DNA of 60,894 bases from Lachnospiraceae bacterium. Its GTDB lineage: Bacteria; Bacillota; Clostridia; Lachnospirales; Lachnospiraceae. The translations under genes and the position numbers were made by a program. Below are positions 1-60,894 of the stretch, in pieces. How positions within the stretch are numbered: the first letter of the stretch is position 1; the number at the start of each line of letters is the position of its first letter. The notes beneath the pieces were generated by a model. It was not told the origin of the DNA, did not search any database, and worked only from the letters and a program-made list of their open reading frames with translations. The DNA lies in contig JAFTVH010000134.1 in assembly GCA_017465845.1 (NCBI GenBank), positions 1-60,894 on the forward strand, read 5' to 3'.

Positions 1-1
1 C

Positions 2-460
2 GAACACCTGGAAGACTACCCTCATCATCATATCGAACAAGCCTACCTCAGCGTGAATCCGGTAGTTCGTGTCAGAAAAGAAGACGATGAATATTATTTA
101 ACTTATAAAGGTCAGGGAATGATGGCCAGAGAAGAAAGCAATCTCCCCCTAAACCGTGAATCCTACTATCATCTGCGGGAAAAAGCCGATGGCAACATCA
201 TATCCAAAACCAGATATTTGATTCCTCTTCCGCACCCCGGTTTCAAAGAAGGATGGCCCACTCCGCCCGATGATTACACTCTCACTATTGAACTGGATGT
301 ATTCGATCCTCCGTTTGATCCCTTGATCATGGCTGAAGTAGAGTTCGGAAGCAAAGAAGCCGCTGAGGCTTTCCTGCCACCGGAGTGGTTCGACAGAGAA
401 GTTACTTATTGCAAAGAGTACCATAATTCCTACATGGCCTTAAACTCCCATCTACAGTAA
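2..460 (+). CDS. CYTH domain protein, 5' end outside window
   Basis: The reading frame is already open at base 2 and continues past an internal GTG at 53, so the gene is cut by the window edge; roughly the first 10-15 residues are missing. Visible residues include the tyrosine/histidine-rich start EDYPHHHIEQAYL, then NPVVRVRK, EYYLTYKG, KTRYLIPL and the acidic segment LTIELDVFDPP. These are typical of bacterial CYTH (triphosphate tunnel) proteins, whose basic and acidic residues bind polyphosphate and metal. Known members hydrolyse inorganic tripolyphosphate or make cAMP; which applies here cannot be told. It converges with glgP and shares a bidirectional terminator with it. Confidence 0.85.
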   Translation, partial: EHLEDYPHHHIEQAYLSVNPVVRVRKEDDEYYLTYKGQGMMAREESNLPLNRESYYHLREKADGNIISKTRYLIPLPHPGFKEGWPTPPDDYTLTIELDVFDPPFDPLIMAEVEFGSKEAAEAFLPPEWFDREVTYCKEYHNSYMALNSHLQ

Positions 461-493
461 CTTTCATTGGTACTTTATTTAAGAATTGCATAT

Positions 494-559
494 GAAAAAG
501 ACAGCCCAACGGTCGATTGGCATCTTATCAGATTCCATCTTCCATGGGCTGTCTTTTTC
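494..559. terminator. Bidirectional terminator between CYTH gene and glgP
   Basis: Arms 494-508 and 545-559 form a perfect 15-bp stem (GAAAAAGACAGCCCA with its complement) around a 36-nt loop. Each arm ends in an A/T run, so U-tracts follow the stem in both directions, as expected for two convergent genes. Confidence 0.8.
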
Positions 560-592
560 TTAAAATCGAGCATATATTCTGCCGAATCTTTC

Positions 593-2866
593 TTATACGT
601 TCAACTTCCAGATATCCTCATTATACTGTTCAATGGTACGGTCAGAAGAGAAGAAGCCTGCCTTTGCAATATTGGTAAGGCTCATCTTCTTCCAGTTCTC
701 ACGATCCTCGAAATCGGCAAACATCTTATCTTTCACAGTAATATAATCTTCCATATCAAGGAGCGTCATAAACCAGTCCTTGTTCACCAATTCGTTATGC
801 AGTCTGTGCAGATTCTCCGAATGACCGGCAGCCAGTGCCTGTTCCCCAATAATGAAATCCACTGCTTCCTTAATAACAGGACTCTTAGCATAATATTCTG
901 CAGATACATAGTCTCCTTTGGCATAATGATCGATAACAACATCTTTCTTTTGACCAAAGATGTAAATATTATCATCGCCAACCAGTTCATGGATCTCCAC
1001 ATTGGCACCGTCAGAGGTTCCCAGCGTCACTGCACCATTCAACATGAATTTCATGTTACCGGTTCCGCTGGCTTCCTTACTTGCCAGGGATATCTGTTCA
1101 GATATATCACAGGCGGGAATCAGCTTCTCTGCGTAAGTGACATTGTAATTTTCCACCATCAATACTTTCATAAAAGGAGATACATCCGGGTCATTGTTGA
1201 CGATTTCCTGCAATACCAACAGCAGGTGGATGATGTCCTGTGCAATCACATAAGCAGGCGCCGCTTTGGCTCCAAAGATAAATGCAATCGGTCTTGCAGG
1301 CTTCCTGCCGCTCTTAATCTCCAGATATTTGTGGATGATATACAGTGCATTCATCTGTTGACGCTTATACTCATGCATTCTTTTGATCTGAATATCAAAA
1401 ATAGCGTGTGGATCCAGTTCAATACCCTCATGCTCTGCAATATAAGCAACCAGTTCCTTCTTCTTTTTCCATTTAATCGCAGAAATGGCATCCAGAACTG
1501 CCTTATCTTCCCGATAAGCAAGCAGCTTCTCCAGTTCAGCAGCATCTTTCTTAAAACCGTCTCCGATGGTATTGCTCAACAGTTCTGTCAATTCCCTGTT
1601 GCAGGAAAGCAGCCATCTACGGAAAGTGATTCCATTTGTCTTGTTATTAAATTTGTAAGGATAAATCTTATAAAAATGATGAAGTTCTGTCTCTTTCAAA
1701 ATATCAGTGTGGATAGCAGCCACGCCATTGACGGAAAAACCATAATGGATATCGATGTGAGCCATGTGCACTCTCTTTTCCTCATCGATAATCTGCACCT
1801 TAGGATCCGGATACATCTTGCGGATACGTACATCCAGAGCTTTGATGATCGGAATCAGCTGAGGCACAGCAGCCTCAAGGTACTTTAAGGGCCACTTCTC
1901 CAATGCTTCCGAAAGGATGGTGTGGTTCGTATAAGCACAGGTATTGCTTACCACATCGATTGCCTCTGCCATGGAAAATCCTTCCTGCTCTGTCAAAATT
2001 CGGATCAGCTCCGGAATTACCATGGTAGGATGGGTATCGTTAATCTGTATCACTGCATGCTCCGGCAGCTTGTGCAGGTCATAGCCTTTCTGCTTCATCT
2101 CAGCCAGAATCAACTGGGCGGCATTGCTGACCATGAAATACTGCTGATAAATGCGCAGCATATTACCTGCTTCATCGGAATCATCCGGATAAAGAAACAA
2201 TGTCAGATTCTTTTCAATTGCTTCCTTATCAAAAGAAATTCCATCCTTTACCAGCGATTCATCTACTGTTTCCAGATCAAACAGGTGCAGCTTATTTACG
2301 CCGTTCTCGTATCCTACCACATCGATATCGTACATGCGGCTTGTCACTTTCCGTTCACCGAAAGCAACCTCATAAGTCACATCTGTCTTCGTCAGCCAGG
2401 ACTGCTTTTCTATCCAGTCATTCTTCTCGGCTTTCTGTAATTTATCATCAAATACCTGCTTAAAAAGTCCAAAATGATAATTCAGACCGACACCATCTCC
2501 CGGCAGGCCCAGCGTAGCGATGGAATCCAGGAAACAGGCTGCCAGTCTTCCCAGACCGCCATTTCCCAGTGAAGGTTCCGGTTCTGCCTCTTCCACGGCG
2601 CTTAAAGCTTTTCCTTTTGATGCCAGAAGCTTCTGCACCTCGTCATATACACCAAGGTTAAGAAGGTTGTTGCTCAAAAGCTTACCAATCAGGAATTCTG
2701 CAGAAATGTAATACACTTTCTTTTCTCCTGTAATCGCTTTCTTATCGGCCATCATTTCCTTACAGACATTCAGCAGTACATAATACAATTCCTTGTCGCT
2801 GCAATCTTCAATCTGTTTTTGATAAAGCTGATTAGCCCAACCAGTGATTTTTGCTTCTACGTTCAT
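593..2866 (-). CDS. glgP: Glycogen/maltodextrin phosphorylase
   Basis: The enzyme is a cytoplasmic alpha-glucan phosphorylase of family GT35, releasing glucose-1-phosphate from glycogen or maltodextrin. At 757 aa it is slightly shorter than the usual 800-840. Family landmarks are [17 protein letters not shown] near residue 100 and the PLP-lysine motif [14 protein letters not shown] near residue 605. The ATG at 2866 is preceded by GGAGGA at a suitable distance. It is monocistronic and ends at the shared terminator. A LacI-family regulator lies just upstream on the same strand, but a regulatory link is only inference. A long open frame on the opposite strand is a shadow of this gene. Confidence 0.96.
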
Positions 2867-2983
2867 GTCTTCCTCCAGTTCCGACCTTTTCGATCTTTAA
2901 AATTTTTTCTCTCCTCAAATTTCCTGTTAATTTATACCGTTACCGTTCACACCGCGCCATTCGCAAAGACGCGCCTGCGGCGC

Positions 2984-3005
2984 TTTTCGTGCCAGTGGCT
3001 GACGT
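2984..3005 (+). repeat. Short dispersed repeat, copy A
   Basis: The 22-base stretch containing GTGCCAGTGGCTGAC recurs at 28879-28900 with two differences. Here it follows the GC-rich mini-stem GCGCC-TGC-GGCGC (about 2971-2983) in the glgP/lacI-family intergenic region. The second copy is the right arm of a longer hairpin, so this one looks like a degenerate member of the same hairpin family. Confidence 0.55.
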
Positions 3006-3080
3006 GTGCACTGTAACTTTATATCAATGCCCCGGAAACAACACTTTATACTTCCGTGCAAATGATATCTCTCTCAGTTT

Positions 3081-4070
3081 TTAGCAAATAATATCTTCAT
3101 ATTTCAATCTGACTAGAGTATGCGGCATAAGAACTTCCCGTCCTTCTCCGCCACGTATCAAATACTGTAATTCTTCCACAGCCTTGGCAGCAATCGCATA
3201 AAAGTCCTGCCTGACAGTATTCATCTGCTTTCCGGCATATCCCATCAGCGTAATGCCGTCAAATCCGCAGACCGGGCGGAAAATGTCCATTTCTGTCAAC
3301 GCCCTCATAGCACCGATTGCCATCAAATCTGATGCACAAACGATAACATCCCTGTCACGGCCATATTCAAATGTCAGTTTCCTTGACTGAAGCTCACTGA
3401 AATTACCGCATTTGACCATAAGCTGCAGATTCAGTTCTTTGGCCAGCTCCTCCATTCCCTGTGCCCGCAGTTCTGCCACATATCCGTTCTTCTTTCCTGA
3501 CAAGTAAAGAATCCTATGTCCATTATTATCCAGAATCGTCTTACGTGCCACTTCCATTTGGGCCTGTTTTTGATCTACCCATACACAGGAGGTGCTCTCA
3601 TTTATTAGAGGCGCATCTACCATGACCGTCTTGAAAATCTGGTTTTCTATAAGGGCATTCAATGCTCTGCACTCTCTATTGATTCCGCAGATGATCAGTC
3701 CGGTAATATTCTGGGACTTCAGATATACCGTTAACTCTTCCAGGCTCATTTCTTCAATCATGGAAAAGAAAATAGTGATGATATCCAGCTTTCTTTCTTT
3801 TGCCTCGTGGACAGCGCCTGCAATATACTGCATACTGATTTCATCAATGGCCTGTGTTCTGTTATTGAGATGGATTAATAGCGCTGCCCTTCCCGCCTGC
3901 TTAGAGGACAATGCAGCTGCTACCGTGTTGGGTACAAACTGCAGCTGTTCTACAGCTGTGGCTACTTTTATTCTGGTCTCTTCACTAATGTTTGGATAAT
4001 GGTTCAGTACCTTGGATACTGTGGAAACTGCTACACCTGCATGCTTTGCTACATCTTTAATTGATACCAT
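3081..4070 (-). CDS. LacI-family transcriptional regulator
   Basis: The protein is 329 aa, the usual LacI/GalR length. It starts with the classic headpiece VSIKDVAKHAGVAVSTVSKVLN (helix-turn-helix and hinge helix), followed by a periplasmic-binding-protein-like effector domain. The effector is probably a sugar, but no residue identifies which. The gene lies between glgP and an ABC exporter, all on the minus strand, with its own promoter. Two palindromic operator-like sites immediately follow the -10 box, so autoregulation is likely. The short intergenic distance to glgP (214 bp, no obvious glgP terminator in between) leaves co-regulation of glgP possible. Confidence 0.93.
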   Translation of the reverse strand: MVSIKDVAKHAGVAVSTVSKVLNHYPNISEETRIKVATAVEQLQFVPNTVAAALSSKQAGRAALLIHLNNRTQAIDEISMQYIAGAVHEAKERKLDIITIFFSMIEEMSLEELTVYLKSQNITGLIICGINRECRALNALIENQIFKTVMVDAPLINESTSCVWVDQKQAQMEVARKTILDNNGHRILYLSGKKNGYVAELRAQGMEELAKELNLQLMVKCGNFSELQSRKLTFEYGRDRDVIVCASDLMAIGAMRALTEMDIFRPVCGFDGITLMGYAGKQMNTVRQDFYAIAAKAVEELQYLIRGGEGREVLMPHTLVRLKYEDIIC

Positions 4071-4149
4071 CTCTTTTCCCCTCCTGAGATTCCCCTATGT
4101 TTATAAATTGTTTTATATAAATCAGGACCACCCATAAGCCCATAAAGAA

Positions 4150-4214
4150 ATTAGGAAAACGTTTTCTTCGGAAATCGTTTTCCTAATGATATACTAAGTT
4201 TCTATTTTTGTCAA
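4150..4214 (-). promoter_or_regulatory. Promoter and LacI-type operators of the regulator gene
   Basis: On the minus strand TTGACA (4209-4214) and TATCAT (4186-4191) are separated by exactly 17 bp. Downstream lie the perfect palindrome GAAAACGTTTTC (4155-4166) and a one-mismatch palindrome GGAAATCGTTTTCC (4170-4183). The outer halves also pair as a perfect 12-bp inverted repeat (4150-4161 with 4176-4187). The central CG and flanking A/T match the style of LacI-family operators. Confidence 0.8.
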
Positions 4215-4259
4215 CTTTTTTCTTCTGAGAATTAATTTCGCTGTTACGTAGATGCACAC

Positions 4260-4324
4260 AAAATGCGCTAAAAGCGCATTTTGGCGCACGCAAGTCTTGC
4301 AAAATCGCACTGAAGTGCGATTTT
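4260..4324 (-). terminator. Two tandem perfect hairpins after ABC exporter genes
   Basis: Hairpin 1 is 4260-4282 (10-bp stem, loop AAA) and hairpin 2 is 4301-4324 (11-bp stem, loop GA). Both are closed by AAAA/TTTT, so each has a short U-run after its stem on the minus strand. They lie downstream of the ABC operon that ends at 4394 and upstream of the LacI-family promoter, which fits a double terminator. Confidence 0.55.
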
Positions 4325-4393
4325 GACTGCGCGGTGCCGGCTGTCTGAATTGTTATACTCTTCGGCCCAGTTCAGCCGGAAAATCATTACATC

Positions 4394-6295
4394 TTACTCC
4401 GCCACCACAGCCCCCGTATACAGCTGATAATATTTCCCTTTCTGCTCAATCAGGTCATCATGGGTACCTCTCTCAATGATCCTTCCCTGTTCTAGAACCA
4501 TGATGCAATCACTGTTGCGTACCGTAGAAAGTCGGTGTGCAATGACAAACGTAGTACGGCCTTTCATCAGCTTATCCATACCATCCTGAACAATTCTTTC
4601 CGTACGGGTATCGATAGAGGAAGTTGCCTCGTCCAGAATCAATACCGGCGGGTCTGCAACCGCAGCTCTTGCAATGGCAAGCAGCTGGCGCTGTCCCTGG
4701 CTTAAATTACTGCCGTCCCCGGTCAGCACCGTCTGATATCCCTGGGGCAGACGATTGATAAAGCTGTCTGCATTGGCAAGCTTTGCAGCTGCGTAGACTT
4801 CTTCATCCGTTGCATCCAGCTTACCATAACGGATATTCTCCATAACAGTTCCGGTAAACAGATGCGTATCCTGCAATACAATGCCCAGCGATCTTCTCAG
4901 ATCAGCCTTTTTGATCTTATTGATGTTGATACCGTCATAACGAATTTTACCATCCTGGATATCATAGAAACGATTGATCAGGTTGGTAATGGTAGTTTTT
5001 CCGGCACCGGTAGAACCTACAAAAGCAATCTTCTGTCCCGGAGTTGCATATAATTTTACATCATGCAGCACGATTTTCTCGGGAATATATCCAAAGTCCA
5101 CACCATCAAATACAACATCTCCGGTCAGCTCCTGATAAGTAACATTCCCCTCTGCTTTATGAGGATGCTTCCATGCCCAGGTACCTGTTCTGTAAGGTAC
5201 CTCCACCAGTTTATCGCCCTCTTTTTTGGCACAGACAAGCGTTACATATCCCTCATCCACCTCAGGCTTTTCATCAAGCAGCTTAAAGATTCGCTCTGCA
5301 CCTGCCAGAGCCATGATGATACTGTTAAACTGCATGGATATCTGGTTGATAGGCATATTAAAGCTCTTGTTAAAAGTCAGGAAGCTTGCCAGCTTACCGA
5401 CTGTCAGCCCGGTCCAGCCGTTCAGGGCAAGGATACCGCCCACCATTGCGCAAAGCACGTAGCTCATATTACCCAGCTGAGCATTGATAGGTCCCATGAC
5501 ATTGGCATAACGGTTAGCTCTGTTGGCATTTTCAAAGAGCTCATTATTTCTCTTTTTAAACTCTTCAATGGCTGCTTCCTCGTGGCAAAATACTTTTACC
5601 ACTTTCTGTCCGTTCATCATTTCTTCGATGTAACCGTTAACATTACCCAGTGCTCTCTGCTGCCCTACAAAATTGCTTCCGGAGAGTCCTGCCACCTTCT
5701 TGGTTGCAACCAGCATGACAGCTACCATGACCAACGTCACTACTGTAAGGGGAACGCTCAGCATGATCATACTGATCAGCACACTGACTATGGTGATCGC
5801 ACTGTTGATCAGCTGCGGAATAGACTGGCTGATCATCTGTCTTAAGGTATCGGTATCATTGGTGTAGATGGACATGATGTCTCCATGGGGATGTCTGTCA
5901 AAATAACTGATCGGAAGGCTCTCCATATGCACGAACAGGGCATCTCTGAAGTTGCGCAGCATCCCCTGTGTAATTACAACCATGATCCTTGACTGTGTAT
6001 AAGCAGCTGCCACACCGACTGCATAAAAGCATGCTACTCTAGCAATTGCACGCAGTAAACCTGAAAAATCGGGATTCTGCTGTCCTATCAACGGAGTGAT
6101 ATAATCATCGATCAGGGTCTGCATGAACAAAGTACCCTGAACGCTGGCAAGTACGGAGACCACGATACAGATAAGTACTATGATTGCCTGTAATGTATAA
6201 TCTTTTAAAACAAATTTCATAAGTCTTATGAAAAGGCCTCCCGGATTTTCCAGCTTGGGTTTCGGTCCTTTCATAGGTGGTTGACCTGGTGCCAT
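4394..6295 (-). CDS. ABC exporter subunit B (TMD-NBD half transporter)
   Basis: The protein is a 633-aa half-size exporter: an N-terminal six-helix membrane domain (roughly residues 30-320) and a C-terminal nucleotide-binding domain. Walker A is GSTGAGKTT, the signature is LSQGQ, and Walker B is VLILDEATSSID with the catalytic Glu present. A linker with an unusual insert precedes the NBD (KLVEVPYRTGTWAWKHPHK). The ATG at 6295 is chosen because AAAGGAGAG precedes it and it follows the stop of the upstream subunit by one base; longer readings overlap that gene. With its partner it should form a heterodimeric multidrug-type exporter of the YfiBC/BmrCD/LmrCD class. The substrate is unknown. Confidence 0.93.
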   Translation of the reverse strand: MAPGQPPMKGPKPKLENPGGLFIRLMKFVLKDYTLQAIIVLICIVVSVLASVQGTLFMQTLIDDYITPLIGQQNPDFSGLLRAIARVACFYAVGVAAAYTQSRIMVVITQGMLRNFRDALFVHMESLPISYFDRHPHGDIMSIYTNDTDTLRQMISQSIPQLINSAITIVSVLISMIMLSVPLTVVTLVMVAVMLVATKKVAGLSGSNFVGQQRALGNVNGYIEEMMNGQKVVKVFCHEEAAIEEFKKRNNELFENANRANRYANVMGPINAQLGNMSYVLCAMVGGILALNGWTGLTVGKLASFLTFNKSFNMPINQISMQFNSIIMALAGAERIFKLLDEKPEVDEGYVTLVCAKKEGDKLVEVPYRTGTWAWKHPHKAEGNVTYQELTGDVVFDGVDFGYIPEKIVLHDVKLYATPGQKIAFVGSTGAGKTTITNLINRFYDIQDGKIRYDGININKIKKADLRRSLGIVLQDTHLFTGTVMENIRYGKLDATDEEVYAAAKLANADSFINRLPQGYQTVLTGDGSNLSQGQRQLLAIARAAVADPPVLILDEATSSIDTRTERIVQDGMDKLMKGRTTFVIAHRLSTVRNSDCIMVLEQGRIIERGTHDDLIEQKGKYYQLYTGAVVAE

Positions 6296-6296
6296 T

Positions 6297-8045
6297 TTAC
6301 ATCTCTCCTTTCTCATCAAAATCTCCGCCGCCGGCAGTCTGCTGCTCGTATATGTCTTTATAGATTTCGTTTTCAGCAAGCAATTTTTCCGGCGTATCAA
6401 ATGCATTCACCTTACCGTCTTCCATGACGATAACTCTGTCTGCGTGCTCAATACTGGAGATACGCTGGGCAATGATAATCTTGGTAGTACCGGGGATTTC
6501 CTCGGCAAATGCTTTACGAATCTTAGCATCTGTAGCGGTATCCACCGCACTGGTACTGTCATCCAGGATGAGGATCTTGGGCTTTTTCAAGAGTGCCCTT
6601 GCAATACAAAGTCTCTGCTTCTGTCCGCCGGACACGTTAGCACCACCCTGCTCAATGTAAGTATGATAGCCCTCCGGCATTTTCTCGATAAATTCATCTG
6701 CACAGGCCAGCCTGCATGCCCGAATACATTCTTCCTCGCTGGCATTCTCATCTCCCCATCTTAAGTTCTCAAGAATGGTTCCGGAGAACAATACATTTTT
6801 CTGCAATACAACGGAAACTTCATTACGAAGCGTCTCGATATCATAATCTCTGACATCTCTGCCGCCTACTGTCACACTGCCTTCTGACACATCATAAAGC
6901 CGGCTGATCAGATTGACAAGACTGGTCTTGGCACTTCCGGTTCCGCCCAGGATGCCGATGGTTTCCCCTGACTTAATTTCCAGATTAATATCAGAAAGAA
7001 CCGGCTCCTTACTTTCTTTATTATAACGGAAAGAAACATGGTCGAAACGGATGCTTCCGTCTTCTACCCGGCACAGCGGACTCTCTGGGTTAGCAAGATC
7101 GCTCTTTTCATTGAGTACCTCGCAGATACGCTCTGCGCTGGCCATACTCATAGTTACCATTACGAAAATCATGGACAGCATCATCAGACTCATCAAAATA
7201 TTCATACAATAAGTCAGGAGACTCATCAAATCGCCCGTGGACATATCACTCACCACGATCATCTTGGCGCCGATATAGCTGATCAACAGAATGCAGCTGT
7301 AAACGGTAAGCTGCATCAGCGGACTATTCAGCGCCAGAACATTCTCAGCCTTGGTAAAAAGCTTTCTCAGCATATCACTGGCTGATTTAAACTTCTCAAC
7401 TTCATACTCTTCTCTTACGTAAGCCTTCACCACACGGATTGCAGATACATTTTCCTGTACACTTGCATTCAGCGCATCGTATTTCTTAAAGATACTGTTA
7501 AATGTCTTCATTGTCCTGGAAGAAATCAGGAAGAGGCAGACTCCCAGCACCAGAACGGCTACAAGGTAGATACTTGCCACCTTAGGACTAATGAAAAAGG
7601 CCATGCACATAGCGCAAATCAAGGTAAACGGTGCCCTGACACACATTCTCAGAATCATCTGATATGCATTCTGCAGATTGGTCACATCTGTGGTCAGACG
7701 CGTTACCAGACCTGCGGTACTGAACTTATCAATGTTGGAAAAAGAGAAGTTCTGAATATTGATAAACATTGCCTCTCTTAAATTTCTGGCAAAACCGGTG
7801 GAAGCCTTTGCGCCGAAATATCCTCCCGCAAAGCCTGCCGATAAGGATACGATGGCTGCCAGCACCATACATCCTCCCATTATGTAGATATGGGACATAT
7901 TTCCTGCTTCAATACCATCGTCAACAATCGATGCCATCATCAGCGGGATGATCATCTCCATGATTACTTCCAGCATCATACAACATGGGGTAATAATGCT
8001 GGGAAACTTAAATTCTTTAATCTGCGCTCCAAGCGTCTTAAGCAT
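6297..8045 (-). CDS. ABC exporter subunit A with degenerate ATP site
   Basis: This 582-aa TMD-NBD half transporter is translated just before its partner. Walker A reads GGTGSAKTS, with Ala where Gly usually precedes the Lys. Walker B reads ILILDDSTSAVD, with Asp replacing the catalytic Glu, while the partner has consensus residues. This asymmetry is the known hallmark of heterodimeric exporters with one non-catalytic site. The ATG at 8045 is preferred over a TTG at 8051 because GGGAG sits 8 nt upstream of it. The start lies 2 bp after the stop of a MarR remnant, an arrangement typical of MarR-controlled drug exporters. Confidence 0.93.
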   Translation of the reverse strand: MLKTLGAQIKEFKFPSIITPCCMMLEVIMEMIIPLMMASIVDDGIEAGNMSHIYIMGGCMVLAAIVSLSAGFAGGYFGAKASTGFARNLREAMFINIQNFSFSNIDKFSTAGLVTRLTTDVTNLQNAYQMILRMCVRAPFTLICAMCMAFFISPKVASIYLVAVLVLGVCLFLISSRTMKTFNSIFKKYDALNASVQENVSAIRVVKAYVREEYEVEKFKSASDMLRKLFTKAENVLALNSPLMQLTVYSCILLISYIGAKMIVVSDMSTGDLMSLLTYCMNILMSLMMLSMIFVMVTMSMASAERICEVLNEKSDLANPESPLCRVEDGSIRFDHVSFRYNKESKEPVLSDINLEIKSGETIGILGGTGSAKTSLVNLISRLYDVSEGSVTVGGRDVRDYDIETLRNEVSVVLQKNVLFSGTILENLRWGDENASEEECIRACRLACADEFIEKMPEGYHTYIEQGGANVSGGQKQRLCIARALLKKPKILILDDSTSAVDTATDAKIRKAFAEEIPGTTKIIIAQRISSIEHADRVIVMEDGKVNAFDTPEKLLAENEIYKDIYEQQTAGGGDFDEKGEM

Positions 8046-8047
8046 AA

Positions 8048-8335
8048 TCAATTCTCCCTTCTGCTATTTTGCAATTCTTCTTCCGGATTACGGTGAATGC
8101 GGCGCAAAGTCTCCATAAAAGCGTTCTCCGTCAGATTCAGCTTCTTCAAGCGGGCATCCTGTGAAACGGCGGTCCTTACGATCAGGCCTTTACGCTCCAT
8201 CACCTGCAGCGTATTAGATATTATACACTCGAACTCTGTTTTGTCAATACGGCTTCCTGTGTATTTTCTGTGAAAAAAGTAACGCTGAAAAAAGTAACAG
8301 CAGCGTTTGCGGCCGCTGCTGTTTCGATAATGCAT
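8048..8335 (-). pseudogene. Decayed MarR-family regulator, C-terminal remnant
   Basis: The last two thirds read NTLQVMERKGLIVR then SQDARLKKLNLTENA and EEEL, which is the recognition-helix end and wing of a MarR protein. The N-terminal dimerisation helices and first HTH helix are absent. The residues in front (MHYRNSSGRKRCCYFF) look unrelated and basic, and only about 95 codons are open where about 145 are expected. The D-lyxose isomerase gene ends just upstream at 8363, so the 5' part was probably deleted. The fragment still abuts the exporter operon it presumably once controlled. Confidence 0.75.
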
Positions 8336-8362
8336 TTATTCTCTTTTTATTTCCATGACATC

Positions 8363-9049
8363 CTACTTTGCAGCCGGATACTCATTGCATAACAGGCGAT
8401 AAGGAGCTTCGTCCTCTTCAATCTCCGGGAATCTTCCCACAGGAGGATTGAATCTGTTGTCCGTATTGTCATCGTTACACTGGCTTACTTCGCCAAGCAA
8501 TACAGGACCGGTTCCCTCTTCTACAGAAAAATCATGATACAAGAACTGCTGTACATGAATACTCTCACCGGGAGTCAGACGGATCCGGGTTCCTGCCGGT
8601 ACTGTATAAGTACGGCCATCAGTATGTACAGTTACAGGAGATTCATAATCAATCTCTTCATCCGGCAGAGAATTATATACTTTAATCAGCACATTTCCGC
8701 CGCCGCGGTTGATGATATCTTCTGTCTTATACCAATGGAAGTGATTAGGAGCATACTGGCCCTCTTTCAGATAAAGCAGCTTCTCGGCATATACCTTGGG
8801 ATATTTATCTGCCATAGCACGGTTGCCGTTACGAATGGTGATCAGTGAGAAACCGACTTTATCAAAATTCCCCATACCGTAATCGGTGATATCCCAGCCC
8901 AGCATACAATCACGCACTTCATCGTACTCATGACCGATTTCCTGCCACTGCTCGGGGGTAAAGTGGCAGAAAGGAGGCAGATAGCAATGATATTTTTCAC
9001 ACATAGCCTCCAGTTCTTTCAATGCTTTGTTAATTTCTGAACGTTTCAT
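8363..9049 (-). CDS. D-lyxose ketol-isomerase
   Basis: This 228-aa cupin matches the D-lyxose isomerase family (EC 5.3.1.15, B. subtilis YdaE type), which interconverts D-lyxose and D-xylulose. The metal site is visible as NHFHWYKTEDI near residue 103 (two His plus Glu), with a later His in LYHDF near residue 171. GQYAPNHFHW and INRGGGNVLIKVYN are family landmarks. The ATG at 9049 has GGAAGG 7 nt upstream. It is transcribed divergently from an AraC regulator, which is the likely controller. A perfect ACGTC-TTT-GACGT palindrome (9097-9109) lies in the intergenic region and could be an operator. Confidence 0.9.
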   Translation of the reverse strand: MKRSEINKALKELEAMCEKYHCYLPPFCHFTPEQWQEIGHEYDEVRDCMLGWDITDYGMGNFDKVGFSLITIRNGNRAMADKYPKVYAEKLLYLKEGQYAPNHFHWYKTEDIINRGGGNVLIKVYNSLPDEEIDYESPVTVHTDGRTYTVPAGTRIRLTPGESIHVQQFLYHDFSVEEGTGPVLLGEVSQCNDDNTDNRFNPPVGRFPEIEEDEAPYRLLCNEYPAAK

Positions 9050-9142
9050 ACGTTTTCCTTCCTTTCAATATCGTTGGATTTTGCACAGCATATCTTACGT
9101 CTTTGACGTTATTATAAATCCCAGACGCTGCACATACCACTC

Positions 9143-9171
9143 TTGACATGATATTTTTAGTGTGTTATTGT
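9143..9171 (+). promoter_or_regulatory. Candidate promoter of AraC gene
   Basis: TTGACA (9143-9148) is followed after 17 bp by TATTGT (9166-9171). The predicted start site would fall at about 9178, next to the AGGAGG ribosome site (9178-9183), leaving a very short leader, so the call is tentative. Confidence 0.45.
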
Positions 9172-9190
9172 GACATCAGGAGGAAACGCT

Positions 9191-10030
9191 ATGGCACCTG
9201 AACTTTATGATGCAAAAGAATACGTGGAAGCCCAGTCCGGCTGCCTATGCCATTATGTGCGCAGTGATACAGAATTTTTTCAGCTGCACTACCACAACTA
9301 TTATGAATTGTTTCTGGTCGTCAAAGGGGATGTCCGTCATGTAGTCAACGGCAAAGAACAGTTGCTTTCAGAAGGTCAGCTTTTGTTTATTCGTGACTTT
9401 GATGCCCACGAATATGTGCGTCGGAATGGGGAGTATTTTGAATTCATCAATTTTGCTTTTTCCAAAGAGACGCTACATGCCATGATTGATTTTCTGGGAA
9501 AGGGATTTCCTTTTGAACCGCTTCTGACTGCAGAATATCCCCCTGTGGTAAGCCTGCCCCCCGATGAAAAGGAGCAGCTGGCTTATTCCCTGATTGAGCT
9601 GTATCAGGATATCGACAAGGATATGATCAAACTGAAAGGGCGCACACTGCTTGTTCATGTTTTTACAAAATTCTTTCATAATTATAAGGAACAGAACAGA
9701 GAGATTCCCTCCTGGCTTGCTGTCACTTATGAGAAAATGAAGAGTCCTCAGAATTTTACTGCCGGCGCAAAGCAGATGTACAAGCTTTCCGGGAAAAGCC
9801 GGGAACATCTTACACGCTGCATGAAACAATATTATCATACCACGCCTACCATGTACGTATCTGAGCTGCGTCTTTCACATGCAGCCAATCTGCTTCTTGT
9901 CAGCAACCTGAATGTCACCGACATCTGTTACGAATGCGGATTTGAGAATCTCTCCTGGTTTTACAAGGTGTTTTCCGCAAAATATGGGGTGACACCCACG
10001 GAATACCGCAGGAGATATAAGGACAGGTAA
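9191..10030 (+). CDS. AraC-family regulator next to lyxose isomerase
   Basis: The protein is 279 aa: an N-terminal cupin-like sugar-sensing domain (LHYHNYYELFLVVKGD) and a C-terminal pair of HTH motifs (YVSELRLSHAANLLL, NVTDICYECGFENLSWF, with the closing FSAKYGVTPTEYRRRY). The ATG at 9191 is chosen because AGGAGG lies 7 nt upstream; a GTG at 9170 would place the ribosome site inside the gene. It is divergent from the D-lyxose isomerase gene, the classic layout of an AraC activator and its target. The effector is unknown. Confidence 0.92.
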   Translation: MAPELYDAKEYVEAQSGCLCHYVRSDTEFFQLHYHNYYELFLVVKGDVRHVVNGKEQLLSEGQLLFIRDFDAHEYVRRNGEYFEFINFAFSKETLHAMIDFLGKGFPFEPLLTAEYPPVVSLPPDEKEQLAYSLIELYQDIDKDMIKLKGRTLLVHVFTKFFHNYKEQNREIPSWLAVTYEKMKSPQNFTAGAKQMYKLSGKSREHLTRCMKQYYHTTPTMYVSELRLSHAANLLLVSNLNVTDICYECGFENLSWFYKVFSAKYGVTPTEYRRRYKDR

Positions 10031-10048
10031 TCGCGACCTGCCCTTTTT
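10021..10048 (+). terminator. Terminator overlapping the AraC stop codon
   Basis: GGACAGGT (10021-10028) pairs with ACCTGCCC (10036-10043) with one mismatch, followed by TTTTT. The left arm includes the end of the coding sequence. Confidence 0.65.
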
Positions 10049-10050
10049 GT

Positions 10051-11040
10051 TTAAGCCATCTCGTTTTCTCCGGTAAAATAGATGCCTGCTGCCTTTCGTG
10101 TTTTCTCCAGCGTCTCAATCACATCAAGCATCACATCAAGGCGGCGATAACACTCCTCATAATCTTTTTCCCGTATAATCCTTGCAATCCCCTGTACTTC
10201 GTAGTACATGCGTGTCTCTTCAGAGTGGTAATTCATCGTCTCCTCGTCATCACAGGTAACCACCTTAACTTCTGTCAGACCGTTGCTTCCGTCCTTCACA
10301 TAAATGTAGCCCTTTTCCCCTTCTATCTGTACGAAATTGATGCCCCAGGTATCTTTTGCCCCCACATTGCTGCTGACAAACCCGTCATACTGAAGTACAA
10401 GCACACCGGAAGTATCTACCTGCCCGGGATACATATTAGGATAATATGCGGTGGACTGAGGCTTTCCGAACATGGCTACATTAAAATAAAGATTGTAAAA
10501 ACCAATATCCTGCAGACAGCCACCGGCAAAATCCCTGCTGAACACATTGGTGATCTTTCCTTCCAGCAGTGTATCATAACGGCTGGAATACTGGCTGTAA
10601 TTGCTCATGACCAGCTTGAGAGAACCTATTCTCGGCAAAGCCTGCTTTACTGCCTTAAAATTGGGCAGGAAAGAAGGCGGTACCGCATCAAACAGGAATA
10701 ATCCCTTATCTTTCGCCAGAGCTACCAGCTCTTTTGCCTTTTTAAAGGTGGTGGTGAACGGCTTCTCGCAAATTACATTCTTACCGTGCTCTAACGCCAT
10801 TTTGGTCTGCTCATAGTGAAGGCTGTTGGGCGACGCTACATAGATACAATCCACCTGCTCATCCTTCATAAGTGCTTCCAGCTGAGTATAAATCTTCGAA
10901 ACACCATACCCGGCTGCAAGTGTCTCCCCTTTCTCTTTGCTTCTGGAATATACCGCTTCACAGCTGACTCCGTCAGTCTTGCTTACTCCGTCTAAAAACT
11001 TGCACACAATTTCTCCCGAACCGATTGTTCCTATTTTCAT
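10051..11040 (-). CDS. Gfo/Idh/MocA family oxidoreductase
   Basis: This 329-aa protein has an N-terminal Rossmann fold beginning MKIGTIGSGEIV and the family motif CEKPFTTT near residue 93, where the Lys is the usual catalytic residue. The C-terminal alpha/beta domain carries FAGGCLQDIGFYN (a GGG/D-like substrate segment). Such enzymes oxidise or reduce sugars, cyclitols or their derivatives with NAD(P). The ATG at 11040 has GAGGAG upstream; five extra codons from an earlier start lack such a site. The setting among sugar genes and AraC regulators suggests a carbohydrate substrate, but which one is unknown. Confidence 0.9.
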   Translation of the reverse strand: MKIGTIGSGEIVCKFLDGVSKTDGVSCEAVYSRSKEKGETLAAGYGVSKIYTQLEALMKDEQVDCIYVASPNSLHYEQTKMALEHGKNVICEKPFTTTFKKAKELVALAKDKGLFLFDAVPPSFLPNFKAVKQALPRIGSLKLVMSNYSQYSSRYDTLLEGKITNVFSRDFAGGCLQDIGFYNLYFNVAMFGKPQSTAYYPNMYPGQVDTSGVLVLQYDGFVSSNVGAKDTWGINFVQIEGEKGYIYVKDGSNGLTEVKVVTCDDEETMNYHSEETRMYYEVQGIARIIREKDYEECYRRLDVMLDVIETLEKTRKAAGIYFTGENEMA

Positions 11041-11177
11041 GATTGTTCTCCTCACTGCAAATGCTTCCGTCAGCTCAGGCAGAAATACTCACATGCAAAC
11101 ATGCACCTTTGCCGCAGCTGATGCGCATACTGTAAACTTATTTTAACGTCTGATACCATATAGTGCAAGGACTTATT

Positions 11178-11204
11178 TCACATTTTGACTATATGTGATA
11201 TAAT
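11178..11204 (+). promoter_or_regulatory. Promoter with inverted repeat before second AraC gene
   Basis: A perfect -10 box TATAAT lies at 11199-11204. No good -35 is present at 17 bp. Instead an inverted repeat TCACAT (11178-11183) and ATGTGA (11193-11198) covers that zone, which would suit an activator- or autoregulator-controlled promoter. Confidence 0.5.
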
Positions 11205-11245
11205 AAGGTTACATTCATGTGAAATTTTTAGTACAGGTTAGGTTA

Positions 11246-12070
11246 ATGGGGATGAGAGAAGAATTTATTTCATTTCCGACACCAGAGGAGAATCTGCCCT
11301 TTATTATTGAATTGGCCGGAATCTCATATTGTGACGGAAGTTATAAGATACACCGTGCCGATTCTAAATGTATGGTTACGGAATATATCATTGCCGGTGA
11401 GGGCACTGTGATTTTAGATGGGAAAAAGTATACTGCCAGGGAAGGGGATATCTATCTGCTTCCTCCAGGGCACAACCATCTGTATTATTCTGATGCCAAG
11501 AATCCATGGATCAAAATATGGTTCAATGCCAGGGGGCCTCTAATTGATGAGCTTTTAAATATTTATAATACCAAGCGCATCCCTGTGTTTTCACAATCAG
11601 GCGGACAAGAGTATATTACCGCAATCCATGAGATCGGTAAAGATAACTCTAATTGTGTAAACGAAAAGCATGATAAATCTGCTATCGTCTTTCATCAGCT
11701 GCTTCAATATCTGCATGGGATTTTTTATGCCAGAAAAGAGCAATATTCTGAAGAAACTAAGATTCTGAAAGAGTACATTGCCAATCATATCACCGAAGAT
11801 ATTTCCCTGAAGGATTTGAGCCCTCTTGTGTATCTCAGTGAATCCCAGATTATACGTGTCTTCAAGCAGGATATGGGGAAGACACCTTACGAATATATCC
11901 TGGAGTTGAAAATTGGTCAGGCCAAACTGCTTCTACGAAGCACACGGCTTATGATAAAGGAAATTGCATTCCGGCTGGGCTTCTGCGATGAACATTATTT
12001 TTCTTATTTGTTCAAACAAAAGACCGGTCAGACACCTTCAGCCTATCGAAAAAGCAGTTCTGCAGGCTGA
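11246..12070 (+). CDS. AraC-family regulator
   Basis: The protein has an N-terminal cupin domain (YIIAGEGTVILDGKKY, GDIYLLPPGHNHLYY) and a C-terminal AraC HTH pair (LSPLVYLSESQIIRVFKQ, IKEIAFRLGFCDEHYFSYLF, then KKTGQTPSAYRK-like end). The start is uncertain. A GTG at 11219 would lie only about 8 nt after the expected transcription start, so the ATG at 11246 (274 aa) is preferred, although its ribosome site is weak (TTAGG). It is divergent from the Gfo/Idh/MocA gene and convergent with the SDR gene. It probably responds to a sugar, but the target is not shown. Confidence 0.9.
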   Translation: MGMREEFISFPTPEENLPFIIELAGISYCDGSYKIHRADSKCMVTEYIIAGEGTVILDGKKYTAREGDIYLLPPGHNHLYYSDAKNPWIKIWFNARGPLIDELLNIYNTKRIPVFSQSGGQEYITAIHEIGKDNSNCVNEKHDKSAIVFHQLLQYLHGIFYARKEQYSEETKILKEYIANHITEDISLKDLSPLVYLSESQIIRVFKQDMGKTPYEYILELKIGQAKLLLRSTRLMIKEIAFRLGFCDEHYFSYLFKQKTGQTPSAYRKSSSAG

Positions 12071-12094
12071 CCGCGCCGATCAAAGCCAAAACGG

Positions 12095-12128
12095 GACTGC
12101 TGCAGATAGTCTTTATTTTGCAGCAGTC
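12095..12128. terminator. Terminator between AraC gene and SDR gene
   Basis: GACTGCTGCA (12095-12104) and TGCAGCAGTC (12119-12128) form a perfect 10-bp stem with a 14-nt loop; CTTTTAT follows on the plus strand. It separates two convergent genes. Confidence 0.7.
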
Positions 12129-12147
12129 ACGCTTTTATGTAGAAAGA

Positions 12148-12954
12148 TTAGCCTCTGGTCTTACCACCGCCAACTGTAACAACGATACCATGAACAAAAC
12201 TTGCACGATCACTAGCCAGGAAAGCAGCTGTGTTAGCAACTTCAGATAACTTACCATCGCGTCCTAAAGGAATAGAACTTGTCTTAGTATAGCCTTCACG
12301 CAGCTGTTCTACTGTGATACCGCGGGTGTAAGCCAAAGCAGTCTCATAAGAAAGGGTACGCAGACCGGTAGCTTCCAGGATACCGGGTGCAATACCTACG
12401 ACACGGATACCCTTACGTCCCAGTTCTTTTGCCCAAGAGCGGGTCAAAGAATTAACTGCATTCTTGGTAGCAGCGTAAACGCTCTGTCCTTCGGAACCTT
12501 CCAGTCCACTCTCGGAAGACATGTTGATGATGACACCTTTGCCCTGCTTTAACATTTCACGTGCAGCTGCCTGAGCACAGAAGAATAGACCCTTCAGGTT
12601 TACATTCATAACCTTATCCCAGGTTGCCTCATCCAACTCGTACTGATTTGCTTCATCTACCAGCAGGCAGGGAATGTTAATACCTGCATTGTTGATAATA
12701 ACATCAACAGAACCGAAACGTTCTTTCACCTGCGCGATCATGGAATCAACGCTTTCCTTTTTGGTAACATCTGTTACTACATAAAGGAACTGCTCCTCTG
12801 CAGCATCGAACTTGGGCGGATTGGGATTCATATCACAAACGGTAACATTTGCTTCGTCGTTCAAAAATTCTTTTGCAATCGCATATCCGATACCGGAAGC
12901 ACCTCCGGTGATGATGACTGATTTGCCTTCCAGACCTAACCATGAACTATCCAT
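12148..12954 (-). CDS. Short-chain dehydrogenase, sorbitol-6-phosphate 2-dehydrogenase-like
   Basis: This 268-aa SDR has the cofactor motif TGGASGIG (residues 16-23), NNAG, and the catalytic YAATK near residue 162. The segments INIPCLLVDE, SSESGLEGSEGQSVYAATK, GIAPGILEATGLRT and the C-terminal GGGKTRG closely resemble sorbitol-6-phosphate 2-dehydrogenases of Firmicutes, which oxidise sorbitol-6-phosphate to fructose-6-phosphate with NAD. The ATG at 12954 has AGGAGG 9 nt upstream. It is divergent from a DeoR regulator, which probably controls it. No PTS sorbitol transporter is nearby, so the exact substrate is inferred from similarity only. Confidence 0.88.
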   Translation of the reverse strand: MDSSWLGLEGKSVIITGGASGIGYAIAKEFLNDEANVTVCDMNPNPPKFDAAEEQFLYVVTDVTKKESVDSMIAQVKERFGSVDVIINNAGINIPCLLVDEANQYELDEATWDKVMNVNLKGLFFCAQAAAREMLKQGKGVIINMSSESGLEGSEGQSVYAATKNAVNSLTRSWAKELGRKGIRVVGIAPGILEATGLRTLSYETALAYTRGITVEQLREGYTKTSSIPLGRDGKLSEVANTAAFLASDRASFVHGIVVTVGGGKTRG

Positions 12955-13014
12955 TATAATTTTCCTCCTAAATATAATTTTTTCCTCTTGCAACCTTTCG
13001 TTGCGTGTGATACA

Positions 13015-13043
13015 ACTATAGTAATTGAATCACTATTTGTCAA
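13015..13043 (-). promoter_or_regulatory. Promoter of SDR gene
   Basis: On the minus strand TTGACA (13038-13043), a 17-bp spacer and TATAGT (13015-13020) form a near-consensus sigma-A promoter facing the SDR gene, inside the region shared with the divergent DeoR gene. Confidence 0.75.
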
Positions 13044-13130
13044 TTTCAATAGATTAAGTAGAAGAAAAGTGCATTTATTGATTGTTTTACAGATTGCATT
13101 GCTCATTTTTTGATTGCGGAGGTGCCACAG

Positions 13131-13871
13131 ATGCCATTTTACGAGAGAGAAGATAAAATCATTAATATCCTTTTACAGAAAGAAGTTATGACAGTAAATG
13201 AACTTGCCGACAAGCTCTATATCAGCAAGCCTACTTTAAGACGGGATCTGCTCAAGCTGGAGCAAAAAGGGATTATTGCCAGGACGCACGGAGCAGCTTC
13301 CCTGATCAAGAATCCTGCCGATACCAAAATTTCTTTTAATATGCGAGAGCAGGAGCAGAATAACGCCAAGACAATTATGGCTCAAAGAGCAGTTTCTTTT
13401 ATCAAAGACGGGGATATCATTATGCTGGATGCTACTACCAGTGCCTATCATATCATTCCCTTTCTTGCCGATTTTCACAACATTATCGTCATCACCAGCA
13501 GCGCCAAGACTTCTCTTGCTCTGGGGCAGATGGGCATCCGCAATTTCTGTACCGGGGGGCTTATGATTCCCAAGTCCTTTTCCTACGTGGGCGGAGATGC
13601 CCAGGACATGGTCTCCCGCTACAATGCAGATGTTCTGTTCTTCTCCTGCCGCGGTTTATCTGAGGATGGTTATCTATCGGATAATTCTATCGAAGAGAAT
13701 CTTCTGCGAACGACTATGATGCGTCATGCAAAGAAGAAGATTCTTCTCTGTGACAGCAGTAAGATCGGTAAGGTGAGCCTGCATAATCTGTGCCATATTT
13801 CGGAAGTAGATGAGATTATCTGCGAAACGAAAGTTCCCCAGACCATTTTGGACAGTAAAAGAAAGGACTGA
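13131..13871 (+). CDS. DeoR-family sugar-responsive regulator
   Basis: The 246-aa protein has an N-terminal DeoR helix-turn-helix (MTVNELADKLYISKPTLRRDL, EQKGIIARTHGAA) and a C-terminal DeoRC effector domain with DATTSAYHIIPFL and FFSCRGLSEDGYLSD. Such regulators usually sense phosphorylated sugars and repress catabolic operons. The ATG at 13131 has GGAGG 8 nt upstream; six codons from an earlier start are discarded. It is divergent from the sorbitol-6-phosphate dehydrogenase-like gene, consistent with control by a sugar phosphate. Confidence 0.92.
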   Translation: MPFYEREDKIINILLQKEVMTVNELADKLYISKPTLRRDLLKLEQKGIIARTHGAASLIKNPADTKISFNMREQEQNNAKTIMAQRAVSFIKDGDIIMLDATTSAYHIIPFLADFHNIIVITSSAKTSLALGQMGIRNFCTGGLMIPKSFSYVGGDAQDMVSRYNADVLFFSCRGLSEDGYLSDNSIEENLLRTTMMRHAKKKILLCDSSKIGKVSLHNLCHISEVDEIICETKVPQTILDSKRKD

Positions 13872-13892
13872 AGATTCCACTTGGAATCTTCA
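13869..13892 (+). terminator. Terminator after DeoR gene
   Basis: TGAAGATTCCA (13869-13879) and TGGAATCTTCA (13882-13892) form a perfect 11-bp stem with a minimal loop, starting at the stop codon and followed by ATCCTTTTATC. Confidence 0.75.
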
Positions 13893-13906
13893 ATCCTTTT
13901 ATCACC

Positions 13907-13938
13907 GCGTGTTACTCCAAAAGCGTGTTACTCCAAAA
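13907..13938. repeat. 16-bp tandem duplication at glycerophosphodiesterase stop
   Basis: GCGTGTTACTCCAAAA occurs twice head to tail (13907-13922 and 13923-13938). The second copy contains the stop codon and last codons of the glycerophosphodiesterase gene, so the first copy is a non-coding duplicate of that gene end. Confidence 0.85.
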
Positions 13939-14647
13939 TATTGGAAGTAATATAGTCAACGCCCCATGCAATATATTTTTCAGCATCTTCTGCAGTATCT
14001 ACGGTCCAGCAGTTTACTTCTCGACCATTCTCATGAAGCGCCTGAATCAGTTCGGGTGACAGAGCCTTATGATGGATATCCAAATCCAACTTGGCAGCTA
14101 CCAACTTCTCTACCAGCCCCTCCTCATTTTTGGAAATGAGGAACTGTGCTTTCTGCTCAGGAACAATTGCTCTTAAGTCGATCAGATTGTCCCAGGAGAA
14201 AGAAATGAAGATTACTTCATCCAGGTAATCCAACTCTTTGATCACTTCCACGATTCCTGCAATATCTTCCGGCTTCATTCTGTTCTTCAGTTCCAGAACA
14301 GCTTTCTTTTCATATTTTTTGCAGATACCGATATATTCTGCCAGCACAGGGATATAAAGGTCTGTTCTGTACTTTCCTTCCTGCTTATCATACAGACGGA
14401 TGCTCTGCAACTCTGCCAGGGTAGTCTCTTCCACTACCTTATTCTCTGCAGATACACGACCGGTATTGTCATCGTGAATGATTGCGTATTTTCCGTCACT
14501 GGTTACATGGACATCGGTCTCGATGCCAAAATGGCTGCGGTTTCCGGCAGCTACGAAAGCAGCCAGGGTATTCTCCATCTCCAGACCGCTTACTCCTCTG
14601 TGTGCGATCATGCGCACGCCCTTCTTATCAACTGAAATGGTATTCAT
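13928..14647 (-). CDS. Glycerophosphodiester phosphodiesterase
   Basis: The 239-aa protein is a single GDPD domain of the UgpQ type, which splits glycerophosphodiesters into glycerol-3-phosphate and an alcohol. Catalytic landmarks are MIAHRGVSGLEMENT (His-Arg and the Glu-Asn pair), GIETDVHVTSDG (metal-binding Glu/Asp) and AIIHDDNTGR (second His). The C-terminus has VNCWTVDTAED. No signal peptide is seen, so it is cytoplasmic. The ATG at 14647 has GGAGG 6 nt upstream. It may help recover glycerol phosphate or sugar phosphodiesters alongside the neighbouring sugar genes, but this is inference. Confidence 0.93.
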   Translation of the reverse strand: MNTISVDKKGVRMIAHRGVSGLEMENTLAAFVAAGNRSHFGIETDVHVTSDGKYAIIHDDNTGRVSAENKVVEETTLAELQSIRLYDKQEGKYRTDLYIPVLAEYIGICKKYEKKAVLELKNRMKPEDIAGIVEVIKELDYLDEVIFISFSWDNLIDLRAIVPEQKAQFLISKNEEGLVEKLVAAKLDLDIHHKALSPELIQALHENGREVNCWTVDTAEDAEKYIAWGVDYITSNILE

Positions 14648-14868
14648 ATAAATCCTCCTCGATTTTCTCCATTAAGACAAAAAACGTACCAAAACAAAAG
14701 GTTGCCCTTTTATCTTGATACGTCTCCTCGTCTCTGCATCTTAGTAATTATACCATTGCGGCTGTGCCGATGTCAATCATTATGTTTTGGTTATGCAATC
14801 ACTTTCTGAAGCAGCCTGATGCCTTCTTCCAATGGTAATTCCTTCTTGAATACACTTGTAGGTTACGG

Positions 14869-15126
14869 CTACTTTTTAGTATTATAGATTTCTTTAATAA
14901 TGTCCTCAATAGGAGTACTGCTAATTTTTATGTCTTCTATTCTTGCTTCATGGGAAAGGCCACTCATCACGTCATTAATAGATATTTCTTCCAGATCTAT
15001 TACAAAAGATTTCTTTTTTCCGCTATCAGAAATCATTTGTATTCTTTTATCCGAAATAACAATTTCCTGAGATAATTCAACATCTATAAAGCGGCGCCTG
15101 CCATGAATATCCGCAACTTCATTCAT
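14869..15126 (-). pseudogene. C-terminal fragment of a broken ABC ATPase gene
   Basis: The 85 codons (ADIHGRRRFIDVELS, SFVIDLEEISINDV, PIEDIIKEIYNTKK) resemble the small C-terminal domain of ABC-2 type exporter ATPases; the motif ending in EDIIKEIY is typical. There is no ATP-binding core and no ribosome site at the ATG at 15126. In-frame codons RKYA precede it, then a stop inside the flank of the IS element. The N-terminal part of such a gene survives at 16931-17220, and the middle (about 140 residues with signature and Walker B) is missing. This is therefore insertion plus deletion, not a clean interruption. Confidence 0.7.
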
Positions 15127-15179
15127 TGCATATTTTCTCTATACACGTGTGTTGGGACCTTATATATCTCCTTAAAAAG

Positions 15180-15345
15180 GTGAACTACCCATTGTCTAAA
15201 GCCAATGGGCTTCCTGCTTCGTCGACCTCGCTTCTTCGTTCCACTCGGGTCCGAGCAGAACAGATGTCCACTGGACATCTTGCTCCCTACTATCTCCACA
15301 GGCGTTTATTCGGGCAGTTCCTGCCCTATTGCTTTCTTGTTTTAC
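15180..15345 (-). ncRNA. Probable TnpB guide (omega) RNA region
   Basis: Between the tnpB stop and the element's right end, the minus strand folds densely: GGGCAG/CTGCCC (15312-15326), AGATGTCC with GGACATCT (15262-15280), CTCGG/CCGAG (15244-15255) and the terminal hairpin 15188-15209. TnpB proteins are known to use a structured RNA made from this position, with the guide derived from DNA just past the right end. Location and folding fit; processing and exact ends are inferred. Confidence 0.5.
15188..15209. repeat. Right-end hairpin of IS200/IS605 element
   Basis: CCCATT (15188-15193) pairs with AATGGG (15204-15209) around GTCTAAAGCC. The same core occurs in the left-end hairpin, as expected for TnpA recognition sites. 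Confidence 0.8.
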
Positions 15346-16445
15346 GCTATCTGACGTAATCCTTCTGCTAAGATATTCTTTGCTGCATTTACATCCCTGT
15401 CATGCATTGTCCCACATTTCGGACATACCCATTCTCTTACAGACAGGTTTTTCGTTTCTTTGTTCTGATATCCACATTCGGAGCATATCTGGCTGCTGGC
15501 ATAAAATGTATCTATCCTGATATATTCCCTTTCATTCCATTTCGCCTTATATTCCAACTGCCTCGTCAGCTCATGCCAGGATACATCCGCTATTCCCTTC
15601 GCCAGATGATGATTTTTTATCATGTTCTTTATCTGCAGATTCTCTGAAACTATCACTTGGTTTTCGCTGATAATTTCGTTGGATATCTGATGCAGATTGT
15701 TTTTCCTGATATTCCTTATCTTCTCATGGCATACGGCTATCTGCTTTTTTGTTTTATAATAATTTTTGCTCCTCTTTTCTTTATGCGCCAGTTTTCTTTG
15801 CAACCTTGCAAGTTTCTTATCGTATCTGCTTAACGTCCTGGGATTCTCATATTTCCTGCCCTCCGAGGTTACACACAGATCCTTAATTCCAAGATCCAGT
15901 CCCATTTTCCCTTCTGCTTCCGCCATTGGTATGTGTTCCGTTTCCACTAAAACAGATACATAATATTTCCCACTTGGCTCCTGCGATACTGTTGCTGATT
16001 TTATCTGCCCGCAAAACTCCCTGTGCAGCTTCGCCTTTATCTGTTTTAATTTGGGTAACTTAATCTTTCCTGACGCAAAATCCACACCAATGTTTCCGTT
16101 CGTATAATTCGTTGTATAGGATCTGTGGTTATCATGTCGGCTCTTAAATTTCGGATATCCTGCGTGCTCTCTGAAAAAATTCTGATATGCGCAGTCCATG
16201 TTATATATGGCATTCGTGAGCGCAAATTTATCTACTTCCTTCAGCCATTCATATCTTGCTTTTAATTCCCTGTTACAGTAATTATTGCAGTCCGTTCTGC
16301 TCACGGACTTCTTTTCGTTTTCGTAAGTTTCTTTCCGGTAGAAAAGCGTTTGATTATATACAAAACGACAGCAGCCGAACGTTTTCGCCAGCAGTTCTTC
16401 CTGCGCTTTATTTGGATAAACGCGGTATTTATATGCTTTCAGCAT
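15342..16445 (-). CDS. tnpB: TnpB RNA-guided nuclease of IS200/IS605 element
   Basis: The 367-aa protein has an N-terminal wedge-like HTH region ([18 protein letters not shown]) and a C-terminal split RuvC nuclease. The three catalytic acids are present: D184 in [10 protein letters not shown]268 in VIVSENLQI, and D351 in [11 protein letters not shown]. The zinc ribbon has Cys 321, 324, 341 and 344 (CSECG, CPKCG). TnpB cuts DNA guided by an RNA encoded at the element's right end and helps retain the element after transposition. The ATG at 16445 lies 17 bp after the tnpA stop. All catalytic residues are intact. Confidence 0.95.
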
Positions 16446-16462
16446 TTTCTTCCATCACCTTC

Positions 16463-16867
16463 TTATCCTTGATTTTCTATGTATCTCTTCAGCATCTCTT
16501 CGGAAACATTGCCCACACTGCACGCAAAATATCCATCCGTCCAAAAGGTATGTTCTTTCCAGAAATGTTTCCGCAGATAGACCGGATGTCGCTCCCATAT
16601 GTGATAAGTTGTATAACTCTTCATCAGATTTACGATCTTGCTCACAGACATTGTCGGTTCTGTTTCTATCATGTAATGTATATGATCCTTATCTGTCTCC
16701 ATGTATTTAATGATCACGTGATGTTTTTGGCATATCTCATAAGAAAGTTGTTTTATATCATCCGATATCTGCTCTGATACAAGTAGCTTCTTTCTGTATT
16801 TACACACAAAAATAATATGATACTGTAATAAATATTTGTGTCTGTTTTTTGCTTTCCATGTCTTCAT
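16463..16867 (-). CDS. tnpA: IS200/IS605 transposase TnpA (HUH type)
   Basis: The 134-aa protein is a Y1 HUH transposase. The metal-binding pair is H62 and H64 in DHIHYMIE, and the expected nucleophile is Tyr129 in EEMLKRYIENQ. Other family landmarks are YHIIFVCKYRKK and FWKEHTFWTDGYFACSVGN. It cuts and joins single-stranded ends at the element's hairpins. The length is normal and no frameshift is seen. A TATACT-like -10 sequence overlaps the region just upstream of the ATG; no strong ribosome site is visible, which is common for these weakly expressed genes. Confidence 0.95.
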   Translation of the reverse strand: MKTWKAKNRHKYLLQYHIIFVCKYRKKLLVSEQISDDIKQLSYEICQKHHVIIKYMETDKDHIHYMIETEPTMSVSKIVNLMKSYTTYHIWERHPVYLRKHFWKEHTFWTDGYFACSVGNVSEEMLKRYIENQG

Positions 16868-16908
16868 AACGATAGTATATCACAAAGATCCACTTTTGGT
16901 GACCTTAA

Positions 16909-16930
16909 CCCACCGTCTAAAGCCAGTGGG
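16909..16930. repeat. Left-end hairpin of IS200/IS605 element
   Basis: CCCAC (16909-16913) and GTGGG (16926-16930) flank CGTCTAAAGCCA. It mirrors the right-end hairpin and lies about 40 bp upstream of tnpA. Confidence 0.8.
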
Positions 16931-17220
16931 ATTGCGGTCGCCTTATTTCAAAGGAATCCCGCACCGGTAAATCCCACCACAACTGACTTCGGTTTCCGAA
17001 CACAACACCGATTTGTTTTACATATTCTTTTCGATTTTTGACAGGTGACAAACCGTTCACCAGGATACTGCCACTTGTAGGTTTCAAAATTCCGGTGAGC
17101 ATCTTAATCGTTGTAGACTTTCCCGCACCATTCGGTCCAATAAATCCTACGCTTGCACCTTGTTCTATATTCAGATTGATTCCATTTACGGCATGAACAA
17201 TTTCCTTTTGCGGAATAACT
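16931..17220 (-). pseudogene. N-terminal fragment of a broken ABC ATPase gene
   Basis: The minus strand reads HAVNGINLNIEQGASVGFI, then Walker A GPNGAGKSTT, MLTGILKPTSG, and VVFGNRSQLWWDLPV, ending at DSFE where the IS left end begins. The Q-loop onwards is absent here. This matches the start of ABC-2 type exporter ATPases with a GxRSQLWWDLP segment. No start codon exists: the frame runs back into the overlapping end of the AAA ATPase gene, so about 30 N-terminal residues are also lost. The partner fragment is 14869-15126. Confidence 0.8.
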
Positions 17221-19027
17221 ATAATGTTTTGAGATACCGCTCCACATTTTTATAAATGATGCCATTACTCAAACTCAAATCCGGTCCCCGATAAATAACA
17301 CACCGTTTTGTAATCGTGCCAAATTTTCGTTCAGTTTCTTCCAGGTACTTTTCATTTACCAAATGCTGTATTTGATGCTCCACAGCCTGATCACTGTGCT
17401 TAATTTCATAGCATTCACAAGTATTGCTCTTACTATCATATATTACCATATCAAATTCTGCAGCGGAAAACAGCAATCTAAAAACCTGTTTCTTTTTGCC
17501 CGCCGCCTTTACTGTTTCTAAGAGAACGATCTCCTCCATCATGCGTCCACGAACCTCTTCCAGAATGCGCTCGCACACCATATTTTTTTCCACTTCGCTA
17601 AGTTCAGAAAAAAACTCATCCTTTCGCAGCGAATATACCAATGCCTGCGCCTGGCAATAACGCATACCCGGTTGTGCAAAAAGAACTCCTTCTAAAGGCT
17701 CAGCATTTTCAATAGCGGTTTCTCCGGGATTCTCCACAATCAGGTCCAATGCTATCAGATATTCCTTGATCTCAGTCACATGAGTTCCGGTAATGCCAAT
17801 GGATTGCTCCTCCTGATTTCTGATATCAAGAATATCCATAAGTCGCTTCGTTACAGCATTAGTGTCAATTCGATCCAATATATCGGATTTTCTTTCCGGA
17901 TTAGTCTCCTTTCGCATCAGTTCTGCGGAAGAGCCCAAGTCTTGGGATTTAAATTTTCTTACCAGCGTCCGTATTACAAATCGATGTGTCATATCTTCGA
18001 TAATCCGGTTAATTGCATTGGTCAACTCACCAGCCTCATAAAGTGATTGTAAATGCCGAAAATAATTGCCGTCCTTGCAGCAATTTAATGAATGTTGGAT
18101 ATTTTGACAAATGGCGGTATCAATATACCGACGGGTTGACTCATCATCCCTGAACGAGGCATCTTCTGCATTCACCTCAGCATTTTCAAAATCCAATTCT
18201 CCGGCACGCAAAGTTCCTCCATATCGAATGTACTCATCAATACTGTCAATCCCTAACAATCTGCTATGCTCCCTAAACGGAATGAATGTTGTATGGATTG
18301 TAATCGCACGATCATATAATTCCTGATGAAGAGTAAACCAGAATCCGAGTGAATCAGTTCCCGACAAAACAATTTTCATTCCCTGCGCGGCATAAATATC
18401 AGAAAAAAGTGCAGCAGAATCAATAAAATCTTCCATAAGTGTGACTTCATCAATAAAAATATATTCGTATCCTAATTCAAAAAGTCTGCTTAAATCTCTA
18501 TTCATCGCAGCCATCGTGTCACTGCTTTTTGCTTTAATGTACGCAGCCCTGGCAAATTGACTCTCTGTCATCTCAAGCACAGCCTGACGAAGCATGGTAG
18601 TCTTTCCGGTTCGACGCAATCCATACACCAGACACACACGATCTGTTTCATCGCTATTCAGATAACACCAAAGTTGATGGAAGCAATCTCTTTTCTCCCA
18701 AGCCCGAACCCCCTTTGTCATTGCACGAAGAGCACGACCTGTTACCACATTTGTCTCAAATATGGCCTTCCCTATAGTTGGAGATACCGCGGGAATTTCT
18801 TGCTGCAGAATTCGTAGTTCCTCCTGAAGCTTACGACGACGTTCAACCTGTTCAAAAATTTGCTCTCTCTCTGCAACCTTTACATATTTACTTTTTGTCT
18901 TTCCATTTTCGGTCCACTGAAGATATGGCTGCTCTTTTCCACAGATTTTTTTATAAGTCACACTGCCTTGTGGAAGAGTAGAAATGATTTGTTGTAGTTT
19001 TTCTATTCTTTCAAGCCGATCGTTCAT
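17219..19027 (-). CDS. AAA-family ATPase with nuclease-like C-terminus
   Basis: The 602-aa protein begins with a DUF6788-like region (LPQGSVTYKKICGKEQPYL) common in mobile-element proteins. An AAA_14-type ATPase follows: Walker A GLRRTGKTT at 136-144, Walker B IFIDE near 190-194, and the sensor-like VLSGTDSLGF. The C-terminus has FDMVIYDSKSNTCECYEIKH, a D-x(n)-E-x-K pattern like PD-(D/E)XK nucleases. ATG 19027 is preferred over GTG 19033 because GAGGT lies 9 nt upstream. Its biological role is unknown; the accessory setting, broken neighbours and palindromic promoter suggest a transferred gene. Confidence 0.8.
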   Translation of the reverse strand: MNDRLERIEKLQQIISTLPQGSVTYKKICGKEQPYLQWTENGKTKSKYVKVAEREQIFEQVERRRKLQEELRILQQEIPAVSPTIGKAIFETNVVTGRALRAMTKGVRAWEKRDCFHQLWCYLNSDETDRVCLVYGLRRTGKTTMLRQAVLEMTESQFARAAYIKAKSSDTMAAMNRDLSRLFELGYEYIFIDEVTLMEDFIDSAALFSDIYAAQGMKIVLSGTDSLGFWFTLHQELYDRAITIHTTFIPFREHSRLLGIDSIDEYIRYGGTLRAGELDFENAEVNAEDASFRDDESTRRYIDTAICQNIQHSLNCCKDGNYFRHLQSLYEAGELTNAINRIIEDMTHRFVIRTLVRKFKSQDLGSSAELMRKETNPERKSDILDRIDTNAVTKRLMDILDIRNQEEQSIGITGTHVTEIKEYLIALDLIVENPGETAIENAEPLEGVLFAQPGMRYCQAQALVYSLRKDEFFSELSEVEKNMVCERILEEVRGRMMEEIVLLETVKAAGKKKQVFRLLFSAAEFDMVIYDSKSNTCECYEIKHSDQAVEHQIQHLVNEKYLEETERKFGTITKRCVIYRGPDLSLSNGIIYKNVERYLKTL

Positions 19028-19076
19028 TATCACTTTACCTCTGTTTCATCTATTATGATCCCGCCCTTGCATATAT

Positions 19077-19123
19077 AGTATAACCCATTATAACCAATTA
19101 GTCAATTGGTTATAATGGGTTAT
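19077..19123 (-). promoter_or_regulatory. Promoter overlapping a 44-bp perfect palindrome
   Basis: Arms 19080-19099 and 19104-19123 are perfect 20-bp inverted repeats (ATAACCCATTATAACCAATT) separated by AGTC. On the minus strand TTGACT (19100-19105) sits at its centre, and TATACT (19077-19082) follows after exactly 17 bp. The palindrome therefore covers the -35 and the spacer of the AAA ATPase promoter and could be its operator. It could also act as a hairpin for the deacetylase transcript ending at 19142. Confidence 0.7.
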
Positions 19124-19141
19124 GAAAAAGCGCGTTTCATC

Positions 19142-19864
19142 TCAATCAAACAATATCTCCTCCACCGTCACAAACACAAACCCTTCCTCCAACAGTTCAT
19201 CCACAATCTCCAGCGCCGCCGTCACCGATGATTCGTAATAATCATGCAGCAAAATTATATCGTTCTCCCGGGCCTTATCAATGACCTTACCGGCCACGCA
19301 CACTGCATCATTACTGCACCAGTCCAGGGGATCGATGCTCCACAACACCGGTATCATATTCAATTCCTTTTCAAATGTCTTATCCCAGCTGCCATAAGGG
19401 GGCCTTACATAAACTACCTCTTCCCCTGTGATTTCTTCGATGACCTCATTCGTCTTTATGAGTTCCGCTTTGAATTGTTCCTTATTGGAGCTTCTGAGCT
19501 GAATGTGGCTGTACGTGTGATTGCCAATCACATGCCCCTCCTCGCTCATGCGCTTGATGATATCCGGATGAAGGGCAGCATGTTCACCTGTAACAAAAAA
19601 CGTGGCCTTTACGCCACGTTCTTTTAGTCCGTCCAAAAGCTGTTCGGTATAATATGGGTGAGGACCATCATCAAAGGTAAGGCAAATGTTTTTGGTTTTG
19701 GCATCGCTCATTGCATCTTCCTGTGCTATGTCCTCCTGCAGCACTTTTGTTCCCATGCTTTCCCGGATTTCATTTTCCTGCTTTTGTTTATATCCACATA
19801 CTGCCACCAGAAGAAAGCAGAACATCCCAATCCCCAAAACCTTTGCCAACATAACCTTATTCAT
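19142..19864 (-). CDS. Membrane-anchored polysaccharide deacetylase
   Basis: The 240-aa protein starts with an uncleaved-signal-like helix (VMLAKVLGIGMFCFLLVAVC) followed by a NodB domain. All five motifs are present: TFDDGP, the H-box GNHTYSHIQL, RPPYGS, DPLDW and ILLHD. It should act outside the membrane, removing N- or O-acetyl groups from peptidoglycan or another glycan. The ATG at 19864 has GGAGAG 6 nt upstream; longer readings overlap the upstream DUF2935 gene. The substrate is not determined by the sequence. Confidence 0.92.
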   Translation of the reverse strand: MNKVMLAKVLGIGMFCFLLVAVCGYKQKQENEIRESMGTKVLQEDIAQEDAMSDAKTKNICLTFDDGPHPYYTEQLLDGLKERGVKATFFVTGEHAALHPDIIKRMSEEGHVIGNHTYSHIQLRSSNKEQFKAELIKTNEVIEEITGEEVVYVRPPYGSWDKTFEKELNMIPVLWSIDPLDWCSNDAVCVAGKVIDKARENDIILLHDYYESSVTAALEIVDELLEEGFVFVTVEEILFD

Positions 19865-19958
19865 ATATTTCGCTCTCCACACAGATAACTTGCTTATCAA
19901 TGCAGTGTCTCTGCTTTTATTATAATATATGCTGGCAAGCTGTCCCTTATACCTATCC

Positions 19959-20876
19959 TTACCTTCGACTGCAAGGCTCATTATCTTCCGTCTGCAGTAA
20001 ACGGATATAATGATTGGCTTCCCGCAGCACATGATCTGCAAGTAAGGGCAAAATAATGGATGCAATCTTGCAATTCAGGATCCCTTCTGTTCCGGCAGCC
20101 TTGAAATCCCGGTATCTCAAGGTTTCTTCCAGAGCCTTCTGGGTCATGCCAAGTGCCCTGCTGTCCTGCCGTCTGGCTGTCTCCAGAAGTTCTTGATACT
20201 CTTCTGCAAACTTATCAGCTGTTTCAATCAATTCCACCTCTGTAGGATCTAACAGCCCTCTGATGAAGAGCGCATGCTCCATCATAATCCGGTTCCAGAA
20301 GTTTTCCGTCTTTCTCAAATTGCTGTAAGTGCAATTATTGTTATCCATCAGTTCCCTTACCGTTGCACGATACAGCTTCGCCTCTCTTTGAATGTGTTCA
20401 ATGAGCAGCGGATAATTGACCGTAAACAGTGTTCCCTTTCCTACTTCATCGAGAATATCCTGTTTGAAATCAATCAGACCATCCAAGAGTCTCAGGGCCC
20501 TCTGATTGATCCTGTCAATTTCTCTTACAAGATTCCTGTTGCTTCGCTTCTGAAAATCCGGACGAAGCTCCTGTTCACGTCTGGTGATCCTGCTATCAAT
20601 CTTCGCTCCGCTTAGCTGCTCAGTACGGTTTTCCGCCTGAAGGGTATATTGTGTTACTACCTCTCCTGAATCCAGAATCTGCTGTCCCACTCTGCCATCA
20701 CTGATCACTACGATTTCACGAAGCAAATCCTCGAATTGTTTCATGAACCATCCGGCCTGTTCAATCCATTCGGTATCTGCACAGGGAAATCCTGCCTGCA
20801 GGAACAGGGAGTGTTCTTTCATGATCCTTGCAAAGAAAAGATGGGTTTCCAATGATAATGTTACATAATTTTCCAT
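19959..20876 (-). CDS. DUF2935 protein, ferritin-like helical repeats
   Basis: The 305-aa protein has two related helical halves. The first begins LETHLFFARIMKEHSLFLQ and the second NFWNRIMMEHALFIRGLLD, each with the E/H residues expected to bind a di-metal site. This is the DUF2935 family common in Clostridia and Bacilli, whose function is unknown. It is cytoplasmic, with no signal peptide or membrane helix. It precedes the deacetylase gene by about 95 bp on the same strand and may be co-transcribed. Confidence 0.85.
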   Translation of the reverse strand: MENYVTLSLETHLFFARIMKEHSLFLQAGFPCADTEWIEQAGWFMKQFEDLLREIVVISDGRVGQQILDSGEVVTQYTLQAENRTEQLSGAKIDSRITRREQELRPDFQKRSNRNLVREIDRINQRALRLLDGLIDFKQDILDEVGKGTLFTVNYPLLIEHIQREAKLYRATVRELMDNNNCTYSNLRKTENFWNRIMMEHALFIRGLLDPTEVELIETADKFAEEYQELLETARRQDSRALGMTQKALEETLRYRDFKAAGTEGILNCKIASIILPLLADHVLREANHYIRLLQTEDNEPCSRR

Positions 20877-20934
20877 GAACCATCATACCTTTATATTATT
20901 CGTTCATTTTATTATATGATGATAATGTCAAAAA

Positions 20935-20961
20935 GGCTCACATCCTTTTATGACGTGAGCC
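20935..20961 (-). terminator. Terminator after RACo-like gene
   Basis: GGCTCAC (20935-20941) pairs with GTGAGCC (20955-20961), extended by flanking A/T pairs; on the minus strand a TTTTT run follows. It separates the RACo-like operon from the DUF2935 gene. Confidence 0.8.
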
Positions 20962-20989
20962 CTTAGATTTCACAACCACCTTTGTGGCC

Positions 20990-22243
20990 TTACCACGCTT
21001 CCAGGTTCATGGCTTCAATAAAACTGTCCTGAAAGCTATCCTGTTCAGCAAGGTTAATCACTGTTGTCTTTTCAACTATATCATGAATCGCCTTTTCGGC
21101 TGCTTCTTCCTCACTGAATCCATACCTGAAAATACCTGCAAGGGCAGTGTTTCCTCCGGATTCCACTTTTTGAGAAAGCGCCTTTGGAATCAGTCCGATT
21201 GCCGCTGCATCCTCTGCCTGCAAAAAATAGCCGAATCCGCCTGCCAGCACCACTCTCTTAATCTGCGAAATATCAGAAAGCCCATATTTTTCAACAAGCG
21301 TTCCAATACCGGCAGCAATAGCACCTTTTGCAAGCTGAAGATTCCGAATGCTCTGCTGTGTCACCCTGACATTTCCGATCAGAACACCTTCCTCAAAATA
21401 TTCATCAGCTAATAACCCGGTATCGTCTACCAGACCTTTGCGGAGCAACTCCGCGGTCAGATGTACTATGTCCGCCCCCCAAACGCCTGTCGTCACACCG
21501 CCTTCAAAGGCAGGTCCTGCTGCCGTGGAACAGGCAATGATTCGTTCCCGATTCCCAAGCGCCATCTCACCATTGGTTCCCAGATCAATGAACAGGGTAA
21601 TCTCTTCCTGCTCAGCCATTTCACCGGCATAGATTCCGGCCAGGATGTCTCCGCCTACAAAGGTAGAAAGACCTCCAAAGACCGTCCCTTTTATATCTCC
21701 CAGTTCCATAGTGCGAGGTTCCAGGTGAGAAGCGTGAAAAGGTACACGGCCCAGTTCTGCAGGATCATCCCCCATCAAAAGATAGGTCATGGTAGTGTTG
21801 CCTGCAATCAATAATCTCAGTTCTGCCGCATCTGATCGCTCTCTCAAATATTTGAGCCCCTGCTCCAAAACTCTGCGGATTCCTGTTGTCATAACTTCCG
21901 CATCTGCCGGATTCTCAGCAGCTTGAATTCTGGAAAGCACATCTCTTCCATATTTCACCTGGGGATTGACCGTTACAAAGCGGCCCTCTTCTTTTCCATC
22001 CTTGTCAAACAACACCATGGCAATGGTAGTAGTTCCGATATCCACAGCCACCAATTTTCGGTTCTCCTTGAAAGCACACAGCTCCTGCCACACTTTAAGC
22101 AAACCGCCGTCCGCCACGATCGTCATGGCTTCCGTCTGCCCAAAACACCTGCCACACCCTGTACAGATGTGGCACCTGTTTCCTATAAGCCTGCCTTTTG
22201 ATGCATCTGATGTCCTGTCTTCTCCTTTAACAAGCTTTTCCAT
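20990..22243 (-). CDS. ASKHA/RACo-like protein (DUF4445) with Fe-S cysteine cluster
   Basis: The 417-aa protein has an N-terminal CxxCxxCxxC motif (CHICTGCGRC), then an actin-like ATPase domain: VAVDIGTTTIAMVLFD (phosphate 1), FIDLGTNGEMAL (phosphate 2) and VLAGGFGYFL. This is the C-terminal domain of reductive activators of corrinoid enzymes (RACo). Typical RACo proteins carry a 2Fe-2S ferredoxin domain that is missing here, and no corrinoid protein is nearby, so the target is unclear. ATG 22243 has GAGGTG 6 nt upstream and follows the DUF4250 stop by 14 bp, indicating an operon. Confidence 0.88.
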   Translation of the reverse strand: MEKLVKGEDRTSDASKGRLIGNRCHICTGCGRCFGQTEAMTIVADGGLLKVWQELCAFKENRKLVAVDIGTTTIAMVLFDKDGKEEGRFVTVNPQVKYGRDVLSRIQAAENPADAEVMTTGIRRVLEQGLKYLRERSDAAELRLLIAGNTTMTYLLMGDDPAELGRVPFHASHLEPRTMELGDIKGTVFGGLSTFVGGDILAGIYAGEMAEQEEITLFIDLGTNGEMALGNRERIIACSTAAGPAFEGGVTTGVWGADIVHLTAELLRKGLVDDTGLLADEYFEEGVLIGNVRVTQQSIRNLQLAKGAIAAGIGTLVEKYGLSDISQIKRVVLAGGFGYFLQAEDAAAIGLIPKALSQKVESGGNTALAGIFRYGFSEEEAAEKAIHDIVEKTTVINLAEQDSFQDSFIEAMNLEAW

Positions 22244-22257
22244 TCTGTTCACCTCGA

Positions 22258-22431
22258 TTACACAAACTGATTTTTCCCGCTATCATAATGATAGTCTATA
22301 GACTCCAGCTTGTCTGTAATCTCTTTCTCCTCAATATCCAGGTCTTCACACAAAGCGGAAAGACTGGAATAATAATCGCGCAGCTTCAGATTCACGAAAC
22401 TGAGCAGCATCACCGGATCTTTCGGTATCAT
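22258..22431 (-). CDS. DUF4250 small protein
   Basis: This 57-aa gene reads MIPKDPVMLLSFVNLKLRD at its start and ends with YHYDSGKNQFV, matching the DUF4250 family of small Clostridia proteins of unknown function. GGAGG lies 7 nt before the ATG. It sits 12 bp after the oligoendopeptidase gene and 14 bp before the RACo-like gene, so the three are probably co-transcribed. No catalytic residues can be proposed. Confidence 0.9.
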   Translation of the reverse strand: MIPKDPVMLLSFVNLKLRDYYSSLSALCEDLDIEEKEITDKLESIDYHYDSGKNQFV

Positions 22432-22443
22432 CTTACATCCTCC

Positions 22444-24003
22444 CTACATCTGACTTAACAAAGTTTCTTTTGCCTGCGCGATTGCCTTAGCCACGCTGCC
22501 CTCTTCAAAAGGCACAGCCAGGTTGGCATGGCGCAGTGTCTCTTTATAGCTCATACTGCCGCCGCAGCTGCACAACTTCTTGTAATCCTCCCAGGCAGCC
22601 TCGTGATTCTCCCGGTTCTTACCGGCAAATTCCATTGCTCCCATGGTAGTCAGCGTGTAATTGATATAGTAGAAAGGATAGAGGTAAATATGAAGCTTAT
22701 GATACCAGTATCCGCCTCTCTCCATAAACTCATCGTTCTCATAAGTACGCCAAGGCATATATTTTTCTTCCAGCTTATGCCACTCATAAGTACGCTCCTT
22801 GGGTGTCAATTTCGGATGCGCATAACAGATATGCTGGAATTCATCCACCGCCACACCAAAAGGCACGAAAGTAATCGCATCCTGCAGATGGGCAAAGCGG
22901 AACTTGTCAGCCTGATCCCCGAAGAACCACTCTGCATAAGGGTAGGAGAACTGCTCCATGGACATGGAATGAATCTCCGCAATATCCGTAGATACCCCAT
23001 AATAATCAGCTATGGGCTGATGGCGCATAGCCATATATCCTGCAAAAGCATGTCCCAGCTCATGGGTCAGCACCTGCATATCTCCGATTGTATGGTTAAA
23101 GCAGGAAAATACAAAAGAAGCTTTCAGAGAGGGCAGATAAGTCATATACCCTGTGGAAGCTTTTCCCGGCTTATTCTTTAAGTCCATCAGTTCATGATCG
23201 ATCATGAAATCAATGAACTCCCCGGTCTCTGGGCTCATCTCATGATACATCTTCCTTGCCTGCTCTACCATGAAATCATCATCTCCCGCAGGCTCTGCAT
23301 TGCCGTCAGGATATACACGCTCCTCATCATACACCATGATCTTATCCACACCAAGACGTTTTGCCTGTGCTTCATACAGCTTCTGACACAGCGGTACCAG
23401 CTCCCGGCGCACCTGTTCCCTGAAGGAAGCTACTTCTTCCATACCATAATCCGTCCTGCCCTGATTCATATAGCCTAACGGAATATAATTTTCAAAGCCA
23501 AGATTGCGGCCCATCTCATTACGAATCGCAATCAGCTCGTCCCAGATTTCCTCCAGTCTCTCTTCATGGGAATGATAAAAATCGGAATATGCCTGAAAAG
23601 CAGCCTTTCTCTTCGCTCTGTCCTCGTGCTCGAAATATTTCTGAATGCCATACAGATTCAGCGTCTGTCCATCGAATTCAATGGCCGCAGCAGCCATGAT
23701 CTTCTGATATTCATCGGTCAGCTTTGCCTCCTTCTGCATCAGCGGAATATTGGCTTCACAGAAAGCCTTCTGCTGCAGCTCCATCTGCACGAACAGCTGC
23801 TTTCCGAATTCTGCTTCGAAATCAGCCCTGAACCTGCAGACCATAAATGCCTGATTCAAAGCGATCAGATAAGGCATCACCATGGGATACTGCTCATTCA
23901 GATACTCATTTTCCTTCTCATAATATTCATCGGTGGTATCTAATGTATGCCTGATATGCACAGTACTGAAGCTGGTTGTCAGCTCCTGTGAAATTTCATC
24001 CAT
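22444..24003 (-). CDS. M3 family oligoendopeptidase, main body after an amber codon
   Basis: These 519 codons carry an M3 zinc metallopeptidase, the PepF-like family that cleaves cytosolic oligopeptides. The zinc motif HELGH lies near residue 311 of this segment, with SMEQFSYPYAEWFF downstream. The family N-terminus is present just upstream in the same frame (24007-24138) but is separated from this body by a TAG at 24004-24006, where relatives would have a sense codon. An ATG directly follows the stop (TAGATG), so re-initiation could yield this body alone. Whether that product folds or is active is unknown; it may be a pseudogene or a sequencing error. Confidence 0.85.
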   Translation of the reverse strand: MDEISQELTTSFSTVHIRHTLDTTDEYYEKENEYLNEQYPMVMPYLIALNQAFMVCRFRADFEAEFGKQLFVQMELQQKAFCEANIPLMQKEAKLTDEYQKIMAAAAIEFDGQTLNLYGIQKYFEHEDRAKRKAAFQAYSDFYHSHEERLEEIWDELIAIRNEMGRNLGFENYIPLGYMNQGRTDYGMEEVASFREQVRRELVPLCQKLYEAQAKRLGVDKIMVYDEERVYPDGNAEPAGDDDFMVEQARKMYHEMSPETGEFIDFMIDHELMDLKNKPGKASTGYMTYLPSLKASFVFSCFNHTIGDMQVLTHELGHAFAGYMAMRHQPIADYYGVSTDIAEIHSMSMEQFSYPYAEWFFGDQADKFRFAHLQDAITFVPFGVAVDEFQHICYAHPKLTPKERTYEWHKLEEKYMPWRTYENDEFMERGGYWYHKLHIYLYPFYYINYTLTTMGAMEFAGKNRENHEAAWEDYKKLCSCGGSMSYKETLRHANLAVPFEEGSVAKAIAQAKETLLSQM

Positions 24004-24138
24004 CTACATCATACACGCTCTGGCCTGCTGATAATCTTCTGCTGCCTGCACTTTCGCAGTAAGCTCCTGTGCTTTATTTTTTAAAGCTTCAAAATCAGGG
24101 CGCTCATATTTTAATGTTGAAAATTTGAAATCGCTCAT
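24004..24138 (-). pseudogene. Detached N-terminus of the M3 peptidase gene
   Basis: The 44 codons from ATG 24138 read SDFKFSTLKYERPDFEALK then AEDYQQARACMM and stop at TAG (24004-24006). This is the typical start of M3 oligoendopeptidases (KYERPDFEALK). AAGGAA lies about 10 nt before the ATG. The frame continues perfectly beyond the stop, so the full gene would be 22444-24138 (564 aa). A single C-to-T change (CAG to TAG) would explain it. Confidence 0.85.
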
Positions 24139-24489
24139 GTCTTTCTGTTCCTTTCTCGCTAATATCCTTTATTATATAATACATTAACCGGGAGCGCCAC
24201 ATTTTTGTTATCGTTCTTTATAAAAGATTTAGACATAACTGTTTACAGGCTATTTGGTATTGGTATCCATTTAGAATGCTGCCGGAGTTCCTGCTGTGAG
24301 GCAGATCGCCTTTCATGCTACCAAGGAAAATCGCTGAGTTGGATGTATTGTTGCCATTTGAACATATACAGATTTTTGTGTCTGTTATTCCCAATCTAAG
24401 CAGGGAATATCCCTTATTTGGCTGTTGGCTGACTCGATTCCGGGCAGAACAACGTAAAAAGGGGGCTTTCTTGGCTATGGGTATATATA
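24139..24489. other. Intergenic stretch without recognised gene
   Basis: Apart from the peptidase ribosome site and probable promoter near 24150-24220, I see no convincing coding frame, hairpin or known motif here. Short open frames lack ribosome sites. Confidence 0.5.
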
Positions 24490-24870
24490 CATGACATTGA
24501 TTTGTGGGCTGAATAAAGTCTTGAAACGGATAAAAACTGGAAAAATGGTATTTTTATCCGATGACATTGCTATAAATTGGGCATTTTCAGCAGATAAAAC
24601 TAGAAAAAATGAAGTTTTTATCCGTTGGTATCTCTGTAAAATGGTGATTTTCGTCAGATAAAACTGGGAAAAATAGAGTTTTTATCCGCTGGCATCTCTG
24701 TAAAATGGTGATTTTCGTCAGATAAAACTGGGAAAAATAGAGTTTTTATCCGTTGATATCGCTTTAAAATGGTGATTTTCAGCAGATGAAACTGGGTAAA
24801 ATAGAGTTTTTATACGTTGGTATCACTTAAAATATTGGTTTTCGGCGTATAAAACTCGAAAAAATAATGT
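24490..24870 (+). repeat. 64-bp hairpin repeat array 1
   Basis: Units start at 24528, 24592, 24656, 24720 and 24784 (exact 64-bp steps), with a partial unit at 24847. Each begins with GGATAAAACT or AGATAAAACT, has an A-rich loop, then AGTTTTTATCCG, so each can form a GATAAAA/TTTTATC hairpin. A spacer of the form TTGGTATC-CTGTAAAATGGTGATTTTC follows. The left flank ACATGACATTGATTTGTG matches that of array 2. The last unit is degraded and the right border is unclear. Confidence 0.9.
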
Positions 24871-24949
24871 GTCCAAAACGCCCCAGAACAGTATCTTTCA
24901 AACTTAGTCATTCTGGCACTACTCCAAAGCAGCTGCATCACAACAAACT

Positions 24950-24982
24950 ATCAGGGCCTCGGAAGCAATCCAAAGCCCTGAT
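24950..24982 (-). terminator. Terminator after clpB
   Basis: ATCAGGGC (24950-24957) and GCCCTGAT (24975-24982) form a perfect 8-bp stem 27 bp past the clpB stop; on the minus strand AGTTTGTTG follows, a weak U-tract. Confidence 0.6.
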
Positions 24983-25008
24983 TGTCTCAGTTTGATCGTC
25001 TCAGCCCA

Positions 25009-27600
25009 TTATTCTCTGTCTTTTACCTGTGCCTTCAATTCCCCATTTTCAACAGTAATCAGAATCGTATCCCCTTCTCTTACCTGGTCTGCCAGAATCA
25101 ATTTTGCAGCCAAGGTCTCCACGTACTTCTGCACGTAACGCTTCAGGGGTCTTGCGCCGTAAACCGGATTATAAGCGTTCTCCACAATGAATTCTTCGGC
25201 TTCTTCTGACAATTCAATTGTCAGCTCCTTGTCAGACAGCCGCTTGTTCAAGTCATTCACAATCAGATGAATGATACCGCCAATGTTCCCTTTCGTCAGA
25301 GGTTTGAACAGAATCGTCTCATCCAGTCGGTTCAGGAACTCGGGTCTGAAATGATTGCGCAGATCGTTCATTACCATTTCTTCTGCCTCCGGCTTAATGG
25401 AACCATCTTCATTGATACCGTCCAGCAGATAATTAGCGCCGATATTCGAGGTCATGATCAGAATCGTATTCTTAAAATCCACAGTTCTGCCCTGAGAATC
25501 CGTTACGCGACCGTCATCCAGCACCTGAAGCAGAACGTTAAATACATCCGGATGCGCCTTTTCAATCTCATCGAACAGCACTACACTGTAAGGCTTTCTG
25601 CGGACTGCCTCTGTCAACTGACCCCCTTCTTCATAGCCTACATATCCGGGAGGCGCTCCGATCAGTCTGGATACGGAGAATTTCTCCATATACTCACTCA
25701 TATCGATACGCACCATATTGGTCTCATCATCGAACAAGGCTGCTGCCAGCGACTTAGCCAGTTCCGTTTTACCGACACCGGTAGGTCCCAGGAACAGGAA
25801 GGAACCGATAGGCTTTTCGGGATCTTTGATACCTGCTTTGGAACGGATGATAGCTTCCGTCACCTTTGTCACGCCTTCATCCTGACCGATCACTCGCTTA
25901 TGAAGTTCGTCATCCAAATGAAGCGTCTTATTCCGTTCGCTTTCTGTCAGCTTCGCTACCGGAATACCCGTCCAGCGGGAAATGATTCTGGCAATCTCAT
26001 CCTCGGATACCTTTTCATGCACCAGAGACAGCTCAGAAGCATTCACACTCTCTTCCTCCTGCTCCAGCTGCTTCTTCAGTGCAGGAAGTCTGCCGTAACT
26101 TAACTCTGCTGCCTTTTCCAGATTTCCTTCTCTCTGGGCAATCTGAATCTGGCTGTTGACCTCATCGATCTCCTCACGCAGCTTGGAAAGCTTCTCCACG
26201 GAATTCTTCTCATTATCCCACTGTGCCTTCCTACCGGAGAAATCATCCTTAAGCTCTGCCAACTCTTTCTGCAGACTTTCCAGCCTTTCCCGGCTCAGAC
26301 GGTCATCTTCCTTTTTCAGTGCAGCTTCCTCAATCTCCATCTGCATGATCTTACGCTGCAGTTCATCCAGCTCGGTAGGCAAGCTGTCCAGTTCCGTCTT
26401 GATCAGCGCACATGCTTCATCCACCAGGTCAATGGCTTTATCCGGCAGGAATCTGTCTGAAATATATCTGTTAGACAAAACAGCAGCACTTACCAGCGCA
26501 TTGTCCATGATTTTTACACCGTGATATACCTCATAGCGTTCTTTCAGTCCACGCAGGATGGAAATGGTATCCTCTACCGTAGGCTCATCCACCATAACCG
26601 GCTGAAAACGACGCTCCAGCGCCGGGTCCTTCTCAATATACTGACGGTATTCGTCAAGGGTGGTGGCACCAATACAATGCAGTTCACCTCTGGCCAGCAT
26701 AGGCTTCAGCATATTGCCGGCATCTAAAGCACCGTCCGTCTTACCGGCACCTACAATGGTATGCAGCTCATCGATGAACAGAATAATCTGTCCGTCACTG
26801 TTCTTCACATCCTCCAGCACTGCTTTCAGACGCTCCTCAAATTCACCTCTGTACTTGGCACCTGCCACAAGGGCACCCATATCCAGAGAGAAAATCTTCT
26901 TATCTTTCAGGCCCTGGGGCACATCTCCACGGACGATTCGCTGCGCCAGTCCTTCTACCACGGCGGTCTTACCGACACCGGGTTCACCGATCAGTACCGG
27001 ATTGTTCTTCGTCTTACGGGACAGGATGCGGATGATATTACGTATCTCACTGTCACGTCCGATAACAGGGTCCAGCTTCTGATTCCTTGCCTTCTCCACC
27101 AGTTCCTGACCGTATTTTTCCAAAGTATCATAAGTAGCTTCCGGATTGTCACTGGTCACACGCTGATTCCCTCTTACAGTAGACAGTGCCTGCAGGAAAC
27201 GCTCCCTGGTGATGCCGTACTCTTTCCAAATCTGCGCGATTTCCTTGTTGGGATTCTTGATCATAGCCAGGAACAGATGCTCCACGGATACATATTCATC
27301 TCCCAACTGCTTTGCTTCATCTTCTGCGCTGATCAATACCTTATTCAAAGCCTGGCCGATATAAACCTGCCCGCCCTGGACCTTGGTACGCTTCTCAACC
27401 GCCTGCTTTGCGCGGTTCACAAAATGTTCCTTCTGAATCTCCATCTTCTCGATGAGCTTCAAAATGAGGCTGTCTTCTATGGTCAAAAGGCTGTAAAGTA
27501 AATGTTCCTGCTCAATTTCCTGATTGCCATATTCATAGGCAAGACTTTCACAGCCTTGCACAGCCTGCATGGACTTCTGGGTAAATTTCTGAATGTTCAT
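25009..27600 (-). CDS. clpB: ATP-dependent chaperone ClpB
   Basis: The 863-aa protein is the ClpB disaggregase, which with DnaK/DnaJ pulls apart aggregates. In order: the N-domain repeat (HLLYSLL), AAA-1 with GEPGVGKT near residue 205 and [13 protein letters not shown], a long coiled-coil middle domain rich in E, K and L, AAA-2 with GPTGVGKTE near residue 606, and a C-terminal domain. ATG 27600 has GGAGGG upstream; 16 earlier codons are discarded. No CIRCE or CtsR site is visible upstream, so heat control, if any, is by another route. It is monocistronic. Confidence 0.97.
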
Positions 27601-27633
27601 TACATAGCCCTCCTTTTTCTTTGTTCTATCAAT

Positions 27634-27661
27634 AATATAACACAACAAACAAAGAAATCAA
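27634..27661 (-). promoter_or_regulatory. Candidate clpB promoter
   Basis: On the minus strand TTGATT (27656-27661), a 16-bp spacer and TATATT (27634-27639) lie about 35 bp before the clpB start codon. Confidence 0.5.
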
Positions 27662-27714
27662 TAGGGAAATCATAAATATTTTATTAAATTACCAGTTCAC
27701 ACGTCATCCCCCTC

Positions 27715-28428
27715 TCACCTGCACACCCTCATCAAATCTTCCCCCGCCTTCACCCGAGGAGTATCGCACACGATCACATCCCCATAATCCTTAGCCTCTA
27801 CAACCGTAATCACAACAGACGGATCATACCCTTCTTCCTTAATCCCATCAATATCAAACTCCAAAAGCAGCTTTCCCTTATTCACAACCTCATTCTGCAC
27901 AATCCTGGAACGATAATACCTTCCCTCCAGTTCCTCGGTATCAATCCCTGCCTGTATCAAAAGCTCAATCCCGTAATCTGTCCTAAGCCGCATGGCATTC
28001 CCGGTAGGATACAATTTCGTGATCTTCCCTGCCGCCGGCGCATACACCATTCCCTGTTCCGGTACAATCCTCGCTCCTCTCCCGGTTCCTTCGCGCAGAT
28101 AACACACTTCCCCTGCAACCGGACTCCCTACAGTCCATCCTAGTGAGATCCTCTTCTCTCCCGGCATCCCGGCTTTCTTCCCATTTCTTCCACTTCGTCC
28201 ACTCACTTTCCTACCACTTATCCCATCTCTCTCATCTATTCCATTCATTCCATTTGCAGCCGTTCCGTTCCCATTCATTTCATTTCCATCCATCCCAGCC
28301 GCACTATCACTCCAACTTATGCCTTCCCCTTGTGCCTCTTCTTTCCCCTTACTCCATCCAAATCTCCCAATCAACAATCCCGCCAGGAAAAACACCGCCG
28401 AGCACCAAACATTCACAACTAAATCCAT
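27715..28428 (-). CDS. Membrane-anchored EIIA(Glc)-like protein lacking phospho-histidines
   Basis: The 237-aa protein has an N-terminal membrane helix, a low-complexity G/N/M-rich linker (about residues 28-95) and a C-terminal PTS EIIA glucose-type beta-barrel (VPEQGMVYAPAAGKIT, GIELLIQAGIDTEEL, EFDIDGIKEEGYD). In active EIIA(Glc) two His residues lie in the segments KHAIGL and LIHIGIDT. Here these read GNAMRL (Asn144) and LIQAGIDT (Gln159), so phosphotransfer is not possible. A structural, sensory or peptidase-like binding role is conceivable. ATG 28428 has GAGGTGG 6 nt upstream, better than GTG 28437. Confidence 0.85.
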   Translation of the reverse strand: MDLVVNVWCSAVFFLAGLLIGRFGWSKGKEEAQGEGISWSDSAAGMDGNEMNGNGTAANGMNGIDERDGISGRKVSGRSGRNGKKAGMPGEKRISLGWTVGSPVAGEVCYLREGTGRGARIVPEQGMVYAPAAGKITKLYPTGNAMRLRTDYGIELLIQAGIDTEELEGRYYRSRIVQNEVVNKGKLLLEFDIDGIKEEGYDPSVVITVVEAKDYGDVIVCDTPRVKAGEDLMRVCR

Positions 28429-28513
28429 AACAGCCACCTCTTTCCTTCTTTTCTAATAATTTCCACCAAATCAAATCATTTTATACATTCTCTTACAAGT
28501 TGCAAAGATTTTC

Positions 28514-28580
28514 CCCGATTTTATCTGTTGAAAGTGCCTGTTTTAAAGCAATACCAACCGACTAAAACTTCATTTTGTCC
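28514..28580 (-). repeat. Single degenerate unit of the 64-bp repeat
   Basis: Read on the minus strand, this stretch contains AAAATGAAGTTTTAGTCGG, then TTGGTATTGCTTTAAAAC, a short middle part, and AACAGATAAAATCGGG. It parallels the order of elements in the 64-bp repeat (AAAATGAAG, TTTTATCCGTTGGTATCGCT, TAAAG, GATAAAACTGGA). Orientation is opposite to the two arrays. Confidence 0.7.
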
Positions 28581-28594
28581 CTGTGCTATCTGTT

Positions 28595-28678
28595 TGACAT
28601 ATACAAAAAAATCACGCTCCCATGTCCTAAAATTGTCGTTTTTTTGAATATTGGAGACTTATTTTTTTGTATATGTCA
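28595..28678. repeat. 18-bp perfect inverted repeat
   Basis: TGACATATACAAAAAAAT (28595-28612) is exactly complementary to 28661-28678, with a 48-nt loop. It lies 14 bp from the single 64-bp repeat unit. It could be a large cruciform, a terminator-like hairpin, or the remnant ends of a small element. Confidence 0.75.
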
Positions 28679-28841
28679 TAAACCTCTTTTGGGGGCAAAT
28701 TAGCTTTCGTCTATTTGTCATCCCCCTTTTTCATCCGTTAAACGTTCTTCTGTAACTAATTTACCTCTATCCTTTTCTTGTTTGAGTTATCCCGCCAGCC
28801 TGCGGCGCAGCTATCTTTGCTCATATACTGGTGCCACCTCC

Positions 28842-28898
28842 GTCAGCCAAAGCATGAAAGCCGCATGCGAGTATGGGCTTTTCATGCCAGTGGCTGAC
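28842..28898. repeat. Imperfect hairpin containing dispersed repeat copy B
   Basis: GTCAGCC (28842-28848) and GGCTGAC (28892-28898) close an imperfect stem in which AAGCATGAAAGCC pairs with GGGCTTTTCATGCC around GCATGCGAGTAT. The right arm (28879-28900) matches 2984-3005 with two differences. Confidence 0.65.
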
Positions 28899-28940
28899 AT
28901 ACGATACCCCATCAGCCCTCATAAAAAATTCAAAAAATTG

Positions 28941-28970
28941 TTGACACGCCGCCCACCCCGGTGGTATACT
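28941..28970 (+). promoter_or_regulatory. Promoter of cold-shock gene
   Basis: TTGACA (28941-28946) and TATACT (28965-28970) are separated by an unusually GC-rich 18-bp spacer (CGCCGCCCACCCCGGTGG). The predicted start near 28977 gives a leader of about 150 nt. Confidence 0.75.
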
Positions 28971-28978
28971 GCAACTGT

Positions 28979-29109
28979 ATTCTAAATGAAAGTCATTGAA
29001 CTCACATATTTTTGTAAGTCATGGTTACTTTTAATGATGGTTTACAAAAATATGTGATTTTTTATGTTCTACGATTTAGAATCGCTAACATTAACGGGAC
29101 ATATGTCCC
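28979..29109 (+). promoter_or_regulatory. Structured 5' leader of cold-shock mRNA
   Basis: An outer 9-bp helix ATTCTAAAT (28979-28987) with ATTTAGAAT (29074-29082) encloses a perfect 16-bp hairpin (29002-29017 with 29042-29057) followed by six T residues. A further palindrome GGGACATATGTCCC (29096-29109) lies just before the AAGGAGGAG ribosome site. The fold suggests a temperature-responsive or attenuating leader as known for cspA-type mRNAs; the mechanism here is inferred. Confidence 0.65.
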
Positions 29110-29130
29110 ATTCCCAAGGAGGAGATTATT

Positions 29131-29346
29131 ATGAATAACGGTACAGTTAAGTGGTTCAATGCTCAGAAGGGCTATGGTTTCATCACCAACGATGCTAACG
29201 GCGAGGAAGTATTCGTACATTTCTCTGCTATCAATGCTCAGGGCTTCAAGTCTCTGGAAGAAGGTCAGAAAGTTACTTTCGAGACAGAGTGCGATCCTCA
29301 GAACAGCAGCAAGGTTCGTGCTACCAACGTTACTGTTGTAGCTTAA
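29131..29346 (+). CDS. Cold-shock protein (CspA family)
   Basis: The 71-aa protein is a single cold-shock domain that binds single-stranded nucleic acid and acts as an RNA chaperone. It has the opening [16 protein letters not shown] (RNP1 KGYGFIT) and RNP2 [17 protein letters not shown] precedes the ATG. It is monocistronic between its own promoter with a long folded leader and a strong terminator. The length and sequence are standard for the family. Confidence 0.97.
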
Positions 29347-29364
29347 TTGCATCAGACGAATCCG

Positions 29365-29388
29365 GACCGGTAAGGATACTTACCGGTC
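29365..29388 (+). terminator. Terminator after cold-shock gene
   Basis: GACCGGTAA (29365-29373) and TTACCGGTC (29380-29388) form a perfect 9-bp stem followed by ACTTTTATTTTTG. Confidence 0.85.
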
Positions 29389-29404
29389 ACTTTTATTTTT
29401 GTTA

Positions 29405-29433
29405 TTGACAAATTTTACCAATTAGTATATGAT
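29405..29433 (+). promoter_or_regulatory. Promoter of mntP leader
   Basis: TTGACA (29405-29410) and TATGAT (29428-29433) have a 17-bp spacer; the expected start near 29440 lies just before the riboswitch. Confidence 0.75.
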
Positions 29434-29444
29434 AAGTTCACTTG

Positions 29445-29645
29445 CATACATCCTATGAGGGAGTAGTTGGCGGCAATTGCCGCGGCAGTGTCAACATAAT
29501 GATGCATCACGCATCTGGCATTGTCTAAGCACCATCCTTGATTTTCCATGGAATATACAACTTGATGTGGGAATCCGGAGGGAATGTGATAATGAGACTC
29601 ATGGACAATAGCGGCATATGCCGTTTATTGTCTGTGAGTTTTTTG
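29445..29645 (+). promoter_or_regulatory. Probable yybP-ykoY manganese riboswitch with terminator
   Basis: A roughly 200-nt leader begins with GAGGGAGTAG (29457-29466), close to the conserved GGGGAGTAG of yybP-ykoY riboswitches, and is rich in helices (GGCGGCAATTGCCGC). It ends in a long hairpin (arms about 29598-29617 and 29618-29638, core GCGGCAT/ATGCCG) followed by TTTTTT. Manganese riboswitches of this class commonly precede mntP and open the terminator when Mn2+ is high. The call rests on motif and context; the full consensus could not be aligned. Confidence 0.7.
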
Positions 29646-29671
29646 TTTACTTGAAAGGAGAAAATTTAAAA

Positions 29672-30235
29672 ATGAGTACTTTTAGTTTGTTCATCATCGC
29701 TGTAGGATTATCTATGGATGCATTCGCCGTGTCCATCTGTAAAGGATTGGCCATGAAGAAGATTTCCCTGAAGAAAGCAGGAATCGTCGGTTTATGGTTC
29801 GGCGGATTTCAGGCACTGATGCCCGCCATAGGCTATGTGCTGGGCAGCCAGTTCGAGAGTTATATTACTTCCATCGACCACTGGATTGCTTTCGTATTAT
29901 TGTCTTTGATCGGGCTTTCTATGATCAAGGAAGCTTTGGGAAAGGAAGAGGAATGTCAGAATGATTCTCTTGACGTTAAGACGATGTTCCTCCTGGCTGT
30001 AGCTACCAGCATCGATGCTCTGGCTGTAGGCGTTACCTTCGCTTTCTTGCAGGTAAACATTATCCCGGCAGTAAGCTTTATCGGCGTTATCACTTTCCTT
30101 TTATCTATGGTAGGTGTGAAAGTGGGCAATGTATTCGGCATCCGTTACAAGTCAAAGGCTGAACTGGCCGGCGGAATTATCCTGATCCTTATGGGGATCA
30201 AGATTCTTCTGGAGCATCTTGGAATTCTGGGCTAA
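29672..30235 (+). CDS. mntP: Manganese efflux pump MntP
   Basis: The 187-aa protein has six membrane helices and the duplicated acidic motif of the family: [14 protein letters not shown] near the N-terminus and [13 protein letters not shown] in the second half. MntP exports Mn2+ and protects against manganese excess. ATG 29672 is used because it begins the family sequence ([14 protein letters not shown]) and AAAGGAG lies upstream; 18 earlier codons fall in the riboswitch terminator. The riboswitch-like leader fits manganese-induced expression. Confidence 0.95.
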
Positions 30236-30285
30236 CTGTATTCCGGACTAACTGCATCTGTGCACTATACACCATACAATAAACA

Positions 30286-30338
30286 CGACCATGTAATATA
30301 CATGACCATGTTAATATACCTGGCCATCTAATATATAG
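30286..30338. repeat. Three 17-18 bp imperfect tandem repeats
   Basis: Units GACCATGTAATATACA, TGACCATGTTAATATACC and TGGCCATCTAATATATAG follow one another between mntP and its terminator. They look like a small, diverging minisatellite. Confidence 0.6.
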
Positions 30339-30372
30339 AGGGCTGTCTGCAAATACCGCAGGCAGCCCTCTA
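30337..30372. terminator. Terminator after mntP
   Basis: AGAGGGCTGTCTGC pairs with GCAGGCAGCCCTCT with one wobble (30337-30350 and 30358-30371). It lies between mntP and the convergent ABC permease gene. Confidence 0.8.
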
Positions 30373-30427
30373 TCATGTGCACTAAATTATACGTCCTCTA
30401 TTATATGGCAACGTCTTCCACCTTGAT

Positions 30428-32005
30428 TTACCCCTCTACTGTTTCCATCCTGTAAAAACACAAAGAAGCTATCGTCATGAAAATGGCCGTTTCTCCGGCT
30501 AAGAGTACTGTTATCATGATATATGCCAGATTCAGTCCTCCCACCATCATACCAAGAATACCTCCAATGACCGCCACCGAAATGCCAATTCCCATGAGAA
30601 ACAACTGGAACATCTGTTTTCCAACCTGCCCCAGAACATTGCCCACCGCAATCTCAGCCACCGCAAGGATGTAAAGTTTACAGGCATTCAGCATCACAAA
30701 CATAAGAATGGACAAGCCTATCGTCAAAGGTGACTGGCCCATGACAATTCCGGCCGGTAATGCCAGAAGCGTACCGTTGACAATTGCCTGAATATGCTGT
30801 ATGGCGGTTGCATACCACAGCTTATTGAAAGCAGTGTCGGGAATCAAAAAGGTATAAGGTGATTTCAACTCTACACCCCATTTTCCGCTCAGCGTGGTAA
30901 ATATAAAGACTACATAAGCCATGATCATAGGAATCATGAAATCGGTCAAGTCTCCGAAACCGCCTTCGGAATGATACAGCCATGCTATAAAAATACTCCC
31001 GCCCAGGCAAAACAACGTTGTCATATCAAAGAAAAAGAATCTGTTCTTCTTATATTCCAGCAGCTGACGGTAAAAAATGGCTTTTGCTCCGCTTCCCCGA
31101 TAGGAAACAGCAGCCCTGCCGAAGTGCTTCTTCTTTCCCAGCCTGACATCACTGCGGCCCTGTCTGCGGTTTACCAGCACTTCTTCATAGTCATCCGCAA
31201 ACTTCATTGCATCTTCATAATATTCTCCGGTACACTTCATCCGAAGCGCTCCAAGAAGCACTGCTGCAAGCAATACCAGATACAGTACGCTTCCAATAAC
31301 GTTCACAACAGTCGGTCCTGTAAACAGAAGATGAATCACTGCCGTATACCACCCGATCACCGGCACCATTTGTACCGCGTCACTATGAAGATATCCCAGG
31401 ACAAAATCCCACGACAATCCTTCTTTCGCATACCCTACCGCTGCAATCAGCACCAAAATACCTACTAATCCATAAGCAGCTTTGACCACCAGAGCACGTC
31501 CTTTTTCGCCCAGCCTCTGATTTCCATAACAGAGGAGCATAATTCCGCTCTCCAACAGATTCTCCACGATCACAGAAAAAAGAAAATACAAAATCATCTG
31601 CCACCATGTCACCCCGAAAATATAGGCACCGCATAATGCCACCGCCAGATTCAGGAATAGATTAACAAAAAGATTCTTCACATGGGCATACAGCAGCACT
31701 TTCTTAGGACTGATGGGTGCAGTAAACAGAAAATGCGTGTCACTTTTTCGAAACAACAGGCCTTTCCGTTTTGCGTAGGCAACCAGGTTAGCCGGAATGA
31801 TCCAGAACGCAAAAGCTGTAAGCACTGCTGCCATCCCTTCCGGATTGTCCATATGAAACTCACTGAACATGGTCTTAAAAGAAAAAGGAATCATGAACAG
31901 ATACAGGATGATAATCGCCAGATACACATAGGTCACCGGCTTTCGGATTGCCTTGCGCAGCCTGTTACGAAAGGTATGCCTGTACAGATACAGAATGGCA
32001 TTCAT
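30428..32005 (-). CDS. ABC export permease (ABC-2/ABC_export type)
   Basis: The 525-aa protein has about twelve predicted membrane helices and a cytoplasmic loop around residues 270-310. The start LYLYRHTFRNRLRKAIRKP and SDTHFLFTAPISPKKVL resemble the 'putative ABC exporter' family of Clostridia. It has no ATPase domain of its own. Its ATG overlaps the stop of the ATPase gene by one base (TAATG), so the two are translationally coupled and form one exporter. The cargo is unknown. Confidence 0.88.
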   Translation of the reverse strand: MNAILYLYRHTFRNRLRKAIRKPVTYVYLAIIILYLFMIPFSFKTMFSEFHMDNPEGMAAVLTAFAFWIIPANLVAYAKRKGLLFRKSDTHFLFTAPISPKKVLLYAHVKNLFVNLFLNLAVALCGAYIFGVTWWQMILYFLFSVIVENLLESGIMLLCYGNQRLGEKGRALVVKAAYGLVGILVLIAAVGYAKEGLSWDFVLGYLHSDAVQMVPVIGWYTAVIHLLFTGPTVVNVIGSVLYLVLLAAVLLGALRMKCTGEYYEDAMKFADDYEEVLVNRRQGRSDVRLGKKKHFGRAAVSYRGSGAKAIFYRQLLEYKKNRFFFFDMTTLFCLGGSIFIAWLYHSEGGFGDLTDFMIPMIMAYVVFIFTTLSGKWGVELKSPYTFLIPDTAFNKLWYATAIQHIQAIVNGTLLALPAGIVMGQSPLTIGLSILMFVMLNACKLYILAVAEIAVGNVLGQVGKQMFQLFLMGIGISVAVIGGILGMMVGGLNLAYIMITVLLAGETAIFMTIASLCFYRMETVEG

Positions 32006-32724
32006 TACTCCACTCCCCCTTCTGCTTCCGGTCGCTTCGCTTCCGTCACAGAGAAGAACAGTTCTTCCAGATCTTCATTCCCTACATCTTCTCTGGTATA
32101 GCTTCCCAGGATATGTCCCTTATTCATGACAAAAGTAACGTCCCACAATTCTTTCACCATATCCAGCATATGAGTACTGATCAGCACAGTCACCCCCTGT
32201 GCTTTCAACTCCAATACCACCTGCTTCAGTTCCTTAATGGCTGCTGGATCAAGTCCCACCATGGGTTCATCCAACAGAATCACCTGCGGCTTGATAATCA
32301 GCGCACAGCAGATGCTCACTTTCTGCATCATGCCCTTGGAAAGTTCATTTCCCAGCTTATCCTGCTTATCTAAAAGTTCAAATCGGCTAAGCAGCAGCTC
32401 TCTCTCCTGCTGTGTCACTGTCACGCCGTAAGCCCGTTCCATGAATTCCAAATGTTCGCTTACAGTAAGCGCTTCATACATATTTGGAATCTCAGGCACA
32501 TAGGCAAATATTCTTCTGGCTTCCATATCTCTGGCATCTTTCCCCTGAATTCGGATATTGCCATCATATCTCACCAGTCCGGCTATACTCTTAATTACCG
32601 TAGATTTTCCTGCGCCGTTTGGTCCCAGCAGAATTCCCACCGTCCCGTCCGGCACCTGAAAGCTGACATTATCCACGGCGAGCAGCTTTCCATACTTTTT
32701 TGATACTCCTAAAACCTCTAACAT
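32005..32724 (-). CDS. ABC exporter ATPase
   Basis: The 239-aa protein is an ABC-2 type ATPase: Walker A GPNGAGKST, Q-loop YVPEIPNMYE, signature variant LSKGM, Walker B VILLDEPMVGLDP and H-loop STHML. GGGAG lies upstream of the ATG at 32724. It powers the membrane protein encoded immediately downstream. Nothing in the sequence identifies the transported molecule. Confidence 0.94.
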   Translation of the reverse strand: MLEVLGVSKKYGKLLAVDNVSFQVPDGTVGILLGPNGAGKSTVIKSIAGLVRYDGNIRIQGKDARDMEARRIFAYVPEIPNMYEALTVSEHLEFMERAYGVTVTQQERELLLSRFELLDKQDKLGNELSKGMMQKVSICCALIIKPQVILLDEPMVGLDPAAIKELKQVVLELKAQGVTVLISTHMLDMVKELWDVTFVMNKGHILGSYTREDVGNEDLEELFFSVTEAKRPEAEGGVE

Positions 32725-32818
32725 AAATACTCCCTTCTGTCCGCTTCCTTTATGTCTCCTGCAAAGCCACTATGGGCCACCGGCAAAGCCAGCGCCAACT
32801 CCTGACATAAGAAGCGCT

Positions 32819-33592
32819 CTATAAAATCAGTAACCTTATCCCATACAGCACCAACAGATGCAGAGGATAGAACAAATAAAAAATATACTTAAGCTTAAGT
32901 CCTCTTTCCCCATTATATAGTGCCACCGGCACAAATCCCAGCGGTGCCATCAGCTCCGAAAGGCTTCCGTGAAGCAAAAAGTCTCCGCCAATAAAAGTTA
33001 AGGAACCTGCCAGTATCTGCATCTTCCTGTCCCCCCGGAAGAAATACAGCACTGCAATACACAAGACTCCATATCCCCCATAATCAGTACACAGAAAATC
33101 TGCCGCCAACATTCCCACAATCAGGATCACGATTGCAGCCGCCCCGGTTATCCACCTGTTCAGATTGAGAGACCTTACTTTCTCCACACCGATCATCACC
33201 GCAAATCCCAGAAACAAGGTAAAAAATACATTCTGATAATTGGTACTCAGCCAGGTATCCGCAAGCGCCAGATCAAACGGTATCTCAGATACAATGGCAA
33301 AAAGCAGCAGCCTCCCCACATAACGATATTTGTTTGAAGTCTTCTGAAACCCTTCTACCAGGAGAAAGCAGTAAATGGGGAATGCAATTCTCCCAATGAT
33401 CAGCCGCATAATCAGATCTATGTAATATATGCCTGAGATATTTATCATACCGCCCCCTGTCATCGTTCCTCCGAAAATAACAGGCTCCAATATAACAGCT
33501 CCGATATGATCGATCAACATGGCAGCCAGTGCAATCAGCTTTAACGTGCTGCCGGTGATACCTCTTTTCGTATTTGCCCTTACTTCGTTCAA
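32819..33592 (-). CDS. TraX-family membrane protein
   Basis: The protein has eight or so membrane helices and the TraX-family opening GSTLKLIALAAMLIDHIGAV, with IGRIAFPIYCFLLVEGF. TraX acetylates F-pilin in plasmids; chromosomal Clostridia relatives are of unknown function and may acetylate other surface molecules. The TTG at 33592 is chosen because GGGAGG lies 8 nt upstream; a TTG at 33619 has no ribosome site. It has its own promoter overlapping a palindrome. It would be 257 aa. Confidence 0.88.
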   Translation of the reverse strand: MNEVRANTKRGITGSTLKLIALAAMLIDHIGAVILEPVIFGGTMTGGGMINISGIYYIDLIMRLIIGRIAFPIYCFLLVEGFQKTSNKYRYVGRLLLFAIVSEIPFDLALADTWLSTNYQNVFFTLFLGFAVMIGVEKVRSLNLNRWITGAAAIVILIVGMLAADFLCTDYGGYGVLCIAVLYFFRGDRKMQILAGSLTFIGGDFLLHGSLSELMAPLGFVPVALYNGERGLKLKYIFYLFYPLHLLVLYGIRLLIL

Positions 33593-33670
33593 TTCATTGT
33601 CCTCCCGGGATTCTTCCAAGCCGGTGCCGGAATCCCGACACCGTTAAATAATACGTTCAGCGCATTTCCT

Positions 33671-33717
33671 TTGTATTATTTAATTAATACAATAACGCAT
33701 TCTATGTAAAAAGTCAA
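33671..33717 (-). promoter_or_regulatory. traX promoter with palindromic operator-like site
   Basis: On the minus strand TTGACT (33712-33717), a 17-bp spacer and TATTGT (33689-33694) form a promoter. The perfect inverted repeat TTGTATTA (33671-33678) and TAATACAA (33685-33692) covers the -10 end and the start site. Confidence 0.6.
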
Positions 33718-33898
33718 TCCTATATTATGCACGAATCGCCCATTTATCGTGCAGGGCATTCTTCAGCTCACTGCTACCATAACTGAACCCTTCTGAAAAA
33801 GGCCCGTAGTAAACCTGTTGAGAGAAACAGCCTGCAATGCTTCATCACATCACAGGCTGCCCACCGTTTTCTCTATCGCTTATCATCCATATCTATCA

Positions 33899-34609
33899 TT
33901 ATCCAACTTTATACCCTGTTCCCCACACCACTTTCAGATAACGCGGCTCCTTGGGATTGCGTTCAATTTTCTCCCGGATATGACGGATATGTACCGCAAT
34001 GGTATTATCCGCACCGATGGCCTGCATATGCCAGATAGATTCATAAATCTGACTGATGGACAGGACTTTCCCCCTCTCCTGCACCAGAAGCCTCAATATC
34101 TTATATTCTATGGGAGTCAGCTTGACTTCCTTGCCGTCCACCGATACCTTACGCTTCATATCATCGATGACCAGCTCATCAACCTTGTAGATTCTGTCAA
34201 TATTAGCACACACATTTACAAGCTGTGTATACCGGCGCAGCTGCGACTTCACCCTTGCCAGGATTTCAAGCGGATTACAGTTCACAGTCACATAATCGTC
34301 TGCGCCCGCATTCAGCGCCATGATCTTCGTACTTTCCGCCGCATCGGCAGATACAATGATGATGGGCACACTGCTTCTCTTCCTGATATCTGCAATCATT
34401 TCGATTCCGCTGATAAAGCCTTTATCCGGGAACTCCACATCCATCATTAGAAGATGAATGTTCTGCTCCTCCAGCGCTTCCATCAATTCTCTGTAGTCCC
34501 CCGCTGCTGTCACACGAAATCCTTCCCCCATGAACAATGGACTCATGCTCTCAACAATCCCCGTATTGTTGTTGTACACCAGTATGTTGTTTAACGCACT
34601 GTTACTCAT
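33899..34609 (-). CDS. OmpR-type response regulator with degenerate receiver
   Basis: The 236-aa protein has a receiver domain and a C-terminal winged helix (LTPIEYKILRLLVQERGKV, AVHIRHIREKIERN, VVWGTGYKVG) that binds DNA. The phospho-accepting Asp57 remains (LMMDVEF), but the acidic pair after the first strand reads NNN (13-15), and the conserved Lys is Val109 (DDYVTVNCNP). Phosphorylation is therefore doubtful. No histidine kinase is adjacent. It may act as an unphosphorylated or protein-regulated transcription factor. AAAGGAG precedes the ATG. Confidence 0.9.
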   Translation of the reverse strand: MSNSALNNILVYNNNTGIVESMSPLFMGEGFRVTAAGDYRELMEALEEQNIHLLMMDVEFPDKGFISGIEMIADIRKRSSVPIIIVSADAAESTKIMALNAGADDYVTVNCNPLEILARVKSQLRRYTQLVNVCANIDRIYKVDELVIDDMKRKVSVDGKEVKLTPIEYKILRLLVQERGKVLSISQIYESIWHMQAIGADNTIAVHIRHIREKIERNPKEPRYLKVVWGTGYKVG

Positions 34610-34678
34610 AAGTAGTTCTCCTTTCTGTCTACGATTCCCTTATTCTCCTCATGTGAGCCTGATATATGAAAAATACCC

Positions 34679-35551
34679 CTACTCTACAAAGTATATACTA
34701 ACATCCAATTGTTTCAAAACTGCATCAACTTCCACATTTTTGTATCCTGAAAAAGTAAAAGTTAAATCTCTTCCGTTTACAGAGATTGCAGCATGGACAG
34801 ATATGACCTCTTCTCCCTCAATTGAGTCAAATACCTGATACATCAGCCCCTGTTCATTGACGACTTCTCTTATGTTGCCTGCTTCTCCAGGGTATACGGT
34901 ACTGGAAGCATATACAGGATATTCCCTGTTATCCGTCTGCCGCATGGAAAAATGTTTCTCTCCAAAATCTATGGACACATACACCATCTGCATCGCATCA
35001 GAAACCATCACCAGCTGATTTTTAAGTGCTTCAGCGCTGCCCAGGATTGTAAGCTCCGGAATGGCAATTACCACATCCTCATTCTGCCTGAACTTCTCCA
35101 CAGAATCATATTCACGTTCTTCCACTACCTCGACTTCACATTCCACTGCATCGTCATATACCTCACCGAATATCTCACCGTCTACTCCATCGGCTTCTTT
35201 CGTCCCATCGTAAGCTGCTATCCGGCCTTCCTGAGGTACTGCCTTAAAGGAAGCAATTTCAGGCGTATCCTCTGATGCATCGCAGACTTCTGCTCCCTCT
35301 CCCAGAAAGGAAAATCCATTCCTCTCCACCTGAATCCGGCTGGAATGGTAATTTACGGCTGCCACCGTACCGACACTGCACAGAAGGAACAGACATGCTG
35401 CAGAAGCCACAGAAATCATTGTCTTCCGCCTTCTGGCAGCTACCATCTTGCGATGATGCAATTCATCCTTCACTCTGTCGGCATCCATATGAAATTCGGG
35501 TAATTCCCTAACTGACTTCTTGTATTCTTCCCTGAAATTACGCAAAATCAT
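34679..35551 (-). CDS. Membrane protein downstream of ECF sigma, likely anti-sigma factor
   Basis: The 290-aa protein has a cytoplasmic N-terminus (about residues 1-43), one membrane helix (ISVASAACLFLLCSVGTVAA) and a large acidic extracellular part that ends in a DUF4367-like domain. Its start overlaps the 3' end of the sigma factor gene by 14 bp. Genes in this position commonly encode anti-sigma factors that hold the sigma at the membrane. No zinc-binding anti-sigma motif (HxxxCxxC) is seen, so the assignment rests on topology and context. Confidence 0.7.
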   Translation of the reverse strand: MILRNFREEYKKSVRELPEFHMDADRVKDELHHRKMVAARRRKTMISVASAACLFLLCSVGTVAAVNYHSSRIQVERNGFSFLGEGAEVCDASEDTPEIASFKAVPQEGRIAAYDGTKEADGVDGEIFGEVYDDAVECEVEVVEEREYDSVEKFRQNEDVVIAIPELTILGSAEALKNQLVMVSDAMQMVYVSIDFGEKHFSMRQTDNREYPVYASSTVYPGEAGNIREVVNEQGLMYQVFDSIEGEEVISVHAAISVNGRDLTFTFSGYKNVEVDAVLKQLDVSIYFVE

Positions 35552-36047
35552 ACTCCTCCTTTAATTTCTTACGCAACAGTTCCCTCCCTCTTGTCAGCTG
35601 GGAAGTTACTGTTGAGTCCTTACGGCCTGTTGCCTCTGCTATCTCTTTTACAGACATTTCCTCATAATAAAACAGGTGAATCACATCCCGATACTTTGCC
35701 GGCAGCGTCCCCACTGCTTCCAAAAGCATCCGGCGCTCATCCATAGCCACCAGATTCTCTTCCGGTCCCGGCTGGGAATTTCCATCTGCAAAATTCTCAT
35801 ATAAAACCACATCTTCATCACTTCTGTGACGATTCCAGGCACTTCGCCATACCTTTCTGCAGGCATTCAATGTCACTCTGATCAGCCAGGCTTTCTCGTG
35901 TTCTTCATCCGAGAATCCATCAGTTTTCTTCAGATACTGGTAAAAGACCTCCTGAACCACATCTTCGGCATCCTGGACACTTTTAAGTCTCAAATATGCT
36001 ATCTTGAAAAGCATATCCGAATACTGGTCAATTTTATCTTGTATCAT
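35538..36047 (-). CDS. ECF sigma factor (sigma-70 family)
   Basis: The 169-aa protein has sigma region 2 (YSDMLFKIAYLRLKSVQDAEDVVQEVFYQ-type, core DAEDVVQEVF) and region 4 (LPAKYRDVIHLFYYEEMS, VKEIAEATGRKDSTVTSQL). It lacks regions 1 and 3, as ECF sigmas do. ATG 36047 is used because it begins the family sequence and GGAAGAG lies upstream. It is paired with a membrane protein gene that overlaps its end, forming a signal-responsive pair. The regulon is unknown. Confidence 0.93.
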   Translation of the reverse strand: MIQDKIDQYSDMLFKIAYLRLKSVQDAEDVVQEVFYQYLKKTDGFSDEEHEKAWLIRVTLNACRKVWRSAWNRHRSDEDVVLYENFADGNSQPGPEENLVAMDERRMLLEAVGTLPAKYRDVIHLFYYEEMSVKEIAEATGRKDSTVTSQLTRGRELLRKKLKEEYDFA

Positions 36048-36180
36048 TTTACTCTTCCGTTTTGCGCTAAACGTTATTTCTACTTGTAACATCCCGCAGC
36101 AATTTATTTTACTGCAAAATTTTTAAATTTTTTCAGGGAAATTTTTACAGCTCAGCCATGCAGCTAAACTGTAACCGGAA

Positions 36181-36209
36181 ATTATGTCTTACAGATTATT
36201 AGACGACAA
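36181..36209 (-). promoter_or_regulatory. Candidate promoter of sigma operon
   Basis: On the minus strand TTGTCG (36204-36209), a 17-bp spacer and CATAAT (36181-36186) lie about 130 bp before the sigma gene. Confidence 0.4.
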
Positions 36210-36277
36210 ATCTACCCTTATAGTTTCACTGAACTAAGTTTTTTAATAAAAATTTAATAATTATGGAGGGGCGGCAA

Positions 36278-36310
36278 AAAAGAGGCATACCTTAGTAGTA
36301 TACCTCTTTT
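36278..36310 (-). terminator. Terminator overlapping truA stop codon
   Basis: AAAAGAGGCATAC (36278-36290) pairs with GTATACCTCTTTT (36298-36310) with one wobble; on the minus strand a TTTTTT run follows. It ends the lon-engB-AI2E-truA transcript. Confidence 0.8.
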
Positions 36311-37029
36311 AATATCAGCCCCTTCGCCGGCACCAACGGCCCGGCCGCCTCGCGATTCTTAGCAGAGATCAGCTCCGGCATGGAATCCGGGGAGCGTTTT
36401 CCCTCTCCTACTTCCAGCAAAGTTCCCATCAAGATTCGGACCATATGATACAGGAAGCCATTCCCTGTAAAAGTAAAGGTCAGAAGATTTCCTTCCTGCG
36501 CAATGTCTATCCTGTCGATCCGCCGTACCGTTGACTTCTTGCCTTTCTTCGTGGAAGTAAAGGATTTAAAATCATGCTCTCCAAGAAGCCCTGAAGCTGC
36601 TTTCTGCATAGCTTCTATGTCAAGGGGCTGTGGATATTCCAGTGCATATCTTCTTAAGAATACATTAGGCACTGCACTGTTCCACACACGGTACTGATAG
36701 CACTTCCCGGCTGCATTCAGCCTGCTGTGAAAACGCTCCCCGTCCTCTGTGACCTGAATTACCGCGATATCCTGCGGAAGATAGCTATTGATATATTCCA
36801 TCATCTCCTCTGTGGACAGGGAACTGTTCGTATGGAAATTGGCTACCTGGCCCATTGCATGGACGCCGGCATCTGTCCTGCCGCTGCCCTGCAGCTCGAT
36901 TTTTTCACTGCACATCTGGCTAAGCAGCTTTTCCAGACGTCCCTGAATCGTATTTTCCGAAGACTCCTGGCGCTGCCACCCCTGATAGCGGGTTCCTTCG
37001 TACTGAATCAGCAAACGGATATTTCTCAT
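36292..37029 (-). CDS. truA: tRNA pseudouridine(38-40) synthase
   Basis: The 245-aa enzyme converts U38-U40 in the tRNA anticodon arm to pseudouridine. The catalytic motif GSGRTDAGVHAMGQVANF is near residue 50 (Asp52), preceded by the opening YEGTRYQGWQRQ. The C-terminal half has FTGNGFLYHMVRILMGTLLEVG, typical of TruA. It begins 16 bp after the AI-2E permease stop, with GGAAAGG upstream, as the last gene of the operon. Confidence 0.97.
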   Translation of the reverse strand: MRNIRLLIQYEGTRYQGWQRQESSENTIQGRLEKLLSQMCSEKIELQGSGRTDAGVHAMGQVANFHTNSSLSTEEMMEYINSYLPQDIAVIQVTEDGERFHSRLNAAGKCYQYRVWNSAVPNVFLRRYALEYPQPLDIEAMQKAASGLLGEHDFKSFTSTKKGKKSTVRRIDRIDIAQEGNLLTFTFTGNGFLYHMVRILMGTLLEVGEGKRSPDSMPELISAKNREAAGPLVPAKGLILKEVYY

Positions 37030-37045
37030 TTTTTATTCCTTTCCG

Positions 37046-38251
37046 TCACTTTGATGCTCTGTCCAGCTTTGCCTTTCTGGTTCTTTCTGCGGACTTCATC
37101 TCCTCCACATCCTCAAGATCCTGCGGCTTCAGTCTGCGGAAACGATTGATGCCTGCAACCAGAATCATCACACTGTTCTTCGTGGTATCAAAAGCGCCCT
37201 CCTCATACAGGGAATACAGAAGAAGTCCAAGCGGCACCGCCAGGATCATTCCCACCACACCACTCAGCTTATAACCAAGGAACAGCAGGAACAGAGTAGG
37301 GATAGGCGGCACACCTATGGAATCTCCCACAATCTTAGGCTGGATGATCTGCCTTGCCAGCTGTCCCACGCCCCAGATGATCAGCAGTCCGATGGCCACT
37401 GTATAATCTCCGCTCAATATCTTGATGATTGCCCATGGAACCATAACTGTACCGGTTCCGAAAAACGGCAGCAAATCCAGTATGGCAATGCCAAATGCAA
37501 TCAACAGCACATAATCTACTTTCAGAATGCTAAGTCCGATGACCAGAAGCAGATACATCCAGACTTCAATCTTAATCTGGGCTTTAAAATAGCCTCCAAC
37601 CGATTTCACCAAACTGCGCTTTACCATCTCGTACCGCTCCACCAGAAAGCTGGGGGCATACTTATGGAACCAATCGTTGATCTGATTCCTCTCCGCGACA
37701 AAGAAGTAGGAGGACAACAGGCACATAATGATTCCAATCAATACCGACGGCACACGCTTAGCAATATTTCCCACCACAGCTATCGTAGGGCTGCTGATAT
37801 GGCCCAAAAGATCCCCTATGTAAGCACCTGCCTCTTCAATAATAGTCGTGATACTTTCCTGAGCATTCAGCGGCAGCCTTGTATAAAAAACATTCAGGCG
37901 CTTCCCGATATCGTCAAAGTCCGCTTCAAGACTTTTCCACATAGAAGGCAGATCATTCATCAGTCCTACAATCTGATCCACCAGATTGGAACCTACCAAA
38001 TAAAGTACTGTGATTACCAATCCAATTACCACGATAATGACAAATGCACTTCCGGCCCTTCGCTTGAACTTCAGCTTCTCCTCAAAGAAACGCACCAGGG
38101 GGCTGGCAATCAGAGCAATGATCCAGCCGATTACAAACGGCGAAAAGAAAATCAATACTTTGGGCAATAAATATACCACTAAAATCAAGATAACAATAGC
38201 AACAGCCAGGTTTACCAGTGCCTTACAATATTTCTTCATCGGTGACTCCAT
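37046..38251 (-). CDS. AI-2E family transporter / permease
   Basis: The 401-aa protein has about eight membrane helices in the AI-2E (DUF20) arrangement, with a cytoplasmic or periplasmic loop rich in charged residues around 100-160 and LPFFGTGTVMVPWAI and QPKIVGDSIGVPP in the second half. Members include exporters of unknown substrate and Na+/H+ antiporters; AI-2 transport itself is not implied. ATG 38251 has AGGAGG 9 nt upstream and overlaps the engB 3' end by 29 bp, so translation is coupled. Confidence 0.9.
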   Translation of the reverse strand: MESPMKKYCKALVNLAVAIVILILVVYLLPKVLIFFSPFVIGWIIALIASPLVRFFEEKLKFKRRAGSAFVIIVVIGLVITVLYLVGSNLVDQIVGLMNDLPSMWKSLEADFDDIGKRLNVFYTRLPLNAQESITTIIEEAGAYIGDLLGHISSPTIAVVGNIAKRVPSVLIGIIMCLLSSYFFVAERNQINDWFHKYAPSFLVERYEMVKRSLVKSVGGYFKAQIKIEVWMYLLLVIGLSILKVDYVLLIAFGIAILDLLPFFGTGTVMVPWAIIKILSGDYTVAIGLLIIWGVGQLARQIIQPKIVGDSIGVPPIPTLFLLFLGYKLSGVVGMILAVPLGLLLYSLYEEGAFDTTKNSVMILVAGINRFRRLKPQDLEDVEEMKSAERTRKAKLDRASK

Positions 38252-38849
38252 ACTTTCCAGCCTCCTGTTCGATAATGGCATCAATGATGTCATAGATTTC
38301 CTCTCTGCCCTGCTTCGTCTCAGCGGAGAAAGGAATGATAACAGTATCCGGTTCTACCTGCAGCGTTGTCTTGATCAGCTTCACCTGCTTCTGAATCTGG
38401 CTGCGGTTGATCTTATCCAGCTTGGTAGCAATGATAATGGGATGATATCCCTGGTTCACGATCCAGTCGTACATAATGCGGTCATTCCCGGAGGGCGCAT
38501 GACGGATATCAATGAGCAGGAAAACTGCCTTCAGCTGTTTGGACTTATGCAGGTAATCCTCAATCATCTTGCCCCACTTGGCCTTTACTTCCTCGCTGGC
38601 CTTCGCATAGCCGTATCCCGGCAGATCCACAAAATAGACTGCATCGTTGACGTTATAATAGTTGATGGTCTGGGTCTTACCGGGCTGGGCACTGGTGCGG
38701 GCCAGTGCTTTGCGGTTCATCAGTGCATTGATCAATGACGATTTTCCTACATTACTTTTTCCCGCAAAAGCCACCTCCGGATGCGGTGAATCCGGCAGTT
38801 TGCTTGTAATACCGCATACCGTTTCCAGACTTACCTGTTTGATTACCAT
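38223..38849 (-). CDS. engB: Ribosome biogenesis GTPase YsxC/EngB
   Basis: The 208-aa protein is a TRAFAC GTPase needed for 50S ribosome assembly. Motifs: G1 GKSNVGKSS, G2 GKTQTINYY, G3 DLPGYG and G4 TKLDK. It begins 4 bp after the lon stop codon, the lon-engB order being common in Firmicutes, and its end overlaps the AI-2E permease start. Confidence 0.97.
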   Translation of the reverse strand: MVIKQVSLETVCGITSKLPDSPHPEVAFAGKSNVGKSSLINALMNRKALARTSAQPGKTQTINYYNVNDAVYFVDLPGYGYAKASEEVKAKWGKMIEDYLHKSKQLKAVFLLIDIRHAPSGNDRIMYDWIVNQGYHPIIIATKLDKINRSQIQKQVKLIKTTLQVEPDTVIIPFSAETKQGREEIYDIIDAIIEQEAGKYGVTDEEIL

Positions 38850-38853
38850 GGGA

Positions 38854-41199
38854 TTACTCCTTTCTGCCCTCCGGCACTTTCACCAGTGCATGTTCCAGCA
38901 CCTGGGTCATATTCCCTACAAATACAATGTCCATTCCGCCTTTAATTTCTCTGGAAATCTCCTCCACATCGGGACGGTTCTCTTCCGGCACCAGTACCTT
39001 CTTCATGCCGGCAATCTTGGCTGCAAGAAGCTTCTCTTTCAGACCGCCGATAGGAAGCACACGGCCTCTCAAGGTGATTTCTCCTGTCATGGCCACATCT
39101 GCACGGACCGGAATCCCCGTCACCGCAGACATCAGTGCCGTAGCCATAGTGACACCGGCACTGGGACCATCCTTAGGAACTGCTCCCTCAGGAATATGGA
39201 TGTGGAAGTCATTCTTGCGGAACACATCCTCTTTCACATGATACTTTTTACTGATAGACCGGACGTAACTCATACCGATGATAGCAGATTCTTTCATGAC
39301 ATCACCCATCTGGCCTGTCAGATCGATATCTCCTTTGCCCGGCATCACATTGACCTCTATCTGCAAAGTATCACCACCCACACTGGTCCAGGCCAGTCCT
39401 CTGACGATTCCCACTTCATCCGTAAGGTTTCGCTTTTCTGCCGTAAACTTCACATGTCCCAGATACTTCTCCAGCGTCTGTCCTGTCACTTTGATATGCG
39501 CCTCCGGCTTCTTCAAGATTTCTCTGGCAGCCTTCCTGCAGATCTCACCCAGCTTTCTTTCAAGATCTCTGACTCCGGCCTCTCTTGTATAACCGTCTAT
39601 GAGCATACGCAAGGCATTGTCGCTGATCGTAAGCTGCTCTTTACTCAAACCATTTTTCTTCCACTGCTTGGGAATCAGGTGATCCTTGGCAATGTGGAAC
39701 TTCTCATTGGCAGTGTAACTGGTGACTTCTATGATCTCCATACGGTCAAGAAGGGGTCTTGGAATCGTAGAAGTCGTATTGGCAGTGGCGATAAAAAGCA
39801 CCTCTGACAGATCGATAGGAATCTCAATATAATGATCCCTGAAGCGACTGTTCTGCTCACTGTCCAGTACCTCCAAAAGTGCCGCAGAGGTATCTCCCTT
39901 GTAATCACTGCTCACCTTATCGATTTCATCTAAAAGCATCATCGGATTCTTCACTCCCGCCTGCTTTAAGGCACCGGCAATTCTTCCCGGCATAGCACCC
40001 ACATAAGTCTTGCGGTGGCCTCTGATTTCCGCTTCATCGCGAACGCCGCCAAGACTAATCCGCACATATTTTTTATCAAGAGCTTCTGCTACGCTTCTCG
40101 CAATGGAAGTCTTACCTGTTCCGGGCGGTCCTACCAGACAGATGATGGGGCTGTCCCCCTGCTTCGTCAGGCTTCTCACTGCCAGAAATTCCAGAATTCT
40201 CTCCTTAACCTGCTCCAGACCGTAATGCTCCTCCTCCAGAATCTGCTCCGCTCTTTCAATATCTGTGTTATCCTTGGACACCTTATCCCAGGGCATCTCA
40301 AGCAGCGTCTCTATGTAGCCACGCTCTACAGAAGCTTCCCCACTGTTGGGTGCAAGACTCTTGAAGCGAGAGATTTCCTTTCGGATACGCTCTTTCACTT
40401 CTTTTTTTGCTTTCAGCCTGGAAAGCGCTTCCTCGAACTGCTCTGCGTCAGAAAATCCGCCGTCTTCTCCCAGTTCCTGTCTGATATAGTTAAGCTGCTC
40501 CCGCAGCAGATATTCTTTCTGATTCTTCTCTACTCTGCCCTTTACCTTCTCGCTCAGTTCCACTTTCACCCGGGCGATTTCAATTTCATTGGAAAGCACT
40601 CCCGCCAGATACTCAAATCGATCCGTTACCGTGGAGAGCTCCAGCACTTTCTGCTTGGAAGAAAAGGAAAGGGGCATACTCATAGTAATCAGGTCTATCA
40701 GCTTTTCCAGATGCTTCTGTACCTGGAACTGTTTCTCGATACTGCGACCCACTTTGGGATAATATTTGCTATACCCTCCGAACAGTTCAGCCAGCTGCCT
40801 GATCATGGCTTCCTCTGTCACACTATCCAGTTCCCCTTCGCAGGATGGAATCTCCTGTACCTCCGCCAGCAGAAAATCCTCTGACTCGGGCAGGAAACTA
40901 AGCAATGTACCTCTGCCCTGTCCTTCTACCAGCACTCTCACAATTCCGTTGGGAAGCTTGTTCACCTGCTTCACTATGGCAACGGTACCCACGTGATACA
41001 CATCCTCATAGCCCGGTTCCTCTACATCCGGGTCTTTCTGGGTCACCAGCAACACTTTCTCATCTACCATCATGGCCTGTTCTACCGCCTTGATGGACTT
41101 TTGCCTGCTTAAATCAAAATGTATTATCATATCCGGCAGGATAGTAAGGCCTCTTAAGGCCACTGCCGGTATCTTTTTCGTCATCAATTCATTATCCAT
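38854..41199 (-). CDS. lon: ATP-dependent Lon protease
   Basis: The 781-aa protease degrades misfolded and regulatory proteins. It has an N-terminal LON substrate-binding domain (PAVALRGLTILPDMIIHFD), an AAA+ domain (Walker A GPPGTGKTS near residue 363) and a C-terminal Ser-Lys protease with catalytic Ser in KDGPSAGVTMATAL near residue 678. ATG 41199 has GGAG 7 nt upstream; 11 earlier codons are discarded. It heads the operon lon-engB-AI-2E permease-truA. Confidence 0.97.
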   Translation of the reverse strand: MDNELMTKKIPAVALRGLTILPDMIIHFDLSRQKSIKAVEQAMMVDEKVLLVTQKDPDVEEPGYEDVYHVGTVAIVKQVNKLPNGIVRVLVEGQGRGTLLSFLPESEDFLLAEVQEIPSCEGELDSVTEEAMIRQLAELFGGYSKYYPKVGRSIEKQFQVQKHLEKLIDLITMSMPLSFSSKQKVLELSTVTDRFEYLAGVLSNEIEIARVKVELSEKVKGRVEKNQKEYLLREQLNYIRQELGEDGGFSDAEQFEEALSRLKAKKEVKERIRKEISRFKSLAPNSGEASVERGYIETLLEMPWDKVSKDNTDIERAEQILEEEHYGLEQVKERILEFLAVRSLTKQGDSPIICLVGPPGTGKTSIARSVAEALDKKYVRISLGGVRDEAEIRGHRKTYVGAMPGRIAGALKQAGVKNPMMLLDEIDKVSSDYKGDTSAALLEVLDSEQNSRFRDHYIEIPIDLSEVLFIATANTTSTIPRPLLDRMEIIEVTSYTANEKFHIAKDHLIPKQWKKNGLSKEQLTISDNALRMLIDGYTREAGVRDLERKLGEICRKAAREILKKPEAHIKVTGQTLEKYLGHVKFTAEKRNLTDEVGIVRGLAWTSVGGDTLQIEVNVMPGKGDIDLTGQMGDVMKESAIIGMSYVRSISKKYHVKEDVFRKNDFHIHIPEGAVPKDGPSAGVTMATALMSAVTGIPVRADVAMTGEITLRGRVLPIGGLKEKLLAAKIAGMKKVLVPEENRPDVEEISREIKGGMDIVFVGNMTQVLEHALVKVPEGRKE

Positions 41200-41299
41200 T
41201 TTAAGTCTCCGAATTCTTCCACTCCGCAACAATACGCTCCTGTCCGAAGGGTTTTATTGTCATATAAGATATTCCGCAGAGCCTTCCTATATGGCAATA

Positions 41300-41323
41300 A
41301 ACGCCGCTGGATTCCAGCGGCGT
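41300..41323. terminator. Hairpin between clpX and lon
   Basis: ACGCCGCTGG (41301-41310) and CCAGCGGCGT (41314-41323) form a perfect 10-bp stem with an ATT loop. The following U-tract on the minus strand is weak (TTATTG), so it may terminate clpX only partly and allow some read-through into lon. Confidence 0.65.
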
Positions 41324-41330
41324 CTCCTAC

Positions 41331-42596
41331 TTACTTGGCTTTTCTCATCAATGCTTCCCTGTGAATTGTAAGCGGTTCGCTGGTGCCCTCTACAGCTCCC
41401 TTGGTCACTACGCAGGACTCAATAGTCTCATCGGATGGAATCCGATACATCAGATCCATCATGGTATTTTCCATAATGGAACGCAGTCCTCTTGCTCCTA
41501 TCTTACGTTCAAATGCTTTATCTGCTATAGCCAGAATCGCATCTTCATCAAAGGTCAAAGAAACATGGTCCATGTCAAACAGCTTCTGATACTGTTTGAT
41601 CAGTGCATTCCTCGGCTCCTTCAGGATGCGCACCAGTGCTTCCTTATCAAGACCCTGCAGAGATACACAGATAGGCACACGACCTACAAATTCCGGAATC
41701 AGACCGAATTTCACCAGGTCCTGAGGAGTTACTTCTGCAAAAAGCTCACCCACTTCCTTATTGGTCTTCTGCCCAAGCTCCGTGTTAAATCCGATGGACT
41801 TACGATCCAGTCTGGCCTCAATAATCTTCTCCAAACCATCGAATGCACCGCCGCAAATAAACAGAATATTGGAAGTATCAATCTGTAAAAGCTCCTGATG
41901 CGGGTGCTTACGTCCACCCTGAGGAGGCACGCTTGCCACTGTTCCCTCTACGATTTTCAAAAGCGCCTGCTGCACGCCCTCACCGGATACATCTCTGGTG
42001 ATGGATACGTTTTCACTTTTCTTGGTAATCTTATCAATTTCATCGATATAGATGATGCCGTACTGAGCTCTCTCTATATCATAATCTGCCGCCTGAATCA
42101 GCTTCAGAAGAATGTTCTCTACATCCTCTCCCACGTATCCGGCTTCTGTCAGAGTAGTCGCATCTGCAATAGCAAATGGAACATTGATGATCTTGGCCAG
42201 TGTCTGAGCCAGATAAGTCTTACCGGAACCGGTAGGTCCTACCATAAGGATGTTGCTCTTCTGCAGTTCCAAGTCATCCAGATCCTTAGGTGCCATTACT
42301 CTCTTATAATGATTATACACGGCTACAGACAATACCTTCTTGGCATCGTCCTGACCGATAACATAATCATCAAGGAAATTCTTAATCTGAACCGGCTTTA
42401 ACAGGTTAATCTCCTGCCTGCCGCCGACTTCATATTCCTCATCTTCTAACTCTTCTTCCAGAATGTCTGCGCAGATCTCCACGCATTCATCACAGATATA
42501 GACGCCGGCAGGTCCCGCAATCAGCTTGCGTGCCTGCTCCTGTGTCTTGCCACAAAAGGAACATCTGACATCGTTCCCTAATATCCTTCCAGCCAT
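41331..42596 (-). CDS. clpX: ClpX ATPase subunit of Clp protease
   Basis: The 421-aa unfoldase feeds substrates to ClpP. An N-terminal zinc-binding domain (CSFCGK then ICDECVE) is followed by an AAA+ domain with [12 protein letters not shown] near residue 120, [10 protein letters not shown], and an IGF-loop-bearing C-terminal part (FNTEL nearby) with [17 protein letters not shown] precedes the ATG. It follows clpP by 31 bp, the standard clpPX order. Confidence 0.97.
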
Positions 42597-42627
42597 CCCT
42601 CTACTCCTGTCTCAATATCTCAAGCTT

Positions 42628-43221
42628 TTAGTTCTGTGCTGCATGAGATGCAATCACTTTATCGATCAACCCGTAGGCACAGGCTTCCTCAGCGCTCTTC
42701 CAGTTATCGCGCTCGGTATCGGCACAAATGGTCTCATAATCTCTGCCGGTATTCTCAGCCAGGATACGGTTTAATTTCTCTTTGGTCTTTAAGATGTGCT
42801 TGGCTGCGATCTCAATCTCAGTAGCCTGACCCTGGGTTCCTCCCAGAGGCTGATGAATCATGATCTCTGCATTGGGCAGCGCATATCTCTTGCCCTTGGC
42901 ACCGCCTGCAAGCAGGAAAGCACCCATGCTGGCTGCCATACCGATACATACGGTGGACACATCACATTTAATATAGTTCATGGTATCATAAATCGCCATA
43001 CCTGCGGTTACACTTCCACCCGGGCTGTTGATATACAGATGAATATCCTTCTCAGGATCCTCTGCCTCCAGGAACAGAAGCTGTGCTACAACCAGGCTGG
43101 CTGTCACTTCATTCACTTCTTCGCCCAAAAAAATAATTCTGTCTTTTAAAAGTCTTGAATAAATATCGTAGGATCTTTCACCCTTGCTTGTTTGCTCAAC
43201 GACGTAAGGTACTAAACTCAT
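42628..43221 (-). CDS. clpP: ATP-dependent Clp protease proteolytic subunit
   Basis: The 197-aa serine protease forms tetradecameric chambers with ClpX. The catalytic triad is visible: Ser near 95 in GMAASMGAF, His near 120 in MIHQPLGG, and Asp near 169 in DTERDNW. GGAGG lies 8 nt before ATG 43221; five earlier codons are discarded. A promoter at 43274-43302 precedes it, and clpX follows. Confidence 0.97.
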
Positions 43222-43273
43222 TTCTGATTCCTCCATCTTCTCTATCCTTCGGCCTTAAGGCCCTCTATTCGCT

Positions 43274-43302
43274 AGTGTATCCTACTGAATCACATTTTTC
43301 AA
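43274..43302 (-). promoter_or_regulatory. Candidate clpP promoter
   Basis: On the minus strand TTGAAA (43297-43302), a 17-bp spacer and TACACT (43274-43279) lie about 55 bp before clpP, immediately downstream of the tig terminator. Confidence 0.6.
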
Positions 43303-43303
43303 C

Positions 43304-43345
43304 CATAAACAGAGGATTTAAGAAAAACTTAATCCTCTGTTTATG
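43304..43345 (-). terminator. Terminator of trigger factor gene
   Basis: CATAAACAGAGGATTAAG and its near-perfect complement (one bulged base) pair on the minus strand around TTTTT. It lies between tig and clpP. Confidence 0.75.
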
Positions 43346-43380
43346 ATTCGGTATCTATCTCTTCGGAAACACTCCGAATA

Positions 43381-44667
43381 TTACTCCTCTACTGCGCTTG
43401 CAACTACCAGTTCTACAGCTTTACCGATGCAGATATCTTCCTTAACCTGCTTCTTGCCGTTTTCGCCTAACAGCTCTTTTACCTTGTCAGCTTCCATCTT
43501 GTAAGCTTCAGCCATCTTAGCTACTTCTGCTTCGAACTCTTCCTCGGTTGCTTCCATCTTCTCAGCAGCTACTACTGCTTCCAGAACAAGACGGGACTGG
43601 ATTCTCTTCAGAGCCTGAGGTTTTACCTGTTCCATCAGCTTAGCGGTGGTCAGACCGGTGAACTGCATGTACTGGTCCATGGTAATGCCCTGAGACTGGA
43701 TTCTCTGAGCGAAGTCCTCAACCATCTGTCTCTGCTGAGTTTCAACCATAGCGTCAGGAATCTCCATCTGTGCTTCAGCGATGATAGCATCAACAACAGC
43801 GTCTTCCTTCGCATTCTTAGCTTCAGTCTCTTTCTTCTCAGCCAGTTTCTTCTTAACATCTTCCTTGTACTCAGCCAGAGTCTCAAACTCGGATACTTCG
43901 CCTGCGAACTCATCGTTCAGTTCAGGAAGCTCTTTCTCCTTGATCTCTTTTACAGTACACTTGAATACTGCAGGCTTGCCAGCCAGTTCTTCCGCCTGAT
44001 ACTCTTCAGGGAAGGTTACATTAACATCAGTCTCAACACCGATTTCAACGCCGATCAGAGCCTCTTCGAATCCGGGAATGAAAGCGCCGGAACCGATGGT
44101 CAGAGGATAGTTCTCACCCTTGCCGCCTTCAAAAGCAACGCCATCAACGAAGCCTTCAAAATCGATAACAGTCATATCGCCGTCTTTCACAGCTCTGTCT
44201 GTTACGCTGACAGTTCTGGAGTTCTTCTCTCTCTCTTTCTCAATTTCTGCATCTACTTCTGCATCAGTTACTTCTACTTCTGCCTTAGCTACCTTAACGC
44301 CCTTGTAGGTGCCCAGGGTTACTTCAGGCTTCAGAGCCACTTCTGCGGTAAAGATGAAAGGCTTGCCGGCTTCTAACTGGGTTACATCAACCTTAGGAGA
44401 AGATACGATCTCCTCAGTGCACTCTTCCAGAGCCTTCTCATATGCTTCAGGAATCAGAGCGTTGGCAGCATCCTCATAGAATACTTCCTTACCATACATC
44501 TGCTCGATCATCTTACGGGGAGCTTTGCCCTTACGGAAGCCGGGGATGCTGATCTTGTTCTTGTTCTTCAGATAAGCGTCGTTAATAGCTTTCTCCAGCT
44601 CTTCAGCAGACACTTCGATGGTCAGCTTGGCCATGTTCTTTTCTAATTTTTCTACCTGTAAACTCAT
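43381..44667 (-). CDS. tig: Trigger factor chaperone
   Basis: The 428-aa ribosome-bound chaperone has an N-terminal docking domain with the signature GFRKGKAPRKMIEQMYG (GFRxGxxP), a middle FKBP-type domain (MTVIDFEGFVDG, ENYPLTIGSGAFIPGFE), and a long helical C-terminal domain. AGGAGG precedes the ATG. It has its own promoter and terminator ahead of clpP-clpX, a common clostridial layout. Confidence 0.97.
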   Translation of the reverse strand: MSLQVEKLEKNMAKLTIEVSAEELEKAINDAYLKNKNKISIPGFRKGKAPRKMIEQMYGKEVFYEDAANALIPEAYEKALEECTEEIVSSPKVDVTQLEAGKPFIFTAEVALKPEVTLGTYKGVKVAKAEVEVTDAEVDAEIEKEREKNSRTVSVTDRAVKDGDMTVIDFEGFVDGVAFEGGKGENYPLTIGSGAFIPGFEEALIGVEIGVETDVNVTFPEEYQAEELAGKPAVFKCTVKEIKEKELPELNDEFAGEVSEFETLAEYKEDVKKKLAEKKETEAKNAKEDAVVDAIIAEAQMEIPDAMVETQQRQMVEDFAQRIQSQGITMDQYMQFTGLTTAKLMEQVKPQALKRIQSRLVLEAVVAAEKMEATEEEFEAEVAKMAEAYKMEADKVKELLGENGKKQVKEDICIGKAVELVVASAVEE

Positions 44668-44730
44668 TGTTCGTTTCCTCCTTCATCGCGACTGCGCCGC
44701 ACAAATGGACATAGTCACAGTCATTGTACG

Positions 44731-44759
44731 ATTATACCATATAAGGCGGGAAATTACAA
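44731..44759 (-). promoter_or_regulatory. Trigger factor promoter
   Basis: On the minus strand TTGTAA (44754-44759), a 17-bp spacer and TATAAT (44731-44736) form a strong sigma-A promoter about 64 bp before tig. Confidence 0.75.
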
Positions 44760-44804
44760 ATGTTTTTTATTTTCGTTCTAACTTACTCCCATCAAGCGGA
44801 TATC

Positions 44805-46310
44805 TTACTTGATTCGTTTAAATTGTATCGGCTCCACTTCTTCCGTCAACGCTTCCATCCGATACTCCGGCAGCTGATCAATCAATTCCTCCAGACACAA
44901 AGTGGTATTATACACAATATCATGAGCCAGCATAACAACCTTTTTTCGTCCCAGAGTACTTTCCGTGGCATTTTTTATTAACTGCTCCGGTGTAGATTTC
45001 TTCACGGCGTCTTCCAGGCTGGCATTCCAGTCAAAATAAATATATCCCCGTTCTGTCATCTCCTGAATGATTTCTTCATAAACTTCCTTATTATATGCAT
45101 TGATGCTGCCACCGGGGAAACGGAAAAGCACCGGCTCTACTCCTGTCACTTCATACACAATGCTGCGGGCAGCTTCAAAGTCCTCCAGATAGCTGTCCAC
45201 GCTTTCGTAGATCACATCATAAGCATGGGTATTACAGTGAATGCCTATGGTGTGACCCTCGCTGACAATACGTCTGGCTACCTCCGGATTTTTCTTTACA
45301 TTTTCTCCGATTACGAAGAAGGTGGCTTTCACATTTTTCTCTGCCAGGATATCCAGCACCGCATCTGTGTTTTCTGCTGAAGGACCATCATCAAAGGTCA
45401 GGTACATGGTCCTGGGGTGAAAGAACAAGTCGATTCCCTTTACGATTCCTTTGGCGATTTTCAACTGATATTCCTCCAAGTCTCCATCCTCTTCCGCGCC
45501 TCTGTCCCTGGCTTCAGTACTGCTTACAGTATATTTCTGAACCAGGCGAGTCAGACGCAGGCTGTCTTCCTTCCGGCACCAGGTCTCGATACCGTTCACC
45601 TCTCCTGAATTCTCGCAGGCGTTCTGATGAATGCTGATATAAGCATCGGCACCTGCTGCCTGCGCCATCTGCACCCTCTCTTCCAGAGAAATTACCGAAT
45701 CATCCTCCCTGGTCAAAAGCACCTGATAACCACTTTCCAACAGTAATGACCGGACCTGTAATGCAATGGAAAGGTTAATATCCTTTTCGTATGCTATACT
45801 GCCACTGCAGCCCTCATCCACGCCACCGTGTCCGGGATCAATGGCCACCAGTATGGTATCGTCTTCCTCTGTTAAGTTTGAATCAAGGCCTGTATTATGT
45901 TCCTGCGTCCCCGTCGACTCTAAGTCCCCATTGAGTTCCGGCACTCCTGCCATTTCTGCAGTGGGATTACCTTCATGACTGCCATCATTATCTCCAACAG
46001 CAGCAGCGTCCAAATAATCCTCCTGTTCGATGTCCTGATTTATACTCGCACTGACATCAGAATCCATATTCTGATTCCCCCTGCCTGCCGCTGCTGCCAG
46101 CCCAAATCCTGCAAAGAATAAGCAGATTCCCATGGCCAGCCCCCCGATTATGAGCAAAACTGCATCCTTCCGTTTGTTAATTTTGAAATGACCTCCCCTC
46201 CTGCTCCTGCCCGCAGGTTTCCATTTTCTTCTGCCACTCCCCCAGCCGGCACAGGTAATCTCCCTCGCATAGACCAGCCCCACAACCGGTATATTCTTTC
46301 TTCTGTACAT
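44805..46310 (-). CDS. Amidase_3 / polysaccharide deacetylase fusion, amidase half degenerate
   Basis: The 501-aa protein has a basic cytoplasmic start, a membrane helix (about 50-75), an acidic linker, an N-acetylmuramoyl-L-alanine amidase domain (about 152-293) and a NodB deacetylase domain (about 300-490). Amidase zinc ligands are visible: H161 in DPGHGG, E175 and H228 in SIHQNA. The stretch that should carry the catalytic Glu (VExxFxSN) is absent: RDRGAEEDGD runs directly into YQLKIAKGIVKGI. Deacetylase motifs are complete: TFDDGP (305-310), H358/H362, RFPGGS and LAHD. It probably modifies peptidoglycan outside the cell. GGGGAGAG precedes the ATG. Confidence 0.9.
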   Translation of the reverse strand: MYRRKNIPVVGLVYAREITCAGWGSGRRKWKPAGRSRRGGHFKINKRKDAVLLIIGGLAMGICLFFAGFGLAAAAGRGNQNMDSDVSASINQDIEQEDYLDAAAVGDNDGSHEGNPTAEMAGVPELNGDLESTGTQEHNTGLDSNLTEEDDTILVAIDPGHGGVDEGCSGSIAYEKDINLSIALQVRSLLLESGYQVLLTREDDSVISLEERVQMAQAAGADAYISIHQNACENSGEVNGIETWCRKEDSLRLTRLVQKYTVSSTEARDRGAEEDGDLEEYQLKIAKGIVKGIDLFFHPRTMYLTFDDGPSAENTDAVLDILAEKNVKATFFVIGENVKKNPEVARRIVSEGHTIGIHCNTHAYDVIYESVDSYLEDFEAARSIVYEVTGVEPVLFRFPGGSINAYNKEVYEEIIQEMTERGYIYFDWNASLEDAVKKSTPEQLIKNATESTLGRKKVVMLAHDIVYNTTLCLEELIDQLPEYRMEALTEEVEPIQFKRIK

Positions 46311-46513
46311 ACACTCTCTCCCCTCTTTTATAACTGCAAGTCTTCCGTCCGCTGGATTCCAAAGAAAATAAAAATATGGCTCCCGCTCAATGAATATACA
46401 TTCATTTTACGCAGAAGCCACATCAAACATTCATATTTTTTGCATCAAATCCGCATCATTTCTTTTTCAACAATTATGTTGATACGTCCAAAATCATCTT
46501 ACCGGCTGCAAAA

Positions 46514-47356
46514 TCACCTTGCCACTTTCAAAAACAGTTCGTTGATACCTTCATAGAAACCAATTGTCACCACAGTACTTCCCTCTCCGCCGGGAAAGCT
46601 GTATTTTACAAAATATGGTGTAGTTTCCTCCAGCGGATTCACATCCTCGCAGCGTTCTCCTCCTGTCAGCCCCATGTATTCACTCCATTTTTCCATAATT
46701 CCATCCGCATCCAGTTTTTCCCAGGTGGTATCCGTTCGGATGTAAAATTCATAGAACTTGCCTGTATCCGCATCAATACAGGCATCAATCAGCTTCCCCG
46801 ACTTATCCGCATTACGTGTATCCGTTGTCAGACTGACCTCCCAAACCGCCAGATTGTTCCTGGGTTCCAACACATCAATGGCCGAATAAAGCACCGCCTC
46901 ATAAGCCTGTGACTTGATTTCTTTCACGCGCCCGGGCAGAATGCCCAGTTCTTCCAAAAGTTCCATGCTCCGGTTACAGCTTTCAAAAATCTCTTCCTCC
47001 GTAATCTCCTGCTCAGAAGGTTCCTTATAATTTTCCACGAAAGCATAAGCTCCGGTCAGATTCTGATAATCACTTTCCGAATTCTCCACTCTGGTCAATG
47101 CACTCTGGTCACTTTCCGGCAACGTCCGGCTGTTCAGACAGCGGGACAGGATATACAATTTTTCATTGCTGCTCAGGGCGTATCGATAACCCTCACTTTC
47201 CGATTCAATGGATTTGGATGCTATCCTGTTTAATACCATTCTGTCATGATATTTGGTCAGCACCTCAGGTCCCCATACTGCAATTACCATAACAAGAGCA
47301 GCAAGCAGTACAACCCCAAGGTTTCTGAAAAATCTTTTCCAATTATTTTTCTTCAC
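46514..47356 (-). CDS. Uncharacterised membrane-anchored protein in two-component operon
   Basis: The 280-aa protein starts at GTG 47356, with AGGAGG 6 nt upstream, overlapping the histidine kinase end by 14 bp. A short basic N-terminus (KKNNWKRFFRN) and one membrane helix (LGVVLLAALVMVIAVWG) are followed by an extracellular domain with no recognised family. Being translationally coupled to the kinase, it may take part in or respond to the same signal. I do not recognise its function. Confidence 0.75.
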   Translation of the reverse strand: MKKNNWKRFFRNLGVVLLAALVMVIAVWGPEVLTKYHDRMVLNRIASKSIESESEGYRYALSSNEKLYILSRCLNSRTLPESDQSALTRVENSESDYQNLTGAYAFVENYKEPSEQEITEEEIFESCNRSMELLEELGILPGRVKEIKSQAYEAVLYSAIDVLEPRNNLAVWEVSLTTDTRNADKSGKLIDACIDADTGKFYEFYIRTDTTWEKLDADGIMEKWSEYMGLTGGERCEDVNPLEETTPYFVKYSFPGGEGSTVVTIGFYEGINELFLKVAR

Positions 47357-48764
47357 TGTGGACCTCCTCTCTATCAGGAAGCACAAAACTCATGCTGGTG
47401 CCCTGCCCGGGGCTGCTGACAATTTTCAGACTGCTGTTATGAAGCTTTAGGATTTCCGTGCACAACGCAAGCCCAAGACCTGCACCATTTCTGCTGCGAG
47501 ACCTGGATTTATCCACCATATAAAATGCCTCTGTAATCTTCTTCTGCTCCTCCAGGGGAATTCCCACACCGTAATCTTTCACTGTGAATTCATATCCGCT
47601 TTCCAGCTTTGCCCCCAGGATCTCTATCCTGCCACCCTGAGAAGAAGCTTTACAGGCATTGTCTACCAAATTCAAAAGTACCGTTTTGATCAGACTGCTT
47701 TCCGCACACACCTGCCCCGGTTCACAACTGACCACCAGTTTCACATCCTTATTTCCCGCAAACATGTCTTTCATATATTGGAAAAACTGTTCCACTGCCA
47801 TTCTTTCCGGCCGGATATCACTTCTCCTGGTCACGATAATGTCAAGCAGCCTGAACGACATGGTCTCCAGCCGCCGCCCTTCTGTATAAATATAGTTGGC
47901 TGAAAGAAACTGCTTGTCCGCATCCAGCTTTCTGGAGCGCAGCAGATCCGCATAGCCGATGATCGCAGTAAGCGGCGTCTTCAGTTCGTGGGCAAATGCC
48001 GCAATGAAATCTTCCCGGGCCCGAATCTCATCCTCCAGCTTGTGAATATTTTCCTCCAGCGCATTGGCCATCTTATTATAATCCATCGTCAGCTGGCCCA
48101 GCTCATCATCACTGATTCGCTCTGCCCTGGCACCATATTTCCCCTCTGCCATTTGCCTGGTAGCTGCCGTCAACAGCCTGATGGGCTTGGTCAGCCAGGA
48201 GGAAATAAAAGACATCAACACAGCACTGATGACAAGCATCAAAAGCGTCACCCGCCTGTAGACTGCAAATCCCAGCTTACGTTCTTCAAAGACATCCGTC
48301 ACATCTTTCATGGTTTCCAGATACAGCATTCTGTCCATGACATTTATGATCATTCCCGTCTGCACATAGTAGTGCTCTTCATAAGGAATGATCTGATAGA
48401 TTCTGGCATTCTCCTCAACCTGCTCTAACAGCTGCATATCCTGCTGAAAGCCTGTACTGGCGAAGAGAATCGTCCGCTCTTCATCCGTAATCCGCAGCAG
48501 ACGACTGGCGCCCTGTCCGCTGTTCTCCAGCCTGGATCCGATTTCCTCTACCGCCGCATCCTGCAGCACACCATATTTTGCCGGCACATTCAGAGCAGCC
48601 GTTTCAAAGGCAAACTGCAGAATACTGCTTTCATCCATAGCCTGATTGATTTCTCTTTCCAGAGAGGTCTCAAATACATAATTAACAAAAAAGTAACCGC
48701 TGAAGCCAAGTCCCGCCGCCATGACGATCAATGTCCACAGCAGTATTTTATAGGAAAATTTCAT
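47343..48764 (-). CDS. Membrane sensor histidine kinase
   Basis: The 473-aa protein has an N-terminal membrane helix, an extracellular sensor (about 30-170), a second helix, a HAMP linker, HisKA with the phospho-accepting His in FAHELKTPLTAIIGY near residue 259, and a HATPase domain (NLVDNACKAS, DYGVGI, GAGLGLAL). It begins 3 bp after the response regulator stop and pairs with it. The signal is unknown; the flanking secreted proteins are candidates for sensing partners. Confidence 0.95.
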   Translation of the reverse strand: MKFSYKILLWTLIVMAAGLGFSGYFFVNYVFETSLEREINQAMDESSILQFAFETAALNVPAKYGVLQDAAVEEIGSRLENSGQGASRLLRITDEERTILFASTGFQQDMQLLEQVEENARIYQIIPYEEHYYVQTGMIINVMDRMLYLETMKDVTDVFEERKLGFAVYRRVTLLMLVISAVLMSFISSWLTKPIRLLTAATRQMAEGKYGARAERISDDELGQLTMDYNKMANALEENIHKLEDEIRAREDFIAAFAHELKTPLTAIIGYADLLRSRKLDADKQFLSANYIYTEGRRLETMSFRLLDIIVTRRSDIRPERMAVEQFFQYMKDMFAGNKDVKLVVSCEPGQVCAESSLIKTVLLNLVDNACKASSQGGRIEILGAKLESGYEFTVKDYGVGIPLEEQKKITEAFYMVDKSRSRSRNGAGLGLALCTEILKLHNSSLKIVSSPGQGTSMSFVLPDREEVHSEEK

Positions 48765-48767
48765 AGA

Positions 48768-49427
48768 CTATTCCTCAATTTCCAGGCGGTAGCCCACCTT
48801 ATATACTGCTACCAGGTTATGCTCCCACCCCATCTTCCGCCTCAGTCTCTGCACATGCAGGTCCAGTGTCCGGCTGTCGGCAAAATACTCGCCCTCCCAT
48901 ACTTTTTCATAAAGGGTCTCGCGAAACAGGGCCACATTTTTATTGCGCACGAAAAGCACAAGTAATCCGTACTCCTTGTTGGTAAGCACCACAGGCCTGC
49001 CGGCTCTTGTCACTTTTCTGGCCTCAATGTCCACCACCACATCTCCAGCTGTCAACAATCGCTGTGTCTTATTGTATCTGCGCAGCACCACTTCCACTCT
49101 AGCCAGAAGTTCCACCACATCAAAAGGTTTTATCAGATAATCCTCTGCCCCCAGCCTTAGTCCTTTCACTCTGTCCTTCACCGCATTCCTGGCAGTGATA
49201 AAAATTACCGGAATCTTAAGCGGTCTGATGTACTCCATGATATCATAGCCATCTGCCCCCGGAAGCATAATATCCAGCAAAATAAGATCAAAACTCTCCT
49301 GTTCAATCATGTCAATGGCCTTTAATCCATCCTGCACCGTCTTGCAGCTGTAGCCGGCCGCTGACAAATGAATATCAATCAGATCACAAATCGGTTTCTC
49401 GTCATCTACAATCAGCACTTTAATCAT
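48768..49427 (-). CDS. OmpR-family response regulator
   Basis: The 219-aa protein has a normal receiver (VLIVDDEKP acidic pair, phospho-Asp in LLDIMLPGADG, KPFD) and a winged-helix domain (LTNKEYGLLVLFVRNKN, LDLHVQRLRRKMG, YKVGYRLE). It is the cognate partner of the kinase gene 3 bp downstream, and its start overlaps the upstream secreted protein gene by 8 bp. Targets are unknown. Confidence 0.96.
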   Translation of the reverse strand: MIKVLIVDDEKPICDLIDIHLSAAGYSCKTVQDGLKAIDMIEQESFDLILLDIMLPGADGYDIMEYIRPLKIPVIFITARNAVKDRVKGLRLGAEDYLIKPFDVVELLARVEVVLRRYNKTQRLLTAGDVVVDIEARKVTRAGRPVVLTNKEYGLLVLFVRNKNVALFRETLYEKVWEGEYFADSRTLDLHVQRLRRKMGWEHNLVAVYKVGYRLEIEE

Positions 49428-50580
49428 TTGTTACTTTCCATCCCCAATATTCCCTTATTTTCGTCACCAATGCCTCCATCGTGTCTGTCTCCGTGCATTG
49501 ATAATACTCCTCAAATTCCGAATCTTCATCAAATCCGCTGGTTCGCTGATAATAAACAGCACATCTATGGTCTATCACCACTTCTCCCTCAAGGCTTTCA
49601 TAGCTGTACCTTGCAAGAACCGCCAGATCCTTCATCCCATCTCCGTCCAGATCTTTACACGCCATTCCCTTCAGGGCGTACAGATTATCATAGTTTCCCA
49701 TAGGCTGACAGCTCCAGACGATGCGCCCCTCCTCATCCACGAGATAGATCATAAACACATCATACTCCGCGATTCCGATAGTTCCGGGAACTACCTGCAG
49801 TCGTCCCAGCTTTTCAAAGTTCCGGTAATAACACTGTTCCTTAATGATCTGAAAATCTTCCTCCAACAGCTCCTCCAGAGTCGCGGCTGTATAAAGAAAC
49901 TCCGCAGATTTGCCATCCCGCACATAGGCAATGATATAATCAATGCTCTTGTTCATGCTGAAACGGTTAACTTTATCTGAAATCCGATAATCCCGGTAAA
50001 AGTCTTTCTCTCCCTGGAACAGTACATCCCCTACCTTGTAGGACTGTCCTGCATAGTCACCCGTCTCATTGACACATGTAGTAATCAGCACAATATCTTT
50101 TCTGTTATCCCTGTCCACATCCTGAAAGGACACTGCAGCGATTCCTCTCGTGGGCTGGCTGACAGAGCCCCTGATTCGCTGATTGGTCTCTAACTGCTGA
50201 GTTCTGTATAGAATCTGCCCGCTCTCATCTGCCAGGAAAAGAACCAGCCTTCCCAACTGCTGCTCCAAAGCCGGCACAAAAGTAAGCTCCATTTCTCCAA
50301 AGGTCTCCAACTGGATAGGAAATACCTGGTCTTCTATGACAGAAAAGCCATATTCCGGAATATCCTCCACCATCTCCACAGCTTCCATGCGGTCCAGATA
50401 ATCATAATAGGCAGACAGAGGCTGTGTGTGCATGGAAACAGCGGTATTTTCCGACTTGGCAGCGGCATATAAAACCGGCACCGGTACGATCCACAGCATC
50501 AGTCCCAGCATGGCCAATGCCCATCCTTTCCTATTACGCCTTTTGCTATACCTTTCCCTTTTCCAATTTCTCTTTTGCAA
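49420..50580 (-). CDS. Secreted protein with FG-GAP/VCBS-like repeats
   Basis: The 386-aa protein has a basic start and a signal-peptide-like helix (ALAMLGLMLWIVPVPVLYAAA). The mature part contains two calcium-loop-like motifs, DVDRDNRKDIVLI and DLDGDGMKDLAVL, as in FG-GAP/VCBS beta-propeller repeats. It begins at TTG 50580 with GGAGGG 7 nt upstream. It is the first gene of an operon with response regulator, kinase and another membrane protein, suggesting a role in extracellular sensing. No known family can be named. Confidence 0.75.
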   Translation of the reverse strand: MQKRNWKRERYSKRRNRKGWALAMLGLMLWIVPVPVLYAAAKSENTAVSMHTQPLSAYYDYLDRMEAVEMVEDIPEYGFSVIEDQVFPIQLETFGEMELTFVPALEQQLGRLVLFLADESGQILYRTQQLETNQRIRGSVSQPTRGIAAVSFQDVDRDNRKDIVLITTCVNETGDYAGQSYKVGDVLFQGEKDFYRDYRISDKVNRFSMNKSIDYIIAYVRDGKSAEFLYTAATLEELLEEDFQIIKEQCYYRNFEKLGRLQVVPGTIGIAEYDVFMIYLVDEEGRIVWSCQPMGNYDNLYALKGMACKDLDGDGMKDLAVLARYSYESLEGEVVIDHRCAVYYQRTSGFDEDSEFEEYYQCTETDTMEALVTKIREYWGWKVTND

Positions 50581-50667
50581 AATGTATCCCTCCGCACAAA
50601 TACGACAAAGTCGGCAGCTTCGACAGTTCTCCTTACTTTTCTGCTCCCATATTACACCGTAAATGCA

Positions 50668-51996
50668 TCATTTTTCCATAACATTCTCATGCGTTGCAAT
50701 AAGTACTGCTCTTCCCCTTCCTTTCTCCCCGATATAGGCTGCTGCTTTCTGTCGATTCTCCTCATCCAGTCCGGTAAAAGGTTCATCCAGAAGACATACT
50801 GTGCCCTCCGCTTCCATGGCACGCACCAATGCCACTCTTCTGCGCATGCCGCCACTCAGCTGACACACCGGCTTATCCAGCGCATCCTTAGGCAGGAGCC
50901 TGCACAGCGCCTGTCCGGCGCTTTCCTTATCTCCTGTGACCAGTTCCACGTTTTTCACCGCACTGTAGTCTTCACACAAGCGGTCTTCCTGAAACATCAT
51001 GGTAACCCTGTATTCACAGGTCACCCTGCCGTTGTCAGGCTGCTCCAGGCCCGCCAGTATACGGAAAAGGGTAGTTTTGCCGCTGCCGGAAGGAGTTTGG
51101 AAATAATACATCTTATTCTTTTCAAAAATTTCCGAATAATCACTGAGGACGGCCAATTCCTGAAAGCTTTTATTAATATGATCGGCCCTCAGACAGATGA
51201 GATGTTTCTCACCTTCTCTTTTCTCCAAGGCAGGCTTTCTGCATCCCGGTTCCCATGCCCAGACTTTCCCCATCATCCACAAAAACAACTTCTCAGTAAC
51301 CACACTGAGCAAAATAGCTGCCGCTGTCCAGGCCAATACATCTGCCGTATCCAGGTATATCTTAGAAAGATACAGCCGTTCCCCGATAGAATGATCGGGC
51401 GTACCGATCACTTCCGCGGCCACGCCCGATTTCCAGGCCATTCCTATCGCTATCTTCAGCCCACTTTCCAAAAAAGGCTTAAGCGCCGGTCTGTAGATGT
51501 AAAACAGGCGATTCCGCCAAGGCATCCGGAACACTTCAGCCATTTCCAGCAGCTTACGATCGGTACTTTTTAAGCCTTCCAGTGCATTCACATAAATATT
51601 AGGCAAAACAACCAGGAAGCATATGCTGACGGACAAGTACGGCGCTCCCCACCAAATCAGCAAAAGCACAGTAAAGGAAGCTACCGGAATAGCCTTTATC
51701 AATGTCATAAATGGCTGCCATATTTCTTCCAAAAGCTTCCACCTGTAACTAATGGCAGACAGTCCCATACCACAAATAATACCAGCCAGAAGTCCTGCCA
51801 AAATTCTGGCATAGGAAGTCCCCAGTGTCCGCCAGAAGCTTTCCTCCATCATATTTTGGAAGAAAGCCATGCCCGTTTCCACCGGTCCTACCATCAATAT
51901 GGAATTGTGACACAGCAGGCTCACTATCTGCCAGACCATCAGCCAGCCTGCCAAAATCAGAAGCCTGCGTCCCATGCTCTGCCTCTTTTTACTCAT
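50668..51996 (-). CDS. ABC importer permease fused to its ATPase (NitT/TauT-like)
   Basis: The 442-aa protein joins a SsuC/TauC-like permease (about residues 1-265; EAA-like loop MAEVFRMPWRNRLFYIYRPA) to an ABC ATPase (about 285-442) in one chain. The ATPase has Walker A PSGSGKTT, signature LSGGM, Walker B VCLLDEPFTGLD and H-loop ATHE, but is shorter (about 155 aa) than the usual 230-250. These importers normally use separate permease and ATPase subunits. The gene follows the lipoprotein gene by 33 bp. The substrate is unknown; the family takes up sulfonates, nitrate, thiamin precursors and similar small molecules. Confidence 0.88.
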   Translation of the reverse strand: MSKKRQSMGRRLLILAGWLMVWQIVSLLCHNSILMVGPVETGMAFFQNMMEESFWRTLGTSYARILAGLLAGIICGMGLSAISYRWKLLEEIWQPFMTLIKAIPVASFTVLLLIWWGAPYLSVSICFLVVLPNIYVNALEGLKSTDRKLLEMAEVFRMPWRNRLFYIYRPALKPFLESGLKIAIGMAWKSGVAAEVIGTPDHSIGERLYLSKIYLDTADVLAWTAAAILLSVVTEKLFLWMMGKVWAWEPGCRKPALEKREGEKHLICLRADHINKSFQELAVLSDYSEIFEKNKMYYFQTPSGSGKTTLFRILAGLEQPDNGRVTCEYRVTMMFQEDRLCEDYSAVKNVELVTGDKESAGQALCRLLPKDALDKPVCQLSGGMRRRVALVRAMEAEGTVCLLDEPFTGLDEENRQKAAAYIGEKGRGRAVLIATHENVMEK

Positions 51997-52029
51997 ACCA
52001 TACTACCTTTGCCATCATTCATTTATTCA

Positions 52030-53013
52030 TTACGGAATGTAATAGAAACCCTCGTCCGGAAGCGCACCGCCTACAGACTCCGGATTCTGTTCAAACAGTA
52101 CCTCCAGATAACCGCTCAATGCCTGCTTCATTTCCTCCCCCTGTATACAGGTAATATTACATTCCGGAATTGCCTTTTGAGCGATGGGCTCTTTGGCTAC
52201 AATGCCTGCTGCTACTGCAAGAGAAGCCCCTGCCTGTGCATCATCGTTGATAGCTCCCGTGCTCTCTTCATGCTCCTTTAAGAAAACTTTTACAGCTGCT
52301 TCATGCTCCTCCAAAAATTCTTTGCGTACTACAGTAACACCCGTCACCATCCGGCTGCCGTCTTCTCCCTGCAGCTCGGCCCATTCCTCATTCATATCAA
52401 GTACTACTTTAAGCGCCTCGTTCTGTATACAAGCAGCCGTTACAAATGGCTGGGGCAACAATCCCACTGCCTCCGGCTTCTCGGCCAGAAGTGCTGCCAC
52501 CTCTGAAGCCTCAGATTTATATTCCAGTGTATAATCTGCTTCTGTCATGCCGTTTTCAGACAGAATATAATGTAGAACATAATCCGGTGTAGTTCCCTTT
52601 CCGGTCAGGTAAATGGTACGGCCTTTCAAGTCCTCCACACTTTCGATGGTGCTGTCACCGGTTACCATATACAAAACGCCAAGCGTATTGATGTCAATGA
52701 CTGCCAGCTGCCCTTGCATCTTATTATAAAGCACGGATGCCACATTTGCCGGTACCAGCGCAATATCCATCTCCCCTTTTACCATCAGCGGCAGCACTTC
52801 GTCTGCCTGGGTGGCCATGGTAAAGGCATAATTTCCTTCTGCCCCTCCAGCCTCAGCTTCCTGCATTAAGAACAAAAGTCCCATAGATGTAGGTCCTTTT
52901 AAAGAACCGATACGAATCTGTGTATCATCTGAAGCCTTACCGCAGCCAGCCAGCATAGACATTATTATCGTTAAAACAACACAAGCTGCAACCATTTTTT
53001 TAATTTTTTTCAT
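52030..53013 (-). CDS. ABC importer substrate-binding lipoprotein
   Basis: The 327-aa protein has a lipoprotein signal with lipobox MLAGC, then an NMT1/THI5-like periplasmic-binding fold (IRIGSLKGPTSMGLLFL, MDIALVPANVASVLYN). It captures a small solute for the fused permease/ATPase encoded just downstream. ATG 53013 has GAGGAG upstream; eight earlier codons are discarded. The ligand is unknown. Confidence 0.9.
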   Translation of the reverse strand: MKKIKKMVAACVVLTIIMSMLAGCGKASDDTQIRIGSLKGPTSMGLLFLMQEAEAGGAEGNYAFTMATQADEVLPLMVKGEMDIALVPANVASVLYNKMQGQLAVIDINTLGVLYMVTGDSTIESVEDLKGRTIYLTGKGTTPDYVLHYILSENGMTEADYTLEYKSEASEVAALLAEKPEAVGLLPQPFVTAACIQNEALKVVLDMNEEWAELQGEDGSRMVTGVTVVRKEFLEEHEAAVKVFLKEHEESTGAINDDAQAGASLAVAAGIVAKEPIAQKAIPECNITCIQGEEMKQALSGYLEVLFEQNPESVGGALPDEGFYYIP

Positions 53014-53133
53014 AATGTAATATCTCCTCTTCTCCATCGTTCGATTCAGATGGACTTTTTTCGCTATCCATTATACGCAGACTTTTCCTTGTATGTCAAT
53101 GGAACACGCGAAATGCTAATTGAAAAAAATACC

Positions 53134-53163
53134 ATAATAATTTTTAAATCACTGCCCATACTA
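53134..53163 (+). promoter_or_regulatory. Forespore (sigma-G/F-like) promoter of spore protein gene
   Basis: CATACTA (53157-53163) matches the forespore sigma-G -10 consensus. ATAATA (53134-53139), 17 bp upstream, is a partial -35. The same -10 heptamer occurs before the small RNA at 55041. Confidence 0.6.
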
Positions 53164-53166
53164 TTA

Positions 53167-53255
53167 TCAAGATAAGTGATGACAAACACTTAAATCGGCC
53201 AAAAGGTCAAGCGACTGGCGGTTCGAGACAAGTGAATGCCAGCCGCTTATCTTGA
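53167..53255 (+). promoter_or_regulatory. Structured leader of spore protein mRNA
   Basis: TCAAGATAAG (53167-53176) and CTTATCTTGA (53246-53255) form a perfect 10-bp closing stem. Inside, AGCGACTGGC pairs with GCCAGCCGCT with one mismatch, and GGCC-AAAA-GGTC forms a small hairpin. The role is unknown; the structure lies between the forespore-type promoter and the ribosome site. Confidence 0.55.
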
Positions 53256-53299
53256 AGATAGAGAAAACAAAAAACACAAAAATTATGGAGGTGACTGAA

Positions 53300-53500
53300 A
53301 TGTCCGGAAACAGAAGTAATAGAGTAGAAGTGCCTGAAGCAAAAGCAGCAATGGATCGTTTCAAAACTGAGATCGCATCTGAACTTGGTGTAAACCTGAA
53401 GGAAGGCTATAATGGCGATCTGACTTCTCGTGAAGCAGGTTCCATCGGTGGCGAGATGGTTCGTAGAATGATCAGAAAACAGGAAGAGCAGATGAAATAA
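53300..53500 (+). CDS. Alpha/beta-type small acid-soluble spore protein
   Basis: The 66-aa protein coats and protects DNA in the spore core. Landmarks are the GPR protease site TEIASELG and the C-terminal GDLTSREAGSIGGEMVRRM. ATG 53300 has GGAGGTGA upstream; 16 earlier codons are discarded. It has a forespore-type promoter and terminator of its own. Its presence shows the organism forms endospores. Confidence 0.96.
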   Translation: MSGNRSNRVEVPEAKAAMDRFKTEIASELGVNLKEGYNGDLTSREAGSIGGEMVRRMIRKQEEQMK

Positions 53501-53560
53501 AGCTGCTTAATGCGAAGAATAGTGCAGCGTAGCGTAGTGTACGCAGCAAACGCATAATAG

Positions 53561-53590
53561 AGAAGGCCGGAGCTTAGCGCCCGGCCTTCT
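53561..53590. terminator. Bidirectional terminator after spore protein gene
   Basis: AGAAGGCCGG (53561-53570) and CCGGCCTTCT (53581-53590) form a perfect 10-bp stem. It serves the spore protein gene (plus) and the convergent transaldolase-like gene (minus). Confidence 0.85.
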
Positions 53591-53612
53591 TTCGTTTATT
53601 GCCTTTACAGGC

Positions 53613-54266
53613 TTATTCTCCAAATACTGCCTTATAGTCAGCCTGGAACTTCTCTATACCTGCTGTTGTCAAAGGATGTTTTACCATCTGCTCGATTACG
53701 GAGTAAGGAACGGTAGCGATATCAGCACCTGCCAGTGCACAGTCGGTAACATGGATCGGATTACGAACACTTGCTGCAATAATCTGAGTATCCAGATCGG
53801 TTACTGCGAAGATGTCAGCAATCTCTCTGATCAGGTCCACGCCTCTCTGGCTGATGTCATCCAGACGTCCCAGGAAAGGAGATACATAAGTTGCACCTGC
53901 TCTTGCTGCCAGAAGTGCCTGGTTTGCAGAGAAGATCAGGGTAACGTTGGTCTTGATACCTTCTGTGGAAAGTACTTTACAAGCTTTCAGACCTTCAACC
54001 GTCATAGGAATCTTAACTACCATATTGGGATGAATGGCAGCAATGGCTCTACCTTCTGCAATCATTCCCTCTGCATCTACCGTGGTAGCCTTTACTTCTC
54101 CGCTGATAGGGCCATCAACGATAGAAGCGATTTCAGCGATAACTTCTTCAAATACTCTGCCTTCCTTGGCAATCAGGGACGGATTGGTGGTAACACCACA
54201 GATTACTCCCATGTCGTTAGCTTTCTTGATGTCTTCCACTTTCGCAGTGTCAATAAAAAAACGCAT
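53613..54266 (-). CDS. Transaldolase-like / fructose-6-phosphate aldolase
   Basis: The 217-aa protein is the short transaldolase (TalC/FSA, subfamily 3) form, with opening MRFFIDTA, the Schiff-base Lys in MVVKIPMT near residue 84, and [14 protein letters not shown]. It either transfers dihydroxyacetone in the pentose phosphate pathway or acts as fructose-6-phosphate aldolase; the sequence alone does not decide. It is monocistronic and convergent with the spore protein gene. Confidence 0.93.
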
Positions 54267-54332
54267 TTTTTCTTCTCCTCTTTAATATGTAATATTTGAA
54301 TAAAAGCAGGCCCGAAGGCCCACTGATATCAC

Positions 54333-54839
54333 TTACTTATTACGTCCGCAGCACTTCTTATACTTCTTGCCGCTTCCGCAAGGACAGGGATCGTTGGGAT
54401 AAATCTTGGCTTCCTTTACGATCGTTGTAGAAGACTTCTGTTCCTTGTACAGAGCCTTTCTTGTCTCCTCATCAAAAATATCGTTCCACTGTTCCAGATT
54501 GTACAGCCAGTCAGCTTCTGCAGCTACCATGTTCTTGTACAGAAGCGCCTTATCAAATCCAAGGTTAACCTCTGTATCCTCTTCCATCTCTTCGATAGGA
54601 TTGGCTTCTTTCAAGCTGTCATTGATACCATCCAAAAATCCGGTCATGGTCATAATGGATACACCATACTTCTCAGCCAGTTCCTTTACCGTTCCCTTAA
54701 CTACTTCATCGGGATTGGAAAGCAGCTGAGCATAGATATTCGTCTCTTCCTCAAAATATGCAGCCCAGAGTCTCTGAAGATTGTCTCTTCCGGTCTCTTC
54801 ATTGTAAGCTGATGCTCTCCACTGTTCTAATAATGCCAT
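54333..54839 (-). CDS. SEC-C motif protein
   Basis: The 168-aa protein ends in the zinc-binding SEC-C motif [18 protein letters not shown], also found at the SecA C-terminus. The rest is helical with no known catalytic motif ([18 protein letters not shown]). ATG 54839 begins the conserved part with AAGGA upstream; longer readings start in unrelated sequence. SEC-C proteins are often ribosome- or translocon-associated, but the role here is unknown. Confidence 0.9.
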
Positions 54840-55005
54840 AATAATACCATCCTTCTCTTTTTGAAATAAACTTTTCCTGCCTGTCCAAAAGACAAGCCGC
54901 CTGACGGACAAGCCGTCAGCCCTTACTATGATAGTATATAACAGAATGCGCCGGAACACAATATGAAAAAGTTTCAAATTTTATTTCAAATTTTTTCAAG
55001 ATACA

Positions 55006-55035
55006 GGTATAGACTTTTGAAACCGTGACATACTA
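55006..55035 (+). promoter_or_regulatory. Forespore-type promoter of small RNA
   Basis: GGTATA (55006-55011), a 17-bp spacer and CATACTA (55029-55035) fit forespore sigma-F/sigma-G promoters. The predicted start is near 55042. Confidence 0.6.
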
Positions 55036-55040
55036 TTACT

Positions 55041-55147
55041 GTCATCGGAACCCCCTCCTTTGATCTTACGGAAGATGAAATAATTACTTAATCCTCCCCT
55101 TTTTAAAGTCCCGGGACGCGGTTTAGGCGCGGTCCGGGGCTTTTTTT
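55041..55147 (+). ncRNA. Probable CsfG-like forespore small RNA
   Basis: A transcript of about 105 nt would contain two C-rich motifs, CCCCCTCCTT (55051-55060) and TCCTCCCCTTTTT (55092-55104), separated by a small hairpin (ATCTT-ACGG-AAGAT, 55063-55076). It ends in a GC-rich terminator (55110-55139) with seven T residues. The C-rich motifs are complementary to Shine-Dalgarno sequences. The forespore promoter, C-rich motifs and terminator recall CsfG, a conserved sporulation-specific RNA; the identity is inferred from architecture. No coding frame is convincing here. Confidence 0.6.
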
Positions 55148-55262
55148 GCCATTGTGTCAATCTCCCTCTTGCTATTTATGCATTCTAATGTTATTCTACA
55201 TAAAGTAACATATTTTGACTTTGTCTAAAACTCAATAACCGATTACATGAACAGGAGAAATT

Positions 55263-55553
55263 ATGACTCAGAATCATTCCAACGAAAATAAACCACAAAA
55301 GAAAACTTCCTCTAAGCAGATAGTTGCCATCATCGGCATCATTTTACTGGCAGCAATGTATATACTCACACTGATTGCTGCTATCTTTGACAATCCGAAT
55401 TCCATGCTTTTGTTCCGCGCATGTCTCATCGGCACGTTCACCATTCCGCTGCTGATTTGGGTGTACATCTGGATGTACGGCAAGTTGACCCGAAAGCATA
55501 CCATGGCAGATTTTGACCTTGGTGGGAAATCCGGCGTGCAGAAAGAAGAATAG
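55263..55553 (+). CDS. Small two-helix membrane protein
   Basis: The 96-aa protein has a polar N-terminus (about 18 residues), two membrane helices (IVAIIGIILLAAMYILTLIA and LIGTFTIPLLIWVYIWMYG) and a charged tail. AGGAG lies 6 nt before the ATG, and a strong terminator follows, so it is a real gene. I do not recognise the family. Confidence 0.8.
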   Translation: MTQNHSNENKPQKKTSSKQIVAIIGIILLAAMYILTLIAAIFDNPNSMLLFRACLIGTFTIPLLIWVYIWMYGKLTRKHTMADFDLGGKSGVQKEE

Positions 55554-55561
55554 CGCACTTT

Positions 55562-55596
55562 AAAAGCGTCCAATCACAGTGTGATTGGATGCTTTT
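55562..55596 (+). terminator. Terminator after small membrane protein gene
   Basis: AAAAGCGTCCAATCAC pairs with GTGATTGGATGCTTTT with one wobble (55562-55577 and 55581-55596), followed by CATCATTTTT. Confidence 0.85.
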
Positions 55597-55702
55597 CATC
55601 ATTTTTCCAATATTACTTTCCGACAGCCCCCGTATCTTTAACAGTCTGATTGACGATGAATCCACTGATAAATATCCTCGGCGGATTCATCAGGATACTG
55701 CA

Positions 55703-56725
55703 TTATGATAAGCTTAACTGTTTTGCATAATCAAAGGATATTATGCAATAAGGTTCCGTACATTTGTAAGCCTCTTCCTCATGCATGGTTTTTATAATTG
55801 CTTTTTTGGAAGCATCCCTAAATCGTCCAACTACTGTGTCAATAGACGCCTTTTCATCATCAGAGAGCAAATGTGGCACAAAATCTTGATCTGCTCCAAA
55901 AAGATAGCCGATTCCATCTGCGAATTCAACTTCCTGATAGCTTACTCCCTGTAAGGCCACAATCTGATCATACCCAATGGGGGCAGCGCCCATTGGCAGC
56001 GCTTTATATGCCATCCCGGTTATTGACTTACCATGCCGTTTGTAATTTAATGCATCCGAATACCAAATCATCTTAATCAACTTTACAAGATACAAAGATG
56101 TAACGGAGGATGATGCAATGTAATTGATAACTTCTACCAATTTATTAAAATCAGGCTCTGTGTTTCCAAACGCGTTAGGTGGCATATGCTCTTTGGCATA
56201 TTGAGCCAGCACAGCTTTCTTAATATAAGAATTTGCTTCTCTTGCATAAAGTACTCTGGCAGCCTCGGCATACTTGGCAAACGCTCTTTCCGATACCTTC
56301 TCCCTGGAACGCTCAAGTAATATGAGGAACCATTCCGGATCATCGCCTATTTTCACGAGGATGTCATTGTGTGCCATATCCTGAACCTGATGAGTCTCAT
56401 ATCTCGTTAACGTTTTCTTGCCCCAACCAAGTAATGTCGCGAGGTCACTCTGGCTGATATTGTATTTTCTCCTGACATCAATAATATCCCGAGATGACAA
56501 TAGTCCATTAGCTTTGCGGTAAGCATCTTTCATAGCTATATCATTTCCGATAATCATTTCTTCAGTAGCAATGTATTCTTCTGTCATATTACAATACTCG
56601 TATAGCGCTAAATATTTTACTTTTTTTTGATTAAATGTACTTTCTTCTTCAACCTGCACTGTCCATACTTCATGAACCTGCATACAGCTCAAACATAGTT
56701 TGCTTTCCTTTTTTATAATCTTCAT
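55703..56725 (-). CDS. MqsA-like/HTH/Panacea (DUF4065) antitoxin
   Basis: The 340-aa protein joins three parts: an N-terminal YgiT/MqsA-like zinc region (CLSCMQVHE and Cys45), a helix-turn-helix (SQSDLATLLGWGKKTLTRYE) and a C-terminal Panacea domain (SocA-like, DUF4065; core LVKLIKMIWYSDALNYKRHG, ITGMAYKALPMGAAPIGYD). Panacea antitoxins are known to neutralise diverse toxins. It begins 5 bp after the partner gene, in toxin-then-antitoxin order. The HTH likely binds the palindromic operator at 57185-57204. Confidence 0.85.
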   Translation of the reverse strand: MKIIKKESKLCLSCMQVHEVWTVQVEEESTFNQKKVKYLALYEYCNMTEEYIATEEMIIGNDIAMKDAYRKANGLLSSRDIIDVRRKYNISQSDLATLLGWGKKTLTRYETHQVQDMAHNDILVKIGDDPEWFLILLERSREKVSERAFAKYAEAARVLYAREANSYIKKAVLAQYAKEHMPPNAFGNTEPDFNKLVEVINYIASSSVTSLYLVKLIKMIWYSDALNYKRHGKSITGMAYKALPMGAAPIGYDQIVALQGVSYQEVEFADGIGYLFGADQDFVPHLLSDDEKASIDTVVGRFRDASKKAIIKTMHEEEAYKCTEPYCIISFDYAKQLSLS

Positions 56726-56730
56726 ATCCT

Positions 56731-57168
56731 TTAGCCCTCCGCATATGGAAACATTTCACTTGAAAATGGTACAGTCGAATAGTGAAACGACATTACAAAT
56801 ACAACATTATCAACTCCATACTCTCCAGCCTTCATTACTTCCACCCTAATCTTAATATACACATCCTTATTACCCTCATACACTTTTCCAAACTCTCTCA
56901 TCTCCGAATTGTTAGGCCTGTTGATATCTTTAACTGTCCTGATGTAATCTCTAACCGTCAATCGTCTTAACTCTCTCTTCAGAACTTTTACCGGATTTTC
57001 ATTTGGAAAAAGGTCTGCCATGGTATACTTATTTGTATATGTCTCTTCTCGTTTTGTATCTACATACCTCTTTTCCTGAAAAAATATCCTCGCATTATTG
57101 TCCAGAGAATATCTTAGGCGTTGCAAATAAGTTTCTACCTCCAGTTTTGATTCTATTCTTTCTCTCAG
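56731..57168 (-). CDS. Putative MqsR-like toxin
   Basis: The body reads RLRYSLDNNARIFFQEKRY, LTVRDYIRTVKDINRP, EFGKVYEGNKDVYIKIRV and VVFVMSFHYSTVPF. The VYIKI and VxxSFH strands recall MqsR/RelE-fold mRNA interferases, but similarity is weak. The pair with a zinc-HTH-Panacea antitoxin supports a toxin role. The frame is open up to 57234, but a promoter and operator occupy 57185-57234, so ATG/TTG codons there precede the expected transcript. GGAGG lies 7 nt before a CTG at 57168, making CTG the best-placed start; this is unproven. Confidence 0.6.
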   Translation of the reverse strand: MRERIESKLEVETYLQRLRYSLDNNARIFFQEKRYVDTKREETYTNKYTMADLFPNENPVKVLKRELRRLTVRDYIRTVKDINRPNNSEMREFGKVYEGNKDVYIKIRVEVMKAGEYGVDNVVFVMSFHYSTVPFSSEMFPYAEG

Positions 57169-57184
57169 ATGCTCCCCTCCTACT

Positions 57185-57234
57185 TTGGTATCATTTGATA
57201 CCAATATCATATCATACATTAATCCTTTTGACAA
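57185..57234 (-). promoter_or_regulatory. Toxin-antitoxin promoter and operator
   Basis: On the minus strand TTGTCA (57229-57234), a 17-bp spacer and TATGAT (57206-57211) form a promoter. Directly downstream is the palindrome TTGGTATCA-TT-TGATACCAA (57185-57204), placed at the start site, as expected for autorepression by the antitoxin. Confidence 0.75.
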
Positions 57235-57249
57235 GACAAAAGGCGCAGA

Positions 57250-57852
57250 TCACTCCACGCCCAATTTCCGCAATTCTTCTTCCGCCTGTTCCTTACTCTG
57301 AAACCATATCCCATGAATCCCCAGATTTTCAGCCGCCTGAATATTGCGCAAGGTATCATCCAGGAACACGGATTCCTCAGCCTTCAGCCCAAACCGCTCC
57401 AACAAAAGCAGGTAAATCTCCGCATCCGGCTTCACGATGCGTTCCGTATAGGACAAGATTCCTCCGTCCGTATATTTAATGAATCCCAAAGATTCCGGGC
57501 ACTGCACTTCTGCCCTCCTGGAAAAATTGGAAAGATAGTACACGTTGTATCCTTTGGCTTTCAGCTCCTTGACCCATGGAATCGCATAGTCTCTGGGGCG
57601 GACCATGCCATGCAGGTCTGCAAAGACAGTTCTGATCTGCGTTTCTATTTCCGGGGCGTTCTGCACGAAAGCATCAAGAAGCTGCTCATCCGCCCACACG
57701 CCTCTGTCAAGCTCGTACCAGAGATCGGTTCTTACAGAAGCATCTGCGATGCGCTCTGCCATCGTCTCATCGCAGCCCTTGGCAATCATCATTTCCTTCC
57801 AGCAAAAATCGCTCAATACATTTCCTATATCAAAAATTATATTCTTAATCAT
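57250..57852 (-). CDS. HAD-superfamily hydrolase (subfamily IA)
   Basis: The 200-aa protein has HAD motifs: I FDIGNVL with the nucleophile Asp, II YYLSNFS, III Lys in IVKPDAEIY, and IV VFLDDTLRNI. It is the HAD-IA (YihX-like) phosphatase type acting on small phosphorylated molecules; the substrate is unknown. Its ATG overlaps the lysR stop by 4 bp (ATGA), so it is coupled to the purA-lysR operon. Confidence 0.93.
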   Translation of the reverse strand: MIKNIIFDIGNVLSDFCWKEMMIAKGCDETMAERIADASVRTDLWYELDRGVWADEQLLDAFVQNAPEIETQIRTVFADLHGMVRPRDYAIPWVKELKAKGYNVYYLSNFSRRAEVQCPESLGFIKYTDGGILSYTERIVKPDAEIYLLLLERFGLKAEESVFLDDTLRNIQAAENLGIHGIWFQSKEQAEEELRKLGVE

Positions 57853-58763
57853 CTGTTCTCCATCTGCTCCTGCTCTATTCCCATGATTTCAGTGAGCCGC
57901 CTTGCTGCTCCGGACATCGCCATTCTGGTGCTTCGCACCACACAGAAGCTCCGCTTGGGAATCATGTGGTTGAAGCGAAGTTCAAACAGCTGCCCCGAGT
58001 CGATATGGGGCTGTGCAAAATCCCGCACCACGCAGCCCACGCCAAGATTGCGCAGTGCGAACTGGACGATCATATCGCTGGTAGCCAGTTCGAATTCCGG
58101 TGCGATCTCAACGCCCCACTCCCTTAAATAGCTGTCCATATAGCTTCTGGTGCTGGTGTTCTTTTCCAGGAAAATCATAGGCAGATGCTCCAGCTCCTGC
58201 AGATCCAGCATCTTGTTTTTGTAAGGTAGGAATTTTCTGCCTGCCACAAAGATATCTTCGATCTGTCGGACTTCCACCGATTCCACGCCCGGCTGCTTTG
58301 CAAAAGGGGTGCTGACGATACCGAAGTCGATCCTGCCCTCTTCCAAAAAGCTAAGTGTCTCCGGCGTGGGGGCATTGGTGACCGTTACTTTGATAGAAGG
58401 ATATTCCTCATGAAATCGCTCCAGATAAGGCAACAGATAGAACTGCAGCGTCATATCACTGGCTCCGATTCGGATCTCACCTGCCTCCAGGTTCTTCATC
58501 TGACGGATTTTATCCACACCCAGCTGCAGCTGCTCGTAGCCTTTTTGCACATAGGAGTAAAGCTCTTCCCCTTCTCCGGTGAGTTGGATACCACGAGAAA
58601 CTCGACTGAAAAGCTCCACCCCCAGCTGGCGTTCCAGCTGTTTTAATGCCTGGCTGACCGCCGGTTGGGAAATGGAAAGTTCTTTAGCTGCTTCCGTTAC
58701 GCTGCCGGCTCTGGCCACATATAAAAATACTTTAAAATATTCCAGATTACTGACAGTGTTCAT
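57849..58763 (-). CDS. LysR-family regulator
   Basis: The 304-aa protein has the N-terminal winged HTH (EYFKVFLYVARAGSVTEAAK, SISQPAVSQALKQLE) and a C-terminal effector-binding domain. It begins 3 bp after the purA stop with little ribosome-site sequence, suggesting coupled translation. LysR genes are usually divergent from their targets; co-transcription with purA and a HAD gene is less common and its target is unknown. Confidence 0.94.
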   Translation of the reverse strand: MNTVSNLEYFKVFLYVARAGSVTEAAKELSISQPAVSQALKQLERQLGVELFSRVSRGIQLTGEGEELYSYVQKGYEQLQLGVDKIRQMKNLEAGEIRIGASDMTLQFYLLPYLERFHEEYPSIKVTVTNAPTPETLSFLEEGRIDFGIVSTPFAKQPGVESVEVRQIEDIFVAGRKFLPYKNKMLDLQELEHLPMIFLEKNTSTRSYMDSYLREWGVEIAPEFELATSDMIVQFALRNLGVGCVVRDFAQPHIDSGQLFELRFNHMIPKRSFCVVRSTRMAMSGAARRLTEIMGIEQEQMENR

Positions 58764-58766
58764 AAT

Positions 58767-60059
58767 TTATTTCTTCAATGGACTTTCTCTGTAAATAATA
58801 TCATTTCTTCCGGGACCGTTGCTGACCATGGTAATAGGATAACCGATCTGCTCCTCGATGAACTCTACATATTTGCGGCAGTTCTCAGGAAGGTCTTCAT
58901 ATTTCTTGATGCCGCGGATCTCGCATTTCCAGCCGGGAAGCTTGGTCAGAACAGGCTTTGCCTTTTCCAGCTTAGCGGTCACAGGGAAATCGGTAGTTAC
59001 TTCTCCGCCAATTTCATATCCGATGCAGACAGGAATCTCATCCAGATATCCCAGTACGTCCAGTACGGTGAATGCCACATCGGTGGTACCCTGCAGTCTG
59101 CAGCCGTACTTGGAAGCCACGCAGTCGAACCATCCCATACGTCTGGGACGTCCTGTGGTTGCGCCGTACTCTCCGCCGTCACCGCCGCGTCTTCTCAGTT
59201 CGTCAGCCTCGTCACCGAAGATTTCGGACACGAAAGCGCCTGCTCCTACTGCGGAAGAATAAGCCTTACATACTGTTACGATTTCCTTGATCTCATAAGG
59301 AGGCACACCTGCACCGATGGCGCCGTAAGCAGCCAGAGTGGAGGAAGAGGTAACCATAGGGTAAATACCGTGGTCAGGGTCTTTCAGGGTTCCCAGCTGT
59401 CCTTCCAGAAGGACGGTCTTGCCCTCTTTCAGTGCCTGATTTAAGAATGCAGAGACATCGCACACATAGGGAGCCACCATGTCTCTGTACTCATGCAAAG
59501 TAGCAAGCAGCTCTGCCGGATCAATGGCAGGCTTGTGGTAGAGGTGCTCTAAGAGTACGTTCTTCATCTCACAGATTCTCTCAACTTTGTCTTTCAGCAG
59601 CTCTTCGTCGAACAACTCGCTTACCTGGAAACCGATCTTGGCATATTTATCGGAATAGAAAGGAGCGATACCGGATTTGGTAGAGCCGAAGGACTTACCG
59701 CCCAGTCTCTCCTCTTCGTACTGGTCAAACAGAATGTGGTAAGGCATTACGATCTGTGCACGGCCAGATACCAGGATCTTAGGCATGGGAACGTTCCTGT
59801 CTGTAATGGATTTGATTTCCTTGAATAAAAGGGGAATGTTCAGTGCAACACCGTTACCGATCACACTTGTGGTGTGGCTGTAAAATACACCGGATGGTAA
59901 TGTGTGCAGAGCAAATTTTCCGTAATTATTAACGATGGTGTGTCCTGCGTTGGCACCACCCTGGAAACGGACGATGATATCCGCTTTCTCTGCCATCATG
60001 TCTGTGATTTTTCCTTTTCCTTCGTCGCCCCAGTTGGCACCTACTACTGCTTTAACCAT
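58767..60059 (-). CDS. purA: Adenylosuccinate synthase
   Basis: The 430-aa enzyme makes adenylosuccinate from IMP and Asp using GTP, the first step to AMP. Motifs: GDEGKGK at the N-terminus (residues 10-16), QGGANAGHT near 40, and STKSGIAP-like FGSTKSGIAP. A TGGAGG-type ribosome site precedes the ATG. It heads an operon with lysR and a HAD phosphatase and has a long leader with a large hairpin. Confidence 0.97.
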   Translation of the reverse strand: MVKAVVGANWGDEGKGKITDMMAEKADIIVRFQGGANAGHTIVNNYGKFALHTLPSGVFYSHTTSVIGNGVALNIPLLFKEIKSITDRNVPMPKILVSGRAQIVMPYHILFDQYEEERLGGKSFGSTKSGIAPFYSDKYAKIGFQVSELFDEELLKDKVERICEMKNVLLEHLYHKPAIDPAELLATLHEYRDMVAPYVCDVSAFLNQALKEGKTVLLEGQLGTLKDPDHGIYPMVTSSSTLAAYGAIGAGVPPYEIKEIVTVCKAYSSAVGAGAFVSEIFGDEADELRRRGGDGGEYGATTGRPRRMGWFDCVASKYGCRLQGTTDVAFTVLDVLGYLDEIPVCIGYEIGGEVTTDFPVTAKLEKAKPVLTKLPGWKCEIRGIKKYEDLPENCRKYVEFIEEQIGYPITMVSNGPGRNDIIYRESPLKK

Positions 60060-60109
60060 ATTTCCTCCATTCTTTTTCCCGAGGGGAAGAGGTATGGGAC
60101 TAAGTCACG

Positions 60110-60250
60110 CTGTGGTGGGGAGGATAGGGCATGGATTCGGGCACGCTCTCGCTCTGTGAAAAACGTAGCGGACGCTAAGCTCGAAAAGACCTCGCTAAGC
60201 GCCGACGTTTTTCAAAGGCCTGAACCCATGCCCTATCCTCCCCTCCACAG
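60110..60250 (-). promoter_or_regulatory. Large hairpin in purA leader
   Basis: Arms 60110-60142 and 60218-60250 pair over 33 bp with three mismatches (core GGGGAGGATAGGGCATGG), and an inner perfect GAAAAACGT/ACGTTTTTC stem (60158-60166 with 60205-60213) sits inside. The 141-nt structure lies about 50 bp before purA, within its probable leader. No known purine riboswitch consensus is seen. Confidence 0.65.
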
Positions 60251-60349
60251 CTGTCTTACCGCATATTTCTGGTCGGGAAAAATAATTGACTCAATTTAAT
60301 ATAAATTTGGTGGGTTATTGTGTGGGCAGCACTTGCTGTCCACGCAAGT

Positions 60350-60378
60350 ATTATACTACAGGTTTTGGTATAAGTAAA
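60350..60378 (-). promoter_or_regulatory. Candidate purA promoter
   Basis: On the minus strand TTTACT (60373-60378), a 17-bp spacer and TATAAT (60350-60355) would start a transcript near 60344, giving a leader of about 285 nt that includes a hairpin at 60322-60343 (GTGGACAGC/GCTGCCCAC) and the large hairpin. Confidence 0.55.
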
Positions 60379-60455
60379 ATCAATATGTGTTATGTTTTCC
60401 ATAATTTTTTATTATTATTCAATCTTTTCTTGGAATATAGTATGACTGAACTTTT

Positions 60456-60894
60456 GGGTGTACAGGACATTGATTTGTGAGCACTAAAGTGTTCTGAGGC
60501 GGATAGAACTAGAAAAAATAAAGCTTTTATCCGTTGGCATCGCTCTAAAGTGGGCGTTTTGGACAGATAAAACTGGAGAAAATGAAGCTTTTATCCGTTG
60601 GTATCGCTCTAAAGTGGACGTTTTCGACGGATAAAACTAGAAAAAATGAAGCTTTTATCCGTTGGCATCGCTCTAAAGTGGACGTTTTCGGCGGATAAAA
60701 CTGGAAAAAATAAAGCTTTTATCCGTTGGTATCGCTCTAAAGTTGGCGTTTTCGACGGATAAAACTGGAGAAAATGAAACTTTTATCTGTTGGCATCGCT
60801 CTAAAGAGGGCGTTTTCGACGGATAAAACTGGAAAAAGTAGAGCTTTTATCCGTTGGCATCGCTCTAAAATGTAATTTATCGTCATGTACACCC
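60456..60894 (+). repeat. 64-bp hairpin repeat array 2 with terminal inverted repeats
   Basis: Six units start at 60501, 60565, 60629, 60693, 60757 and 60821, exact 64-bp steps. Each has GGATAAAACTGGA, an A-rich loop, AAGCTTTTATCCG (a GGATAAAA/TTTTATCC stem) and a tail TTGGCATCGCTCTAAAG-TGGACGTTTTCG. The array is bordered by GGGTGTACAGGAC (60456-60468) and GTCATGTACACCC (60882-60894), inverted with one mismatch. The window ends at the right border, so the repeat could extend further. Confidence 0.9.

Follow-up and report, generated by a model that had tools for sequence, protein, structure and literature searches.

The tandem hairpin array next to purA at the end of a Lachnospiraceae contig probably belongs to a non-autonomous interspersed repeat that behaves like a miniature inverted-repeat transposon (MITE). 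From sequence comparison, we read the family as an old, species-restricted, non-autonomous mobile repeat which is MITE-like in its working. This reading draws on 14 dispersed copies, inverted ends in part of them, unit ranks that match within a subgroup, 64-bp steps and absence from the relatives searched. Counting against it, both inner ends are visible at only six of the 14 loci and are lacking at four, and rank matching outside the subgroup is weak; no movement was observed.

The window, i.e. the whole stretch of DNA analysed, is the complete contig C112 (60,894 nucleotides) of a 201-contig, 4.19-Mb genome that is 85% complete and comes from a gut bacterium of the Lachnospiraceae near Acetatifactor. 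Two copies lie within it, with the following features:

60430..60455, + strand: putative eroded outer left end TTGGAATATAGTATGACTGAACTTTT, without the GGTTCTTTC of other copies (judged by eye, boundary approximate)
60456..60468, + strand: left inner part of the terminal inverted repeat, GGGTGTACAGGAC (sequence comparison)
60469..60495, + strand: left subterminal segment ATTGATTTGTGAGCACTAAAGTGTTCT, common to the copies on C165 and C70
60496..60869, + strand: array of six 64-bp palindromic units (Tandem Repeats Finder, nhmmer, covariance model)
60882..60894, - strand: inner part of the right terminal inverted repeat (GTCATGTACACCC on the + strand), at the contig end, with its outer part beyond the assembly
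24466..24866, + strand: second copy, with left end and six unit matches (the last one partial), right inner end not seen

The six units of the purA-proximal array start at 60496, 60560, 60624, 60688, 60752 and 60816, at the steps of exactly 64 bp that were originally predicted, and Tandem Repeats Finder assigned a period of 64 with 89% matches and 0% indels to 60500-60869. The repeats had also been called exact, which holds for the period and not for the letters, the 64-base windows being 80-92% identical. Similarly, the hairpin GGATAAAA/TTTTATCC attributed to each unit is perfect in three of the six (60624, 60688 and 60816), the other three carrying one changed position. The 13-bp inverted ends were recovered as described, with 12 of 13 letters matching between 60456-60468 and 60882-60894, a match that was equalled by 1 of 1000 base shuffles of the two end stretches. 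The 64-bp units are contiguous and lack unique spacers, in agreement with the earlier statement that this is not a CRISPR array. C112 stops at 60894, the last base of the right end, and the right flank and the outer right end thus lie beyond the assembly. Other short tandem repeats in the window are found at 13907-13938 and 30278-30335 (periods 16 and 17).

A DNA search of the genome with the 439-base block returned 16 matches corresponding to 14 loci on 12 contigs, and units were called with nhmmer and a covariance model. The unit, which the original prediction had proposed to look for elsewhere in the genome, was matched by nhmmer 6, 6, 6, 7, 8, 6, 6, 6, 6, 5, 7, 9, 3 and 1 times per locus (82 matches in total including truncated ones), two copies being reduced to three units and one unit. 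The covariance model gave 78 matches up to E 1, all within the 14 array loci; 150 of 4630 first-look candidates were scored, so that weak single units outside these loci could be missed. The 78 matches run head to tail, the exceptions being an inverted unit at C167 and a single weak match on the opposite strand. Five copies were measurable between GGTTCTTTC ends: they are non-coding and 431-630 bp long, with five to eight palindromic units of 64 bp in tandem and ends that add about 100 bp. Their length rises with unit count at 64.1 bp per unit (r 0.98, constant 104 bp). As expected of MITEs, the family thus consists of multiple dispersed copies of a short non-coding element. An ORF of at least 100 codons was called mechanically on both sides of the array at 13 of the 14 loci within the sequence examined, the window copy at the contig end having only its left neighbour, purA; ORFs listed across the arrays have at most 124 codons. 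Among ten neighbouring ORFs, nine had a Pfam match; two encode AraC-type regulators and the rest have no family in common.

The inverted ends are longer than first noted, reading roughly TTTGGACATATACAG-N8-9-GGTTCTTTCTGAACTTTGGGTGTACATGAC, and they flank arrays at other loci too. Aligned left ends and reversed right ends have GGTTCTTTCTGAACTTTGGGTGTACATGAC or variants of it in common, and in six left ends the TTTGG of the outer TTTGGACATAT starts 23-24 bp before GGTTC (counted by eye). The 25-base inner end GGTTCTTTCTKRACTWTGGGTRTAC was found at nine genome sites at up to 3 mismatches (0 for a reversed control), all nine at array loci, of which C77, C139 and C177 have both ends and C167, C70 and C165 have one. 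If one adds C107, C167:1534-2113 and the window copy, whose ends are more changed, both inner ends are visible at 6 of the 14 loci, which bears out the expectation that ends and arrays occur together and gives these copies the common terminal inverted repeats of MITEs. At C167:1534-2113 the inverted end extends into the first hairpin. The inner end was looked for at all 14 loci and was seen at none of C6, C167:10237, C21 and C119; at C167:10237 the outer motif adjoins the array. This outer motif, TTTGGACATATRCAG, has 39 sites in the home genome versus 6 for the reversed control, and the highest count listed among other genomes of the genus was 11 sites (G086). Repeats of roughly 90 and 260 bp that lack a palindrome array are bordered by it as well, so it could mark either the extreme end of a larger family or a site at which insertion is preferred. 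Since the outer TTTGGACATATACAG part also bounds other repeats, the true terminus is uncertain.

By eye, a second dispersed palindrome family with TTTGGACATATRCAG ends comes in sizes of about 41, 77, 90 and 260 bp, the forms being nested in one another (e.g. C83:564-826, C53:2744-2916, C36:4269-4358 and C157:16556-16632), and it also forms inverted pairs about 90 bp long. A copy of this family precedes the second window array at 24357-24480, and the far side of that array ends like the other end of the same family (by eye), which suggests a nested insertion.

The history of the arrays was addressed by comparing unit ranks between the 12 loci for which at least five units were aligned (all 66 pairs), whereas an earlier look had covered eleven chosen pairs. 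First units were reciprocal best matches in 22 of the 66 pairs (permuted orders: mean 6.6, maximum 17 in 120), and last units in 8, about the level of permuted first units. The signal is concentrated in a subgroup of seven loci (C139, C107, C112:24488, C175, C77, C177 and C167:1658), where 17 of 21 pairs had reciprocal best first units and 8 of 21 had reciprocal best second units; at C139, C107, C112:24488 and C77 both first and second units matched in 6 of 6 pairs. Between C107 and C77, identities were 89% for the first units, 94% for the second and 81% for the last, compared to 55-62% for first versus interior units. Outside the subgroup rank matching is weak, and the window copy is 89% identical to that of C165 over 414 bases without clear rank matching. 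Together with the length increase of 64.1 bp per unit, the rank-matched first units of the subgroup indicate that arrays were copied whole and that units were gained or lost thereafter. We read the arrays, on these comparisons, as having probably moved with their ends before losing or gaining units, which is best seen for the seven-locus subgroup. One unit of C167:10237 is identical to one of C175 over 47 bases, so arrays were also reshuffled. The C175 array looks like a chimera, the early unit being the one identical to C167:10237 and the last unit being closest to C112:24488 units. Adjacent units are alike within loci, as in the two identical 62-base units at C77. This likeness and the weak rank matching elsewhere are what would be expected if the arrays had arisen independently by local slippage from a common short seed, an explanation that is contradicted for the subgroup by its rank-matched first units and common ends, and which we find hardly conceivable for the family.

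The nearest purA proteins (95%, 95% and 93%) belong to an uncultured Acetatifactor and two deer-gut Lachnospiraceae genomes, and purA DNA identity to relatives is at most 83% among the matches listed. No arrays were found in 137 other genomes of the genus, with up to 4 candidates scored per genome. At E 0.001 the unit search matched 4 of 138 genus genomes, namely the home genome and three with weak single stretches; a separate search of 60 relatives (up to 11 candidates scored) gave four weak matches. With the covariance model, 3 of 299 sampled family genomes matched (20 candidates scored each), i.e. the home genome and weak single matches in G189 and G344. The weak matches in G018, G027, G039, G048 and G115 were discarded, each being a lone stretch of 29-41 bp that has neither another unit nor an end within 130 bp of it. 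The purA flanks (up to 1.5 kb) of 80 named relatives contained no unit below E 0.25. Neither genome_contigs nor viral_contigs (home genome left out) matched a strict degenerate unit pattern that recovers 10 of the 14 loci and 28 of the 81 units in the home genome, and the array DNA had no match in phages and plasmids. The original prediction had counted absence from relatives against its own idea; we take it as pointing to a species-restricted family. Upstream of purA, a block at 60349-60415 is partly kept in at least 25 of the 80 loci (many only over 60369-60415), and the inner left end of the window array begins about 40 bp beyond it. A promoter-like site lies at 60378-60350, and between a promoter-like site and the purA start there is a 34-bp inverted repeat (60109-60251, 91%, arms 75 bp apart), where three relatives' purA leaders have a shorter stretch.

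A structured multi-hairpin RNA had been offered as the alternative to a mobile unit, and of the two it is mobility that emerged as the best reading from the 14 loci and their ends. Stem tests were performed on 75 of the 82 unit matches after truncated ones had been dropped, and entropies were calculated over 81 units. In the 12-pair stem 85.4% of cells pair compared to 35-56% with the partner slid, so the palindrome is real. Shuffling the stem partners gave 86.9% pairing, and double changes, with both sides of a pair altered, were seen in 2 cells versus 11.9 in shuffles, i.e. the compensatory changes typical of structured RNA fall below the shuffled controls. Among the mismatches of the nine core pairs, G-T (40) and A-C (34) point to neither strand. 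The three outer pairs have an excess of G-T over A-C (60 to 26), to which a single pair with G-T in 39 of 75 units contributes most; unless common ancestry alone explains it, this excess would argue for a + strand RNA. On the same side, the window array folds at -146.7 kcal/mol as + strand RNA (z -8.4), compared to z -4.5 for the - strand and z -4.3 for + strand DNA, with 0 of 100 shuffles as low in each case; the + strand fold is one long foldback through the array, which is possible for any palindrome array. Rfam gave no match in the window, no terminator-like site was found and promoter-like sites were as frequent as in shuffles. An RNA hairpin function is poorly supported, and we consider a structured RNA very improbable. 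The palindrome arms are the best-conserved part of the unit (mean entropy 0.31, versus 0.86 in the loop and 0.80 in the spacer), with 0 of 61 circular shifts as low, and the same result was obtained for A/T and G/C columns alone. Such strongly conserved arms without compensation fit a palindromic site read as DNA sequence, which is a clear prediction.

Target duplications, another proposed check, were not found. At the inner ends of five loci, flank strings shared within a locus were 2-6 letters long versus 2-7 between loci, and at the outer ends of two loci the same-locus strings were likewise similar to the between-locus ones; the target site duplication of MITEs is accordingly not seen in these comparisons, the copies being old and their terminus uncertain. 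The string AAAAAAATCG, seen by eye on both sides of the C165 array, was not counted as a duplication in view of its simplicity and of the truncated right end of that copy. A transposase gene with the ends of the array family (GGTTCTTTCTGAAC) was sought in the genome and not found, and a 91-base query outside the array loci hit the outer motif and chance-level pieces only. In this 85%-complete, 201-contig assembly the inner-end pattern occurs at array loci only, i.e. not as the ends of an autonomous element. We take GGTTCTTTC to resemble the ends of ISL3 elements; an ISL3-type partner was rejected, the single match being a fragment at the edge of C7 with no such end downstream in 900 of 1696 bases. 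Because target duplications and a partner transposase were tested for and not found, we do not file the family as a MITE. If the MITE-like reading is correct, a transposase recognising the inverted ends would mobilise the copies in trans, its gene having been lost or left out of the assembly, slippage or unequal recombination would add and remove units, and the conserved arms would serve not as an RNA hairpin but as a DNA site recognised by a protein, perhaps the same transposase.

A tentative and rather unlikely form of this reading is a mobile element whose body is a variable-length array of palindromic DNA-binding sites with arms under selection; every insertion would then plant a ready-made multi-site landing pad between genes, either for its own transposase or for a host protein. 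It is unlikely that the family is instead of the REP/BIME/REPIN type, in which single-strand hairpins are moved by a Y1 (RAYT) transposase and tandem arrays are secondary. The units are palindromic, array-forming and found in one species, as would be expected, and tandem REP arrays, evenly spaced and with two almost identical at distant places, are described for P. fluorescens SBW25 (PMC3116915, in excerpt). The second hairpin family of this genome forms inverted pairs, and one Y1 transposase gene lies within the window. This gene, the only Y1 match of the genome, however adjoins a TnpB-like gene in an IS200/IS605-type pair (15342-16837) with no array unit beside it, the units run head to tail rather than alternating, and none was found outside the 14 loci among the candidates scored. 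Quite unlikely, in our view, are arrays of palindromic protein-binding sites that were spread by recombination and are retained for a role in the host, for instance nucleoid organisation or regulation. The arms CGGATAAAA/TTTTATCCG, whose sequence is far better conserved than the rest and shows no compensation, and the position of the arrays between ORFs agree with such a role, but the absence from the other genus genomes searched, the two copies that are down to three and one units and the neighbouring ORFs, of which only the two AraC-type regulators share a family, speak against it.

The MITE-like reading can be set beside known systems. ERIC and NEMIS are named as MITEs, i.e. bacterial non-autonomous DNA transposons (PMC3116915, in excerpt). 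The array family is likewise short, non-coding, dispersed and equipped with inverted ends, whereas its body consists of palindromes in tandem, in varying number, and a duplication or partner transposase was not found. REPs usually exceed 100 copies per genome. REP-type palindromes are also able to form evenly spaced tandem arrays (PMC3116915, in excerpt); within BIMEs the orientation alternates, and REPs flank RAYT genes (PMC2817692, in excerpt). The array family differs in having 78 matches that nearly all point the same way and in sharing inverted ends among some of its copies; outside the arrays no unit turned up among the 150 of 4630 candidates scored, and no RAYT adjoins a unit. In the foldback transposons of eukaryotes (FB/Galileo), the whole element folds back and internal tandem repeats make up the inverted ends; foldback of the entire element and tandem repeats inside are shared features, with the difference that the repeats of the array family lie between the ends. 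A literature search over titles and abstract openings found no description of a tandem palindrome array with shared inverted ends. Tandem hairpin arrays as such are already known from the REP arrays of P. fluorescens, and the shared inverted ends are the unusual part: here a tandem array with defined borders has apparently been passed on and moved as one piece, and distant loci of a subgroup still agree in unit rank.
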